64,000 nucleotides of DNA, taken from the NCBI RefSeq assembly GCF_024704365.1, contig NZ_JAJDFY010000001.1, positions 1,283,001 through 1,347,000 on the forward strand. Reading direction: 5' to 3'. Origin of the DNA: Thermomonas sp. S9. GTDB taxonomy: Bacteria; Pseudomonadota; Gammaproteobacteria; Xanthomonadales; Xanthomonadaceae. The stretch's first letter is position 1, and each line of letters starts with the position of its first letter. Positions 1-64,000 of the stretch are shown here, in pieces. Made by a program: the position numbers and the translations under genes. A model generated the notes under the pieces. That model saw only the letters and a list, made by a program, of their open reading frames with translations, was not told where the DNA came from and made no database searches.

Positions 1-25
1 GTCCTTCTACGCGCCGAGCCCCGTC

Positions 26-844
26 ATGCGCACCGCACCATCGCTTTCCGATCTGCGTGTCTCGCTCGTCCAGGGCGAGACACGCTGGCACGACCCGGAC
101 GCCAACCGCGCCTATTACGGTGCGCTGATCGCGCCGCTGCATGGCCTCACCGACCTGGTGGTGCTGCCGGAGACCTTCACCAGCGGCTTCTCGAACGAGG
201 CCATCGCCAATGCCGAAGGCATGGACGGCCCGACCGTGGCCTGGCTGCGCGCGCAGGCGGCGGCGCTGGATGCGGCGATCGCCGGCAGCGTGCAGATCCG
301 CACGCCGCAGGGTGTGTTCAACCGGCTGTTGTTTGCCACTCCGGACGGCAAGCTTGCGCATTACGACAAGCGCCATCTGTTCACCTTCGCCTGCGAACAC
401 GAGCGCTACGCGCCCGGGCGCGAGCGCGTGGTGGTGGAGTGGAAGCGCTGGCGGATCCTGCTGCAGGTCTGCTACGACCTGCGATTCCCGGTGTTCTCGC
501 GCAACCGCTTCGACCCGGCGCGCGCCGGCCTGGCCGACTACGACCTCGCGCTGTACGTCGCCAACTGGCCGTCGCCGCGCGCCTATGCCTGGCAGACCCT
601 GCTGCGTGCGCGCGCGATCGAGAACCTGTGCTTCGTCGTCGGCGTGAACCGGGTCGGCAGCGACGGCAATGGCCTGCACTACAGCGGCAACAGTGCAGTG
701 ATCGACTTCCTCGGCCAGCCGGTCAGCGAATGCATGGACGAGCCGGTGGTGGTCACCACCACGTTGCAGGCGGCCGAGCTGCTGGCGCACCGCCAGCGCT
801 TCCCGGCGCTGCAGGACGCCGATGGGTTCGATCTGCGCGCTTGA
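26..844 (+). CDS. Nitrilase-family amidohydrolase (omega-amidase-like)
   Basis: The 272-residue product is a carbon-nitrogen hydrolase. The catalytic triad is visible: Glu49 in LPETF, Lys115 in HYDKRHLF and Cys149 in QVCYDLRFP. The family cleaves amides or nitriles through a thioester on the cysteine. The [14 protein letters not shown] block and the length resemble YafV-type omega-amidases, which hydrolyse 2-oxoglutaramate or 2-oxosuccinamate made by glutamine or methionine aminotransferases. No signal peptide is seen, so it should be cytoplasmic. The frame is open back to the window edge, so the start is the first ATG, not a proven one. The specific substrate is inferred from family resemblance. 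Confidence 0.85.
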
Positions 845-993
845 GCCGGGCGCGCTGCATCCACGCGGGCGACCCTGCACGTAGCGGAAACCCGGATGCC
901 GTTAGCATGCCGCTACCGTCTCCAATCCAGACGCCCGCGGCCATGCGTCCGGAGCGGTCCTTTCCATTCCCCGCCAACCCCCAGGAGTCCCAC

Positions 994-1494
994 ATGTCCA
1001 GCGTCACCCTGAAAGGCAACCCGGTCCGCGTCGGCGGCCAGCTTCCGGCCGTCGGCAGCAAGGCCCCGGCGTTCACCCTGGTCGGTACCGACCTGTCCGA
1101 TCGCTCGCTCACCGACTTCGCCGGCAAGCGCAAGCTGCTCAACATCTTCCCGAGCGTGGATACCGGCGTGTGCGCCGCGTCGGTGCGCCATTTCAACCAG
1201 GACGCCGCCAAGCTGGCCGATACCGTCGTACTGTGCATCTCCGCCGACCTGCCGTTCGCGCAGGCGCGCTTCTGCGGCGCGGAGGGCATCGACAACGTGG
1301 TGATGCTGTCCACCCTGCGCGGCGGCGCGTTCCTGCGCGACTACGGCGTGGCGCTGGAGGATGGCCCGCTGGCCGGGCTGGCCGCGCGCGCGGTGGTCGT
1401 GCTGGATGCCGACGACACCGTGCGCTACGTCCAGCTGGTGCCGGAGATCACCCAGGAACCGGACTACGCCGCCGCGCTGGCCGCACTGGGCTGA
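994..1494 (+). CDS. tpx: Thiol peroxidase Tpx
   Basis: This 166-residue atypical 2-Cys peroxiredoxin reduces H2O2 and alkyl hydroperoxides with thioredoxin as electron donor. The peroxidatic cysteine is Cys60 in SVDTGVC and the resolving cysteine is Cys94 in ARFCGAEG, the same spacing as in E. coli Tpx. The N-terminal VTLKGNPV strand is typical. AGGAG lies about 8 bases upstream of the ATG, which fixes the start although the frame is open far upstream. It stands alone, followed by the palindromic repeat region. Confidence 0.95.
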
Positions 1495-1591
1495 CGCCGG
1501 GGCGGGGTTTCCCCGTTCGCGGCCCTTCGGTCCGTTCGTCGTTTGCCTGCGATGCCTTGTCCACCCTGAGGCCCGTCGCCTGCAATGGCCC

Positions 1592-1677
1592 GTCCACCCG
1601 TTCGTCCTGAGCCTGTCGAAGGATGAACGGGGCGGCGGGCCCGCCCGTGGTTCGACAGGCTCAGCACGAACGGGCTT
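1592..1677. repeat. 86-bp palindromic intergenic repeat, copy 1
   Basis: The element contains two inverted arms of about 24 bases built on CCCGTTCGTCCTGAGCCTGT followed by CGAA. Between them lies a GC-rich stretch with its own GGGCGGCGGGCCCGCCC palindrome. The two arms differ at one or two positions. A second copy at 1771-1856 is identical except at one base. Such repeats give spurious translated peptides (SLSKDE, STGSARTG) in many proteobacterial genomes, including Xanthomonadaceae. They behave like REP or mini-transposable palindromes. No transposase is present here. Confidence 0.9.
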
Positions 1678-1770
1678 TCGAGATGCGCCAATAACGGGCT
1701 CGCGGCGTGCGCATCGAGCCGGCGTTCGTGAACTCGCCGCAGCGTGCTCGGATGACGAATCCGCTTCCGC

Positions 1771-1856
1771 GTCCACCCGTTCGTCCTGAGCCTGTCGAAG
1801 GATGAACGGGGCGGCGGGCCCGCCCGTGGTTCGACAGGCTCACCACGAACGGGCTT
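1771..1856. repeat. 86-bp palindromic intergenic repeat, copy 2
   Basis: This is a direct copy of the 1592-1677 element with a single substitution (CAGCAC to CACCAC in the right arm). It lies 93 bases downstream of copy 1 in the same orientation. Together the two copies fill most of the 409-base gap between tpx (plus strand) and the pirin gene (minus strand, converging). Transcripts from either side would fold into a strong stem here, so a terminator-like role for the converging genes is possible but not shown. Confidence 0.9.
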
Positions 1857-1903
1857 GGACACCAGCACCAACGCCAAGCCGCAACCCGCGCGGCCGTGGA
1901 GCG

Positions 1904-2779
1904 TCAGGAGGCGAGGGTGCCGAAACGGTCGCTGTTGAAATCCGCGATGGCCTGCAGGATTTCCTGCTGGCTGTTCATCACGAACGGGCCGTAGCCGACC
2001 ACCGGCTCGTCGATCGGCTCGCCGGCGAGCAGCAGCAGCTTGGCATCGCCGCTGGTCTCGATCGTGACGCCGGTGCCCGCGGTGGACAGCGTGGCCATCT
2101 GCGCCGGGCGCAGCACCTGCGTGCCGTTCAGCTGGATGGTGCCGTCCAGCACCACCAGCAGCGTGGTCCAGCCCTCCGGCTGCGGCAGTTCCACCGTCTT
2201 GCCGGCGGCCAGGCGCAGATCCCACACGTTCATCGGGGTGAAGGTGCGCGCAGGGCCGCGCCGCTGGCCCGCGTATTCGCCGGCGATGATGCGCGCGCTG
2301 CCGGCGCCGTCCGCCAGTGCGACCGCCGGGATCTGCGCGTCCAGGATGCTCTGATAGCCGGGTGGGCCGAGTTTGTGTCTGGCAGGCAGGTTCACCCACA
2401 GCTGCACCATCTCGAACGGCCCGCCCTTTGCCGCGTAAGCGGCGGAGTGGAACTCCTCGTGCAGGATGCCGCCGGCGGCGGTCATCCACTGTACGTCGCC
2501 CGGGCCGATCACGCCGCCGTTGCCGGCGGAGTCGCGGTGCTCCACTTCGCCCGCGTACACGATGGTCACGGTCTCGAACCCGCGGTGCGGGTGCTGGCCG
2601 ACGCCGCGGCGCTCGGTGGTCGGTTCGAAGCGGGTGGGGGCCGCATAGTCCAGCAGCAGGAACGGGCTGCGCGTTGCCACCCCGGGGCCGCTGTAGCCGA
2701 ACATCCCATGCACGGGGAAGCCGTTGCCGACCCAGTGGCGGCCGGGGGCGCTGGTGATGCCGAGGATCTGCTTGCGCAT
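1904..2779 (-). CDS. Pirin family protein
   Basis: This is a 291-residue bicupin. The N-terminal cupin carries the pirin metal-site pattern HPHRGFETVT plus a later VEHRDS, and DVQWMTAAGGILHEE follows, which is characteristic of the family. Pirins are iron-binding proteins; some have quercetinase activity and others act as redox-sensing cofactors, and the sequence does not say which applies. The frame runs on to 2911, but MRKQILGIT at 2779 is preceded by CAGGAG at good spacing and matches family N-termini. It is monocistronic and converges on tpx across the repeat region. Confidence 0.9.
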   Translation of the reverse strand: MRKQILGITSAPGRHWVGNGFPVHGMFGYSGPGVATRSPFLLLDYAAPTRFEPTTERRGVGQHPHRGFETVTIVYAGEVEHRDSAGNGGVIGPGDVQWMTAAGGILHEEFHSAAYAAKGGPFEMVQLWVNLPARHKLGPPGYQSILDAQIPAVALADGAGSARIIAGEYAGQRRGPARTFTPMNVWDLRLAAGKTVELPQPEGWTTLLVVLDGTIQLNGTQVLRPAQMATLSTAGTGVTIETSGDAKLLLLAGEPIDEPVVGYGPFVMNSQQEILQAIADFNSDRFGTLAS

Positions 2780-2911
2780 GGCGGGACTCCTGTGGCGGCG
2801 CGGGCCGGCGGGTAGGCCATGCAGGATGGGGCGGGCGGCGGCGGCGTTCAATTCCATCGCGCGGCGACGGATCGTTGCATCCATGTCGCCCTGCCGCGCG
2901 CCTGTCTGCAA

Positions 2912-3289
2912 TCACCTGGTGAAGCTGATCTCCAGCGCGCTGTAAAACGGCGCCTTCGGCGGCACGAACACGGTCTTGTCGCGCACGTAGCGCTGCAGGC
3001 AGATCGCCAGCGGCGAGCTGCCCTGGCGCCAGGTCTGCTGCACGCGGCCCTCGGCATCCAGGCGCATGACGATGGTGAACGCGGTGAAGTCGGTCTGCGG
3101 CCGGCCCAGGGCGCAGTCCACCACTCCGGCATTCAGCAGCGACTGCTGCGCGGCCAGCATCGCCGCGTGCGCCGGCCCGGTCACACTGGCCTCGTCGGCA
3201 TCGGCGAGGCGCTTGGCGTCGATGTAATCGAGATCGGCCGGGGCCGCCTGCGCGGCGGCCAGCCACAGACCGAGCAGCAGGGCGGACAT
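2912..3289 (-). CDS. Small secreted protein of unknown function
   Basis: The 125-residue product begins with a hydrophobic signal peptide ending in a clear AAAQAAPA cleavage site at about residue 15. The mature part has two cysteines (VVDCALG and AICLQRY), likely a periplasmic disulfide. The pattern FTIVMRLDAEGRV and the C-terminal PPKAPFYSALEISFTR loosely recall TonB C-terminal-like folds. The start lies 5 bases beyond the rluB stop, so it is probably the last gene of the scpA-scpB-rluB operon. I do not recognise a named family. Confidence 0.7.
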   Translation of the reverse strand: MSALLLGLWLAAAQAAPADLDYIDAKRLADADEASVTGPAHAAMLAAQQSLLNAGVVDCALGRPQTDFTAFTIVMRLDAEGRVQQTWRQGSSPLAICLQRYVRDKTVFVPPKAPFYSALEISFTR

Positions 3290-3293
3290 GGCC

Positions 3294-4812
3294 TCAGCGA
3301 TTCCCGCCGCGCGGGCCGCGGTGGCCACCGCCGGGCTTGCCGCCGGCCGGACGCGGGCCACGCGGGCCGGCGTTGCCGCCCGGGCGGCCGCCACCGCCGG
3401 GCTTGCCGCCGCGGGGCCGCTGCGACGCGGCGCCGTAGGGGTTGAAGCCGCCGCCGTGGGCGTGGTCGGAGGGGGAAGTGCGGGGCGTTGCCCGGATGGC
3501 CGTAGGGCTTGGGCGCGCGCTGCGGACGGGCCTCGCCTGCGCCACCGAAGCCGCTGCCCGGTGTCCGCGGCTTGCCGCCGAACTTCTTCGGCCCACGCTG
3601 GCCGGGATTGCGGTGGCCGGCCGGGCCGGTGTCCACCCCGTCCGGCACGTACCAGGTGCGCATCGCCGCCGGGTTCTCGCCGCGCTGCTCGCCTGGCTTC
3701 ATGCGTTGACCGGGCTGGCGCGGGCCCTTCACCTTCAGGCGCTTGTCGCGCTGCTGCGCGGCCATCTCGCCGGTGACAGTCAGGCCGCCGGCCTTGCGCG
3801 GCGCGGCGCGGCGGCCACGCTCCTCGCGGAACTGGTCGAAGCGGCGCAGCTCGCGGCCTTCATCGGCAGTGGTGTGGCCGCCCACGTAGCCGTGGCCGCG
3901 TGCGTTGCCGGCGACCACGGTCTTGCCCGCCTTGCGCTGGCCCAGTACCGGCATCAGCGTCAGCGCGGACGGTGTGCCGTCTTCCAGCCCGACCGCCTTG
4001 CGCAGCGCCTCGACCTCGGCCTGCGGCAGCTCCTGCGACTGCCCGCGCAGCAGCGGCTGCGGCAGGCGCACCTGGCCGTAGCGGATGCGCTTGAGGCGGC
4101 TGACCTGGCAGCCCTGCGATTCCCACAGCCGGCGCACCTCGCGGTTGCGGCCTTCCTTCAGCAGCACCCGGAACCAGTCGTGGCTGCCTTCGCCGGCGCC
4201 CTGGCCGCTGATACGCTCGATCTCGTCGAACCTGGCCGGGCCGTCCTCCAGCGCCACGCCGCGGGCGAGGCGGTCGACGATCTTGTCCGACACCGTTTCT
4301 TCGCCCTCCGGCGCGCGCACCCGGCAGACGTATTCGCGTTCGACCTCGTGGCTGGGATGCATCATCGCGTTGGCCAGCTCGCCGTCGGTGGTGAGCAGCA
4401 GCAGGCCGGTGGTGTTGATGTCGAGGCGGCCGATCGCGATCCAGCGCGCGCCCTTGAGCGCGGGCAGGGAATCGAAGATGGTCGGGCGGCCCTCGGGGTC
4501 CTCGCGGGTGGTGACCTCGCCTTCCGGCTTGTTGTACATCAGCACCCGCGGCGGGTCGGTCAGCGCGGTAGCCACGAAGGTGCGGCCGTCGATCTCGATC
4601 TTGTCGCCGCCGGTGATGCTCATCCCGGTCTGCGCGACCTCGCCGTTGACCTTCACCAGGCCATCGGCGATGCGTTGCTCCAGCGCCCGGCGTGAACCGA
4701 GGCCGGCCTGCGCCAGCACCTTGTGCAGGCGCTCGCTGATGCGCGGCGCTTCGGCGACGGGGGCGCCGCGCTTGAGGCTCAGCGGGCGGCGGGCGTGTTC
4801 CTTATTGCTCAT
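3294..4812 (-). CDS. rluB: 23S rRNA pseudouridine synthase RluB (frameshifted in this sequence)
   Basis: RluB makes pseudouridine 2605 in 23S rRNA helix 93. The product has an N-terminal S4 RNA-binding domain (RLHKVLAQAGLGSRRALEQR, about residues 27-73). The RsuA/RluB catalytic domain follows, with the Asp motif GRLDINTTGLLLLT. Like other xanthomonad RluB proteins it ends in a long Arg/Gly/Lys-rich tail. The frame breaks in the tail at the G run 3471-3475, where one extra base diverts it; removing it restores a Gly-rich end at 3294 and gives about 505 residues. The ATG overlaps the scpB stop by four bases. The break looks like a homopolymer error. Confidence 0.88.
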
Positions 4813-5540
4813 CTGTGTGCTCCGACGATGCGGCGTCCGCCTCGCCTCCATGGGGGGTCTTCGAAAGTGGGGGAAGTGGGATCAGCGTCGATTCCTGTTT
4901 CCGGCTGGTCCGGTGCCGCTGGCTCCGGGTCGGGAATCGGCCCCGGCCCGGCTTCCGCGCCGGCGGGGATCGCCGGCGCGAACGGCAGCTGCGGTTCGAG
5001 TTCGCCGATGTCGCGCAGTTCCGACAGCGGCGGCAGTTCATCCAGCCGCTTCAGGCCGAAGTAGTCGAGGAAGGTCTTGGTGGTGGCCAGCAGTTCGGGC
5101 TTGCCGGGCACGTCGCGGTGGCCGACCACGCGGATCCAGTCGCGCTCTTCCAGCGCCTTGATGATGCTGCTGTTGACGGTGACGCCGCGGATCTGCTCGA
5201 TCTCGCCGCGGGTGATCGGCTGACGGTAGGCGATCAGCGCCAGCGTCTCCAGGGTGGCGCGGGTGTACTTGGTCTGGCGCTCGGTCCACAGCCGCGCCAC
5301 CCACGGGTGGACGTCGGCCTTGACCTGGAAGCGCCAGCCGCTGGCCACCTCCACCAGTTCCACCCCGCGCCCGTCGCAGTCGGCGCGCAGCTGCTCCAGC
5401 GCGGCCTCCACGCTGCCTTCCGGCGCCGGCTCGTCGAGCGGGAACAGGCCCTTGAGCTGGACCAGGGCCAGCGGCTGGCTGGAGGCCAGCAGCGCGGCTT
5501 CGACGATGCGGTTGACGAGGGTCTGGTCGATCTCGGTCAT
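4809..5540 (-). CDS. scpB: Segregation and condensation protein B
   Basis: ScpB dimers bind ScpA, and the complex bridges the Smc heads in the bacterial condensin. The 243-residue product carries two winged-helix regions; the conserved core [28 protein letters not shown] and GRKELP-like GKPELLATT are all visible. A Pro/Ala/Asp-rich C-terminal tail follows from about residue 190. The start overlaps the scpA stop and the stop overlaps the rluB start, each by four bases, so the three genes are translationally coupled. Its partner smc lies 2 kb away on the other strand. Confidence 0.95.
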
Positions 5541-6451
5541 GCGTTCGGCTCGGTTGCGTCCTCGAATTCATCCGGCAGCTCGGAGACCGCCGGCGCGCCT
5601 TCGCCGGTGGCCAGCGATTTCACGTAGATCGGCGCCAGCGGCCCTTCCTGCACGATGTCCAGCAGCTGCTCCTTGGCCAGGGTCAGCAGGCCGAGGAAGG
5701 TCACCACCACGCCCAGCCGCCCTTCCTCCGGGGAGAACAGCGCCTCGAAGCGGTGGAACGCGCCGTCGGCCAGCCGCTCCAGCAGCTCGCCCATGCGCTG
5801 GCGCACGCTCAGGGTCTCGCGCTTGATCGCGTGCTTGCCCTGCAGTTCGGCGCGCTTGAGCACGTCGTGCAGGGCCAGCAGCAGCTCGCGCATGTCCACC
5901 GGCGGCGGCAGGCGCACGGCCGCGCGTTCGGGCACGTGGGCCGAGGCCACGCTGGTGTCGCGCTCCAGCCGCGGCAGGGTGTCCAGATCCTCGGCGGCCT
6001 TCTTGTAGCGCTCGTATTCCTGCAGCCGGCGCACCAGGTCGGCGCGCGGGTCCTCCTCCACGCCCTCTTCGCTGGGCGGGCGCGGCAGCAGCATCCGCGA
6101 CTTGATTTCGGCCAGGATCGCGGCCATGACCAGGTACTCGGCGGCCAGCTCGAAGCGCAGCTCGTGCATGGCCTGGATGTAGTCCACGTACTGTCGGGTG
6201 ATCTCGGCGACCGGGATGTCGAGGATGTCCAGGTTCTGCCGGCGGATCAGGTACAGCAGCAGGTCCAGCGGGCCCTCGAACGCGTCGAGGATGACCTCCA
6301 GCGCATCCGGCGGGATGTACAGGTCCTGCGGGATCTGCAGCACCGGCTGGCCGAGCACCACCGCCAGCGGCATTTCCTGCTGCTGGGGGCGCGGATCCGG
6401 GTTTTGCGCGGGGGCGTCGGCCACGGCGGCGACGCGGGATTCGGCGGTCAT
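5537..6451 (-). CDS. scpA: Segregation and condensation protein A
   Basis: ScpA is the kleisin subunit of the Smc-ScpAB complex that compacts and segregates the chromosome. The 304-residue product has a disordered N-terminal 40 residues. The hallmark [20 protein letters not shown] and the [12 protein letters not shown] and [11 protein letters not shown] blocks follow. A C-terminal winged helix ([11 protein letters not shown], residues about 250-280) contacts the Smc head. It is the first gene of the operon with scpB and rluB. No convincing promoter was found in the 315-base divergent gap to yciI. Confidence 0.95.
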
Positions 6452-6766
6452 CGGGTTTGCGGCCCCCTCCGGGCCACAGCATGGATCTTCAGGATCGGAT
6501 CATCGGAAGCTTGCAGGCCGGGGTGCGGCCGGGCGTGTCGCGCTTGCTGCAATCCGCCATGCCTGCACGCCTGCGGCCCGCGCGGGACGGCATCGGAACA
6601 AGTGGCGGGAAGGCCGGATCGGCGGGCGCGGGGCGGCGTGGGGAGCCGGCTGGCCGCGCGGGCCGCAGGATCGGGCCGAACACGATGGATCAAGGGTACG
6701 GGCTGCCGGCGCGGCTGTCCACTGGGCACCACTACAATGCCGGCTCCGGTTCATGGAGGCAGTGGC
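6452..6766. other. Divergent intergenic region without a recognised gene
   Basis: The 315 bases separate the outward-reading scpA operon and yciI. I find no RNA gene, repeat or supported reading frame in them; the open frames crossing the region have no family resemblance. A TACAAT hexamer at 6733-6738, about 30 bases before the yciI ATG, could be its -10 element, but no good -35 box accompanies it. Confidence 0.5.
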
Positions 6767-7066
6767 ATGTGGTACGCGATCGAAGGCTACGACGGGCAGG
6801 ACGTGCTGGCGCAGCGGCTGGCCGCGCGCCCGGCGCATCTGGCGCGGCTGCAGGCGCTGCGCGATGCCGGCCGGCTGCTGCTGGCGGGCCCGTGCCCGGC
6901 GATCGACGCCGAGGATCCCGGCCCGGCCGGGTTCTCCGGCAGCCTGGTGGTGGCGGAGTTTCCCTCGCTGGAGGACGCCCGCGCCTGGGCCGACGCCGAT
7001 CCCTATGTCACCGCCGGCGTGTACGCGCGGGTCGAGGTGCGGCCGTTCCGCAAGGTGCTGCCATGA
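6767..7066 (+). CDS. yciI: YciI family protein
   Basis: The 99-residue product begins [10 protein letters not shown] and carries the family's [22 protein letters not shown] block with the conserved His24 and a central Gly-Phe-Ser-Gly segment, ending [13 protein letters not shown]. YciI-like proteins have a ferredoxin-like fold related to muconolactone isomerase; the biochemical role is unknown in most species. GGAGG lies 9 bases before the ATG. The stop overlaps the bolA start (ATGA), a pairing seen widely in proteobacteria. Confidence 0.9.
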
Positions 7067-7374
7067 GCGCCGGCTGGAGCGAGGCCGACATCCCGCGGCT
7101 CAACCCGGCGCGGGTGGAGCGCATCCACGCGCTGCTCACCGCGGCGCTGGCGCCGCTGGCGCTCAAGGTGCACGACGACAGCCACAAGCACGCCGGGCAT
7201 GCCGGCGCGCGCGGCGGGCAGGGACACTTCCGGGTCGAGATCGTCAGCGCGGCGTTCGCCGGCAAGCCGCCGCTGGCCCGCCACCGCATGGTGTATGCCG
7301 CGCTGGGCACGATGATGCAGACCGACATCCACGCCCTGGCGATCGATGCGCGCCCGCCCGACGAGGCCGGCTAG
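7063..7374 (+). CDS. bolA: BolA family protein
   Basis: The 103-residue product has the BolA fold signature. It has a helical N-terminus ([16 protein letters not shown]), [13 protein letters not shown], and a C-terminal [10 protein letters not shown] and [12 protein letters not shown]. BolA proteins pair with monothiol glutaredoxins to handle Fe-S clusters and affect cell shape and stress response. The histidines in [10 protein letters not shown] are the family's metal or cluster ligands. It is coupled to yciI by a four-base overlap. A TATACT hexamer follows at 7381-7386, in the gap before smc, and may belong to the smc promoter. Confidence 0.93.
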
Positions 7375-7505
7375 CCCCGCTATACTCGCTGTCCGGCACC
7401 CGCGTGCCGCACGGTTTCCCTAGATAAAACAACCATTTAGGGGTCGATCCAGTCCAATTTCTGCAAGCGGCGCGCTGCAGGCGCCGCCGAGGTTCGCCGA
7501 CGCGC

Positions 7506-10500
7506 ATGCGCCTGTCCACCATCAAGCTGTCCGGCTTCAAGTCCTTCGTCGATCCGACCACGCTGCACCTGCCGACCAACCTCACGGGTATCGTCGGTCC
7601 GAACGGATGCGGCAAGTCCAACATCATCGACGCCATCCGCTGGGTGATGGGCGAGAACGCAGCCAGCCGCCTGCGCGGCGACTCCCTGGCGGACGTGATC
7701 TTCTCCGGCAGCGCGGGCCGCAAGCCGGTGTCGCAGGCCAGCGTCGAGCTGATCTTCGACAACAGCGACCATGCCATCGCCGGCGAATATGCGGCGTTCA
7801 ACGAGATTTCGGTCAAGCGCACGGTGAGCCGCGACGGCCAGAGCGCTTATTACCTCAATGGCGCGAAGTGTCGCCGGCGCGACATCACCGATCTGTTTCT
7901 CGGCACCGGTCTGGGGCCGCGCAGCTACTCGATCATCGAGCAGGGCATGATCACCCAGGTAATCGACGCCAAGCCGGAGGAATTGCGCGTCTATCTCGAG
8001 GAGGCAGCCGGCATCTCCAAGTACAAGGAGCGCCGCAGGGAGACCGAGACCCGCATCCGCCATACCCGCGAGAACCTCGACCGCCTCAACGACCTGCGCG
8101 AGGAAGTCGGCAAGCAGTTGCAGCATCTGGCCCGGCAGGCGCGCCAGGCGGAGCAATACACCGCGATCCAGGCCGAGCGCAAGGTCAAGGATGCGCAGTG
8201 GCGGGCGCTGGAGTTCCGCGCGCTGGATGCCCAGCTGCAGGCCCTGCGTGAGCAGCTGGCGCGCGAGGAAACCCGGCTGGAACAGCTGGTCGCCGAGCAG
8301 CGGCATGCCGAGAGCGAACTGGAGGCCGGGCGCGAGCGCCGCGAATCCGCCAGCGCGGCGCTGAACGCTGCGCAGGCCGAGGTCTACAAGGTTGGCGGCG
8401 TGCTGGCGCGGGTCGAGCAGCAGATCGCCCACCAGCGCGAGCTGGGCCAGCGCCTGCAGCGCGCGCGCGACGAGGCGCAGGCGGCGCTGGCGGAACTGGG
8501 GGGCCACATCAGCGGCGACGAGCAGAAGCTGGAGGCGCTGCGCGCCGCAGTGGACGAGGCGCAGCCGCGGCTGGAGGCCCTGCAGGACGAGGACATCCAG
8601 CGCCAGGACGCGCTGCGCGAGGTGGAGGCGCGGCTGGCCGAATGGCAGCAGCGCTGGGACGCCTACAGCCGCGACCAGGCCGACGCCGCGCGCGCCGGCG
8701 AGGTGGAGCGCATCCGCATCGAGCAGCTCGACCGCCAGATCCTGGACGCCGACCGCCGCCGTCAGCAGCTGCGCGACGAGCGCGCCGGGCTCGACCTCGA
8801 CGCGCTGGCAGAGACTTTCGAGCAGCTGCAGCTGCAGCACGAAACCCAGAAGGAATCGCTGGAAACGCTGACGGCCGAGGTCGAGGCGCGCAAACAGGCC
8901 AGCGCCGACGTGCAGGAGCGCCAGCGCCAGGTCCAGGCCGAGCTGGCCGAATTGCGCAAGCAGGCGCAGGCCGCGCGCGGCCGGCTGGCGTCGCTGGAGA
9001 CCCTGCAGGCGGCTGCGCTGGGGCAGGAACAGGGCGCCGCGCGCCAGTGGCTGCAGGCGCAGGGCCTGCTGGATGCCGCGCGCGTGGGCGAGCGCCTGCG
9101 GGTGGAGGCGGGCTGGGAGAACGCGGTCGAGGCCGCGCTGGGCCAGCTGATCGAAGCGGTGCTGGTGGACGCGCCGGAACAGCTGGTGGACGCGCTCGGC
9201 GAGCTTGGCGAGGGCCGGCTGGCGCTGGTGGCGGCCGCGGACGATGCCAGCACCTATCCGGCCACCTCGCTGGCGGCCAGGGTGCAGGGCCCGCGCGCGA
9301 TCCGGCGCCTGCTGGCGCGCCTGCACGCCGCCGATACCCTGGCGGAGGCGCGCGCGCTGCAGGCCACCCTGGGCGAGGGCGAATCGGTCATCACCCGCGG
9401 CGGCGAGCGCCTCGGCGCCGGCTGGGTGCGGATCGCACGTTCCGGCGCCGCCACCCAGGGCGCGCTGCTGCGCGAGAAGGAACTGCAGGCGCTGCGCGCG
9501 GCGATCGTGCAGCACCAGCAGCGCGAGCAGGCGCTGGAAGCGCAGTCGGCCGAACTGCGCCAGGCGCACCTCGTCGCCGAGCAGCAGCGCGAGGACGCGC
9601 AGCGCCAGCTCTACATGGCCCACCGCGGCGTGTCGGAACTGGCCGGCCAGCTGCAGGGCCAGCAGGGCCGGCTGGACGGCGCGCGCACCCGGATCGCCCG
9701 GATCGACACCGAGCTGGCGCAGATCGAGGAGGCGCTGGAAGCCAACAAGGAACAGGCGGCGCAAGCGCGCATCCGCATCGAGGATGCGCTGGGGCGCATG
9801 GGCAACCTCGAGTCCACCCGTCAGACCCTCGAGAACGAACGCCGCTACCTCACCGACAAGCGCGAAGCCGCGCGCACCGCCGCCCGCGAGGCGCGCGAGG
9901 CCGCGCATGCGCTGGCGCTGGCGCTGGAATCGCAGCGGGTGCAGATGGTCGCGCTGGCGCAGGCGCTGGAGCGCATGGGCGGCCAGCGCGGCCAGCTGGA
10001 TGCCCGCCTGGGCGAGCTGGCCGCGCAGCTGGCCGAGGGCGATGCCCCGGTGCAGGCGCTGGAGGCCGAGCGCCAGTCCGCGCTGGAGGAGCGCGTGCGC
10101 GTGGAGCGCGCGCTGGCGCAGGCGCGCTCGCAGCTGGAAGGCATCGATGCCGAGCTGCGCCAGCACGAGCAGGTACGCCAGCAGCGCGACGCGCAGGCGC
10201 TGGCGCAGCGCGAGGCGATTTCCCAGCACCGGCTGGAGCAGCAGGCCCTGCTGCTGAAGGCCGAGCAGTTCACCGCCGCGATCGCCGAAGCCGGCTTCGA
10301 ACTGCAGGACCTGGTCAACGCGCTGCCCGAGGACGCCGCCGCGGCGCAGTGGGAGCGCGCGGTGGCCGAACTGGACGCGCGCCTGCGGCGGCTGGAGCCG
10401 GTCAACCTCGCCGCGATCGCCGAGCACGCCGAGGCCGCCCAGCGCAAGGAATACCTGGACGCGCAGGACGCCGACCTCAGCGCCGCGCTGGAGACCCTGG

Positions 10501-11009
10501 AGGAGGCGATCCGCAAGATCGACCGCGAGACCCGCGGACGCTTCAAGGACACCTACGACCGCGTCAACAGCAATTTCCAGGAGCTCTATCCGCGCCTGTT
10601 CGGCGGCGGCCACGCCTACCTGGAGCTGACCGGCGACGACCTGCTGGATGCCGGCGTCACCATCATGGCGCGCCCGCCCGGCAAGCGGGTGTCCAGCATC
10701 TCGCTGCTGTCCGGCGGTGAAAAGGCGATGACCGCGGTGGCGCTGGTGTTCGCGATCTTCCGCCTGAATCCGGCGCCGTTCTGCCTGCTGGACGAGGTGG
10801 ACGCGCCGCTGGACGAGGCCAACGTCGGCCGCTACACCGCGCTGGTCACCGAAATGAGCGAACAGGTACAGTTCCTGATCGTGACCCACAACAAGGTGAC
10901 GATGGAGGCGGCCCGCCAGCTTTCCGGCGTCACCATGCGCGAGCCGGGCGTGTCGCGCCTGGTCTCGGTGGATCTGGCCGAAGCCGCCCGCCTGGCGGGC
11001 GCCGATTGA
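7506..11009 (+). CDS. smc: Chromosome segregation ATPase Smc
   Basis: Smc is the ATPase core of bacterial condensin. The 1,167-residue protein has the Walker A GPNGCGKSN at residues 31-39. Two long coiled-coil arms flank a hinge at roughly residues 510-640. The C-terminal head has the ABC signature LLSGGEKAM and Walker B FCLLDEVDAPLD. Length and layout match full-length proteobacterial Smc. It starts a gene run smc-zipA-ligA-epmA, the order usual in Xanthomonas. It is separated from its ScpAB partners by yciI-bolA. The frame is intact despite its length. Confidence 0.97.
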   Translation: MRLSTIKLSGFKSFVDPTTLHLPTNLTGIVGPNGCGKSNIIDAIRWVMGENAASRLRGDSLADVIFSGSAGRKPVSQASVELIFDNSDHAIAGEYAAFNEISVKRTVSRDGQSAYYLNGAKCRRRDITDLFLGTGLGPRSYSIIEQGMITQVIDAKPEELRVYLEEAAGISKYKERRRETETRIRHTRENLDRLNDLREEVGKQLQHLARQARQAEQYTAIQAERKVKDAQWRALEFRALDAQLQALREQLAREETRLEQLVAEQRHAESELEAGRERRESASAALNAAQAEVYKVGGVLARVEQQIAHQRELGQRLQRARDEAQAALAELGGHISGDEQKLEALRAAVDEAQPRLEALQDEDIQRQDALREVEARLAEWQQRWDAYSRDQADAARAGEVERIRIEQLDRQILDADRRRQQLRDERAGLDLDALAETFEQLQLQHETQKESLETLTAEVEARKQASADVQERQRQVQAELAELRKQAQAARGRLASLETLQAAALGQEQGAARQWLQAQGLLDAARVGERLRVEAGWENAVEAALGQLIEAVLVDAPEQLVDALGELGEGRLALVAAADDASTYPATSLAARVQGPRAIRRLLARLHAADTLAEARALQATLGEGESVITRGGERLGAGWVRIARSGAATQGALLREKELQALRAAIVQHQQREQALEAQSAELRQAHLVAEQQREDAQRQLYMAHRGVSELAGQLQGQQGRLDGARTRIARIDTELAQIEEALEANKEQAAQARIRIEDALGRMGNLESTRQTLENERRYLTDKREAARTAAREAREAAHALALALESQRVQMVALAQALERMGGQRGQLDARLGELAAQLAEGDAPVQALEAERQSALEERVRVERALAQARSQLEGIDAELRQHEQVRQQRDAQALAQREAISQHRLEQQALLLKAEQFTAAIAEAGFELQDLVNALPEDAAAAQWERAVAELDARLRRLEPVNLAAIAEHAEAAQRKEYLDAQDADLSAALETLEEAIRKIDRETRGRFKDTYDRVNSNFQELYPRLFGGGHAYLELTGDDLLDAGVTIMARPPGKRVSSISLLSGGEKAMTAVALVFAIFRLNPAPFCLLDEVDAPLDEANVGRYTALVTEMSEQVQFLIVTHNKVTMEAARQLSGVTMREPGVSRLVSVDLAEAARLAGAD

Positions 11010-11055
11010 TGCCGGCGGTGGCCGGCGGTGTGATCCTGGTTCTGGAGGACGCGGA

Positions 11056-15161
<4,106 letters not shown>

Positions 15162-15323
15162 GCCTCGGCGCCGGCGGGTGCCCATCGCTGAATGGCATCG
15201 CTGAATGGCCTGTGTCCGCGCCGGCGCGCCGCGCGGGATTTTCGGGAAGGGTTAATTCCGCGCCGCTAGAGTCGAGGGCGAGGATCGTGCCCGTCCCGGG
15301 CCGAGGGAGAGGAGAGGCGAACC

Positions 15324-16067
15324 ATGCGCAGCACCCTGATCGCAACCGGCCTGGCCCTGCTGGGCAGTGCCGCCGCCGCGCCCGCCGCGGCCCAGTACTA
15401 CGGCGACGGCTACCGTGACGGCTACCGCGGCGACTATCGCGACGGCGAGATCGTGCGCTGCGAATCCAACGACGGGCGCACCCGCGAATGCCCGATCCGC
15501 GGTGGGCGCGTGGTGCTGGAGCGCCAGCTTTCGCGCGGGGCCTGTATCGAGGGCGTGAACTGGGGCTACGGCCGTAACGGGATCTGGGTGTCGCAGGGCT
15601 GCCGCGCCGAGTTCCGGGTGCTGGGCTGGGCCCGGCCGGGCGGCCCGGGCTACGGCGGGATCGTCCGTTGCGAATCGGATGATGGCCGCTACCAGCGCTG
15701 CGCACTGCCCGACCGCGGGCGCGCCCAGCTGGTGCGCCAGCTCTCGCGCGCGGCCTGCATCGAGGGGCGCAGCTGGGGGTCGGATTACGGCAGCGTGTGG
15801 GTCGCACAGGGCTGCCGGGCGGAGTTCACCACCACCCGCGGCCGCGCGCGCGGCTGGAGCGACTACGGCCAGGGCATTGGCGGGCGGGTGTTCCGCTGCG
15901 AATCGGAGGACGGCCGCTACACCGAATGCGCCGCCAATACCCGCGCCGGGGTGCAACTGGTGCGCCAGCTCTCGCGCGCGGCCTGCATCGAGGGCCGCAC
16001 CTGGGGCTATGGCCGCGCCGGCATCTGGGTGGCGCAGGGCTGCCGTGCGGAGTTCCGCAGCGACTGA
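15324..16067 (+). CDS. Secreted DUF3011 repeat protein
   Basis: The 247-residue protein has a signal peptide cut after AAPAAAQ at about residue 24. It then has three tandem DUF3011 units of roughly 65-70 residues. Each holds a CES(N/D/E)DGR motif, a second cysteine, VRQLSR, ACIEG, WG and a closing GxWVxQGCRAEF. Each unit has four cysteines, so disulfides in the periplasm are likely. The function is unknown; the family is common in Xanthomonadaceae. Units two and three are the most alike, including runs of matching bases, which suggests recent duplication. Confidence 0.9.
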
Positions 16068-16105
16068 GCAAGGCGGTGGGGCAGGGGGCGTGGTTAAATG
16101 CGCGG

Positions 16106-17179
16106 ATGACCGATGCCGCCCTCGCCCTTGCCGATCTCGACTTCGACCGCTACGACCACGTCCGCCCGATCCGCTGGACCGGCGAAGCGCTGGAGCTGCT
16201 GGACCAGCGCGTGCTGCCGTTCACGGTGGTGCACGAGTCCTGCCGCAGCAGCGACGAGGTGGCCGCCGCCATCCACGCGCTGGTGGTGCGCGGGGCCCCG
16301 GCGATCGGGATCGCCGCGGCCTGGGGCGTGGTGCTGGCCGCGCGCGGTATCGAGGCGACGCATGCGCAGGCCGCGCTGCACCAGCTGGAGCCGGCCCTGC
16401 AGCGCCTGAACGCGGCGCGGCCGACCGCGGTCAATCTGATGTGGGCGCTGGCGCGCATGCGCCGCGCGCTGGCGACGGCCGATGGCGATTGGCGCGCCGC
16501 GCTGGAGCGCGAGGCACAGGCGATCGAACGCGAGGACCTGGCCGCCAACCGTCGCATGGGGGCGCTCGGCGCCGCCCTGGTCGCGCCCGCCAGCGGCGTG
16601 CTGACCCACTGCAATACCGGCTCGCTGGCCACCGCCGGCTTCGGCACCGCGCTCGGCGTGATCCGCGCCGGCGTCGCCGCCGGCCGCGTCGCGCGCGTGT
16701 TCGCCACCGAAACCCGCCCCTGGAACCAGGGCGCGCGCCTGACCGTGTGGGAGCTGATGCAGGACGGGATCGACGCCACCCTGATCGCCGATTCCGCCGC
16801 CGCGCACCTGATGAAGACCGGGCAGGTGCAGTGGGTGGTGGTCGGCGCCGATCGCATCTGCGCCAACGGTGACACCGCCAACAAGATCGGCACCTACCAG
16901 CTGGCGATCGCCGCGAAGCACCATGGGGTGAAGGTGATGGTGGTGGCGCCGTCCTCGACCGTGGACATGGCAACCGCGGCGGGCGATGCGATCGAGATCG
17001 AAGAGCGCGATCCGGCCGAGCTGCTCAGCGCCCGCGGCAAGCGCGCGGTGGCCGAGGGCGTGCGCGCCTGGAACCCGGTATTCGATGTCACCCCGCATGC
17101 CCTGATCGACGCCATCGTCACCGAGCGCGGTGTGGTCGAGCGGCCCGATGCGGTGCGCATGCGCGCGCTGTTCGGCTGA
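16106..17179 (+). CDS. mtnA: S-methyl-5-thioribose-1-phosphate isomerase
   Basis: MtnA converts methylthioribose-1-phosphate to methylthioribulose-1-phosphate in the methionine salvage pathway. The 357-residue protein contains [15 protein letters not shown], the catalytic Cys169 in [25 protein letters not shown], and the catalytic Asp249 in [20 protein letters not shown]. It ends before the gyrA upstream region, and the mtnA-gyrA order is usual for Xanthomonas. The salvage pathway links to the metH genes further along, but the two are not co-transcribed. Confidence 0.95.
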
Positions 17180-17394
17180 TCCAGGCGGCTGCGCGCAAAG
17201 CGCCCGGAGCAGGCCGCGATTCTCCGCGCAAGCGATTGATTTTCCCGGCGAAATCCGGGTGCTTTGGGTGCCTTCGGATGGTACAATCCGACGTTCGCCC
17301 GATCCCCGCCTGATGCCCGCGCGGACGCCGCTTCCGCAGGCCTTGCGCGGGCCCGCAATCCCGCCCCAGAACCGCGACAGGACACACACGCACG

Positions 17395-19968
<2,574 letters not shown>

Positions 19969-20011
19969 CCCGGCCGATGTGCGGCTGGCCTGCGCGCGTG
20001 CGCCGCCGTGC

Positions 20012-20497
20012 TCAGTCCGGCAGGTGGGCCAGCACGTGCTCGGCCGAGGACACCCGGTATTCGCCGGGGGCTTCCACCCACAGGCCCTTGACGATGCCGT
20101 TCTCGGCGTACAGCGCGAAGCGCTTGCTGCGTATGCCCATGCCGTAGCCGCTGGCGTCCATCTCCAGCCCCAGCGCGCGGGTGAAGTCGGCATTGCCGTC
20201 GGCCAGCAGCTGGATCTCGGCCGGGACGTGGTAGGCATTGCCCCAGGCCTGCATCACGAAGGCATCGTTCACCGCCATGCAGGCCAGGCCGATCCCGCGC
20301 GCGCGGAATGCGTCGGCATGCGCGATGAAGCTCGGCAGGTGGCGTTCGGAGCAGGTGGGGGTGAATGCCCCGGGCACCGAGAACAGCACCAGCTTGCGAT
20401 GGTCGAACAGGGTCGGGGTGTCGAGCTTGTGCACCCCGCTGGCGTCGATGAACTGCAGCACCGCCTCCGGGATGCGGTCGCCGATCTGGATGGGCAT
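20012..20497 (-). CDS. Peroxiredoxin, Prx5 (AhpE/redoxin) type
   Basis: The 161-residue peroxiredoxin has the peroxidatic Cys49 in VPGAFTPTCSERHLP and a second cysteine at 74 (GLACMAVND) found in many bacterial Prx5 proteins. Prx5 enzymes reduce H2O2 and organic peroxides using glutaredoxin or thioredoxin. The start at 20497 is set by GGAG eight bases upstream and by the MPIQIGDRIPEA start typical of the family. It diverges from the Hsp20 gene and converges on gyrA. Confidence 0.92.
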   Translation of the reverse strand: MPIQIGDRIPEAVLQFIDASGVHKLDTPTLFDHRKLVLFSVPGAFTPTCSERHLPSFIAHADAFRARGIGLACMAVNDAFVMQAWGNAYHVPAEIQLLADGNADFTRALGLEMDASGYGMGIRSKRFALYAENGIVKGLWVEAPGEYRVSSAEHVLAHLPD

Positions 20498-20558
20498 GGT
20501 GCGATCTCCTGCGGCTGAAAAAAACCCTGACTGCCCGCGCCTGCCGGCGCGCGCGCCT

Positions 20559-20587
20559 CTTGACGGGCGCAAGCGGGATTCCCATCT
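20559..20587 (+). promoter_or_regulatory. Sigma-32-like heat-shock promoter for the Hsp20 gene
   Basis: A CTTGACG box at 20559-20565 is followed after 14 bases by TCCCATCT at 20580-20587. The sigma-32 (RpoH) consensus is CTTGAAA, 11-16 bases, then CCCCATNT, so the -10 box matches at seven of eight positions and the -35 at the core CTTGA. It sits about 45 bases upstream of a small heat shock protein start, which is where such a promoter is expected. Confidence 0.72.
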
Positions 20588-20631
20588 ACCGGCACGCGGC
20601 GATGGTGCGCCGCCACCAGCAGGAGGACGAC

Positions 20632-21120
20632 ATGAACCCGATCACTCATACCCACGATTCGCGTTTCGCGCAAGCCTCGCGTCGCCAGGCCGCGCCGGCC
20701 GACGACCTGCGCCAGCTGTTCGAACGGTTCTTCCAGATGGGCGATCTGTCCGACGGTTCGTCGGTGGTCACCAGCCAGTGGACGCCGCGGGTGGACATCC
20801 GCGAGGAGGACGGCCGCTTCGTGATCCTGGCCGACCTGCCGGGGATCGACCCGGACGACGTCGAGATCATGATGGACAAGGGCATCCTGTCGATCAAAGG
20901 CGAGCGCAAGAGCGAGGCCGAGCAGCAAAGCGAGCGCTACAGCCGGATCGAGCGCCGCTACGGCATGTTCCACCGCCGCTTCGCGCTGCCTGACAGCGCC
21001 GACCCGGAGGCGGTCACCGCGCGCGGCTACAACGGCGTGCTGGAGATCAGCATTCCCAAGCGCCCGGAGACCACCCCGCGCCGGATCCACGTCGGCAAGG
21101 GCGAGGGCCGCGTCTCCTGA
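20632..21120 (+). CDS. Small heat shock protein, Hsp20/alpha-crystallin family
   Basis: The 162-residue protein holds denatured proteins in a refoldable state without ATP. It has a basic, flexible N-terminal 45 residues. An alpha-crystallin domain covers residues about 47-150: WTPRVDIREEDGRFVILADLPGI, DVEIMMDKGILSIKGER, FHRRFALPDSAD and the hallmark GVLEISIPK. AGGAGGA six bases before the ATG is a near-ideal ribosome-binding site and fixes the start. Upstream lies the sigma-32-like promoter. A 12-bp hairpin at 21134-21164 follows the stop. Confidence 0.95.
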   Translation: MNPITHTHDSRFAQASRRQAAPADDLRQLFERFFQMGDLSDGSSVVTSQWTPRVDIREEDGRFVILADLPGIDPDDVEIMMDKGILSIKGERKSEAEQQSERYSRIERRYGMFHRRFALPDSADPEAVTARGYNGVLEISIPKRPETTPRRIHVGKGEGRVS

Positions 21121-21133
21121 CGCACTTCCCGCG

Positions 21134-21164
21134 TGCGCGCCGCGGTGCAGTGCCGCGGCGCGCA
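21134..21164 (+). terminator. Strong hairpin after the Hsp20 gene
   Basis: A perfect 12-bp stem (TGCGCGCCGCGG pairing with CCGCGGCGCGCA) encloses a 7-base loop, 13 bases after the Hsp20 stop. There is no T tract, so it may protect the 3' end of the mRNA or act with Rho, not as a classic intrinsic terminator. Confidence 0.55.
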
Positions 21165-21310
21165 GGTCTGCACGCTGCGCAGGGACGCTTGCGACTAGAC
21201 TACGGCCCGCGCCAGGTGCGGGCCGGGTCGTTTGACGGCGGCCTTGCGCGCAGCCGGCGCCGGCGCGATCGTGGGCCGGCGCGATCGGATCAACGGGAAG
21301 CAGCTCAGGC

Positions 21311-22219
21311 ATGCAATTCAAGGACTATTACGCCATCCTCGGGGTGGAACCCAGCGCCGGCGAGGCGGAGATCAAGACCGCCTACCGCCGGCTGGCGCGC
21401 AAGTACCACCCGGATGTGAGCAAGGAAAAGGGTGCCGAGGAGAAGTTCAAGGCGGTCAACGAGGCCTACGAGGCGCTGCGTGATCCGCAGAAGCGGGCGG
21501 CCTACGACCAGCTGCGCGCCGGCGGCTATCGGCCGGGCGACGAGATCCGGCCGCCGCCGGGCGGGTTCCACCGCGGCCCGGGCGGGCAGCCGGACTTCGA
21601 TTTCGAGGAGATCTTCGCCGGCGGTGGCGCCGGCGGCGGATTCTCCGACTTCTTCGAGAACCTGTTCGGTCGCGGTGGCCCCGGCGGGCGTGGCGGGCGT
21701 GCCGGGGCGGCTCCGGCCGGGGATACCCGCGCCAAGCTGGCGGTGCCGCTGAAGGCGGTGTACGAGGGCAGCAGCGTGCGCGTGACCGTCAACGGCAAGA
21801 CCCTGGACGTGCGCATCCCCAAGGGCGTGCGCCCGGGCCAGGTGATCCGGCTCGGCAAGCAGGGCCGCGGCGGGCGCGACCTGCTGCTGGAAATCGAATA
21901 CGCCGCCGACCCGCAGTTCGAGGTCGATGGCCGCAACATCCTCTACACCCTGCCGGTGGCGCCGTGGGAAGCTGCGCTGGGGGCTACGCTCAGCGTGCCG
22001 ACGCTGGGCGGACAGGTAGAACTGAAGATCCCGGCGGATTCCGAGTCCGGGCGCAAGCTGCGCCTGCGCGGGCGCGGCCTGCCGGGCAGTGGCAATGCGC
22101 CGGCCGGTGACCAGATCGTGGAGCTGGAGATCCTGGCGCCGAAGGCGCATACCGAGGCCCAGCGCAAGGCCTACGCCAGGATGCGCGACGCCTTCGGGGA
22201 CGACTGGCGGCGCAGCTGA
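21311..22219 (+). CDS. cbpA: DnaJ-type co-chaperone, CbpA class
   Basis: The 302-residue protein has a full J domain (residues 1-65: FKDYYAILGV, KTAYRRLARKYHPDVSK with the HPD motif, and FKAVNEAYEAL). A Gly/Phe-rich linker covers about 75-135. The DnaJ C-terminal substrate-binding domains follow without the four-repeat zinc finger of true DnaJ. This is the class B layout of CbpA, which stimulates DnaK. It follows Hsp20 by 190 bases and forms a small chaperone cluster with it. Whether it shares the heat-shock promoter is unclear, since a hairpin lies between. Confidence 0.9.
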   Translation: MQFKDYYAILGVEPSAGEAEIKTAYRRLARKYHPDVSKEKGAEEKFKAVNEAYEALRDPQKRAAYDQLRAGGYRPGDEIRPPPGGFHRGPGGQPDFDFEEIFAGGGAGGGFSDFFENLFGRGGPGGRGGRAGAAPAGDTRAKLAVPLKAVYEGSSVRVTVNGKTLDVRIPKGVRPGQVIRLGKQGRGGRDLLLEIEYAADPQFEVDGRNILYTLPVAPWEAALGATLSVPTLGGQVELKIPADSESGRKLRLRGRGLPGSGNAPAGDQIVELEILAPKAHTEAQRKAYARMRDAFGDDWRRS

Positions 22220-22249
22220 GGCCTGCGCCCGGTGCGGTGCCTGCCGGCG

Positions 22250-22624
22250 TCAGGCGGTCCCGCCGCCCAGGTACTGGCCGATCATCGCGGCCAGCTCGGA
22301 TTCGCTGAACGGCTTGGTGATGTAGGCCTTGGCGCCCTGGCGCATGCCCCACACGCGGTCGGTGTCCTGGTCCTTGGTGGTCACCAGGATCACCGGGATG
22401 TGCCGGGTGGTGGGCTCGCGGGTGATCGAACGGGTGGCCTGGAAGCCGTTGAGGTTGGGCATCACCACATCCATCAGGATCAGGTCGGGCAGCTCGCGCT
22501 TGGCGGCCTCCACCCCGGCGGCGCCGTCCTCGGCGGTCAGCGCCTCGTGGCCGAGCTTCTCCACGATGCGGCGGATGCTCATCAGCTGGGAGGGCGAATC
22601 ATCGACGATCAGGATGCGTGCCAT
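22250..22624 (-). CDS. CheY-like response regulator, PilH type
   Basis: This is a single receiver domain of 124 residues with the acidic pocket (IVDDS), the phosphoacceptor Asp in LILMDVVMP, VTTK with the conserved Thr, and Lys in ITKPFSE. MARILIVDDS, MPNLNGFQATR and the VTTKDQDTDRVWG stretch closely follow PilH, the output regulator of the Pil-Chp twitching chemosensory system. The usual pilG-pilI-pilJ neighbours are absent, so this could be an orphan PilH or a related stand-alone regulator. The start at 22624 excludes an unconserved extension. Confidence 0.8.
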   Translation of the reverse strand: MARILIVDDSPSQLMSIRRIVEKLGHEALTAEDGAAGVEAAKRELPDLILMDVVMPNLNGFQATRSITREPTTRHIPVILVTTKDQDTDRVWGMRQGAKAYITKPFSESELAAMIGQYLGGGTA

Positions 22625-22683
22625 GGACAATCCCCGGGGTTTCTTCGTCGATTGTAGCGACCGTCCGGCCGCCTGCAAGCCGC

Positions 22684-23694
22684 CTATGACTGGCCTGCGA
22701 CGCGCACCACGGTACGCCCCAGCGAACCGCCGGCCAGCATGCCGGCGAACACCTCCGGCAGGGCGTCCAGACCGACCTCGCGGGTGCAGATCGCGTCCAG
22801 CGCGTCCGGTTTCCAGTCACTGGCCAGGCGCCGCCACACCTCGTCGCGGATGGCGCGCGCGGTGCCGGCCGAGGCCACGCCCAGCAGCGACACGCCGCGG
22901 ATGATGAAGGGCATCACCGTGGCGTGCAGCTCCGGCGAGGCCGCCAGCCCGCAGCTGGCCACGTTGCCGTAAGGCGCGGTTTGCGCCAGCAGGCTGGCCA
23001 GCATCGGCCCGCCCACGTTGTCGAGGCCGCCGCCGAAACGCGCCGACTCCATGGGCCGGGTGGTGGACAGCGCGTCGCGCCCCAGCACGGCGCTGGCGCC
23101 CAGGGATGTCAGGTAGTCGGCATGCTCCGGTTTGCCGCTGATCGCATGCACCGTAAAGCCGGCTTTGCGGAAGATCGCGATCGCCAGCGAACCCACGCCG
23201 CCAGTGGCGCCGGTGACCGCCAGCGGCCCCAGATCCGGCGTCTGCCGGTTCTCGACCATGCGCAGCAGCGCCAGCGCGGCGGTGAAGCCGGCGGTGCCGA
23301 GGATCATCGCCTCGCGCAGGGTCAGCCCCGTCGGCAGCGGGATCACCCAGCGCGCATCCAGCCGCGCGTAGTCGGCATAGCCGCCATCGCGGGTTTCCGA
23401 CAGGCTGCTGCCGGTCACCAGCACCGCATCGCCTTCCCTGAAGGCGGGGTCGGTGGAGGCGACCACGTGGCCGGCGACGTCGATCCCGCCGACCAGTGGG
23501 AAGCTGCGCAGGATCTTGCCCTGGCCGGTGCCGGCCAAGGCGTCTTTGTAATTGACCGAGGAATAGGCGGTGCGGATGACGACCTCGCCGGGGTTGAGGT
23601 CGTCGAGCGCGATGGTTTCAAGGCCGCTGCGATAGCCGCCCTGGCCATCGTCGCCGTGGATGCGGAAGGCGCGGAAATGGGGCGGGATGCTCAT
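22684..23694 (-). CDS. acuI: YhdH/AcuI-type acryloyl-CoA reductase (medium-chain reductase)
   Basis: This is a 336-residue NADPH-dependent enzyme of the quinone-oxidoreductase group without catalytic zinc. YSSVNYKDALAGTGQGKILR, FPLVGGIDVAG and the nucleotide-binding VTGATGGVGSLAIAI are diagnostic of the YhdH/AcuI subfamily, which reduces acryloyl-CoA to propionyl-CoA. GGAGG five bases before the ATG at 23694 sets the start. That start overlaps the stop of the upstream LOG-family gene by four bases. The physiological substrate here is not proven. Confidence 0.88.
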   Translation of the reverse strand: MSIPPHFRAFRIHGDDGQGGYRSGLETIALDDLNPGEVVIRTAYSSVNYKDALAGTGQGKILRSFPLVGGIDVAGHVVASTDPAFREGDAVLVTGSSLSETRDGGYADYARLDARWVIPLPTGLTLREAMILGTAGFTAALALLRMVENRQTPDLGPLAVTGATGGVGSLAIAIFRKAGFTVHAISGKPEHADYLTSLGASAVLGRDALSTTRPMESARFGGGLDNVGGPMLASLLAQTAPYGNVASCGLAASPELHATVMPFIIRGVSLLGVASAGTARAIRDEVWRRLASDWKPDALDAICTREVGLDALPEVFAGMLAGGSLGRTVVRVAGQS

Positions 23695-24302
23695 ACGTCC
23701 TCCGGGGTGAGCTTCAGCTGCGAACGGCGCTTCTCGTCCAGCCACTTGTCGGCGCGGGCCGGCACGTAGGCGTGCATCCACGTCAGCAAGGCGTCGATAT
23801 CGCTGCCGTACCACATGTCGGCGCGCTGCTCCGGATGCAGAAAGCGCTCGCGCACCATGGTATCCAGCATCGCCATCAGCGGCTGCCAGAAGCCGTTCAC
23901 GTCGAGGAAGGCGCAGGGCTTCTTGCCCAGGCCCAGCTGGCGCCAGGTCAGCATCTCGAACATCTCGTCCAGCGTGCCGAAGCCGCCGGGCAGGGCGACG
24001 AAGCCGTCGGCCAGTTCGAACATGCGCGCCTTGCGGGTGTGCATGGAGTCGACCACCTCCAGCCGGGTCAGGCCGGTGTGCGCCACTTCCCAATCGACCA
24101 GTTGCTGCGGAATCACCCCGACCACCTCGCCGCCGCCGGCCAGCACCGCATCGGCCAGCGTGCCCATCAACCCGACGTTGCCGCCGCCGTACACCAGCGC
24201 GATGCCGTCGCGCGCCAGGCGCGCACCGAGGGCGCGGGCCAGCCCGGCATAGGCCGGATCTCCGCCGGCGTTGGAACCGCAATAGACGCAGAGGGTCTTC
24301 AT
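23691..24302 (-). CDS. LOG family protein (TIGR00730, Rossmann fold)
   Basis: The 203-residue protein has CVYCGSNAG, ALVYGGGNVGLMG and the signature PGGFGTLDEMFE, with TRKARMFELADGFVALP before it. Relatives are cytokinin-activating phosphoribohydrolases (LOG) or pyrimidine/purine nucleotide 5'-monophosphate nucleosidases such as PpnN; older annotations call them lysine decarboxylases in error. It is coupled at both ends, overlapping the DUF3147-like gene upstream and acuI downstream by four bases each. Confidence 0.9.
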   Translation of the reverse strand: MKTLCVYCGSNAGGDPAYAGLARALGARLARDGIALVYGGGNVGLMGTLADAVLAGGGEVVGVIPQQLVDWEVAHTGLTRLEVVDSMHTRKARMFELADGFVALPGGFGTLDEMFEMLTWRQLGLGKKPCAFLDVNGFWQPLMAMLDTMVRERFLHPEQRADMWYGSDIDALLTWMHAYVPARADKWLDEKRRSQLKLTPEDV

Positions 24303-24652
24303 CCGTGGACCTTGGAATGGGTGAGCAGGAATTGCACCGCGCTCATGCCGGCGAAGGCGGCCAGGGCCGCGAGCAGGAAGCCGAGCCAGACCGGCCAGCC
24401 GGCCTTCAGCGCCAGGCTCAGCGCCGGGAAGAACAGCAGGCCGCCGAGCACGAACCAGAAAATCTCCATGGCGAGATTCGCCACCCGCTGCGCATCGCCG
24501 GTTTCCGCGTACAGCCAGCCCAGCACCAGCAGCGAGGTGACCGGCAGCGACGCCACCAGCGCCCCCAGCAGGCCGGGGCGCCTGGCCAGGCCGGAGGCGA
24601 TGAGCACCAGCATCACCGTGATGGCCGTCTTGAGCAGGAACTGCAGCGTCAT
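24299..24652 (-). CDS. Small integral membrane protein, DUF3147-like
   Basis: The 117-residue protein is almost all membrane. Four helices can be seen (FLLKTAITVMLVLIASGLA, GALVASLPVTSLLVLGWL, IFWFVLGGLLFFPALSLAL and VWLGFLLAALAAFAGM). The motif RRPGLLGALVASLP with the following YAETGD is characteristic of DUF3147. The function is unknown. It is the first gene of the overlapping trio with the LOG protein and acuI. The MTLQFLLKT start is chosen over a longer frame reaching into the repeat element. Confidence 0.75.
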   Translation of the reverse strand: MTLQFLLKTAITVMLVLIASGLARRPGLLGALVASLPVTSLLVLGWLYAETGDAQRVANLAMEIFWFVLGGLLFFPALSLALKAGWPVWLGFLLAALAAFAGMSAVQFLLTHSKVHG

Positions 24653-24721
24653 CGGCGTATCCAGCCTTGAAATGCGAACGGCACCGTGCGGGCGCCGTCC
24701 GGGGATGCGGGCGGCCTTCAG

Positions 24722-24803
24722 GGAAGGTCTGAACAACGCCATCCAGGCGTTGTCAGCCAGCCCTCCATGGCCGGCGGGAACCCCCGAGTTGATCAGAGGT
24801 TCC
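24722..24803. repeat. Structured intergenic element with inverted ends
   Basis: The 82 bases start with GGAAGGTCTGAACAA and end with TTGATCAGAGGTTCC. These form an imperfect 15-bp inverted repeat (12 matches). Inside is a perfect CAACGCC/GGCGTTG hairpin with a 5-base loop at 24734-24752. It begins directly after the lpdA stop and reads as its 3' flank. The layout resembles a small palindromic repeat of the kind scattered through xanthomonad intergenic regions, but only one copy lies in the window. Confidence 0.6.
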
Positions 24804-26234
24804 TTAGTTGGCCTTGTGGATCGCCCGCTTGTGTACCGCCATCGCGGCATCGTGCACGGCTTCGCTCAGCGACGGATGGGCGTGGCAGATGCGCGCCAGG
24901 TCGTCGGCGCTGCCCTTGAACTCCATCGCCAGTACGCCCTCGTGCACCAGCTCGGAGACGTTGGCGCCGACCAGGTGCATGCCGAGGATGGTGTCGGTCT
25001 CGGCATGCGCCAGCACCTTCACGAAGCCCGCCGGTTCGGCCATCGCCACCGCGCGGCCGACCGCCGCGAACGGGAAGCTGCCGGCCTTGTACGGGATGCC
25101 CTCGGCCTTCAGCTGCTCCTCGGTCTTGCCGACCCAGGCGATCTCCGGCTCGGTGTAGATCACCCAGGGGATGGTGTCGAAGTTGACGTGGCCCGGCAGG
25201 CCGGCGATCAGCTCGGCCACCGCGATGCCTTCCTCGAAGCCCTTGTGCGCCAGCATCGGGCCGCGCACGCAGTCGCCGATCGCCCACACGCCGTCGACCC
25301 CGGTATGGCAGTGCGCATCGACCACGATCCGGCCGCGCTCGTCGAGCTGCACGCCGGTGCCCTCGGCCAGCAGGCCCTGGGTGGCGGGGCGACGGCCCAC
25401 GGCGACCAGCAGCTTGTCTACCACCAGTTCCTGCGCGGCGCCCTTGTCGTCGGTGTAGTGGACGTGCACGCCGTCCTTCTTCACTTCGGTGTTGCTGACC
25501 TTGCAGCCCAGCTTGATGTCCAGGCCCTGCTTCTTGAACTCGCGCGCGGCGACCTTGCCGACCTCCGCATCGGCCGCCGCGAGGAAGGTCGGCAGCCCTT
25601 CCAGGATCGTGACCTGCGCGCCCAGGCGGTTCCACACGCTGCCCAGCTCCAGGCCGATCACGCCGGCGCCGATCACGCCCAGGCGCTTGGGCACTTTCTC
25701 GAGATCCAGCGCGCCGACGTTGTCGATGATGTGCTCGCCGAACCTGGCGAACGGCAGCTCGATGGAGTCGGAGCCCGCGGCGAGGATCACGTTGGTGCCC
25801 TTGAGCGCGACTTCGCTGCCGTCGTGCTGTTTCACCTTCACCACGTTGCCCGGCTGCAGCTGGCCGTAGCCGTAGAACGCGGTGATCTTGTTGGCCTTGA
25901 ACAGCGCCGCGATGCCGCCGGTGAACTGCTTCACGATCGCGTCCTTGCGCGCGATCATCTTCTTCACGTCGATGGCCGGCTTCTCGAAGCTGATGCCGTG
26001 CTGGTCGAAGAGGTGGCCCATGTTCCAGAACTGGCGGCTGGAATCGAGCAGCGCCTTGGACGGGATGCAGCCCACGCGCAGGCAGGTGCCGCCCAGCGCC
26101 GGCTTGCCGTCCTTGCCCAGCGCGGCGTCGATGCAGGCGGTCTTCAGGCCCAGCTGCGCGGCGCGGATGGCGGCGTGATAGCCAGCGGGGCCGGCACCGA
26201 TCACGACGACGTCGAATTGCTGTTGTTCGCTCAT
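24804..26234 (-). CDS. lpdA: Dihydrolipoyl dehydrogenase (E3)
   Basis: E3 reoxidises the lipoyl arms of SucB (and possibly PdhB), passing electrons by FAD to NAD. The 476-residue protein has the FAD motif GAGPAG at 13-18, the redox-active disulfide Cys51-Cys56 in GGTCLRVGCIPSK, the NAD-binding VIGAGVIGLELG and the C-terminal HAHPSLSEA with the catalytic His-Glu pair. It is the third gene of a sucA-sucB-lpdA operon, 61 bases after sucB with a GC-rich hairpin in the gap. Confidence 0.97.
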   Translation of the reverse strand: MSEQQQFDVVVIGAGPAGYHAAIRAAQLGLKTACIDAALGKDGKPALGGTCLRVGCIPSKALLDSSRQFWNMGHLFDQHGISFEKPAIDVKKMIARKDAIVKQFTGGIAALFKANKITAFYGYGQLQPGNVVKVKQHDGSEVALKGTNVILAAGSDSIELPFARFGEHIIDNVGALDLEKVPKRLGVIGAGVIGLELGSVWNRLGAQVTILEGLPTFLAAADAEVGKVAAREFKKQGLDIKLGCKVSNTEVKKDGVHVHYTDDKGAAQELVVDKLLVAVGRRPATQGLLAEGTGVQLDERGRIVVDAHCHTGVDGVWAIGDCVRGPMLAHKGFEEGIAVAELIAGLPGHVNFDTIPWVIYTEPEIAWVGKTEEQLKAEGIPYKAGSFPFAAVGRAVAMAEPAGFVKVLAHAETDTILGMHLVGANVSELVHEGVLAMEFKGSADDLARICHAHPSLSEAVHDAAMAVHKRAIHKAN

Positions 26235-26260
26235 TGCTAAGGTTCCTTGTCTGCAAGCAG

Positions 26261-26283
26261 GAAGCCCCGCGGAGCGGGGCTTC
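26261..26283 (-). other. Intercistronic hairpin between sucB and lpdA
   Basis: A perfect 10-bp stem (GAAGCCCCGC with GCGGGGCTTC) and a 3-base loop lie 12 bases after the sucB stop. No T tract follows on the minus strand. Its position fits an mRNA-processing or partial-termination signal that could set the E3 level relative to E1 and E2. Confidence 0.55.
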
Positions 26284-26295
26284 GGGCCGGGGTGC

Positions 26296-27513
26296 TTACA
26301 TGCCCAGCAGCATGCGGTGCGGGTTCTCGAGCTGGTTCTTGATGTCCACCAGGAACAGCACGGCGTCCTTGCCGTCGATGATGCGGTGGTCGTAGCTCAG
26401 CGCGATGTACATCATCGGTGCGGCGACGACCTGGCCGTTCTCGACGATGGCGCGCTCCTTGATCGCGTGCATGCCGAGGATGGCGCTCTGCGGCGGGTTC
26501 ACGATCGGGGTGGACATCAGCGAGCCGAAGGTGCCGCCGTTGGTGATGGTGAAGGTGCCGCCCTGCAGATCGTCCAGGCCCAGCTTGCCGTCGCGCGCCT
26601 TCTTGGCGAAGGTGGCGATGCCCTGCTCGATGTCGGCGAAGCTCATGCGCTCGACGTTGCGCAGCACCGGCGTCACCAGGCCCTTGTCGGTGGCGACCGC
26701 GATGCTGATGTCGGCGTAGCCGTGGTAGATGATGTCGTTGCCGTCCACCGAGGCGTTGATGATCGGGTGCTTCTGCAGCGCGTTGGCGGCGGCTTTGGCG
26801 AAGAAGCTCATGAAGCCAAGCTTGATGCCGTTGGCCTTCTCGAACTGCTCGCCCAGCTCCTTGCGCATCTGCATGACCTTGGACAGGTTCACCTCGTTGA
26901 ACGAGGTCAGCATGGCGATGGAGTTCTTGGACTGCATCAGGCGCTCGGCGATGCGGGCGCGCATGCGGGTCATCGGGACGCGTTCCTCCGGGCGCGCGCC
27001 GCCGGTCACGCCGGCGGTCTTGCCGCTGGCATAGTTGACGATGTCCTCCTTGGTGACCATGCCGTGGCGGCCGGTACCGGCGACCTCGGCCGGGTCCACG
27101 CCGCTGGTGACGGCGGCGAAGCGCGCGCCCGGCGGCAGCGCATCGGCGGCGGGCGCCGCGGCCGTGTTGGCGGGTGCGGCAGCGGCCTTCGGCGCTTCCT
27201 TCGCGGCCGGGGCGGCGGCCTTCGGCGCTTCCTTCGCGGCCGGGGCGTCCGCAGTGGTGGTGGCCGCGGCCACGGCGCCTTCCTCGATCACCGCGATCAC
27301 CTGCTGGCTGGTGACGGTATCGCCCTCCTTGAACTTGATTTCCTTCAGCACGCCGTCCACCGGCGCGGGCACTTCCAGCACGACCTTGTCGGTTTCCAGA
27401 TCGAGCAGGTTTTCGTCGCGCTTCACCGCGTCGCCGGCTTTCTTGTGCCAGCTGGCGATGGTGGCGTCGGAGACGGATTCGGGGAGAACCGGGACTTTGA
27501 CTTCGATGGCCAT
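26296..27513 (-). CDS. sucB: Dihydrolipoyl succinyltransferase (E2 of 2-oxoglutarate dehydrogenase)
   Basis: SucB forms the core of the 2-oxoglutarate dehydrogenase complex and transfers succinyl groups to CoA. The 405-residue protein has one lipoyl domain (residues 1-77, lipoyl-Lys43 in [10 protein letters not shown]) and an Ala/Pro/Lys-rich swinging arm with a duplicated 11-residue unit. A peripheral-subunit-binding domain ([21 protein letters not shown]) and the catalytic domain ending [18 protein letters not shown] complete it. It starts 30 bases after the sucA stop, with AGGACG as a likely ribosome-binding site. Confidence 0.96.
27182..27247. repeat. 33-bp tandem duplication inside sucB
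   Basis: Two consecutive 33-base units starting at 27182 and 27215 encode repeats of about [11 protein letters not shown] in the flexible linker of SucB. The unit is a multiple of three, so copy number could vary without breaking the frame. Confidence 0.8.
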
Positions 27514-27543
27514 GAGGGCGTCCTGTCGGAAGGCGGGGATGGG

Positions 27544-30378
27544 TCAGTCGGCGGCGGTGTCGCCGGCGGCGGGGTTGACGAGTGCGTCGGCCAGCAGCTG
27601 CGCCAGCTCGGCCATGTGCTCGGCCATGTGGCCGGCGGCGGGCGAGGGCGAGCGCGGACGACCGGCGTAGCTGAGCGATTGCTTCGGCTGCAGGCAGGCG
27701 CGCAGGTGGTGCTGGATCTGGTACCACGCGCCCTGGTTCTGCGGCTCTTCCTGGCACCACACGACCTCGGTGGCGGAGGCGAAGCGCTTGAGCTCGGCGG
27801 CCAGCTCCGGGCGCGGGAACGGGTACAGCTGCTCCACGCGCACCAGCGCCACGTCCTGGATGCCCTGCTTCTGCGCTTCTTCCAGCAGGTCGTAATAGAC
27901 CTTGCCGGCGCACACCACCACGCGCCGGACCTTCTTGGCGGTCGCGGTGGTGTCCGGGATCAGGCGCTGGAACTCGCCGTTGGCCAGCTCGTCCAGGGTC
28001 GAGACCGCCAGCTTGTGGCGCAGCAGCGACTTCGGCGTCATCACCACCAGCGGCTTGCGCGTGCTCTGGCGCATCTGGCGGCGGATCATGTGGAAGTCCT
28101 GGGCCGGCGTGGTCGGCGTGCAGACCACCATGTTGTCCAGCGCGCACAGCTGCAGGAAGCGCTCCAGGCGCGCCGAGCTGTGCTCGGGGCCCTGGCCCTC
28201 GTAGCCGTGCGGCAGGTACAGGGCGAGGCCGCACAGGCGATCCCACTTGGCTTCGCCGGCGGCGAGGAACTGGTCGATCACCACCTGCGCGCCGTTGGCG
28301 AAATCGCCGAACTGCGCCTCCCAGATGTCCAGGGTCTGCGGGTCGGCGGTGGCGTAGCCGTATTCGAACGCCATTACCGCTTCCTCGCTGAGCAGCGAGT
28401 CGATGATGGTGACGTCCTCCGGGTTCTGCGCCAGCTCGCGCAGCGGCAGGTAGTAGGCGTCGGTGTTCTGGTCGTGCAGGATCGCGTGGCGGTGGAAGAA
28501 GGTGCCGCGCCCGCAGTCCTGGCCGACCAGGCGCAGGCGGTAGCCTTCGTCGAGCAGGGTGGCGTAGGCCAGGTTCTCGGCGAAGCCCCAGTCGCCCGGC
28601 AGCTCGCCGGCCGCCATCTTGCGGCGGTCGTCATAGATCTTGGCCACGCGCGGATGCAGCTTGACCGTGTCGGGCACCGCGTTGATGCGCGCGGCCAGCG
28701 CGTCCAGGGTCTTGCGCGGCACCTGGGTCTGCACCGGGTCGGACAGCTTGCCGGCCAGGTAGGGCGTCCAGTCCACGGCCAGCGCGTCCGGCTGGCTGGG
28801 GGCGACTTCGGTGGTCAGTTCGCCCGCGTCCAGCTTGTCGCGCAGCGCATCCACCAGCGCCTGCGCCTCGGTGGCCGGCACGCTGCCCTCGGCGTCAAGG
28901 CGCGCGGCGTACAGCTCGCGGGTGGTCTTCATCGCGCGGATCTTGCTGTACATCAGCGGCTGGGTGGCGGCCGGCTCGTCGGCCTCGTTGTGGCCGTGGC
29001 GGCGGTAGCAGACGAGATCGATCACCACGTCCTTGCCGAAGGCCTGGCGGAAATCGAACGCCAGCTCGGCCACGAAGGCCACCGCCTCCGGGTCGTCGCC
29101 ATTCACGTGCAGCACCGGGGCGCCGACCATCTTGGCGACATCGGTGCAGTACAGCGTGGAGCGCGCGTCCTCGGCGGCGCTGGTGGTGAAGCCGACCTGG
29201 TTGTTGATCACCACGTGCACGGTGCCGCCGACCGCGAAGCCGCGCGCCTGCGACATCTGGAACAGCTCCATCACCACGCCCTGGCCGGCGAACGCGGCGT
29301 CGCCGTGCATCAGGATCGGCAGCACCTGCTTGCGCGCCTTGTCGCCGCGGCGATGCTGGCGCGATCGCACGCTGCCGGCCACCACCGGGTCCACGATCTC
29401 CAGGTGCGAGGGGTTGAACGCCAGCGCGAGGTGGACCGGGCCGCCCGGGGTGGCAACGTCGCTGGAGAAGCCCATGTGGTACTTCACGTCGCCGGTGTGC
29501 GCGTGGTCGCCGGCGCGGGCGTGCTCGAACTTGCCTTCGAATTCGTCGAACAGCTTGCGCGGCGGCTTGCCCAGGGTGTTGACCAGCACGTTCAGGCGGC
29601 CGCGGTGGGCCATGCCGATCACGATGTCCTTGACCCCGTTCTGGCCGGCGCGGCGGATGGTGACGTCCAGCAGCGGGATCAGCGATTCGCCGCCCTCCAG
29701 CGAGAACCGCTTCTGGCCGACGTATTTGGTGTGCAGGTAGCGCTCCAGCCCTTCCGCGGCGGTCAGGCGTTCGAGGATACGGCGCTTGTCGCCCTGGCTG
29801 CGGCCGTAGTTGCCGGCGGCGGCTTCCAGGCGCTCGTACAGCCAGCGGCGCTGGTCGGCGTCGGTGATGTGCATGAACTCGGCGCCGATGCTGCCGGTGT
29901 AGGTCGCGCGCAGGCGCGCCAGCAGGTCGCGCAGCTTCATCCGGGCCTGGCCGCCGATGCCGCCGGTGCTGAACTCGGCATCGAGGTCGCGCTCGGACAG
30001 GTGGTGGAAGGCCAGCTCGAGGTCCGGCGGGTTCAGCGGCGGGGTCAGGCCCAGCGGATCGAGCTTGGCGCCGAGGTGGCCGCGCGAGCGATAGGCGGTG
30101 ATCAGGCGGCCGACGTGGCGCTCGCGCTCGTCGCCGGAACCGGTGGCGGTGTCGACCAGCCCGCGCGCGGCCTGGCGGCCGGCCTCCGCGATCTGGTCGA
30201 TGATCGCCGAATGCGGGATATCGCCGGCCTCGCGCCCCTTCAGGCCGTCGAAATACTGCTTCCACTTCGGATCGACGCTGTCCGGCGCGACCAGGTATTG
30301 CTCGTAGAGGTCTTCGATGTACGCGCCGTTGGCGCCGAGTTGCGAGGATTGGGCGAACTGCTTGAGGAGACTGTCCAC
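27544..30378 (-). CDS. sucA: 2-oxoglutarate dehydrogenase E1 component
   Basis: SucA is the thiamine-diphosphate-dependent decarboxylase of the TCA cycle complex. The 944-residue protein opens with VDSLLKQFAQSSQLGANGAYIEDLYEQY, the E2-binding N-terminus. It continues through the core with ETMGRGHL-like RFSLEGGESLIPLLD, GMAHRGRLNVL and the ThDP-binding HGDAAFAGQG. The frame is open much further upstream, but similarity begins at a GTG at 30378, so I choose that start; no better ATG is near. A TATAAT lies about 105 bases upstream. It is the first gene of sucA-sucB-lpdA. Confidence 0.95.
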   Translation of the reverse strand: MDSLLKQFAQSSQLGANGAYIEDLYEQYLVAPDSVDPKWKQYFDGLKGREAGDIPHSAIIDQIAEAGRQAARGLVDTATGSGDERERHVGRLITAYRSRGHLGAKLDPLGLTPPLNPPDLELAFHHLSERDLDAEFSTGGIGGQARMKLRDLLARLRATYTGSIGAEFMHITDADQRRWLYERLEAAAGNYGRSQGDKRRILERLTAAEGLERYLHTKYVGQKRFSLEGGESLIPLLDVTIRRAGQNGVKDIVIGMAHRGRLNVLVNTLGKPPRKLFDEFEGKFEHARAGDHAHTGDVKYHMGFSSDVATPGGPVHLALAFNPSHLEIVDPVVAGSVRSRQHRRGDKARKQVLPILMHGDAAFAGQGVVMELFQMSQARGFAVGGTVHVVINNQVGFTTSAAEDARSTLYCTDVAKMVGAPVLHVNGDDPEAVAFVAELAFDFRQAFGKDVVIDLVCYRRHGHNEADEPAATQPLMYSKIRAMKTTRELYAARLDAEGSVPATEAQALVDALRDKLDAGELTTEVAPSQPDALAVDWTPYLAGKLSDPVQTQVPRKTLDALAARINAVPDTVKLHPRVAKIYDDRRKMAAGELPGDWGFAENLAYATLLDEGYRLRLVGQDCGRGTFFHRHAILHDQNTDAYYLPLRELAQNPEDVTIIDSLLSEEAVMAFEYGYATADPQTLDIWEAQFGDFANGAQVVIDQFLAAGEAKWDRLCGLALYLPHGYEGQGPEHSSARLERFLQLCALDNMVVCTPTTPAQDFHMIRRQMRQSTRKPLVVMTPKSLLRHKLAVSTLDELANGEFQRLIPDTTATAKKVRRVVVCAGKVYYDLLEEAQKQGIQDVALVRVEQLYPFPRPELAAELKRFASATEVVWCQEEPQNQGAWYQIQHHLRACLQPKQSLSYAGRPRSPSPAAGHMAEHMAELAQLLADALVNPAAGDTAAD

Positions 30379-30483
30379 GGCGTGGCTAGCAACCTGATCG
30401 GGTGGGGAAGGGGGACGTGCGGGCCGTGGCAGGTGCCGGGGAACCGCGCGGGCAACACTGAATGCGTACCGCAAAGAATCGAA

Positions 30484-30489
30484 ATTATA
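30484..30489 (-). promoter_or_regulatory. Likely -10 element for the sucA operon
   Basis: A perfect TATAAT on the minus strand lies in the 172-base gap upstream of sucA, about 105 bases before its GTG. The hexamer 17 bases further upstream (GTGTCC) is a poor -35, so an activator may be needed, or the match may be fortuitous. Confidence 0.45.
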
Positions 30490-30550
30490 GACCCAAGGAC
30501 GTGCCGGGACACCCGCCGCGAGGTCGGGAGCGGCAGCGAACATGCCTGCG

Positions 30551-31088
30551 TCAGAGCCCCAGCGCCCGGTATTCAGCCACCGGTCGGGATCGCTCCCAGA
30601 TTTCCTCGAAGCGCTGCTGCAGCTGGCGGGCGCGGGCGCGGCCGTCCAGACAGGCGCTGCCGGCCACCGCGTCGCCCTGGGCGCGGGCGTAGTAGCCGCC
30701 GGCGTCGTTGACGAGCACCGCGCTGCGGTCCTCGCGGTATACCGGGTCGTCCACCTCGCGGAACTGGAACACGCTGGGCAGGCGTTGCGCCAGCTCCAGC
30801 AGCATGGCGTGGGCGGCCTGCGGCGCGGCGGCGTCGTGCAGCAGCACGCGCACCTGGACCTCGCGGCCGGAAGTGGCGAAGGCCCGCAGGGCCGCCAGCA
30901 CCTCGGGATGGTCGAACAGCTCAGGGCTCCAGGTCCAGGCTCTTGATCCACAGCGCACGCCGCGCCTCGGCCACGATCCGTGCGGTGACGGCGATCGCCG
31001 CAGGATGGTCGTCGATCCGGAGCAGATCGGTGCGCGCGGGAGCGGCGCCGGCAGCGCCAGGGGCGTCGGTGGGGCGGTGGTCGCTCAT
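30551..31088 (-). CDS. PLD-like / DUF7931-type protein of unknown function (frameshifted here)
   Basis: The repaired product of about 178 residues reads ...AVTARIVAEARRALWIKSLDLEPELFDHPEVLAAL..., then EVQVRVLLHDAAAPQAAHAMLLELAQRLP and FREVDDPVYREDRSAVLVND. The IxSxDLEPxLFD and LL-D-rich layout recalls the phospholipase-D-like DUF7931 proteins; no HKD catalytic motif is visible. One extra base in the G run 30924-30926 breaks the frame. The ATG at 31088 overlaps the roxA stop by four bases, so the pair is coupled. The function is unknown. Confidence 0.68.
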
Positions 31089-32283
31089 TCGGCATCCTCC
31101 GGTTCCAGCCGGTAATGGCCGGCGCCGACCAGAGCCAGCAGCACCGCGCGGCCCGGCTCGGACAGGGCGGTGTAGGCCCCGGCGTCGATCCGTTCGGCCG
31201 CGGCCAGGCGGCGCGCGTCCCCGGCATCCAGCAGGTGCATGCCGCCGCCGGCGTACAGCCGGGCGTGGCCGTCCGCGCCGCGCCGCCAGGCCATCCGGGA
31301 CCAGGGGTGACGCAGCAGGCCGCCGCCCGCGGCCAGCCCGCGTTCCAGCGCCTCCACCGATGGCGCGGCCTCGGCGGCTGTGGGCAGCACCGCACTGCGG
31401 TAGGTGGTGATGAAGCCGCCGAACCAGTCACCCAGACGGTCGGGGTCGTCCATCCGCAGCTGGCGCAGGGCGGCCTCGACCCGCCCCAGCGCGGCGGCGT
31501 CGATTTCGTTGGGGTCGGCCACCGGGGTGATGTCGGGGTCGGCGTAGCGCAGCGTGTCCGGCGCTTCGGCGGCCAGGCTGTCGGCGTAATCGGCCAGCAG
31601 CTCGCCGGCACCCGGCGCGCGCATGCCGACCGAGAAGGTCAGGCACGGGTCCTCGGCGATGCCGTGGTGCGGCACGCCCGGCGGCAGGTAGAGCATGTCG
31701 CCCGGCGCCAGCACCCAGTCGTGGGTCGGGGTGAAGCGCTGCAGCAGCTTCAGCTCGACGTCCGGGCGGAAATCCAGCGGCGGGTTGGGCGAGGCGTCGA
31801 TCCGCCAGCGGCGGTGGCCGCGCGCCTGCAGCAGGAACACGTCGTACTGGTCCACGTGCGCGCCGACCGAGCCGCCGGTGGCGGCGAAGCTCACCATCAC
31901 ATCGTCGATCCGCCAGCGCGGCAGGAACGCGAACTGGTCGAGCAGGGCGCGCAGGTCGACGTCCCACTTGTCCATGTCCTGCACCAGCAGGGTCCAGTCG
32001 TGGTCGGGCAGGCCGGGAAGTCGTCTTCGGCGAACGGCCCATAGCGGACGCGCCAGCCGTCCGTCGCGCGGTCGTGTTCGATCAGGCGCGCCAGCACGCC
32101 GTCCTCGCAGGCCAGCCCGGCCAGGTCCTCGGGCTCCAGCGGTGAGACATAGCCTGGGAAGGCGTTGCGGATCAGCAGCGGGCGCTTCTGCCAGTACTCG
32201 CGCAGGAAGCGTTCGGGCGGCATGCCCAGCGGGAAGGGGCCGGCGGCGGCGTCGATTTCGATGGCGGGCAGCAGGCCGGCCAT
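31085..32283 (-). CDS. roxA: RoxA-like ribosomal oxygenase, cupin/JmjC fold (frameshifted here)
   Basis: This 2-oxoglutarate/Fe(II) oxygenase resembles E. coli RoxA (YcfD), which hydroxylates Arg81 of ribosomal protein L16. The N-terminus has GMPPERFLREYWQKRPLLIRNAFPGY, the YcfD opening block. The HxD iron ligand pair is in GAHVDQYDVFLLQ, followed by RRWRI, LAPGDMLYLPPGVPHHG and a C-terminal winged-helix-like part. One base is missing near 32011, splitting the frame; repaired, the protein is about 399 residues. The start is 4 bases after the purB stop and has GGAG upstream. Confidence 0.87.
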
Positions 32284-32287
32284 GGGT

Positions 32288-33705
<1,418 letters not shown>

Positions 33706-33739
33706 TTATCCTCCGGACATTCCCGACCCGGAGCAGGCC

Positions 33740-35170
33740 ATGACGACACGCGCATCCCGCCGCAAGCCGGCAAGCGGCTTCCGCACCGAGCACGACAGCA
33801 TGGGCGCGCTGCAGGTGCCCGCCGCCGCGTTGTGGGGCGCGCAGACCCAGCGCGCGATCGCCAACTTCCATATCTCCGGACGGCCGCTGCCGCCGGCGTT
33901 CCTGCGCGCGCTGGCGCTGGTCAAGGCGGCGGCCGCCGTGGTCAACGGCCATCTCGGGCTGCTGGACGCGGCACGCAGCGAGGCCATCGTGCAGGCGGCC
34001 ACCGCGATCGCCGCCGGCGCGCATCTGGACCAGTTCCCGATCGACCGCTACCAGACTGGCTCGGGCACCTCCAGCAACATGAACGCCAACGAGGTGATCG
34101 CGCACCTCGCCGCAGCGCGCTCGAAGCTGGCGATCCACCCGAACGATCATGTGAATCTCGGCCAGAGCAGCAATGACGTGGTGCCGACCAGCATCCGGGT
34201 GATGGCGGTGGTGGAGGCGCGGCAGACCCTGCTGCCGGCGTTGGCGCATTTGCGCAAGACCATCGACCGTCGCGGCAAGGCGCTGAAGGGCGTGGTCAAG
34301 ACCGGGCGCACGCATTTGATGGATGCGATGCCGCTGACTTTCGCGCAGGAGTTTTCGGCGTGGTCGGCGCAGCTCGCCTCCGCGCAGGCACGGATCGAGG
34401 ACAGCCTGAAGCGCGTGCACCGGCTGCCGATCGGCGGCACCGCCATCGGCACCGGCATCAATGCGCATCCGAAGTTCGGCAAGCGCGTGGCCAAGGCGCT
34501 GGCGGCCGCCACCGGCGCCAAGTTCGAGCAGGCCGGCAACCTGTTCGAAGGGCTGGCCGCGCAGGACGATCTGGTGGAGCTGTCCGGCCAGCTGTCCGCG
34601 CTGGCGGTGGCGCTGATGAAGATCGGCAACGACCTGCGCTGGATGAACTCCGGGCCGCTGGCGGGCCTGGGCGAGATCGAACTGCCGGCGCTGCAGCCGG
34701 GCAGCTCGATCATGCCGGGCAAGGTCAACCCGGTGATCCCGGAGGCGCTGTGCATGGCCTGCGCGCAGGTGATCGGTCTGCACCAGGCGATCACCGTGGC
34801 CGGCCAGAGCGGCAACTTCCAGCTCAACGTGATGCTGCCGCTGATCGCCAGCAATCTCGACGAGCAGCTGGTGCTGCTGGCCAATGCCATGCGCGCGCTG
34901 GCCGACCAGGCGATCGCCGGGCTGAAGGTGCGCACCGAGGGTGTGGCCGCCGCGCTGGAGCGCAACCCGATCCTGGTGACCGCGCTCAATCCGGTGATCG
35001 GCTACGAAAAGGCCGCGGCGATCGCCAAGCGCGCCTATGCCGAAGGCCGTCCGGTGCTGGCGGTGGCGCTGGAGGACAGCGGGCTGGACGAAGCCCGACT
35101 GCGCCGTCTGCTGGACCCGGCCGCGCTCACCCGCGGCGGCATCCATGCCGGCGCGGGCGGTGCAGGCTAG
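33740..35170 (+). CDS. fumC: Class II fumarase FumC
   Basis: FumC hydrates fumarate to L-malate in the TCA cycle and is the heat- and oxygen-stable fumarase. The 476-residue protein has DSMGALQVPAAALWGAQTQRA, YQTGSGTSSNMNANEV, TGRTHLMDAMPLTF with the catalytic His, and the signature GSSIMPGKVNPVIPE with the catalytic Ser. Lyases purB and fumC are divergently arranged across an 83-base gap. The frame extends upstream to 33671, but MTTRASRRK with GGAG ahead is the better start. Confidence 0.94.
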   Translation: MTTRASRRKPASGFRTEHDSMGALQVPAAALWGAQTQRAIANFHISGRPLPPAFLRALALVKAAAAVVNGHLGLLDAARSEAIVQAATAIAAGAHLDQFPIDRYQTGSGTSSNMNANEVIAHLAAARSKLAIHPNDHVNLGQSSNDVVPTSIRVMAVVEARQTLLPALAHLRKTIDRRGKALKGVVKTGRTHLMDAMPLTFAQEFSAWSAQLASAQARIEDSLKRVHRLPIGGTAIGTGINAHPKFGKRVAKALAAATGAKFEQAGNLFEGLAAQDDLVELSGQLSALAVALMKIGNDLRWMNSGPLAGLGEIELPALQPGSSIMPGKVNPVIPEALCMACAQVIGLHQAITVAGQSGNFQLNVMLPLIASNLDEQLVLLANAMRALADQAIAGLKVRTEGVAAALERNPILVTALNPVIGYEKAAAIAKRAYAEGRPVLAVALEDSGLDEARLRRLLDPAALTRGGIHAGAGGAG

Positions 35171-35191
35171 CCAGCGCGCGATTTTCCCGCC

Positions 35192-35689
35192 TCAATCCTC
35201 TTTGAACGCGCGAATGCTGCTGGCGCTTTCCACCACCCGGATGCGGTCGCCGACGGCCAGCGGATGCTCGGGGTCCTTGGCCTGCACCAACACGTACTCC
35301 TGGTCGCTGCCATCTTCTCGCCAGGTGATTTCCAGGCCGGCCTGCCTGGCCAGCGCGCGTTCGGCTTTCTCGCCCAGCGCCTGGCCGATGCCGGCCCCGA
35401 GCACGCCGCCGACCAGCTGCCCACGTCCGCCGCCGGTTTCGCTACCGGCGATGCCGCCCAGGCTGCCGCCCAGCACCTGGCCGGTGCCGGTGGTCGGGTT
35501 CTGCAGCGTCACCTCGCGCAGGGCCACGATGACCCCGTGGTGCACGATCATCTTCTGCATGACGTCCATCGGGCCGTAGGTGCTGGGGGGCGGGGTGCTG
35601 GCACAGCTGGAGAGCACACCCAGCAGCAGTGCCAGAAAGATCGGCTGGAGTGGATTGCGGGTGCCGGAGTGATTCGGGCGGAGCGACAT
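35192..35689 (-). CDS. Glycine-zipper outer-membrane lipoprotein, SlyB-like
   Basis: The 165-residue protein has a lipoprotein signal (IFLALLLGVLSSCAS, lipid Cys about 28). A glycine zipper follows at residues about 72-105 (GGSLGGIAGSETGGGRGQL then VGGVLGAGIGQALG) and a beta-rich C-terminal half, the layout of the 17-kDa antigen/SlyB family. SlyB-like proteins help keep the outer membrane intact under cation stress. The start at 35689 is preceded by AGGA. The stop converges on fumC. Confidence 0.85.
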   Translation of the reverse strand: MSLRPNHSGTRNPLQPIFLALLLGVLSSCASTPPPSTYGPMDVMQKMIVHHGVIVALREVTLQNPTTGTGQVLGGSLGGIAGSETGGGRGQLVGGVLGAGIGQALGEKAERALARQAGLEITWREDGSDQEYVLVQAKDPEHPLAVGDRIRVVESASSIRAFKED

Positions 35690-35847
35690 ACAGGCATCCT
35701 GAAAGCGCAGTCGTGGATGAGGAGCCGGGCCGCTGCCGCCGCCGGAACGACGAGGACTGGGGCGGCCCGCTGTCATCGCTATCGGATGCGGGCGTCGTTT
35801 TTTCATCGGGTCGGGCGCGTGCCGTGCGCCCGACCGGGCGGCTCACT

Positions 35848-36538
35848 TCACTGGCTGGTGACCGCCACGCCGCTGCCCTTGCCCTGCGACTTGCCGCAGT
35901 CGTCGATATCGGCCTGGGTCATGGTGGCGTAGGGCCTGAACGCCGGCAGCGAGGCCGCCAGCGACTGCTGCAGCGCCAGCAGCGGCGGCAGCTGGACGCA
36001 CAGCTTGCGCGCCTCGGCCTCGATCTGGTCGCTCTTGGCCTGCATCCGGCGCTCGAAATCCTGGCGCGCCTGCTCGCCGCCGAAGGCAGCGCCCAGCGCG
36101 CCGCCCAGCGCCTCGCCGGCGATGTCCGCGCCACGGCCGCCGATCGCGATACCGGCCTCGGCCAGCGCGATCACGTGCTGGCGGTAGTCCAGCAACTGCC
36201 GGCGCTGGGCGGCGTCGATGGCGACGGCTTTGCCCTCGATCAGCAAATCGCCCTGCGGGGTGATCTCGGCCTTCGGCAGGCGCGAGGTGTCGTGCCGCAC
36301 CTGCCTGCCGTTGATGTTGAGGTCGATGTTGCCGTTGAGGCTGAGGTTTTTTTCGCGCAGTTCCTTGCGCGCCTCGGTCAGGGCCTTGTCCACCTGCTGG
36401 CCGATGAAGCCGAGCGGGGCGTCGGCGGAGGCAGGGGCGGCCGGCGGCGCGGGCGGGGCCGGGGGGCTTGCTGCAGGCGGCCAGCGGCAGGGTGGCGGCG
36501 AGCGCGAGGGCGAGATGGGTGCGGTGCGTGCGGTGCAT
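35848..36538 (-). CDS. YggN-like (DUF2884) lipoprotein (frameshifted here)
   Basis: The repaired product of about 229 residues begins with a lipoprotein signal (LALALAATLPLAACSKPP). ITPQGDLLIEGKAVAIDAAQ, RRQLLDYRQHVIALAEAGIA and a C-terminal CVQLPPLLALQQSLAASLPAFRPY follow, as in YggN/DUF2884 proteins. The molecular role of the family is unknown. One extra base in the G run 36461-36466 shifts the frame soon after the signal peptide. It starts 37 bases after the ABC permease gene and is probably the last gene of that operon. Confidence 0.78.
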
Positions 36539-36575
36539 GGTTGGATCCTCGAAAGAATGGGGCAGTGGCGGGCGC

Positions 36576-37634
36576 TCAGTTGTCGTCGCGCCAGCGGCGC
36601 AGGCGGATGCTGGCGGTGATCATCACCACCCCGGCGGCGACACCGATCCAGAGCTGCGGGGTGGCCAGCGTCGCGTACATCGTCCTGAGCGCGGCCATGT
36701 GCCCGAAGTGGCCGTCCTTGAATATGCCGAGGTCGGTCACGCCGAACCAGGAACCGGGGAACACGCCGCCCAGCAGGTGCGCCACCACGTGCTTCCAGAA
36801 CCAGCTGCTCTGGAGGTCGAACAGGTGCAGCAGGTCGAACCAGCTGATGAACACCCCGGCGAACACCGGCAGCATGATCGCCCACAGGAACGGCTTGCTG
36901 CGCGCCCAGGCCGAGCACAGCATCAGCCAGCCGGCGCTGGGCAGCGCCCACAGCGCGTACACCGGGATCGCCGCGATCGCCAGGCCCGCGTTGGCCAGCA
37001 GGTTGCCGGGGCTCCACAGCAGGGTCAGCGGGTTGCCGTGGTGGAGCAGCACGAACACGCTGAGCACCAGCAGGAACGCGACCATGCAGGCGATCCCGAC
37101 CGCCACCGCGAGGGCCGGCGCCACCAGCAGCGCGCTGGCCGCCTTCGCCAGCACGGTGTCGCGGTCGGAGACCGGCAGCGACTTCCAGAACAGCACGCTG
37201 CGGTTTTTGCGCTCGTCGTACAGGCTGCCCAGGCAGTAGAAGAACACCACGAAGCCGAGTGCCAGCAGGGGCCAGAACATGGCCGTGGCGGTGCTCATGC
37301 TGACGCCGTCGGCCAGCTTCTGCAGGTCCTCCGGCGACATCTTGTCGGTCATCAGGCTCAGGTCGAGGCCGTTGACGATCACCTGGCCATCGACCCGGAG
37401 GCCGCCGTGCTCGGTCACCGTCCGGCGCAGCCCCACCTCGGCCATCACCAGCGCCATCAGGGTCAAGAGCAGGGAGATGCCGCCGGCCCAGACCGGCGCC
37501 CAGAGGAAGCCGCCCTTGTGCTCCCAGAACTCGCGCTTGAGCAGCAGCCTCAGCTTGTGGGTGGCGTGCGGCGGGGTGCGTGCGGGCGCGCGCGAAGCGG
37601 CGTCGAAGCCGTCCATGTCGGTGCGGGCGTTCAT
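36576..37634 (-). CDS. ABC transporter permease of the YtrA-regulated operon
   Basis: This 352-residue ABC-2-like permease has about six membrane helices, including GGFLWAPVWAGGISLLLTLMAL, FWPLLALGFVVFFYCLGSLY, VAFLLVLSVFVLLH and a C-terminal WIGVAAGVVMITASI. A cytoplasmic N-terminus (LRLLLKREFWEHKGG) and the DERKNRSVLFWKSLPVSD loop are typical of bacitracin/lantibiotic-type exporter permeases. The start overlaps the ATPase stop by four bases. The substrate is unknown. Confidence 0.88.
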   Translation of the reverse strand: MNARTDMDGFDAASRAPARTPPHATHKLRLLLKREFWEHKGGFLWAPVWAGGISLLLTLMALVMAEVGLRRTVTEHGGLRVDGQVIVNGLDLSLMTDKMSPEDLQKLADGVSMSTATAMFWPLLALGFVVFFYCLGSLYDERKNRSVLFWKSLPVSDRDTVLAKAASALLVAPALAVAVGIACMVAFLLVLSVFVLLHHGNPLTLLWSPGNLLANAGLAIAAIPVYALWALPSAGWLMLCSAWARSKPFLWAIMLPVFAGVFISWFDLLHLFDLQSSWFWKHVVAHLLGGVFPGSWFGVTDLGIFKDGHFGHMAALRTMYATLATPQLWIGVAAGVVMITASIRLRRWRDDN

Positions 37635-38506
37635 GCGTAGGTTCCTTTCATGGTGGCGACGAACAGGTCGGCCAGGCCGGGGGTGCGGGTTTCGCCAAGC
37701 TCGGCCAGGCGCGCCGGGTCGGCGCCGTCGAACAGCATCACGGTCTTGCCGAACGGCAGGCTGCGCTCGTCGACCGGCCGCAGTGCGCGCGCTTCCTCGA
37801 GCCGGTCGGCGTTCACCAGGACCTCGAGATAGCGCTCGCCGAGCGTGTCCATCGCGGTTTCCAGCACGATCTTGCCGGCGCGGATGAACATCACGTCGGT
37901 CAGGATGTGCTCGATCTCCTCGACCTGGTGGGTGGTGACCAGGATGGTCTTGCCCTCGTCGAAGTAGTCCTCCAGCAGGCGCTGGTAGAACTGCTTGCGG
38001 TAGAGGATGTCCAGGCCGATGGTGGGCTCGTCCAGCACCAGCAGGCGGGCGTCGATCGCCATCACCAGCGCCAGGTGCAGCTGCACGATCATGCCCTTGG
38101 ACATCTCGCGCACCTTCATGCCGGGCTTGAGCTGGGTGCCTTCCAGGAAGCGCTGGCAGCGCGCGGCATCGAAGCGCGGGTGCACCCCGGCGACGAACTC
38201 GATCGCCTGCGCCACCGTGATCCAGCGCGGCAGCACGGCCACGTCGGCGATGAAGCAGACGTCGTTCATCAATGCGTCGCGCTGGGTGCGCGGGTCCTTG
38301 CCCAAGACCTGCAGCTCGCCCTCGAACGGGATCAGGCCGAGGATCGCCTTGAGCGCGGTGGTCTTGCCGGCGCCGTTGGGGCCGATCAGGCCGACGATGC
38401 GGCCGGCCGGGATTTCGAAGCGGGCATCATCCAGCGCCAGCGTGTTCTTGTAGGCCTTGCGCAGGCCGCGGGCGGCCACCACGGGCAGGTTCGTGTCGGC
38501 GTTCAC
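37631..38506 (-). CDS. ABC transporter ATP-binding protein
   Basis: The 291-residue ATPase has Walker A GPNGAGKTT at 42-50, a variant signature MSKGM in place of LSGGQ, Walker B LLVLDEPTIGLD and the switch His in TTHQVEE. The variant signature is usual for YtrB-type ATPases. I choose a GTG start at 38506, which overlaps the gntR stop (GTGA) and has GGGGGAAG five bases upstream; an ATG at 38518 is possible but has no good site. Confidence 0.9.
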   Translation of the reverse strand: MNADTNLPVVAARGLRKAYKNTLALDDARFEIPAGRIVGLIGPNGAGKTTALKAILGLIPFEGELQVLGKDPRTQRDALMNDVCFIADVAVLPRWITVAQAIEFVAGVHPRFDAARCQRFLEGTQLKPGMKVREMSKGMIVQLHLALVMAIDARLLVLDEPTIGLDILYRKQFYQRLLEDYFDEGKTILVTTHQVEEIEHILTDVMFIRAGKIVLETAMDTLGERYLEVLVNADRLEEARALRPVDERSLPFGKTVMLFDGADPARLAELGETRTPGLADLFVATMKGTYA

Positions 38507-38874
38507 TTCTTCCCCCATTTCTGCTGCGGATCCAGCAGTTCTTCGATGTTCAGGCCCAGGCGCTGGATGCGTTCCAATACCTGCGGCCATTCCTCGCGCA
38601 GGAAGCGCTCGCGCTCGCTCTGCAGCAGGCGCGCGGTGGCGCCCTCGGTGACGTACATGCCAAGCCCCCTGCGTTTTTCGACGAGTTGGTCGTCCGCGAG
38701 CTCCTGGTAGGCGCGCGAGACGGTGATCGGGTTCAGCTGGTATTCGGCGGCCACCTGCCGCACCGAAGGCAGGGCATCGCCCGGCTTCAGCACGCCGTCC
38801 AGCATCATCGCGATCACGCGCTCCTTGAGCTGGCGGTAGATGGGAGCGCCATCGCTCCATTCGACGGTGGCCAT
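38503..38874 (-). CDS. GntR-family repressor, YtrA subfamily
   Basis: The 123-residue regulator has an N-terminal GntR winged helix (PIYRQLKERVIAMMLDGVLKPG, LPSVRQVAAEYQLNPITVSRAYQEL) and a short two-helix C-terminal dimerisation region, the minimal YtrA layout. YtrA proteins repress their own ABC-transporter operons and respond to cell-wall antibiotics in Gram-positive bacteria. Here the gene lies between a small secreted protein (3-base gap) and its ABC genes. An inverted repeat at 39153-39174 over the operon promoter is its likely operator. Confidence 0.92.
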   Translation of the reverse strand: MATVEWSDGAPIYRQLKERVIAMMLDGVLKPGDALPSVRQVAAEYQLNPITVSRAYQELADDQLVEKRRGLGMYVTEGATARLLQSERERFLREEWPQVLERIQRLGLNIEELLDPQQKWGKK

Positions 38875-38877
38875 GGC

Positions 38878-39126
38878 TCAGCTCCGCGGTGCAAAGGAGA
38901 AGAACGGCATCCGTACCGATTGTCGCAACGGGCGTGTGCCGGTCCGCGCCGCGGGGGCGTCCAGCGCGGGCGCCAGGCCGGCCAGGGCGGCGTCCTGCAG
39001 TGGCGCGTCCTGGGCCAGCGATGCCGGGGCGGAGGAGGTGGCCGGGGTACTGGCCAGCAGCGCGATGACGAACAGGGCGCTCGAGGCCAGGGCCGCCATC
39101 AGGGAGTTGTGGAGCTTGCGGTTCAT
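38878..39126 (-). CDS. Small secreted protein leading the GntR-ABC operon
   Basis: The 82-residue product has a signal peptide or single anchor (SLMAALASSALFVIALLAS) cut near STPATSSAPA. The remaining ~50 residues are Ala/Pro/Asp-rich and end RMPFFSFAPRS. No family is recognised. It is the first gene behind the YtrA-type promoter, so it is co-regulated with the transporter and could be a chaperone, sensor or exported peptide; nothing in the sequence decides. Confidence 0.65.
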   Translation of the reverse strand: MNRKLHNSLMAALASSALFVIALLASTPATSSAPASLAQDAPLQDAALAGLAPALDAPAARTGTRPLRQSVRMPFFSFAPRS

Positions 39127-39152
39127 GGGGAACGTCCTGCTCTGGGCATTTG

Positions 39153-39174
39153 GTGTTGTAGGAAACTATAACAC
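39153..39174 (-). promoter_or_regulatory. YtrA-type operator overlapping the -10 box
   Basis: A 22-bp inverted repeat has arms GTGTTATAG and CTACAACAC around TTTC, matching at eight of nine positions. It covers the -10 element TATAGT (39165-39170) of the promoter for the secreted-protein/gntR/ABC operon. A dimeric GntR repressor bound here would block RNA polymerase, as for other YtrA proteins. Confidence 0.75.
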
Positions 39175-39192
39175 TGGGGCCTTACCTGTCAA
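39165..39192 (-). promoter_or_regulatory. Sigma-70 promoter of the GntR-ABC operon
   Basis: On the minus strand a perfect TTGACA (39187-39192) and TATAGT (39165-39170) are separated by 16 bases, a strong vegetative promoter for the five-gene operon. It lies 39 bases upstream of the first ATG and diverges from the FKBP gene. Confidence 0.8.
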
Positions 39193-39347
39193 GCCCCCTT
39201 GTGCCCCCAACCAAAGACAGGGGTGGGCACGGGCCGGCGCGCGCGAAGGCGATGCGAAGGATTGCCGCTGCCGGGCCGGGGAACGACAATGGCGCGTTGC
39301 CCGGCCGGCCTGTGTGCCCGTGGCGGGCGCTTCCGGAGAGCGACACG

Positions 39348-40265
39348 ATGCGGTTTTCATTGCGGCGGCCCTGGGCCGCGCTGCTGGCCCTGGCCCTGGT
39401 GGTGGGTACGCTGCAGGCGCAGGAAGCAACGCTTTCCGGCGAGCGCGAGCAGGTGGGCTACATGCTGGGCCTGGATGCCGGCCGTAGCGTCGGCCCTGGC
39501 CTACCGGACGTGGACATGGCCGCATTCCAGCGCGCGGTCGAGAACGCACTGGCCGGCGGCAAGCCGCTGCTGGCGCCGGACGAGGCGCGCGCCACCTGGC
39601 AGGGGCTGATGGCGAACATCGCCGCGCGCAAGGCCGGCAAGCCGGCGGCGACCCTGGACCGCGCCAGGGTGGGCCTGCTGCTGGGCGCCACCGTCGGCCT
39701 GACGCTGCAGGATGCGCGCGGAGAATTCGACATGCCGATGTTCCTGCGCGGGGTGAAGGACGGCGCCGACCCGGCCGCCAGGCCGCTGCTGGACGCGGCG
39801 CAGCTCGCCCAGGTGCGCAGCCGCTTCTCGGCGCGGCTGGAGGAAAAGCGCGCGGCGGAGCGCAAGCGCGAGGGCGACTCCGCGCTCGAGAAGGAGCAGG
39901 CGTTCCTGGCCAGGAACCGCCAGGTGAAGGGCGTGTTCGTCACCCCCAGCGGGCTGCAGTACCAGATCCTGCGCCAGGGCAGCGGCGTGCGCCCGAAGCC
40001 CGGTCAGCGGGTCAAGGTGGATTATGTCGGCACCCTGCTGGACGGCACCAAGTTCGACAGTTCCTACGATCGCGGCGAGCCCGCCGAATTCGGCCTCGAC
40101 CAGGTCATCAAGGGCTGGAGCGAAGGCGTGGCGATGATGCCGGTCGGCGCCAAGTACCGGTTCTGGATCCCGGCCGCGCTCGGCTACGGCGAAAAAGGCG
40201 CCGGCCGCGACATCCCACCCAATGCCACCCTGGTGTTCGACGTGGAACTGTTGGGCGTCGAATGA
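39348..40265 (+). CDS. FKBP-type peptidyl-prolyl isomerase, periplasmic
   Basis: The 305-residue protein has a signal peptide ([14 protein letters not shown], cut near residue 25). An FKBP-N dimerisation domain with two related helical segments follows, then a C-terminal FKBP domain with [36 protein letters not shown] and the closing [14 protein letters not shown]. FkpA/Mip-type enzymes catalyse proline isomerisation and chaperone outer-membrane proteins. It stands in tandem with a second FKBP gene. GGAGAG precedes the ATG. Confidence 0.92.
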
Positions 40266-40367
40266 GTCCAACCCCACTGGTTTGCCCGTAATCGCGTTCC
40301 TGCCAGCGCCCGCGCCGGCTTTCCCGCCACGCCGTTTCCCATGCCACTTCCCCGGAGTTTCCCGCAG

Positions 40368-41149
40368 ATGAAGCCGATCGTCCGTCCCACCCCTGCTTGC
40401 CCTGGCCACCGTGCTGGCCGTGTCCGCCTGCAATACCGAAAAGAAACCGGTGGAGGTGTCCGATGCCGCCGCGCAGGCAAGCCAAGTCCGCCGACGAGAA
40501 GACCGGCTACCCCGGCCTGCCGACCGAGAAGGAGCAGGTGAGCTATGCCATCGGCATGGCGATGGGCAAGCAGCTGTCCGAGATCAAGGACGAGGTCAAT
40601 ACCGACACCGTGGTGAAGGCCCTGCGCACCCAGATGACCGGCGGCAAGGCGCTGATCACCGAGGCCCAGGCGCAGCAGATCATGCAAGGCTTCGGCCAGC
40701 GCATGCAGGCCAAGCAGATCGCCAGGATGATGGAAGAGGCCAAGGCCAACCTGGAGAAGGGCGAGAAGTTCCTGGCCGAGAACGCCAAGAAGCCGGGCGT
40801 GGTCACCACGGCGTCTGGGCTGCAGTACCAGGTCATCACCGAGGGCAAGGGTCCGAAGCCGGGCGCCAATGATGGCGTGAAGGTGAACTACAAGGGCAGC
40901 CTGCTGGACGGCACCGAGTTCGACAGCTCCTACAAGCGCGGCGAGCCGGCGGTGCTGCCGCTGCAGGGCGTGATCCCGGGCTGGGCCGAGGGCCTGCAGC
41001 TGATGCCGGTCGGCTCCAAGTACAAGTTCTGGATCCCGGCCAAGCTGGCCTACGGCGAGCAGGCGCCGCCGATGATCGGCCCCAACCAGGTGCTGGAGTT
41101 CGAGGTCGAGCTGCTGGAGATCGTCAAGCCGCCGCGCGGCGCGCAGTAA
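40368..41149 (+). CDS. fkpA: FKBP-type peptidyl-prolyl isomerase, lipoprotein (two frameshifts here)
   Basis: The repaired product of about 259 residues starts with a lipoprotein signal (LLALATVLAVSACNTEKK). It has the FkpA-type N-terminal domain (EKEQVSYAIGMAMGKQLSE) and a full FKBP domain ending QVLEFEVELLEIV. One extra base in the C run 40390-40393 and one at 40482-40483 break the frame at the signal peptide and just after it. With both removed it reads ...VSDAAAQASKSADEKTGYPG. A hairpin with T run at 41183-41218 ends the unit. Confidence 0.9.
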
Positions 41150-41182
41150 GGCCGGCGCAGTAAACTCCGCGCTGTCGTTCGA

Positions 41183-41218
41183 GGCCCGGCGCTGCGAGCG
41201 CGCCCGGGCTTTTTCTTT
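41183..41218 (+). terminator. Rho-independent terminator after the FKBP genes
   Basis: A GC-rich stem (GGCCCGGCGC pairing with GCGCCCGGGC, one bulge) around TGCGA is followed by TTTTTCTTT. It lies 34 bases after the FKBP stop and 16 bases before the ugd ATG. Confidence 0.75.
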
Positions 41219-41233
41219 CCGGAGGCAATGGAT

Positions 41234-42588
41234 ATGCGCATCTGCATTTTCGGTACCGGCTACGTGGGCCTGGTGACGGGCACCTGCCTGGCCGAGGTGG
41301 GCCACGAGGTGGTGTGCGTGGACATCGATGCGGCCAAGGTCGCGGGCCTGAACCGCGGCGAGGTGCCGATCTACGAGCCGGGCCTCACGCCGATGGTCAA
41401 GGCCAACCATGCCGCCGGGCGGTTGCGCTTCACCACCGACGCGGCGGAGGGCATCGCCCATGGCGAGGTGCATTTCATCGCGGTCGGCACGCCGCCGGAC
41501 GAGGATGGCAGCGCCGACCTGCAGTATGTGCTGGCGGTGGCGCGCACCATCGGCCAGCATCTGCAACGCCCGGCAATCGTGGTGGACAAGTCCACCGTGC
41601 CGGTGGGCACCGCCGACCGCGTGCGCGCGGCGATCAAAGACGAGCTGGCATCACGCGGGGTGGAGATTGCCTTCCACGTGGTCTCCAACCCGGAGTTCCT
41701 GAAGGAGGGCGCGGCGGTGGAGGACTGCATGCGCCCGGACCGCATCGTGATCGGCACCGACAGCCCGCAGGCGCTGGAGACACTGCGCCGGCTCTATGCG
41801 CCGTTCAACCGCAACCACGAGCGGATCGTGGCGATGGACGTGCGTTCGGCCGAGCTGACCAAGTACGCCGCCAACGCGATGCTGGCGACCAAGATCAGCT
41901 TCATGAACGAGATCGCCAACATCGCCGAGCAGGTCGGCGCGGACGTGGAGATGGTGCGCAAGGGCATCGGCTCCGATCCGCGTATCGGCTGGCATTTCAT
42001 CTATCCCGGCGCCGGCTACGGCGGCTCCTGCTTCCCAAGGACGTGCAGGCGCTGGCGCGCACCGCGCAGCAGCATGGGGTGACGCCGCGCCTGCTGGGCG
42101 CGGTGGAGGCGGTGAATGCCGCGCAGAAGCAGCATCTGTTTACGTTGATGACGCGCCATTACGGGGGTGCCGAATCCCTGCGCGGCAAGACCGTGGCGCT
42201 GTGGGGGCTGGCGTTCAAGCCGAATACCGACGACATGCGCGAGGCGTCCAGCCGCGCCCTGCTGGCGCAGCTGTGGGAAGCAGGGGCGCGGGTGCAGGCC
42301 TTCGATCCCGAGGCGATGGGCGAGGCGCGGCGGCTCTTCGGTGCGCGTGAGGACCTGCAGCTGTGTGACAGCGCGCAGGCCGCGCTGCAGGGCGCGGATG
42401 CGCTGGTGGTCGTCACCGAGTGGAAGCAGTTCCGCAGCCCGGATTTTGCGCAGCTGCGCACGCAGCTTGCGGATGCGGTGATCTTCGACGGCCGCAACCT
42501 GTACGCTCCGGCCGAGGTCGAGGCGGCGGGCATCGCCTATTACGGCATTGGGCGCGGCCGTTCGCTGCGGCGGGAGGCGCTGGCGTGA
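41234..42588 (+). CDS. ugd: UDP-glucose 6-dehydrogenase (frameshifted here)
   Basis: Ugd oxidises UDP-glucose to UDP-glucuronate for exopolysaccharide or LPS synthesis. The repaired 451-residue protein opens [16 protein letters not shown] (NAD fold). It continues [40 protein letters not shown], the catalytic Cys in GGSCFPKDVQAL, and [14 protein letters not shown]-like [15 protein letters not shown]. One base is missing in the C run 42034-42036, splitting the frame right after the catalytic cysteine. I prefer the ATG at 41234 over 41228 because GGAGG is then correctly spaced. Confidence 0.93.
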
Positions 42589-42818
42589 TCGATCCCGAGC
42601 TCGAGCGTCGGCTGGTGGATCTGGAAACGCGGCTGGCGTTCCAGGAGCACGCGCTGCAGGAGCTCAGCGATGCGCTGGCCGCCGCGCGCGCCGAGGAATC
42701 TGCCAATGCGCTGCGCCTGCATCGCGCATTGGAGGAGTTGCGCCAGCTGCGCAGCGCGCTGGCCAACAGCCCGGCGGTGGGCGATGCTGCCAGCGAGCCG
42801 CCGCCCCCGCATTACTGA
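42585..42818 (+). CDS. slyX: SlyX family protein
   Basis: The 77-residue coiled-coil protein starts with a GTG overlapping the ugd stop (GTGA). It shows the family's ERRLVDLETRLAFQEHALQELSD heptads and the conserved PPPHY C-terminus. Family function is unknown. The four-base overlap implies coupling to ugd. Confidence 0.88.
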   Translation: MIDPELERRLVDLETRLAFQEHALQELSDALAAARAEESANALRLHRALEELRQLRSALANSPAVGDAASEPPPPHY

Positions 42819-42855
42819 TGGTTCCGATCGTCCGTTTTTCGCCAGCGAGTACGCC

Positions 42856-43449
42856 ATGAGCAATTCCCTCCGCGACCAGCTGCTGGGCCTGGGCTTCAAG
42901 GACGTCCCGAAGCCCGCCGCGCGCCCGAAGCAGGAACCGCGCCGGCAGGACGCCCGCAAATCGGCGCCGGGACAGAGCGGCAAGCCCGCGCGTCCGTCGC
43001 GCCCGCCCGCGCCGCGCACGCGCGAGGACATCGACCTGGCCAAGGCCTATGCGATCCGCGCGCAGAAGGAAAAGGACGAGCGCATCGCGGCCGAGCGCCG
43101 CAAGCAGGAGGAAGCGCGCCAGCGCCGCGAGGCCAAGGCGAAGCTGGAGGCCTTTCTGCAGGGCAAGGCGCTGAACGCGGCCGACGCCGAGCACGTGCGC
43201 CATTTCGAATACGGCGGCAAGATCAAGCGCGTGCACGTCACCGCCGGGCAGCTGAAGGCGCTCAACGCCGGCCAGCTCGGCGTGGTCCAGCTCAACGGGC
43301 GCTACCTGCTGGTGGACGCCGCGGTGCTGGCCGAGGCCGAGGCCATCTTCGCCCCGGCCGTCGCGCTCAAGGTGGATCCGAATGCTCCGGCCGAGGAAGA
43401 TCCCTATTCCGACCCGAAGTACCAGGTGCCGGACGACCTGATGTGGTGA
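42856..43449 (+). CDS. DUF2058 (YaiL-like) protein
   Basis: The 197-residue protein opens MSNSLRDQLLGLGFKDVPKP. It has a long Lys/Arg/Pro-rich stretch and a charged helix (AQKEKDERIAAERRKQEEARQ), and ends with GGKIKRVHVTAGQLKALNAG and the KYQVPDDLMW tail, all typical of DUF2058. Family members have been called polynucleotide-associated or nucleoid-associated proteins; the function is not settled. It converges on the GGDEF/EAL gene with an 18-base gap. Confidence 0.88.
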   Translation: MSNSLRDQLLGLGFKDVPKPAARPKQEPRRQDARKSAPGQSGKPARPSRPPAPRTREDIDLAKAYAIRAQKEKDERIAAERRKQEEARQRREAKAKLEAFLQGKALNAADAEHVRHFEYGGKIKRVHVTAGQLKALNAGQLGVVQLNGRYLLVDAAVLAEAEAIFAPAVALKVDPNAPAEEDPYSDPKYQVPDDLMW

Positions 43450-43467
43450 GGTCTGGGCGCGCGGCGG

Positions 43468-45972
43468 TCATCCCGCGGCGCGCTGGCGCATCCACTCCCG
43501 CATCGCCTGTTCTGGCAGCGGGCGGCTGAACAGGTAGCCCTGGAAGATGTCGCAGCCGGCCTGCAGCAGGCGGGCATGCTGGGCCTCGGTTTCCACGCCC
43601 TCGGCCAGGACCTGCATGTCCAGCTGGTGGGCCATGCCGATGATCGCCTCGATCAGCGCGGCCGGCCGCTTGCCGAGGTCTGGATGCGGCTGCGCGTCGA
43701 TGTCGATCACGAAGCTGCGGTCGATCTTGAGGGTGTTGATCGGCATCCGCTTGAGGTAGGACAGGCTGGAATAGCCGGTGCCGAAGTCGTCCAGCGCCAG
43801 CTTCACGCCGTGCCGGCGCAGCACCTGCATCTTCTCCAGCGTGGCCTCCAGGTCGTCGGACAACACGCTCTCGGTCAGCTCCAGCTCCAGCAGCAGCGGG
43901 TTGCCGGCAAGCCGATCCAGCAGGTCCTCGATCCGGTGCACGAAGTCCGGCTCGCGGAACTGGCGCGGGCTCACGTTCACGCCCATGGCCAGGTCATGCG
44001 GCCATGGCGCGCCGTCCTCGCGGTTGGCCCGGCAGCGCTGCATGCAGGCCACCGCTTCTTCCAGCACCCAGTAGCCCAGCGGCACGATCAGGCCGCTGGC
44101 CTCGGCCTCCGCGATGAACTCGCCCGGGGCCACCAGCCCGCGTTCCGGGTGCTGCCAGCGCACCAGCGCCTCGATTCCGCGCAGCTGGCCGTGCGCGTCC
44201 ACCTGCGGCTGGTAATGCAGCAGCAGCTGGCCGCCGGCATCCAGTGCGGCCTTGAGGTCGTTGCGCAGGCGCAGGCGCCGGCTGGCGGCCTGCTGCAGGT
44301 CGTGGGCGAAAAACCGGATACGGTTGCCGCTGGCCAGCTTGGCCTGGTGCATCGCGGTCTCCGCCTCGCGCAGCAGCTCGCCGGGATCGCGGCTGTCGTT
44401 GGGGATCATCGCCACCCCGGCGCTGGCGCTCAGGTGCAGGGTATGGTCCTGCACCGCAAGCGGTTGCTCAAGACTGGCCAGCAACCGTTCCACGGTGCGC
44501 GCGGCCTGGGTGGAAGCCTGTTCCAGCGCCGGCTCCAGCTCCGGCATCAGCAGACTGAAGGTGTCGCCATGCAGGCGCGCCAGCAGCTGGCCCTGCTGCA
44601 ACTGGTGGGTTAGGCGCTGGGCCACCCCGCGCAGCACCGCGTCGCCGACGGCCATGCCCAGCGATTCGTTGATCGCGGTAAACCCGTCGAGATCGAAGGC
44701 AGCCAGCGCGGCGTGCTGGCCACGCAGTCTGGTGGTGGCGAGCTCGTCCACCACCCGTTCCTGCAGGTATTTGCGGTTGGGCAGGCCGGTCAGCGGGTCG
44801 AAGTTGGACAGCTGCCGGATTTCCTCCTCGGCCGCCAGGCGTTCGCGGATGTCGTGGGCGGCGACCACCCGCAGGCTGTGCCCGCCGCTCTGCCATTCGC
44901 GCACCGCCACCTCGGTGGGCACGATGCTGCCGTCCGCGGCCAGGAAGTCCAGCGCCCAGCGCCCCTCCATGCCGCGTGTGGACAGCTCGCGCTTGCGCTG
45001 GCGGTCGTGTTCGGCGATCAGGGTGTAGATGTCGCGCCCCCTGAGCGTCTCGGCCGGCAGGCCGATCAGGCGGCCGGCAGCGGCGTTGGCATCGACAATG
45101 GTGCCGCCGTCATGGATGAAGATGGCTTCGGTGGCGGCATCCGACAGGTGGCGGTAGCGCGCCTCGCTCTCGGTCAGGGCCAGGCGGCTGTGCTGCAGGT
45201 CCTCGGCCATGCGGGCCATGGCGTCCCCCAGCGCCTTGAACTCGCCGCTACCGCGCAGCTGCGGGATCGCATCGAACTGGCCCTGGCCGATCCATTGCAT
45301 GCCCTGTGCCAGCGCCTGCGCCGGGCGCAGGATGAAGCGCTGGGCCAGTGCGTACAGCAGCAGCATGGTCAGTACCAGCACCGCGGCTGACAGCCCGGCC
45401 ATCTCCAGGCTGCGTTGCCAGGCCTCGGTCTGCAGCGGCGTCAGGTCGTAGTCGATCAGCAGCAGTCCGATTCGATTCGAGCGCAATTCGTCGGGCCGCA
45501 GCTCCATCACCAGGGGCGCCACTGCAAGCAGGTGGTTGTGTGCGGCATCCCACGCCAGGTACTCATGCCGCTGACTGCGGGCCTGCGCGGTCAGCTGGAG
45601 GGGGTAGCCAGGAATGACCCTGAGGGCGGGTTGGCCTTTCCATGCAAAGCGCGTGGCGGCCAGCACCTGGTTGCTTTCGTCGATCAGCGCGGCGCGCTGG
45701 ACCATTGGCTCCAGCCCCAGCTCGGACAGGATGACGTCCACCCCGGGGCCGGTGTGCTGGCGCAGCACGGCTTCCAGGTTGCGGCGGGTCTGCAGCAGCT
45801 GCGCATGCGCGTTGCGATCAATGAACGTCTGCAGGTGCTGCCGGTAATTCTGGTGTTCCACCCACAGCAGCATGCCCAGCCGGATGATGGCCACGAAGGC
45901 GAGAAACAGCGGCAACCACAGCCGCAGGTTGATGACGCGGAGTGCGGGGATCGAAGTGCGTTCCATGCTCAT
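43468..45972 (-). CDS. Membrane PAS/GGDEF/EAL protein, probable c-di-GMP phosphodiesterase
   Basis: The 834-residue protein has TM1 at about 17-37, a periplasmic domain of ~150 residues, TM2 at about 192-212, a HAMP linker to ~262, a PAS domain at ~268-385, a GGDEF-like domain and a C-terminal EAL domain. The GGDEF motif is degenerate: HGDTF at 468-472. The EAL domain looks complete (EAL 601-603, VNVSPRQF, LTESV, LALDDFGTGYSSL, LKIDRSF, AEGVET). I infer a phosphodiesterase whose GGDEF part may bind GTP as a switch. It overlaps the upstream substrate-binding-protein gene by four bases and is the last gene of the Ner operon. Confidence 0.9.
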   Translation of the reverse strand: MSMERTSIPALRVINLRLWLPLFLAFVAIIRLGMLLWVEHQNYRQHLQTFIDRNAHAQLLQTRRNLEAVLRQHTGPGVDVILSELGLEPMVQRAALIDESNQVLAATRFAWKGQPALRVIPGYPLQLTAQARSQRHEYLAWDAAHNHLLAVAPLVMELRPDELRSNRIGLLLIDYDLTPLQTEAWQRSLEMAGLSAAVLVLTMLLLYALAQRFILRPAQALAQGMQWIGQGQFDAIPQLRGSGEFKALGDAMARMAEDLQHSRLALTESEARYRHLSDAATEAIFIHDGGTIVDANAAAGRLIGLPAETLRGRDIYTLIAEHDRQRKRELSTRGMEGRWALDFLAADGSIVPTEVAVREWQSGGHSLRVVAAHDIRERLAAEEEIRQLSNFDPLTGLPNRKYLQERVVDELATTRLRGQHAALAAFDLDGFTAINESLGMAVGDAVLRGVAQRLTHQLQQGQLLARLHGDTFSLLMPELEPALEQASTQAARTVERLLASLEQPLAVQDHTLHLSASAGVAMIPNDSRDPGELLREAETAMHQAKLASGNRIRFFAHDLQQAASRRLRLRNDLKAALDAGGQLLLHYQPQVDAHGQLRGIEALVRWQHPERGLVAPGEFIAEAEASGLIVPLGYWVLEEAVACMQRCRANREDGAPWPHDLAMGVNVSPRQFREPDFVHRIEDLLDRLAGNPLLLELELTESVLSDDLEATLEKMQVLRRHGVKLALDDFGTGYSSLSYLKRMPINTLKIDRSFVIDIDAQPHPDLGKRPAALIEAIIGMAHQLDMQVLAEGVETEAQHARLLQAGCDIFQGYLFSRPLPEQAMREWMRQRAAG

Positions 45973-47027
45973 TGGGCAGCCTCGTCACGGGTGAAACGGC
46001 CATCGAGCAGGCCGCGGGTATCCGGTGCGGTGGCCAGCAGGCCGTGCTGCTGCATCAGCGCCGCCTGGCGCCGGGCACTGGCCTGAAGCGCGGGCGTGCT
46101 CCCGCCGATCAAGGCCCGGTTGTAAGGCATGTCCGGCAGCACCAGGTCGGACAGCGACTGCGCCACGCCGGCCGGCGGCAGGCCCAGCCGCGGCGCCATC
46201 CGGGCCAGCGCATCCTCGCGGTGGCGGGCCAGATAGGCCAGCGCGCGCTGCTGGCCTGCGATCAGGCGGCGGATGTCCTCGGCGCAGCACCTCAGCGCTT
46301 CGTCGCGCACCACCAGCACGTCCACGATCTCGCCGGGCAGCTGGCGGCTGTCGAACAGCGCGTGCGCGCCTTCGTTTAGCAGCGACAGGCGCGATGGATC
46401 GAAGGTCACCAGCGCGTCCACGCGGCCTTTCCGGAATTCATCCGCATGCGCATCCACCGGTAGCGGGACGATATCGACATCGGCAGGAGTCAAGCCGGCC
46501 CGGTGCAACGCGGCATCCAGCAGGTAGGCGCCAGTCGCGGTCTGCTCCACCCCGATCCGGCGGCCGCGCAGGTCGGCAAGGGTCTCCACCCCCGCACGGC
46601 CCAGCACCGCATCCGCGCCGGCCGAGACATCCAGCACCCAGACGACGCGCAGCGGCACGCCCTCCGCGACGAGGGTCAGCGCCTCGTCCAGCGTCAGCGC
46701 GGCCGCGTCCAGCCGGCCCGAGCGCAGCGCATCCATCGATTGCGTGTTCGAGCTCAGCTCCACCAGCCGCAGCCGGCTGCCGTCGTAATACCCGAGGTCG
46801 CGCGCCAGATACAGCGGTTCATTGCCGGTCCAGACGTTGGTGCCGACGGTCAGCGGCTTCTGGTAGGTGGACGAGCAGGTGACAGGCAGCAGCAAAGGCA
46901 GGGCGGCCAGAAGCAGTACGCCCAGATGGGGCAGGTATCCCAATCCCTTGGCGAACAATCCCACGCATCCCCCTTGCGTTGCCGGATGGAACCCAGTGGC
47001 TAGTGGAACCGACGGTATCGCATTCAA
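45969..47027 (-). CDS. NMT1/SsuA-type periplasmic substrate-binding protein without a transporter
   Basis: The 352-residue protein has a hydrophobic segment at 33-49 followed by TCSS, a weak lipobox at Cys51. A binding-protein fold follows: VGTNVWTGNEPLYLARDLGYY, DALRSGRLDAAALTLDEAL, DLRGRRIGVEQTATGAYLL and VDALVTFDPS. This is the NMT1/SsuA superfamily, which binds taurine, sulfonates or thiamin precursors. No ABC permease or ATPase lies nearby. It is coupled by four-base overlaps to a Ner-like regulator upstream and the GGDEF/EAL gene downstream. I infer it is a sensor subunit for that enzyme. Confidence 0.88.
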   Translation of the reverse strand: MNAIPSVPLATGFHPATQGGCVGLFAKGLGYLPHLGVLLLAALPLLLPVTCSSTYQKPLTVGTNVWTGNEPLYLARDLGYYDGSRLRLVELSSNTQSMDALRSGRLDAAALTLDEALTLVAEGVPLRVVWVLDVSAGADAVLGRAGVETLADLRGRRIGVEQTATGAYLLDAALHRAGLTPADVDIVPLPVDAHADEFRKGRVDALVTFDPSRLSLLNEGAHALFDSRQLPGEIVDVLVVRDEALRCCAEDIRRLIAGQQRALAYLARHREDALARMAPRLGLPPAGVAQSLSDLVLPDMPYNRALIGGSTPALQASARRQAALMQQHGLLATAPDTRGLLDGRFTRDEAAQ

Positions 47028-47371
47028 GCGATACCTGCATTTTGCGGATTGCGCATCGCCCGCAGCCTGCTAGGCTTGGCCCCGGAGGGCAGCATCGGTT
47101 TCGGGCCGGGGCGTCCGCGGTTTGGTTTCCCGTCCGCGTCGTAGCGCGATGGCCAGATCCCGGGCGCCGGCAGGCCGATGGCCTCTGCGATGATTGCTTC
47201 GGCCAGAGGATAGGGCCGGTGCAGCGCAGTGGTCAGGCTGTTCTGGTTGCCGTATCCGTTGAGTTTGGCCAGTTGCCGCAGCGAATAGCCTTTCATGCGC
47301 AGCGCAGCGACCACCTCGGCAGGGTGCCAGTCCTTGTGACTGGCTTTTTTCGGGGATTGCTTTGCTGTCAC
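47024..47371 (-). CDS. Ner/Nlp-family DNA-binding regulator
   Basis: The 115-residue protein has the Ner/SfsB fold: DWHPAEVVAALRMKGYSLRQLAKLNGYGNQNSLTTALHRPYP carries the helix-turn-helix, and AEAIIAEAIGLPAPGIWPSRYDADG the family's C-terminal half of the domain. A basic tail of about 35 residues follows. Ner is an early repressor of phage Mu; chromosomal relatives are Nlp/SfsB. Its stop overlaps the start of the binding-protein gene by four bases. It reads away from the CI-like gene, with an operator-bearing gap between. Confidence 0.9.
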   Translation of the reverse strand: MTAKQSPKKASHKDWHPAEVVAALRMKGYSLRQLAKLNGYGNQNSLTTALHRPYPLAEAIIAEAIGLPAPGIWPSRYDADGKPNRGRPGPKPMLPSGAKPSRLRAMRNPQNAGIA

Positions 47372-47411
47372 GTCGGCGCTGTCGGGTTGAGTGGGCGGCT
47401 TAACTCTCTAG

Positions 47412-47440
47412 GGTATACGCACAAAATTGCATCAAGTCAA
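47412..47440 (-). promoter_or_regulatory. Sigma-70 promoter for the Ner/SBP/EAL operon
   Basis: On the minus strand TTGACT (47435-47440) and TATACC (47412-47417) are separated by 17 bases, about 41 bases upstream of the ner start. The -35 box falls in the spacer and the -10 box at the left arm of the inverted repeat at 47416-47455. Confidence 0.7.
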
Positions 47441-47455
47441 GCAATTTGTTGCGCA
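47416..47455. promoter_or_regulatory. Operator-like inverted repeat between ner and the CI-like gene
   Basis: Arms TACGCACAAAATTGC (47416-47430) and GCAATTTGTTGCGCA (47441-47455) match at 12 of 15 positions around a 10-base spacer. The repeat overlaps the ner promoter, so a dimer of the Ner-like or CI-like protein bound here could control the operon. The surrounding gap is clearly more AT-rich than the rest of the window. Confidence 0.65.
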
Positions 47456-47576
47456 TTGCGTCTAGGGCGGAAAACTTCGCTCGGGCTTTGGGGCGCAAAA
47501 GGATTGACGGAATGTCCGAATTTTTACGGGGCAACGAAAAAAACAGTCAGGCACGGATCTGGCCACGGGATGGACG

Positions 47577-48055
47577 GTGCGGCATCCGGATCTGCGCACG
47601 ATAGGGCAGCGTCTAGCGTACATACGTGCATCCATCGGTGGCAGCCAGGCCGACATGGCCGGGCGTATTGGAGTGGCGCTCCGCACCTGGCAGAACTACG
47701 AACAGGATCGTCGTTCGCCGGATGCGCAGGCGCTGGTCGCATTGTTCCGTCTGGGCTGGAGCCCGACCTGGGTGTTGACCGGGATGGAGGCGGCCTGCAC
47801 CGGCGAGCCCGGCACGACTGCGGGACAGGACGGGCAAGGCCTGATGGTGTCCCACGAGCTCGCGGAAGAGGCCTTGCGGGGTCTATGGCTGCCCAAGCAC
47901 CAATTCTTCGCGCTGATGGCACGCATCCATGCATGGCTGATGCATGGGCGTCCCTACGGTGAAATCCTCGAATTCGCGCGGACCGAGGCCGCACGCCTGG
48001 CACAGGATCGCAATAGCGAAGGCAATGCCAGTGGCATCGAGGCCGGGGCCATGCC

Positions 48056-48071
<16 letters not shown>
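47577..48071 (+). CDS. XRE-family regulator, phage CI-like
   Basis: The 164-residue protein has an N-terminal helix-turn-helix of the CI/XRE type ([45 protein letters not shown]) followed by [15 protein letters not shown]. An unrecognised C-terminal ~85 residues follows, with no LexA-like peptidase motif. The start is a GTG; an ATG at 47570 is out of frame. It diverges from the Ner operon. Its 3' end overlaps the end of metH2 on the other strand by 16 bases. Confidence 0.82.
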
Positions 48072-51851
<3,780 letters not shown>

Positions 51852-51867
51852 GGGGGAAGTCCTCCGC

Positions 51868-52796
51868 TCACGGCTTGACGCCGGTCAGCGCGATCACCTC
51901 GAAATGGGGCGGGCGGCGCTCGCGGGTGACGGTCTCGCAGTTGGCGACCGTCAATCCGGCCTTCTCCGCGAACCTGCGCAGTTCCTTGTGGGTGAACCCC
52001 AGGTTCACGTGGCCGTAGGCCTCCACCACGCTGCGGTGCTCGTGGCGGGCCAGGCTGGACAGCAGCAGGCGTCCGCCCGGGCGCAGCAGCGCGCGGCCTC
52101 GGCCACCGCCTGCGCCGGCCGGGTGGCGTAGGTCAGCGCGTGCATCAGCACCACCAGGTCGAAGCTGGCGTTGGCGAAGGGCAGCGCGTGCATGTCGCCC
52201 TCACGCACTTCGACGTTGTCGAAGCGGCGCAGGCGCTCGCTCGCCGCCGCGACCACGCGCGGGCTGGAATCCACGCACACGTAGCGGTCGGCGTGCGGGG
52301 ACAGCAGTTCCGCCAGCACGCCGTCGCCGGAGGCGATGTCGAGCACGTCGCCCGGCCACAGCAGCGGCAGCGCGGTGCGCGCCAGCGCCTCCCAGGTGCG
52401 CCCCGGCGAGTAATGGCGTTCCATGTCGCCGGCCACGCTGTCGGCCCAGTTCTGGTCGGCCGCGCGCATCGCCAGCACGGCGGGCACGCGTTCGGCGTCC
52501 TGGCGCAGCAGGGGGTCGTCGCTACCGGTGCGGATGGATTGCCACAGCATGCGCTGGGCCGGCTCGATCGCGGCATCGTCGAAGCGGTAGTAGGCCGAGA
52601 CCCCGGAGCGGCGGTCGCGTACCAGGCCCGCCTCCTTGAGCTTGGCCAGATGGGTGGACACCCGCGGCTGCGCCAGCTGGGTGATCGCGGACAGCTCCGC
52701 GACGGTCAGCTCCTCGCCTTCCAGCAGCGCCAGCAGGCGCACGCGGGTGGCATCGGCGAACACCTTCAGGTGCGCGGACCAGCCTTCCAGATCCAT
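51868..52796 (-). CDS. ArsR regulator fused to a methyltransferase domain, SahR-like (frameshifted here)
   Basis: The repaired product is about 309 residues. Residues 1-80 are an ArsR winged helix ([52 protein letters not shown]). The rest is a class I SAM-methyltransferase fold ([40 protein letters not shown]). The fusion and the position before metH fit SahR, which senses S-adenosylhomocysteine and controls methionine-cycle genes in proteobacteria. One base is missing near 52092. I choose the ATG at 52796 with GGAAAG upstream over a TTG at 52820. Confidence 0.85.
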
Positions 52797-52830
52797 AAAT
52801 ATCTTTCCATCGCGATTCAAAGATAATTAT
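52795..52830. promoter_or_regulatory. Operator-like AT-rich inverted repeat at the metH regulator
   Basis: Arms ATAAATATCTTT (52795-52806) and AAAGATAATTAT (52819-52830) match at 11 of 12 positions around a 12-base spacer, a striking AT-rich island in GC-rich DNA. The right arm overlaps the -10 box of the operon promoter and the left arm reaches the start codon. It is the likely autoregulatory site of the SahR-like protein. Confidence 0.72.
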
Positions 52831-52854
52831 TCCGCGATGGCGCTTGCAGGTCAA
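52826..52854 (-). promoter_or_regulatory. Promoter of the regulator-metH1-metH2 operon
   Basis: On the minus strand TTGACC (52849-52854) is followed after 17 bases by AATAAT (52826-52831). Transcription would start near 52820 and leave a leader of about 25 bases. The -10 lies inside the inverted repeat. Confidence 0.65.
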
Positions 52855-53064
52855 GCCGGGCCGACCCGGGGAGCCCGAGGCGATGCGGCCGGCGAGGGCC
52901 GTCGGATCGCCCGGTGCGCGATCGGAATGCACGCTGCGCGACGCCTGCATCGGCGTTTCGCACGGGGCCGCCCGCGAAGCGCCGGACGCCGCCGCATGGC
53001 TGGGGTTCGTCGCGGCGCGGGGCTACAATGCCGCATCTTCGGAGACACGCATAGAGAGGCGCTC

Positions 53065-54213
53065 GTGGATTTCGGCTTCAGCGAAGAACAATTGATGATC
53101 CAGGACGTGGCGCGACGGATCGCGCGCGAGAAGATCGCGCCCAGCGCCGAGCACCACGACCGCAGCGGCGAGTTCCCGCTCGAGAACATCCGCGCCCTGG
53201 GCGAGAACGGCCTGATGGGCATCGAGGTGCCGGTCGAATACGGCGGTGCCGGCATGGATCCAATCAGCTATGTGCTGGCGATGATCGAGATCGCTGCGGC
53301 CGATGCCGCCCACAGCACGATTGTCTCCGTCAACAATTCGCTGTTCTGCAACGGCATCCTCACCTTCGGCACCGAGGCGCAGAAGCAGAAGTACGTGCGC
53401 GCGATCGCGGAAGGCCGTGAGATCGGCGCGTTCGCGCTGACCGAGCCGCAGTCCGGTTCGGACGCCACCGCGATGCGCTGCCGCGCGGTGAAGCAGGCCG
53501 ACGGCCGTTTCGTGGTCAACGGCAAGAAGAGCTGGATCACCTCCGGCCCGGTCGCCCGGTACATCGTGCTGTTCGCGATGACCGATCCCGACAAGGGCGC
53601 GCGCGGCATCACCGCGTTCATGATCGACACCGGGCGCGCCGGCTTCCACCGCGGCAAGACCGAGCCGAAGCTGGGCATCCGCGCCTCCGCCACCTGCGAG
53701 ATCGAGTTCACCGACTACGTGGTCGAGCCGGATGAAGTGCTGGGCGAGGAAGGCCAGGGCTTCAAGATCGCCATGGGTGTACTGGATGCCGGCCGCATCG
53801 GCATCGCCAGCCAGGCGATCGGCATCGCCCGCGCCGCCTACGAGGCCACCCTGGCCTACGTCAAGGACCGCAAGGCGTTCGGCCAGCCGATCGGCGCGTT
53901 CCAGATGACCCAGGCCAAGATCGCCGACATGAAGTGCAAGCTGGATGCGGCCCTGCTGCTGACCCTGCGCGCGGCGTGGCTGAAGGGGCAGGGCCAGCGC
54001 TTCACCACCGAGGCCTCGGTGGCCAAGCTGACCGCCTCGGAGGCGGCGATGTGGATCACCCACCAGGCGCTGCAGATCCACGGCGGCATGGGCTATTCCA
54101 AGGAAATGCCGATCGAGCGTTACTTCCGCGACGCCAAGATCACCGAAATCTACGAAGGCACCAGCGAGATCCAGCGGCTGGTGATCGCCCGCAACGAAAC
54201 CGGGCTGCGCTGA
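53065..54213 (+). CDS. Acyl-CoA dehydrogenase
   Basis: This 382-residue FAD enzyme introduces the alpha-beta double bond in acyl-CoA. It has FGFSEEQLMIQDVARRIA, FALTEPQSGSDATAMRCRA, GKKSWITSGPVA, RKAFGQPIGAFQMTQAKIAD, IHGGMGYSKEMPIERYFRDAKI and the catalytic Glu in EIYEGTSEIQRLVIAR, which fit short/branched-chain acyl-CoA dehydrogenases. Chain-length preference cannot be read. The start is a GTG with GAGAGG ahead. A TACAAT at 53024-53029 may be its -10. A palindromic terminator follows. Confidence 0.93.
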   Translation: MDFGFSEEQLMIQDVARRIAREKIAPSAEHHDRSGEFPLENIRALGENGLMGIEVPVEYGGAGMDPISYVLAMIEIAAADAAHSTIVSVNNSLFCNGILTFGTEAQKQKYVRAIAEGREIGAFALTEPQSGSDATAMRCRAVKQADGRFVVNGKKSWITSGPVARYIVLFAMTDPDKGARGITAFMIDTGRAGFHRGKTEPKLGIRASATCEIEFTDYVVEPDEVLGEEGQGFKIAMGVLDAGRIGIASQAIGIARAAYEATLAYVKDRKAFGQPIGAFQMTQAKIADMKCKLDAALLLTLRAAWLKGQGQRFTTEASVAKLTASEAAMWITHQALQIHGGMGYSKEMPIERYFRDAKITEIYEGTSEIQRLVIARNETGLR

Positions 54214-54225
54214 GCATGCCTCCCG

Positions 54226-54254
54226 ACGGCCGCGCCCGGGCGCGGCCGTTTCCT
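54226..54254 (+). terminator. Terminator after the acyl-CoA dehydrogenase gene
   Basis: A perfect 24-base palindrome (ACGGCCGCGCCC and its complement) at 54226-54249 begins 12 bases after the stop and runs into TTTCCTT. It lies 17 bases before the glutamate dehydrogenase ATG and separates the two genes. Confidence 0.75.
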
Positions 54255-54270
54255 TGAAGGTTCCCATTCG

Positions 54271-57200
54271 ATGAAAACCTCCGTCGCACCCTCCGAAAGC
54301 GCCGATCTCACCCCCATTCTCGATGCCCTGGCCAAGCGCATGGGCAAGGCCGACCGCGCCGAGGCGCAGGCGTTCGCCGCCGCGTTCTACCGGCGCATGG
54401 ACGCCGAGGAATTCGCCAGCCGCAGCGCCGCCGGCTGGGCCGAGCTGGCCGCCGACATGCTGGAGTTCGCGCGCAGCCGCAAGCGCGGCAAGGCCAGCGT
54501 GCGCCTGTTCAATCCCGCCGATTCGGCCCATACCCTGCTGCAGATCGTCAACGACGACATGCCGTTCCTGGTCGATTCGGTGACGATGGCGCTGGCCGAG
54601 GCTGGTATCGGTGTGCACGTGCTGGGGCACCCGGTGATCCGCATGCAGCGCGACAAGGCTGGCAAGCTGCTGGCGGTTGGTGAAGGCGCGCCGGAATCGC
54701 TGATGCACCTGGAGATCGACCGCCAGCCGCATGCGGAAATCGCCCGGCTGAAGGCCCACATCGTCCAGGTGCTGGGTGACGTGCGCGCGGTCGTCTCCGA
54801 CTGGCAGCAGATGCGTTCGAAGATGCAGGGCATCGCGGACGACCTCTCCACCCGCCGCCTGCCGGTGAACGAGGCCGGCCGTCACGAGGCGCAGGAGTTC
54901 CTGCGCTGGGCGGCCGACGACCACTTCACTTTCTTTGGCTACCGCGAATACCGGATCGAGAAGCGCGGCAAGGAGGAGGTGCTGGCGGCGGTGCCGGGCA
55001 GCGGCCTGGGCCTGCTGCGCGGCGAGGACGACAGCAAGCCGCGTCCGCTGAAGTCGCTGGCGGCGCATTACATGCCGCAGTCCGGCTCGGTGGATGCGCT
55101 GATCCTGACCAAGACCAACGCGCGTTCGACCATCCACCGCCCCGGCTACATGGATTACATCGGCGTACTGGAATTCGACGCCAAGGGCCGCGCGGTGGCC
55201 GAGCAGCGTTTCCTCGGCCTGTACACCTCCAGCGCCTACACCCGCCGCCCGTGGGACATCCCGCTGGTGCGCGAGCGCTTCAACTACGTGATGGAGAAGT
55301 CCGGGCTGGATCCGTACAGCTCACAGCGGCAAGGCGCTGCGCCACATCCTGGAGACGCTGCCGCGCGACGAGCTGTTCCAGTCCGGCGAGGAGGAGCTGC
55401 ACCGCACCTGCATGGGCATCCTCGGCCTGCAGGAACGCGTGCGCAGCAAGCTGTTCCTGCGCCGCGACCGCTACGGCCGCTACTACTCCGCGCTGGCCTA
55501 CGTGCCGCGCGACCGTATGAGCACCCAGGTGCGCCAGCGGATCGAGGCGATGCTGATGGATGCCCTGGGCGGCGAGCGGGTGGATACCAACGTGCAGATC
55601 GGCGACTCGCCGCTGGCGCAGCTGCACATCATCGTGCGCCAGCGCGCCGGCGAGGACGCGGTGCAGGTGGACATGCCCGCGCTGGAGGCCGGCCTGGCCG
55701 ACATCGTGCGCGACTGGCGCGACGAGCTGCGCGAGCAGCTGGTGGCAAGGGAGGGCGAGGAAGCCGGGCTCAAGCTCGCGGCCCGCTACGGCGGCGCGCT
55801 GCCGGCCGGCTACATCGAGGAGGTCAGCCCGCAGGTGGCGGCCGACGACGTACGCCAGATCGCCGGCCTGCACCAGCCCGGCGACATGTGCCTGAAGCTC
55901 TACCGCACCCCGGCCCCGCAGCACGAGCGCCTGCGCTTCAAGGTGTTCCGCTACGCCACCCCGCTGGTGCTGTCGGAGGTGATGCCGGTGCTGGAGAACA
56001 TGGGGTTGAAGGTGCTGTCCGAGCGCCTGTTCGAGGTCGAGGTCGGCCACGAGTCGGTGTTCATCCAGGACTTCGAGGTGATCAGCCAGCAGGACCAGGT
56101 CGGCTTCGAGGCGCTGGACGTGGAGGCCGTGCGCGAGGCGTTCGAGACCGCGTTCGAGCAGGTCCTGCGCGGCAATTCCGAGAACGACGGCTTCAACCGC
56201 CTGGTGCTGCTGGCCAAGCTGGACTGGCGCCAGGTCTCGGTGCTGCGCGCGTATTGCAAGTACCTGCTGCAGATCGGGGTGCCGTTCTCGCAGAACTACA
56301 TGGAAGCCACCCTGGCGCGCTATCCGCTGCTGGCGCGGCTGCTGGTGGAGCTGTTCGAGGCGCGCTTCCACCCCGGCACCGGCAAGGAAAGCCGCGCCGA
56401 GATCGAGCAGGGCATGGCCCGCCTGCAGGCGCAGCTGCGCGCGCTGGCGCTCGGCGACGAGGCCACCGTGGCCGCGCTGCAGCCGCTGGTGGAGGCCCGC
56501 GGCAGCGACCGCGTGCGCCAGGAGCAGGCCGCGCGCGGCGCCCTGCTGGGGCTGCTGGACCGGGTGTCCAGCCTCGACGAGGACCGCATCGTGCGCAGCT
56601 TCATGGGCGTGATCGACGCCACCCTGCGCACCAGTTTCTACATCCATTACCCGCACGGCCTGCGCAAGGACGGCGGCCCGGCCGATTACGTCAGCTTCAA
56701 GCTGGATTCCTCGCGCGTGCCCGACCTGCCGAAGCCGCGCCCGTACCGCGAGATCTGGGTGTGCGGCCCGCGGGTGGAAGGCATCCACCTGCGCTTCGGG
56801 CCGGTCGCGCGCGGCGGCCTGCGCTGGTCCGACCGCCGCGAGGACTTCCGCACCGAGGTGCTGGGCCTGGTCAAGGCGCAGATGGTGAAGAACACCGTGA
56901 TCGTGCCGGTCGGCAGCAAGGGCGGCTTCTTCTGCAAGCAGGCGCCGGACCCGGCACAGGACCGCGACGCCTGGTTCAACGAGGGCGTGGCCTGCTACAA
57001 GCGCTTCATCAACGGGTTGCTGGACATCACCGACAACCTGTCGGCCGACGGCAAGGTGCTGGCTCCGGCCGGGGTGGTGCGCCACGACGGCGACGATCCG
57101 TACCTGGTGGTGGCGGCCGACAAGGGCACCGCGACCTTCTCGGACATCGCCAACGGCATCGCCCAGGCGCATGGCTTCTGGCTGGATGACGCGTTCGCCT

Positions 57201-59212
57201 CCGGCGGCTCGGCGGGCTACGACCACAAGGGCATGGGCATCACCGCGCGCGGTGCGTGGGAATCGGTCAAGCGCCACTTCCGCGCGCTCGGCCGCGACTG
57301 CCAGCGCGAGGACTTCACCGTGGTCGGCATCGGCGACATGTCGGGCGATGTGTTCGGCAACGGCATGCTGCTGTCCCGGCACATCAGGCTGGTATGCGCC
57401 TTCGACCACCGCCACATCTTCCTCGACCCGAACCCCGATCCGGCGGCCTCGTTCAAGGAGCGCGAGCGCCTGTTCAGGCTGCCGCGATCGAGCTGGAACG
57501 ATTACGACAAATCGCTGATCAGCGCCGGCGGTGGCGTGTATGCGCGCTCGCTCAAGGCCATCGAGATCACCCCGCAGGTGCAGCAGGCGCTGGGGCTGGA
57601 TCCGGAGGTCAAGTCGATGACGCCGAGCGAGCTGATCAGCGCGGCGCTGCGTGCGCCGGTGGGCCTGCTGTGGAACGGCGGGATCGGCACCTACGTCAAG
57701 GCCAGCGGCGAGAACAACGCCGACGTCGGCGACCGCGCCAACAACGCGCTGCGTGTCAATGGCGCCGACCTGCGCTGCAAGGTGGTGGGCGAGGGCGGCA
57801 ATCTCGGCATGACCCAGCTCGGCCGCATCGAGGCCGCGCAGGCGGGGGTGCTGCTGAACACCGACTTCATCGACAACTCGGCCGGCGTGGACACCTCCGA
57901 CCACGAGGTGAACATCAAGATCCTGCTCAACGGCGAGGTGCAGAAGAAGCGGCTGACCCTGCCCGCGCGCAACAAGCTGCTGGCAGAGATGACCGATGAA
58001 GTGGCGCAGCTGGTGCTGAACGACAATTACCGGCAGAACCAGGCGCTGACCCTGATGGAGCGGATGAGCGCCTCGCGTCTCGGCTCGAAGATGCACTTCA
58101 TCCGCACCCTGGAGGCGCAGGGCCTGCTGGACCGCCAGATCGAGTTCCTGCCCAGCGATGCCGAGATCGCCGAGCGTACTCTGCGCGGGCAGGGCCTGAC
58201 CCGCCCGGAGCTGTGCATCCTGCTGTCCTACGCCAAGCTGGTGGCCTATCCGCAGCTGCTGGAATCGGACGTGCCGGAGGATCCGTACCTGTCGAAGGAG
58301 CTGGTGCGCTACTTCCCCGAGCCGCTGCAGAAGAAGTGCGCCAGGGCGATGGAGAACCACCGCCTGAAGCGCGAGATCATCGCCACCGCGGTGACCAACT
58401 CCACCATCAACCGCATGGGCGCGACCTTCTTCCTGCGCATGCAGGAGGACAGCGGCCGCAGCATCGGCGAGATCGCGCGCGCCTACACCATCACCCGCGA
58501 GACGCTGGATGCGCGCGAATTGTGGGCGCAGATCGACGGTCTCGACGGCAAGGTGGCCGAGTCGGTGCAGATCGACGCCCTGCAGGTGATCTGGGAACTG
58601 CAGCGCAGCTTCACCCGCTGGCTGCTGTCGCGCCCGGGCGCGGTGCCGGCGATCGCCACCGCAGTCGAGCGCTACCACGACGGCTTCCGCGACATCCGCG
58701 CCGGCGAGGGCATCCTGCCGCCGTCGCAGCGGCCGGACTACGAGGCCAGCCGCCGGCTGTGGCGCGAGAAAGGGGTACCGGATGCGCTGGCCGACCAGCT
58801 GGCGGCGCTGCCCTATCTCGATGCCAGCCCGGACATCATCGAGCTGGCGCGCGAGCGCAAGCTGCGTCCGGTGGAGGTGGCCAAAGTCTACTTCCGTCTC
58901 GCCGATGCCCTGCATGCGCCCTGGCTGCGTCAGCAGATCGAGGCGCTGAAGGTGGAGGGGCGCTGGCACGCGGTCGCGCGCGGGGTGCTGCGCGACGAAC
59001 TGTTCGCGCAGCTGCGCACCCTCACCGGCCAGGTGCTGGCGATGCCGGGCAAGGACGCGGATGCCAAGGTGCAGGCATGGCTGGGCCGCGACGATGCCTC
59101 GCTGCGCTTCACCCTGGCGATGCTGGCCGAGCTGGCGGCGCAGAAGAGCGTGGACTATCCCACCGCCTCGGTGGCGGTGCAGCGGGTGGCGCAGCTGGCC
59201 CAGCGCGGTTGA
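54271..59212 (+). CDS. gdhA: NAD-dependent glutamate dehydrogenase, large type (frameshifted here)
   Basis: This is the ~180-kDa class of NAD-glutamate dehydrogenase that deaminates glutamate to 2-oxoglutarate, usually catabolic. The repaired protein is about 1,646 residues. It has an N-terminal ACT-like regulatory region (FLVDSVTMALAEAGIGVHVL). The catalytic core holds [49 protein letters not shown] and GIGDMSGDVFGNGMLLS. A long C-terminal domain follows. One extra base at about 55321 (in CAGCTCACAGC) breaks the frame; without it the text reads SHSGKALRHIL. A strong terminator follows. Confidence 0.95.
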
Positions 59213-59232
59213 GCGCGTCGCCTGCGTTGGCT

Positions 59233-59270
59233 GCAAAGGGCGTCCCGAACCGGACGCCCTTTGCGTTTTC
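59233..59270 (+). terminator. Rho-independent terminator after gdhA
   Basis: A perfect 13-bp stem (GCAAAGGGCGTCC with its complement), a 6-base loop and a GTTTTC tail lie 20 bases after the glutamate dehydrogenase stop. Confidence 0.9.
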
Positions 59271-59320
59271 GCCGTGGAAGCGCAACGCACCGCTGCGCTG
59301 CGTCTTGTTATTCTCCAGGC

Positions 59321-60091
59321 ATGAATGCTTCCCGCCTTGCCCTGCTTGCCAGTCCCGCTGCCGAGGCCCAGGCCGCGCTGGCCGAACTGCAGCGTATCCA
59401 CGGAGCGTATCCACCGGCGGACGCCGACGTGATCGTGGCCCTCGGCGGCGATGGCTTCATGCTGCAGACCCTGCACCGCCACGGCGCGCTGGGGCGGCCG
59501 GTGTACGGGATGAAGCTCGGCACGGTGGGGTTCCTGATGAACCAGTATCGCCCCGGCGACGACTTGCTGGCGCGGATCGCGGCGGCGGAACCGGCGGTGC
59601 TGCATCCGCTGGAGATGCGCGCCCAGACCGAATCCGGCGCCAGCGTCACCTCGCTGGCCTACAACGAGGTCTCGCTGCTGCGCCAGACCCGCCAGGCCGC
59701 GCACATCTGCATCGCGCTCAATGGCGAGGTGCGCCTGGACGAGCTGATCTGCGACGGGGTGATGCTGGCCACCCCGGCCGGCAGCACCGCCTACAACTTC
59801 TCCGCGCACGGCCCGATCCTTCCGCTCGGCGCCAACGTGATGGCGTTGACCCCGATCGCCCCGTTCCGGCCGCGGCGCTGGCGTGGCGCGGTACTCAAGG
59901 CGGGCACCGAAGTGCGCTTCCGGGTGCGCGACCCGCTCAAGCGCCCGGTCAGCGCCACCGCCGATTCGCATGAGGTGCGCGATGTCACCGAGGTGCTGGT
60001 GCGCGAGTCCCGCAACCGCCACGTCACCCTGCTGTTCGACCCCGAGCACAACCTGGAAGAGCGCATCCTGATCGAGCAGTTCACCGTCTAG
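59321..60091 (+). CDS. nadK: NAD kinase
   Basis: NadK phosphorylates NAD to NADP. The 256-residue protein has the ATP-binding GGDG in [31 protein letters not shown], the NAD-binding YNEVSLLR and [25 protein letters not shown], and ends ILIEQFTV. It is slightly shorter than E. coli NadK, as in other xanthomonads. The start at 59321 is the first Met matching the family; the longer frame runs into the terminator region. Confidence 0.93.
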
Positions 60092-60115
60092 TCCTGCCCC
60101 CCGAGCGCGCCTTGC

Positions 60116-62764
60116 ATGACATTCGAAACCACGCCCAGCGGTAGCGAGCCGATGCAAGGACCAGCGGCGCGCAGGCGCATCCCGGCCTGGGCCTGGGGGC
60201 TGCTGGTACTGCTGCTTGGCCTGGGCGGCACGCTGTGGCTGGCCGACCTGGAGCGTGACCGCGGCGAGCGCGAAGCGCGCCGCGAGTTCGTCAAGCAGGT
60301 CGGATATTTCTCCTCGAGCCTGCACGAGCAGCTGCGCCAGTGCGAGCACCTGATCCGGGCGTTCCAGTCGATCTTCCTGTCGTCCGACGCGGTGACCCCA
60401 GACGAGTACATGCGTGCCTACGAGAACATGCAGGCCAGCGGCGAGGTGCGGGTGAGCCTGCAGGCGCTGGCCTACGCCGAACGCCGCGTCATCGACGGGC
60501 GCGAGCACTACATCACCACCCTGTACGCGCCACTGGAGGGGAACGCCGCCCTGCGCGGCCTGGACATCACCCGCCAGCCGATGAACATGGAGGCATTGCG
60601 GCGCTCGCGCGACGACAACCAGGTGGCGATGTCGCCGCCGTTCCGGTTGATCCAGAGCCGCGACAGCGCAGGGCCGCTGGACGGCGTCATCCTGCGCCTT
60701 CCGGTGTATCGCCCCGGCCCGATTCCGGACAGCATCGAGGCGCGCCGGCTGGACATGGTCGGCTCGCTGGGCGCCTCGTTCCGCATTTCCGACCTGATTG
60801 ATTCCATCATCCCCGAAGCGTCCTCGGAACTGGCGAGCGTGAAAGTGGAGGACGTGGGCGACGGTTCGCCGCGCCTGCTGTACGCGCGGCGTTTTGCGGC
60901 AGTATCCGGCGGGGTGCCGCACGTGGTGGAGTTCAGCTTCGGTGGGCGCACCTGGCGGTTCAGCGCCACCCCGCGGGCGGTTCTGGACGGGCAGGGCAAG
61001 TGGTGGACCGTGCTTTGGATCGGCGCCGCGATCAGCGTTTTGCTGGCGGCGCTGGCGTGGTCGCTGGTGAGCACGCGCGAGCAGGCGATTGCGCTCGGCG
61101 CCGCGATGAGCGCGCGCTTCCGCGCCAGCGAGGAGCGCTTCCGCACCCTCAACGAGCTGCTGCCCTGCCTGGTCCTGCTGGTGCGCAAGGACGACGGAAC
61201 GATCGTTTATCGCAACGCGGTCGCACGCCAGAAGCTCGACCCCCACTCCGGCGCCCGCGGCGGCTTCGGCACGCTGCTGGAGATCGGCGGCCAGGACCGC
61301 CTGCAGGCGGCGGAGACGGGCAGCTCGCAGGCGCTGGAAGTGCAGATGCGCGATGCCGAGGGCCGACCATTCTGGGCCACCACCTGGATCAGCTCGATCG
61401 AAATCGACGACGTGCCGATGTGGCTGCTGGTGGCCAGCGATACCACCGAGCAGCGGCAGTTGACCGAGCGCCTCAGCTACCAGGCCAGCCACGACCCACT
61501 GACCCGGCTGTTCAACCGCCGCGAGTTCGAGCTGCGCGCACAGGCGCTGCTGTCCGGCAGCGGGCGCCAGGTCGGCGCGCTGCTGTTCATCGACCTCGAC
61601 CAGTTCAAGCTGATCAACGACACCTCGGGCCACGCTGCCGGCGACGAACTGCTGGTGCGCCTGGCCATGCTGATGCGGGAGAACCTGCGCCCGCACGACA
61701 TGCTGGCGCGGCTGGGCGGCGACGAGTTCGGCGTGCTGCTGTCCGGCGTGCGCACCACCGAGGAAGCGCTGCAGGCGGCCGAGCGCATGCGCGCCGGGAT
61801 CGAGACCTTCGTGTTCACCTGGGAAGGCCGCAACTACACCATCAGCGCCAGCATCGGGGTAGTGATGCTGCGCAGCGCGGCCTCGCTGAAGGAGCTGTTC
61901 GCGCACGCGGACGCCGCCTGCTACCTGGCCAAGGAGGCCGGCCGCAACCGCATCCACCTGTATGCCGAGGACGATGCTGCGATCGCGCGCCGGATGGGCG
62001 AGATGGAATGGGCCAACCGCATCCGTGAGGCGCTCAACGACGGCCGCCTGCTGCTGGACTACCAGGAGCTGCATCCGCTGCGTGGCGAGGGCAGGGTGCA
62101 CATCGAACTGCTGCTGCGCCTGCGCGACAAGGATGGCGGCGAGGTGATGCCGGGCGCCTTCCTGCCGGCGGCCGAGCGCTACGGCTTGATGCCGCTGGTG
62201 GACCGCTGGGTGGTGGAGACCGCGCTGGCCAACCTGGACCGCCTGCATCCCAGCGGCGCGGCGCTGGCCACCTGCGCGATCAACCTGTCCGCGGCCAGCC
62301 TGGAGGATCCGGGCCTGTTCGAGCGCATCGCCCAGCTGCTGGAACTGCACCGGATCGACCCGCGGCGGCTGGTATTCGAGATCACCGAGACGGTGGCGAT
62401 GCGCGATTTCGCCGCCTCCAGCGCGCTGATCGCGCGCCTGCGCAAGCTCGGCTGCCGGGTGGCGCTGGACGACTTCGGCGCCGGCATGTCCTCGTTCGGC
62501 TATCTCAAGGACCTCGAACTGGACATGGTGAAGATCGACGGCATCTTCGTGCAAAACATGGTCAGCGATCGCATATCGCGCTCGATCGTGCGCGCGGTGG
62601 CCGAGATCGGTCACGAGCAGGGGCTGCAGGTGGTGGCCGAATGGGTATCCTCGCAGGAGCTGCTGGACCTGCTGGCCGGCATGTCGGTGGACTACGCGCA
62701 GGGCTTTGCCCTGCACCGGCCGCAGCGCGTGCTGTTCCAGCGCGATGCCGGCGCCGGCGCGTGA
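60116..62764 (+). CDS. Membrane CHASE/PAS/GGDEF/EAL protein
   Basis: The 882-residue protein has TM1 at about 24-43, a CHASE-type periplasmic sensor (~85-235, including YITTLYAPLEGNAALRGLDI), TM2 at ~297-319, a PAS domain (~335-450), GGDEF and EAL. GGDEF is intact at 534-538 with an inhibitory site RxxD (525-528) five residues before it, so diguanylate cyclase activity is expected. The EAL motif reads ELL (664-666), DDFGAGMSSFGYL is kept, and the usual AEGVE loop reads AEWVSS. The phosphodiesterase half may be weak. It starts 24 bases after nadK. Confidence 0.92.
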   Translation: MTFETTPSGSEPMQGPAARRRIPAWAWGLLVLLLGLGGTLWLADLERDRGEREARREFVKQVGYFSSSLHEQLRQCEHLIRAFQSIFLSSDAVTPDEYMRAYENMQASGEVRVSLQALAYAERRVIDGREHYITTLYAPLEGNAALRGLDITRQPMNMEALRRSRDDNQVAMSPPFRLIQSRDSAGPLDGVILRLPVYRPGPIPDSIEARRLDMVGSLGASFRISDLIDSIIPEASSELASVKVEDVGDGSPRLLYARRFAAVSGGVPHVVEFSFGGRTWRFSATPRAVLDGQGKWWTVLWIGAAISVLLAALAWSLVSTREQAIALGAAMSARFRASEERFRTLNELLPCLVLLVRKDDGTIVYRNAVARQKLDPHSGARGGFGTLLEIGGQDRLQAAETGSSQALEVQMRDAEGRPFWATTWISSIEIDDVPMWLLVASDTTEQRQLTERLSYQASHDPLTRLFNRREFELRAQALLSGSGRQVGALLFIDLDQFKLINDTSGHAAGDELLVRLAMLMRENLRPHDMLARLGGDEFGVLLSGVRTTEEALQAAERMRAGIETFVFTWEGRNYTISASIGVVMLRSAASLKELFAHADAACYLAKEAGRNRIHLYAEDDAAIARRMGEMEWANRIREALNDGRLLLDYQELHPLRGEGRVHIELLLRLRDKDGGEVMPGAFLPAAERYGLMPLVDRWVVETALANLDRLHPSGAALATCAINLSAASLEDPGLFERIAQLLELHRIDPRRLVFEITETVAMRDFAASSALIARLRKLGCRVALDDFGAGMSSFGYLKDLELDMVKIDGIFVQNMVSDRISRSIVRAVAEIGHEQGLQVVAEWVSSQELLDLLAGMSVDYAQGFALHRPQRVLFQRDAGAGA

Positions 62765-62815
62765 CCTGGCCCTGGTTCAGCGCGCGATCCCGCCCTTGCC
62801 CGCATACTTGCCCCG

Positions 62816-63754
62816 ATGCCCGACCACGTTCCGCCCGCGCCATCCGATTCCGACGACCGCATCCCGCCGCCGCTGGTGGTGGCGATCACCGCGCGCGCGC
62901 TGTTCCACATGGAGGACAGCCATGCGGTGTTCGAGCGCGAGGGCATCGATGCGTTCGCCGAGCACCAGCGCCAGCGCGAGAACGAGGTGCTGCCGCCGGG
63001 CATCGCCTTCCCGCTGGTACGCAAGCTGCTGGGCCTGAACGCGGGCGCGCGCCGGGTCGAGGTGATCCTGCTCTCGCGCAATTCCTCCGACACCGGGCTG
63101 CGCGTGTTCAATTCGATCCAGCACCATGGGCTGGACATCCGCCGTGCCACCTTCACCGCCGGTGCGCCGGTCTGGCCCTACATCAAGCCATTCGGCGCGC
63201 AGCTGTTCCTCTCGGCCAACCCGGAGTCGGTGCGGCGTGCGCTGGAGGCCGGGGTGGCGGCCGCGACCATCCTGCCGGAGAAGGCCAGCGAGCCGCGCCA
63301 GCGCCAGCTGCGGATCGCGTTCGACGGCGATGCGGTGCTGTTCGGCGACGAGAGCGAGCGGGTGTCGCGCGAGCAGGGCGTGGAGGCCTTCGGGCGGCAC
63401 GAGCGCGAGCGTGCCCACGAACCGCTCTCCGGCGGCCCGTTCCGCGGCTTCCTGGCGGCCCTGCACGACCTGCAGGCGGCGTTCCCGCCGGGCCAGGATG
63501 CGCCGATCCGCACCGCGCTGGTCACCGCGCGCTCGGCGCCTGCGCACGAGCGGGTGATCCGCACCCTGCGCGAATGGGGCGTGCGCCTGGACGAAGCGCT
63601 GTTCCTCGGCGGACGCGACAAGGGGCCGTTCCTGGAAGCGTTCGGCGCCGATATCTTCTTCGACGACTCCCCGCACAACATCGATTCCGCGCGCCGCCAC
63701 GTGGCCGCCGGACATGTGCCCCACGGCGTGGCCAACGAGGCCGCGTCCGGCTGA
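62816..63754 (+). CDS. Cytosolic 5'-nucleotidase I family protein
   Basis: The 312-residue protein belongs to the PF06189 5'-nucleotidase family. Visible blocks are LVVAITARALFHMEDSHAVFEREGI, EVILLSRNSSDTGLRVFNSI, GAQLFLSANPESVRRAL, IAFDGDAVLFGDESERV and a C-terminal VTARSAPAHERVIRTLREWGV then FFDDSPHNIDSA. These match the HAD-like phosphatase layout of the group, which dephosphorylates nucleoside monophosphates. The substrate is not known. Confidence 0.88.
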   Translation: MPDHVPPAPSDSDDRIPPPLVVAITARALFHMEDSHAVFEREGIDAFAEHQRQRENEVLPPGIAFPLVRKLLGLNAGARRVEVILLSRNSSDTGLRVFNSIQHHGLDIRRATFTAGAPVWPYIKPFGAQLFLSANPESVRRALEAGVAAATILPEKASEPRQRQLRIAFDGDAVLFGDESERVSREQGVEAFGRHERERAHEPLSGGPFRGFLAALHDLQAAFPPGQDAPIRTALVTARSAPAHERVIRTLREWGVRLDEALFLGGRDKGPFLEAFGADIFFDDSPHNIDSARRHVAAGHVPHGVANEAASG

Positions 63755-63763
63755 GCGTGCGGA

Positions 63764-64000
63764 TCAGTCCGGCAGGCGCAGCCCGGTCAGCTTCCAGTTG
63801 AGACCGTCGCGGCGGAACTCGAACACCACCGGCCTGCCTTCGGCGCTGGGGACGGTGGCGGTGAACAGCGAAGGGGACTGAAAGCGGGTTTCCGCCTGTT
63901 TCAGGCCGTCATTGGGGGCGCCGGGCGCGGTGGTATGCGCGAGCGCGCTGCCCTGCAACAACGTGGCCAGGCCCTGGGGCGAGGCGATCGCCTTCAGCGC
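63764..64000 (-). CDS. DUF2939-like protein, C-terminal part (runs off the window)
   Basis: Only the last 78 codons are in the window; the frame is open to the edge. It reads ...SPQGLATLLQGSALAHTTAP... and ends VVFEFRRDGLNWKLTGLRLPD, the typical close of DUF2939 membrane-anchored proteins. Function is unknown. Confidence 0.65.
   Translation of the reverse strand, partial: ALKAIASPQGLATLLQGSALAHTTAPGAPNDGLKQAETRFQSPSLFTATVPSAEGRPVVFEFRRDGLNWKLTGLRLPD

Follow-up and report, generated by a model that had tools for sequence, protein, structure and literature searches.

A putative ligand-controlled c-di-GMP cassette downstream of a Mu-like CI/Ner region in Thermomonas sp. S9

Main finding

The DNA of Thermomonas sp. 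S9 analyzed here (64,000 nucleotides of contig NZ_JAJDFY010000001.1, in the following the window) carries a single insertion of 4.6 kb with four genes, which encode a CI-like repressor, a Ner-like DNA-binding protein, a substrate-binding protein (SBP) and a membrane receptor with GGDEF and EAL domains. All four had been proposed in an initial annotation, and the corresponding domains (GGDEF/EAL, NMT1/SsuA-type SBP, Ner/HTH_35 and a CI-like HTH) were confirmed. We consider it rather probable that the block represents a c-di-GMP cassette gained by horizontal transfer and placed under a Mu-like immunity-type region, with CI and Ner controlling its expression and the SBP docking on the receptor to modulate its EAL phosphodiesterase. 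Judged from gene neighborhoods, the SBP-receptor pair itself is of a widespread kind, and the switch ahead of this sensor pair is the unusual part.

A single insertion next to metH

Comparison with the empty site of genome G051 revealed that DNA homology ends at about position 43461 and restarts at about 48053, which delimits an inserted block at 43462-48052. The flanks are a DUF2058 gene (42856-43449, plus strand), which adjoins metH in relatives, and the 3' part of metH (48056-50956, minus strand); in a close relative these flanking genes are only 10 bp apart, and a metH probe in the correct frame gave a presence pattern of 14/19. One junction coincides with the end of ci, the last codons of which are sequence common with metH. 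Neither terminal repeats nor a target-site duplication were recognised when the junctions were compared with G051 by eye and by a repeat search, where decayed ends are possible, and a reading of the block as a transposon or mini-Mu was therefore dropped. The Pfam matches and open reading frames of the block include no transposase, and MuA and MuB are absent after ner. The GC3 values of ner (0.72) and ci (0.74) differ from those of the SBP (0.85) and EAL (0.89) genes, so that the association between both halves may be young or accidental.

A Mu-like CI/Ner pair with an early promoter

The gene of the Ner-like protein (HTH_35, 47024-47371, minus strand) and the gene of the CI-like HTH repressor (47577-48071, plus strand) are divergent and separated by an intergenic region of 205 bp; the repressor does not face the operon, as had been assumed initially. 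Within this region we found an early promoter of ner (47412-47440, minus strand, TTGACT-N17-TATACC) and a candidate operator, an inverted repeat (47424-47447, AAATTGC-N10-GCAATTT) astride the -35 box, a combination that was reached by 4 of 1000 shuffles. The same layout occurs in Mu-like prophages with CI/Ner in genomes G189 and G056, both with MuA and MuB, and in a weaker form in G052, which has an rve/Mu-transpos_C gene and an AAA ATPase. Furthermore, four viral contigs with MuA/MuB-like genes encode a Ner that is 69-73% identical. The letters of the repeat differ from those in phages with a 70% identical Ner, and only position and promoter are in common. The proposed phage-type nature of the pair thus holds and can be narrowed to the Mu-like type, as a divergent HTH repressor, Ner, an early promoter and a repeat near the -35 box all recall the Mu-like immunity region (c and ner). 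In Mu-like phages, however, ner is followed by the transposase and MuB genes, whereas the SBP and receptor genes take this place in the window. With two or fewer mismatches the repeat was found at only one other site of the genome, and the idea of a wider regulon was abandoned; likewise, a defence-system reading was dropped because CI gave just a weak match to RmrA.

A precedent for Ner-like control over a non-phage operon is Acr1 of IncA/C plasmids, an HTH_35 protein encoded by the first gene of its operon, which represses the promoter from which the non-phage genes behind it are transcribed as well (PMC4542580). Unlike the window, that operon encodes AcaCD, the second repressor is H-NS-like and no c-di-GMP gene is mentioned in the cited part of the report (PMC4542580).

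The binding protein and its receptor

The SBP gene (45969-46964, minus strand) matches NMT1/SsuA/TauA models, and its product is modelled with a TauA/SsuA fold at a pLDDT of 92. A TTG at 47027 is an alternative start (frame 45969-47027), but the GTG at 46964, which lies 59 bp behind the stop of ner and is preceded by AAGGGGGATGC, is the likely one from the sequence; with it, 36 residues stand ahead of a shared PLT motif, versus 35 in the relative L071. Therefore, of the four-base overlaps claimed for both gene junctions, the one between SBP and EAL genes (45969-45972) is real and recurs at 36 of 76 homologous loci, whereas the one between ner and SBP would need the TTG start and is doubtful.

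The receptor (43468-45972, minus strand) consists of a transmembrane segment, a Cache-like periplasmic domain, a second transmembrane segment, a HAMP-like region, PAS, a degenerate GGDEF domain (HGDTF) and EAL. The periplasmic domain expected on the EAL protein was recovered in a confident model of residues 1-265 (pLDDT 93), which predicts a Cache/PAS-like fold. The EAL motif and the residues taken as catalytic in this domain are invariant in an alignment of the window's protein with eight orthologues and L018, and the GGDEF motif is altered in the window and in all eight orthologues; this domain is probably regulatory. A ligand-controlled c-di-GMP phosphodiesterase, with putative docking, ligand and activity, is the best reading of receptor and SBP together.

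The SBP family is wide and appears to serve receptors

A survey of 80 SBP loci in named genomes, with downstream ORFs identified by script, gave such an ORF at 76 loci; the others are L117 and L122 (contig ends), L120, and L106, which was left out of this count and of the following 38/76 as in its translation the SBP stop is followed by a distinct GGDEF receptor. In 71 of the 76 the ORF begins within 30 bp after the SBP stop, overlaps included. GGDEF/EAL matches were present in 38/76 and the window's periplasmic domain was matched by 49/76, and among 36 ORFs scanned for other outputs 29 contain HATPase_c. One of these 36 has SUFBD domains and belongs to the SUF system; judged from its length, it is probably the neighbour of L131. 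Not all downstream ORFs are therefore receptors, although the true gene after that SBP may have been missed. The eight closest SBP relatives, from Acidovorax, Comamonas and Simplicispira, have the same receptor as partner. A family sample with 16 other SBP loci revealed a GGDEF/EAL receptor directly downstream at eight and a large sensor together with a response regulator of GGDEF/EAL type at six, with the large SBP-adjoining proteins in L027-L030, L032 and L033 lying outside the Pfam scan; two loci are transport-like (L026, L031). L028 and L032 came from blastp, the assignment of L030 and L033 relies on their neighbours only, and the tblastn settings used did not recover the distant homologues L012, L014, L016 and L017. 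Distant SBP homologues (29-41% identity) occur in four plasmid records. A scan of viral contigs gave no SBP relatives, and carriage of the SBP by phages was discarded as an explanation.

The recurrence of the SBP-receptor pair across many lineages and the predicted Cache-like domain of the receptor agree with the suggestion that the SBP is unlikely to act in transport. From these neighborhoods it probably serves the receptor, and the family, which is wide, appears to serve receptors. The accompanying statement that no ABC permease or ATPase is near stands for importers as far as tested, but an ABC-2-type pair lies about 4.6 kb from the cassette (ATPase 37631-38860, membrane protein 36576-37634, both minus strand).

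Neither Ner nor CI was found at any of the 80 named-genome loci or at the 16 other loci of the family sample. Therefore, the switch is no conserved part of the cassette, and the idea of a conserved Ner-SBP-EAL trio was given up for the loci searched, an outcome that the initial annotation had itself listed as speaking against its proposal.

Several known systems resemble the pair. XAC2383-XAC2382 of Xanthomonas citri, from the same bacterial family, is, by the title of a paper, a periplasmic receptor-diguanylate cyclase pair, with a cyclase in contrast to the probable phosphodiesterase of the window. In NspS-MbaA of Vibrio cholerae and Sinorhizobium meliloti a ligand acts on a membrane GGDEF/EAL protein by way of a periplasmic binding protein that controls it, and the window too has an SBP gene beside a membrane GGDEF/EAL gene, kept as a pair. 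NspS, however, is a polyamine-binding protein, probably of another family, and the available excerpts on this system do not mention a phage-type switch. In Salmonella, the periplasmic binding protein ArtI and the Cache-type c-di-GMP protein STM1987 are, according to the cited excerpt, both needed for the ligand response, but ArtI binds arginine and STM1987 has a dCACHE domain (PMC8846402).

Proposed mechanism and alternative explanations

We propose that the early promoter would transcribe ner together with the SBP and receptor genes and would be repressed by CI. Ner, as the first product, may damp this promoter and probably also that of ci, an arrangement that could be bistable. The SBP would be exported, bind a small ligand and dock on the receptor at its Cache-like periplasmic domain; through this docking the cytoplasmic EAL phosphodiesterase may become more or less active.

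It is also conceivable, though we think it unlikely, that CI/Ner are the leftover of a decayed Mu-like element that came to lie upstream by chance, and that the SBP and receptor genes are expressed from a promoter of their own and function as their orthologues in Comamonadaceae do. The lack of Ner/CI at other SBP loci, the unlike GC3 of both halves and the insertion junction at the end of ci fit such a history, and the 59 bp ahead of the likely SBP start leave some space for a transcription start site; against it, ner and ci are still intact reading frames, no decay is seen in the early promoter or its repeat, and the CI/Ner pair and the cassette share one insertion and one operon direction.

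Two further explanations concern the proteins themselves, and both seem very improbable to us. The SBP could work for an ABC importer encoded elsewhere in the genome, its place beside the receptor gene being secondary, since SsuA/TauA relatives count as classic importer SBPs and the two transport-like loci of the family sample would be in line with this; yet most of the 80 loci have a conserved receptor gene immediately behind the SBP gene, an ABC ATPase match lies within 3 kb at just five of the 80, and an SsuC-type permease query, run singly and without a positive control, had no match in the own genome. Equally improbable is a receptor that acts mainly as diguanylate cyclase or as non-catalytic c-di-GMP sensor. 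GGDEF-EAL tandems are often one-sided or inactive, and 5m3c, among the best solved-structure matches, is named a diguanylate cyclase, but the remaining best matches are named a motility regulator and the MucR phosphodiesterase, and the kept EAL residues with the altered GGDEF motif in the window and 8/8 orthologues speak for a phosphodiesterase.

Ner-like genes beside c-di-GMP enzymes in other lineages

In three further lineages, counted as raw occurrences without a background rate, Ner-like genes are likewise linked with c-di-GMP enzymes. Genome G334 has an S24-type CI gene, Ner and a GGDEF gene, in the same order as in G448, and the gene is present in 2 of 3 genomes of the small family of G334. 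In G499 the order is an HTH gene, Ner, KaiC and a GAF-GGDEF-EAL gene, with a gap of 366 bp after Ner that makes co-transcription uncertain. By script, no clear case of the promoter-plus-repeat arrangement was detected in G334, G448 and G499. The third lineage (G918 and G973) has a single-chain Ner-GGDEF-EAL protein, a DNA-binding switch protein that could itself read c-di-GMP.

The class sample contained 20 Ner loci besides that of the window, by our reading nine of them phage-like with a MuA- or MuB-like gene nearby and 11 not; among the latter, three loci of two lineages (G334 and G448; G499) have a c-di-GMP gene downstream, again as raw counts. For the phylum, 29 of 73 further Ner matches listed were examined, and GGDEF/EAL domains were present in one (L283, the fusion). 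It is a tentative and rather doubtful suggestion that Ner-type switches, each made up of a Ner-like gene and a divergent HTH-like one, have been recruited repeatedly over c-di-GMP enzymes (window, G334/G448, G499 and the G918/G973 fusion) as a heritable on/off layer.

Implications

Two things that are usually studied apart would meet in this insertion, a phage decision switch, with its capacity for heritable on/off states, and a c-di-GMP enzyme under ligand control, with its influence on whether cells live motile or attached. Furthermore, the survey marks out TauA/SsuA-like binding proteins as a wide family whose members appear to work for receptors rather than transporters, and the Ner-GGDEF-EAL fusion is a directly testable candidate for c-di-GMP-dependent DNA binding. 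If repeated recruitment of Ner-type switches were true, there would be a heritable on/off layer above c-di-GMP signalling.

Insertion and origin of the four-gene block

According to the sequence comparison, the four-gene block is an insertion between the DUF2058 gene, which ends at 43449, and metH, whose 3' part on the minus strand ends at 48056. In G051, a genome of the same genus with a 93% identical DUF2058 protein, only 10 bp lie between the DUF2058 and metH genes, and its DNA homology to the window ends at about 43461 and restarts at about 48053. The final codons of ci are sequence common to metH; therefore, we place the junction at the end of ci. Terminal repeats were not recognised at the block ends by a repeat search. 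metH is inside the 1.5-kb flank in 14 of 19 other same-genus loci (at a distance of up to about 0.3 kb in 10 and of about 1.15 kb in four) and was not found within this flank at the other five, so the insertion spot seems to be somewhat variable. The substrate-binding protein (SBP) was not found in any of the seven other same-genus genomes sampled.

Using ORF and Pfam analysis we assigned three genes to the minus strand: the GGDEF/EAL receptor gene (43468-45972), the SBP gene (45969-46964, with an alternative TTG start at 47027) and the Ner gene (47024-47371). The CI-like gene (47577-48071, plus strand), an ORF with HTH matches only, all under the Pfam cut-off, is divergent from the Ner gene, and 205 bp separate both. 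In detail, the receptor contains EAL, GGDEF and PAS domains, with HAMP under the cut-off, and the SBP contains NMT1_2 and NMT1, with SsuA as the nearest NCBIfam family below the curated cut-off. The Ner protein matches HTH_35, has SfsB as its nearest NCBIfam family, likewise below the curated cut-off, and is assigned to a transcriptional repressor family by PHROGs. The GC3 of ner (0.72) and ci (0.74) is below that of the SBP (0.85) and EAL (0.89) genes, which resemble DUF2058 (0.91) and metH (0.89), and this suggests that the ner/ci half and the SBP/receptor half probably have different histories.

Outside the block, an ABC-2-type transporter pair with ABC_tran and ABC2_membrane matches is located at 36576-38860 (minus strand), about 4.6 kb away. 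The counterpart of a ugd-like 451-aa ORF of G051 is broken across two frames at 41228-42588, and a gyrA-like ORF, recognised by eye, is apparently in two pieces at 17395-19968; a frameshift or an assembly error is possible in both cases.

The substrate-binding protein and its receptor

SBP homologues were detected in 16 of the 198 genomes of the family sample (own genome included), at 16 loci besides that of the window. Judged by the neighbours, a membrane GGDEF/EAL protein is directly downstream of the SBP at eight of these loci (L018-L025) and the surroundings are transport-like at two (L026, L031), and six (L027-L030, L032, L033) encode a large sensor protein and then a response-regulator-like protein containing both GGDEF and EAL. 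Among named genomes we analyzed the best 80 of 151 confirmed candidates (L070-L149), in which a downstream ORF was counted by script from a length of at least 150 aa. Such an ORF is present at 76 of the 80 loci; it starts at most 30 bp past the SBP stop, overlaps included, in 71 of the 76, and a 4-nucleotide overlap is found in 36. GGDEF/EAL is encoded by 38 of the 76, and a scan of 36 downstream ORFs for other outputs revealed HATPase_c in 29, HisKA in 24 and HAMP in 23; one of the 36 is a SUF-system protein. An ABC ATPase match within 3 kb of the SBP occurs at five of these best 80 of 151 loci. L070-L149 outline a wide TauA/SsuA-like SBP family paired with receptors, in which the output changes between GGDEF/EAL and histidine kinase and the SBP is retained, as is a periplasmic domain matching that of the window's receptor in 49 of the 76 ORFs.

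The eight closest of the best 80 of 151 loci belong to Acidovorax sp. NO-1, Acidovorax temperans, Simplicispira metamorpha, Comamonas denitrificans and four Comamonas assemblies. They combine 52-60% SBP identity with the same receptor at 54-56% identity; L018, the locus of the own-family sample whose SBP is closest, has a receptor of 31% identity. We infer that the donor of the cassette, the SBP and receptor gene pair, is likely to be found near Comamonadaceae.

The model of receptor residues 1-265 (mean pLDDT 93) has its best solved matches in WalK models and the WalK extracellular domain, followed by the sensor domains of PctD, DctB and CitA, so that the periplasmic part is predicted to have a Cache/PAS-like fold. 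The SBP model (mean pLDDT 92) matches TauA and SsuA, including Xanthomonas SsuA. As the catalytic EAL residues do not vary across the receptor alignment, and the GGDEF motif is degenerate, with HGDTF in the window and a change in each of the eight orthologues as well, the receptor is likelier to be a phosphodiesterase than a cyclase.

SBP-driven c-di-GMP receptors are already known from NspS-MbaA and from two further examples, one of which is presumably the Scr system. These two examples are cited in PMC9602780 and PMC11113362, ArtI-STM1987 is another such system (PMC8846402), and XAC2383-XAC2382 is a further pair according to the title of the paper on it. According to PMC8846402, SBP_bac_3 was the sole PBP-clan domain studied until then in c-di-GMP networks. 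Our search of mostly non-subscription literature found no published account of an NMT1 SBP with diguanylate cyclase and EAL. The pairing of SBP and receptor is well supported by gene conservation; the mode of action would be a known one, used here with another family of binding proteins.

The phage-type switch

In the family sample, Ner and CI matches were each detected in four of 198 genomes (own included in both). Divergent CI/Ner pairs of Mu-like prophages precede MuA and MuB genes in G189 and G056, and an rve/Mu-transpos_C gene and an AAA ATPase gene in G052. The Ner proteins most similar to that of the window (69-73% identical) are encoded on four viral contigs that also have MuA- and MuB-like genes, a MuA-like match is present at 75 of the 80 viral Ner loci kept, and all six Ner matches in the phage collection are no further than about 1.5 kb from the start of their records. 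The predicted Ner promoter of the window is TTGACT-N17-TATACC, and the inverted repeat AAATTGC-N10-GCAATTT spans its -35 box; when the region was shuffled 1000 times, a promoter and repeat of this strength arose four times. This layout is common to G189 and G056 with different letters, and G052 has a weaker form. The best promoter-like site is at one constant distance from Ner in the four viral contigs, which do not share the letters of the window's repeat. A search of the own genome gave one further copy of the repeat, differing at two positions, and no second Ner match at E 1e-5. Four Mu-transpos_C domain matches are located outside the block (near 18279, 1732625, 2489255 and 2837929 of G000:C1).

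A precedent for a Ner-like protein governing a non-phage operon is Acr1 of IncA/C plasmids, which represses the promoter of acr1, acaC and acaD (PMC4542580); in the available part of that paper, a Ner-like gene and a diguanylate cyclase are not joined in one operon. No published account of Ner/HTH_35 with c-di-GMP enzymes was found in our search of mostly non-subscription literature. Our class and phylum surveys, with Ner matches in 20 of 369 and 40 of 398 genomes (own included in both), revealed a Ner-like gene tied to c-di-GMP enzymes in three further lineages. In the related genomes G334 (L256:4858-6106, minus strand) and G448 (L257:4822-6109, minus strand) a GGDEF gene begins 4 nucleotides past the Ner-like stop, and a divergent, repressor-like gene precedes the Ner-like gene, with HTH and S24 peptidase matches in the G334 gene that was scanned. 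In G499 (L258:1016-6003) Ner and an HTH gene are transcribed divergently; 366 bp beyond Ner begins a gene for a KaiC-type ATPase, and one for a GAF-GGDEF-EAL protein comes after it. G918 (L295:3911-5644, minus strand) encodes HTH_35 (Ner-like), GGDEF and EAL in a single 577-aa chain, next to a divergent 185-aa neighbour without Pfam match; the 577-aa fusion of G973 (L321:2916-4649, minus strand) is 75% identical and the divergent neighbour is kept (185/168 aa). In the class sample, 8 of the 11 Ner loci that are not phage-like show no c-di-GMP neighbour, and the recurrent association is a lead rather than a result.

Neither Ner nor CI matches were found at any of the best 80 of 151 SBP loci, 71 of which offer at least 1.5 kb of upstream sequence. 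At the level of sequence, the phage-type switch ahead of the cassette is real, and its combination with this cassette appears, as far as searched, only in this genome.
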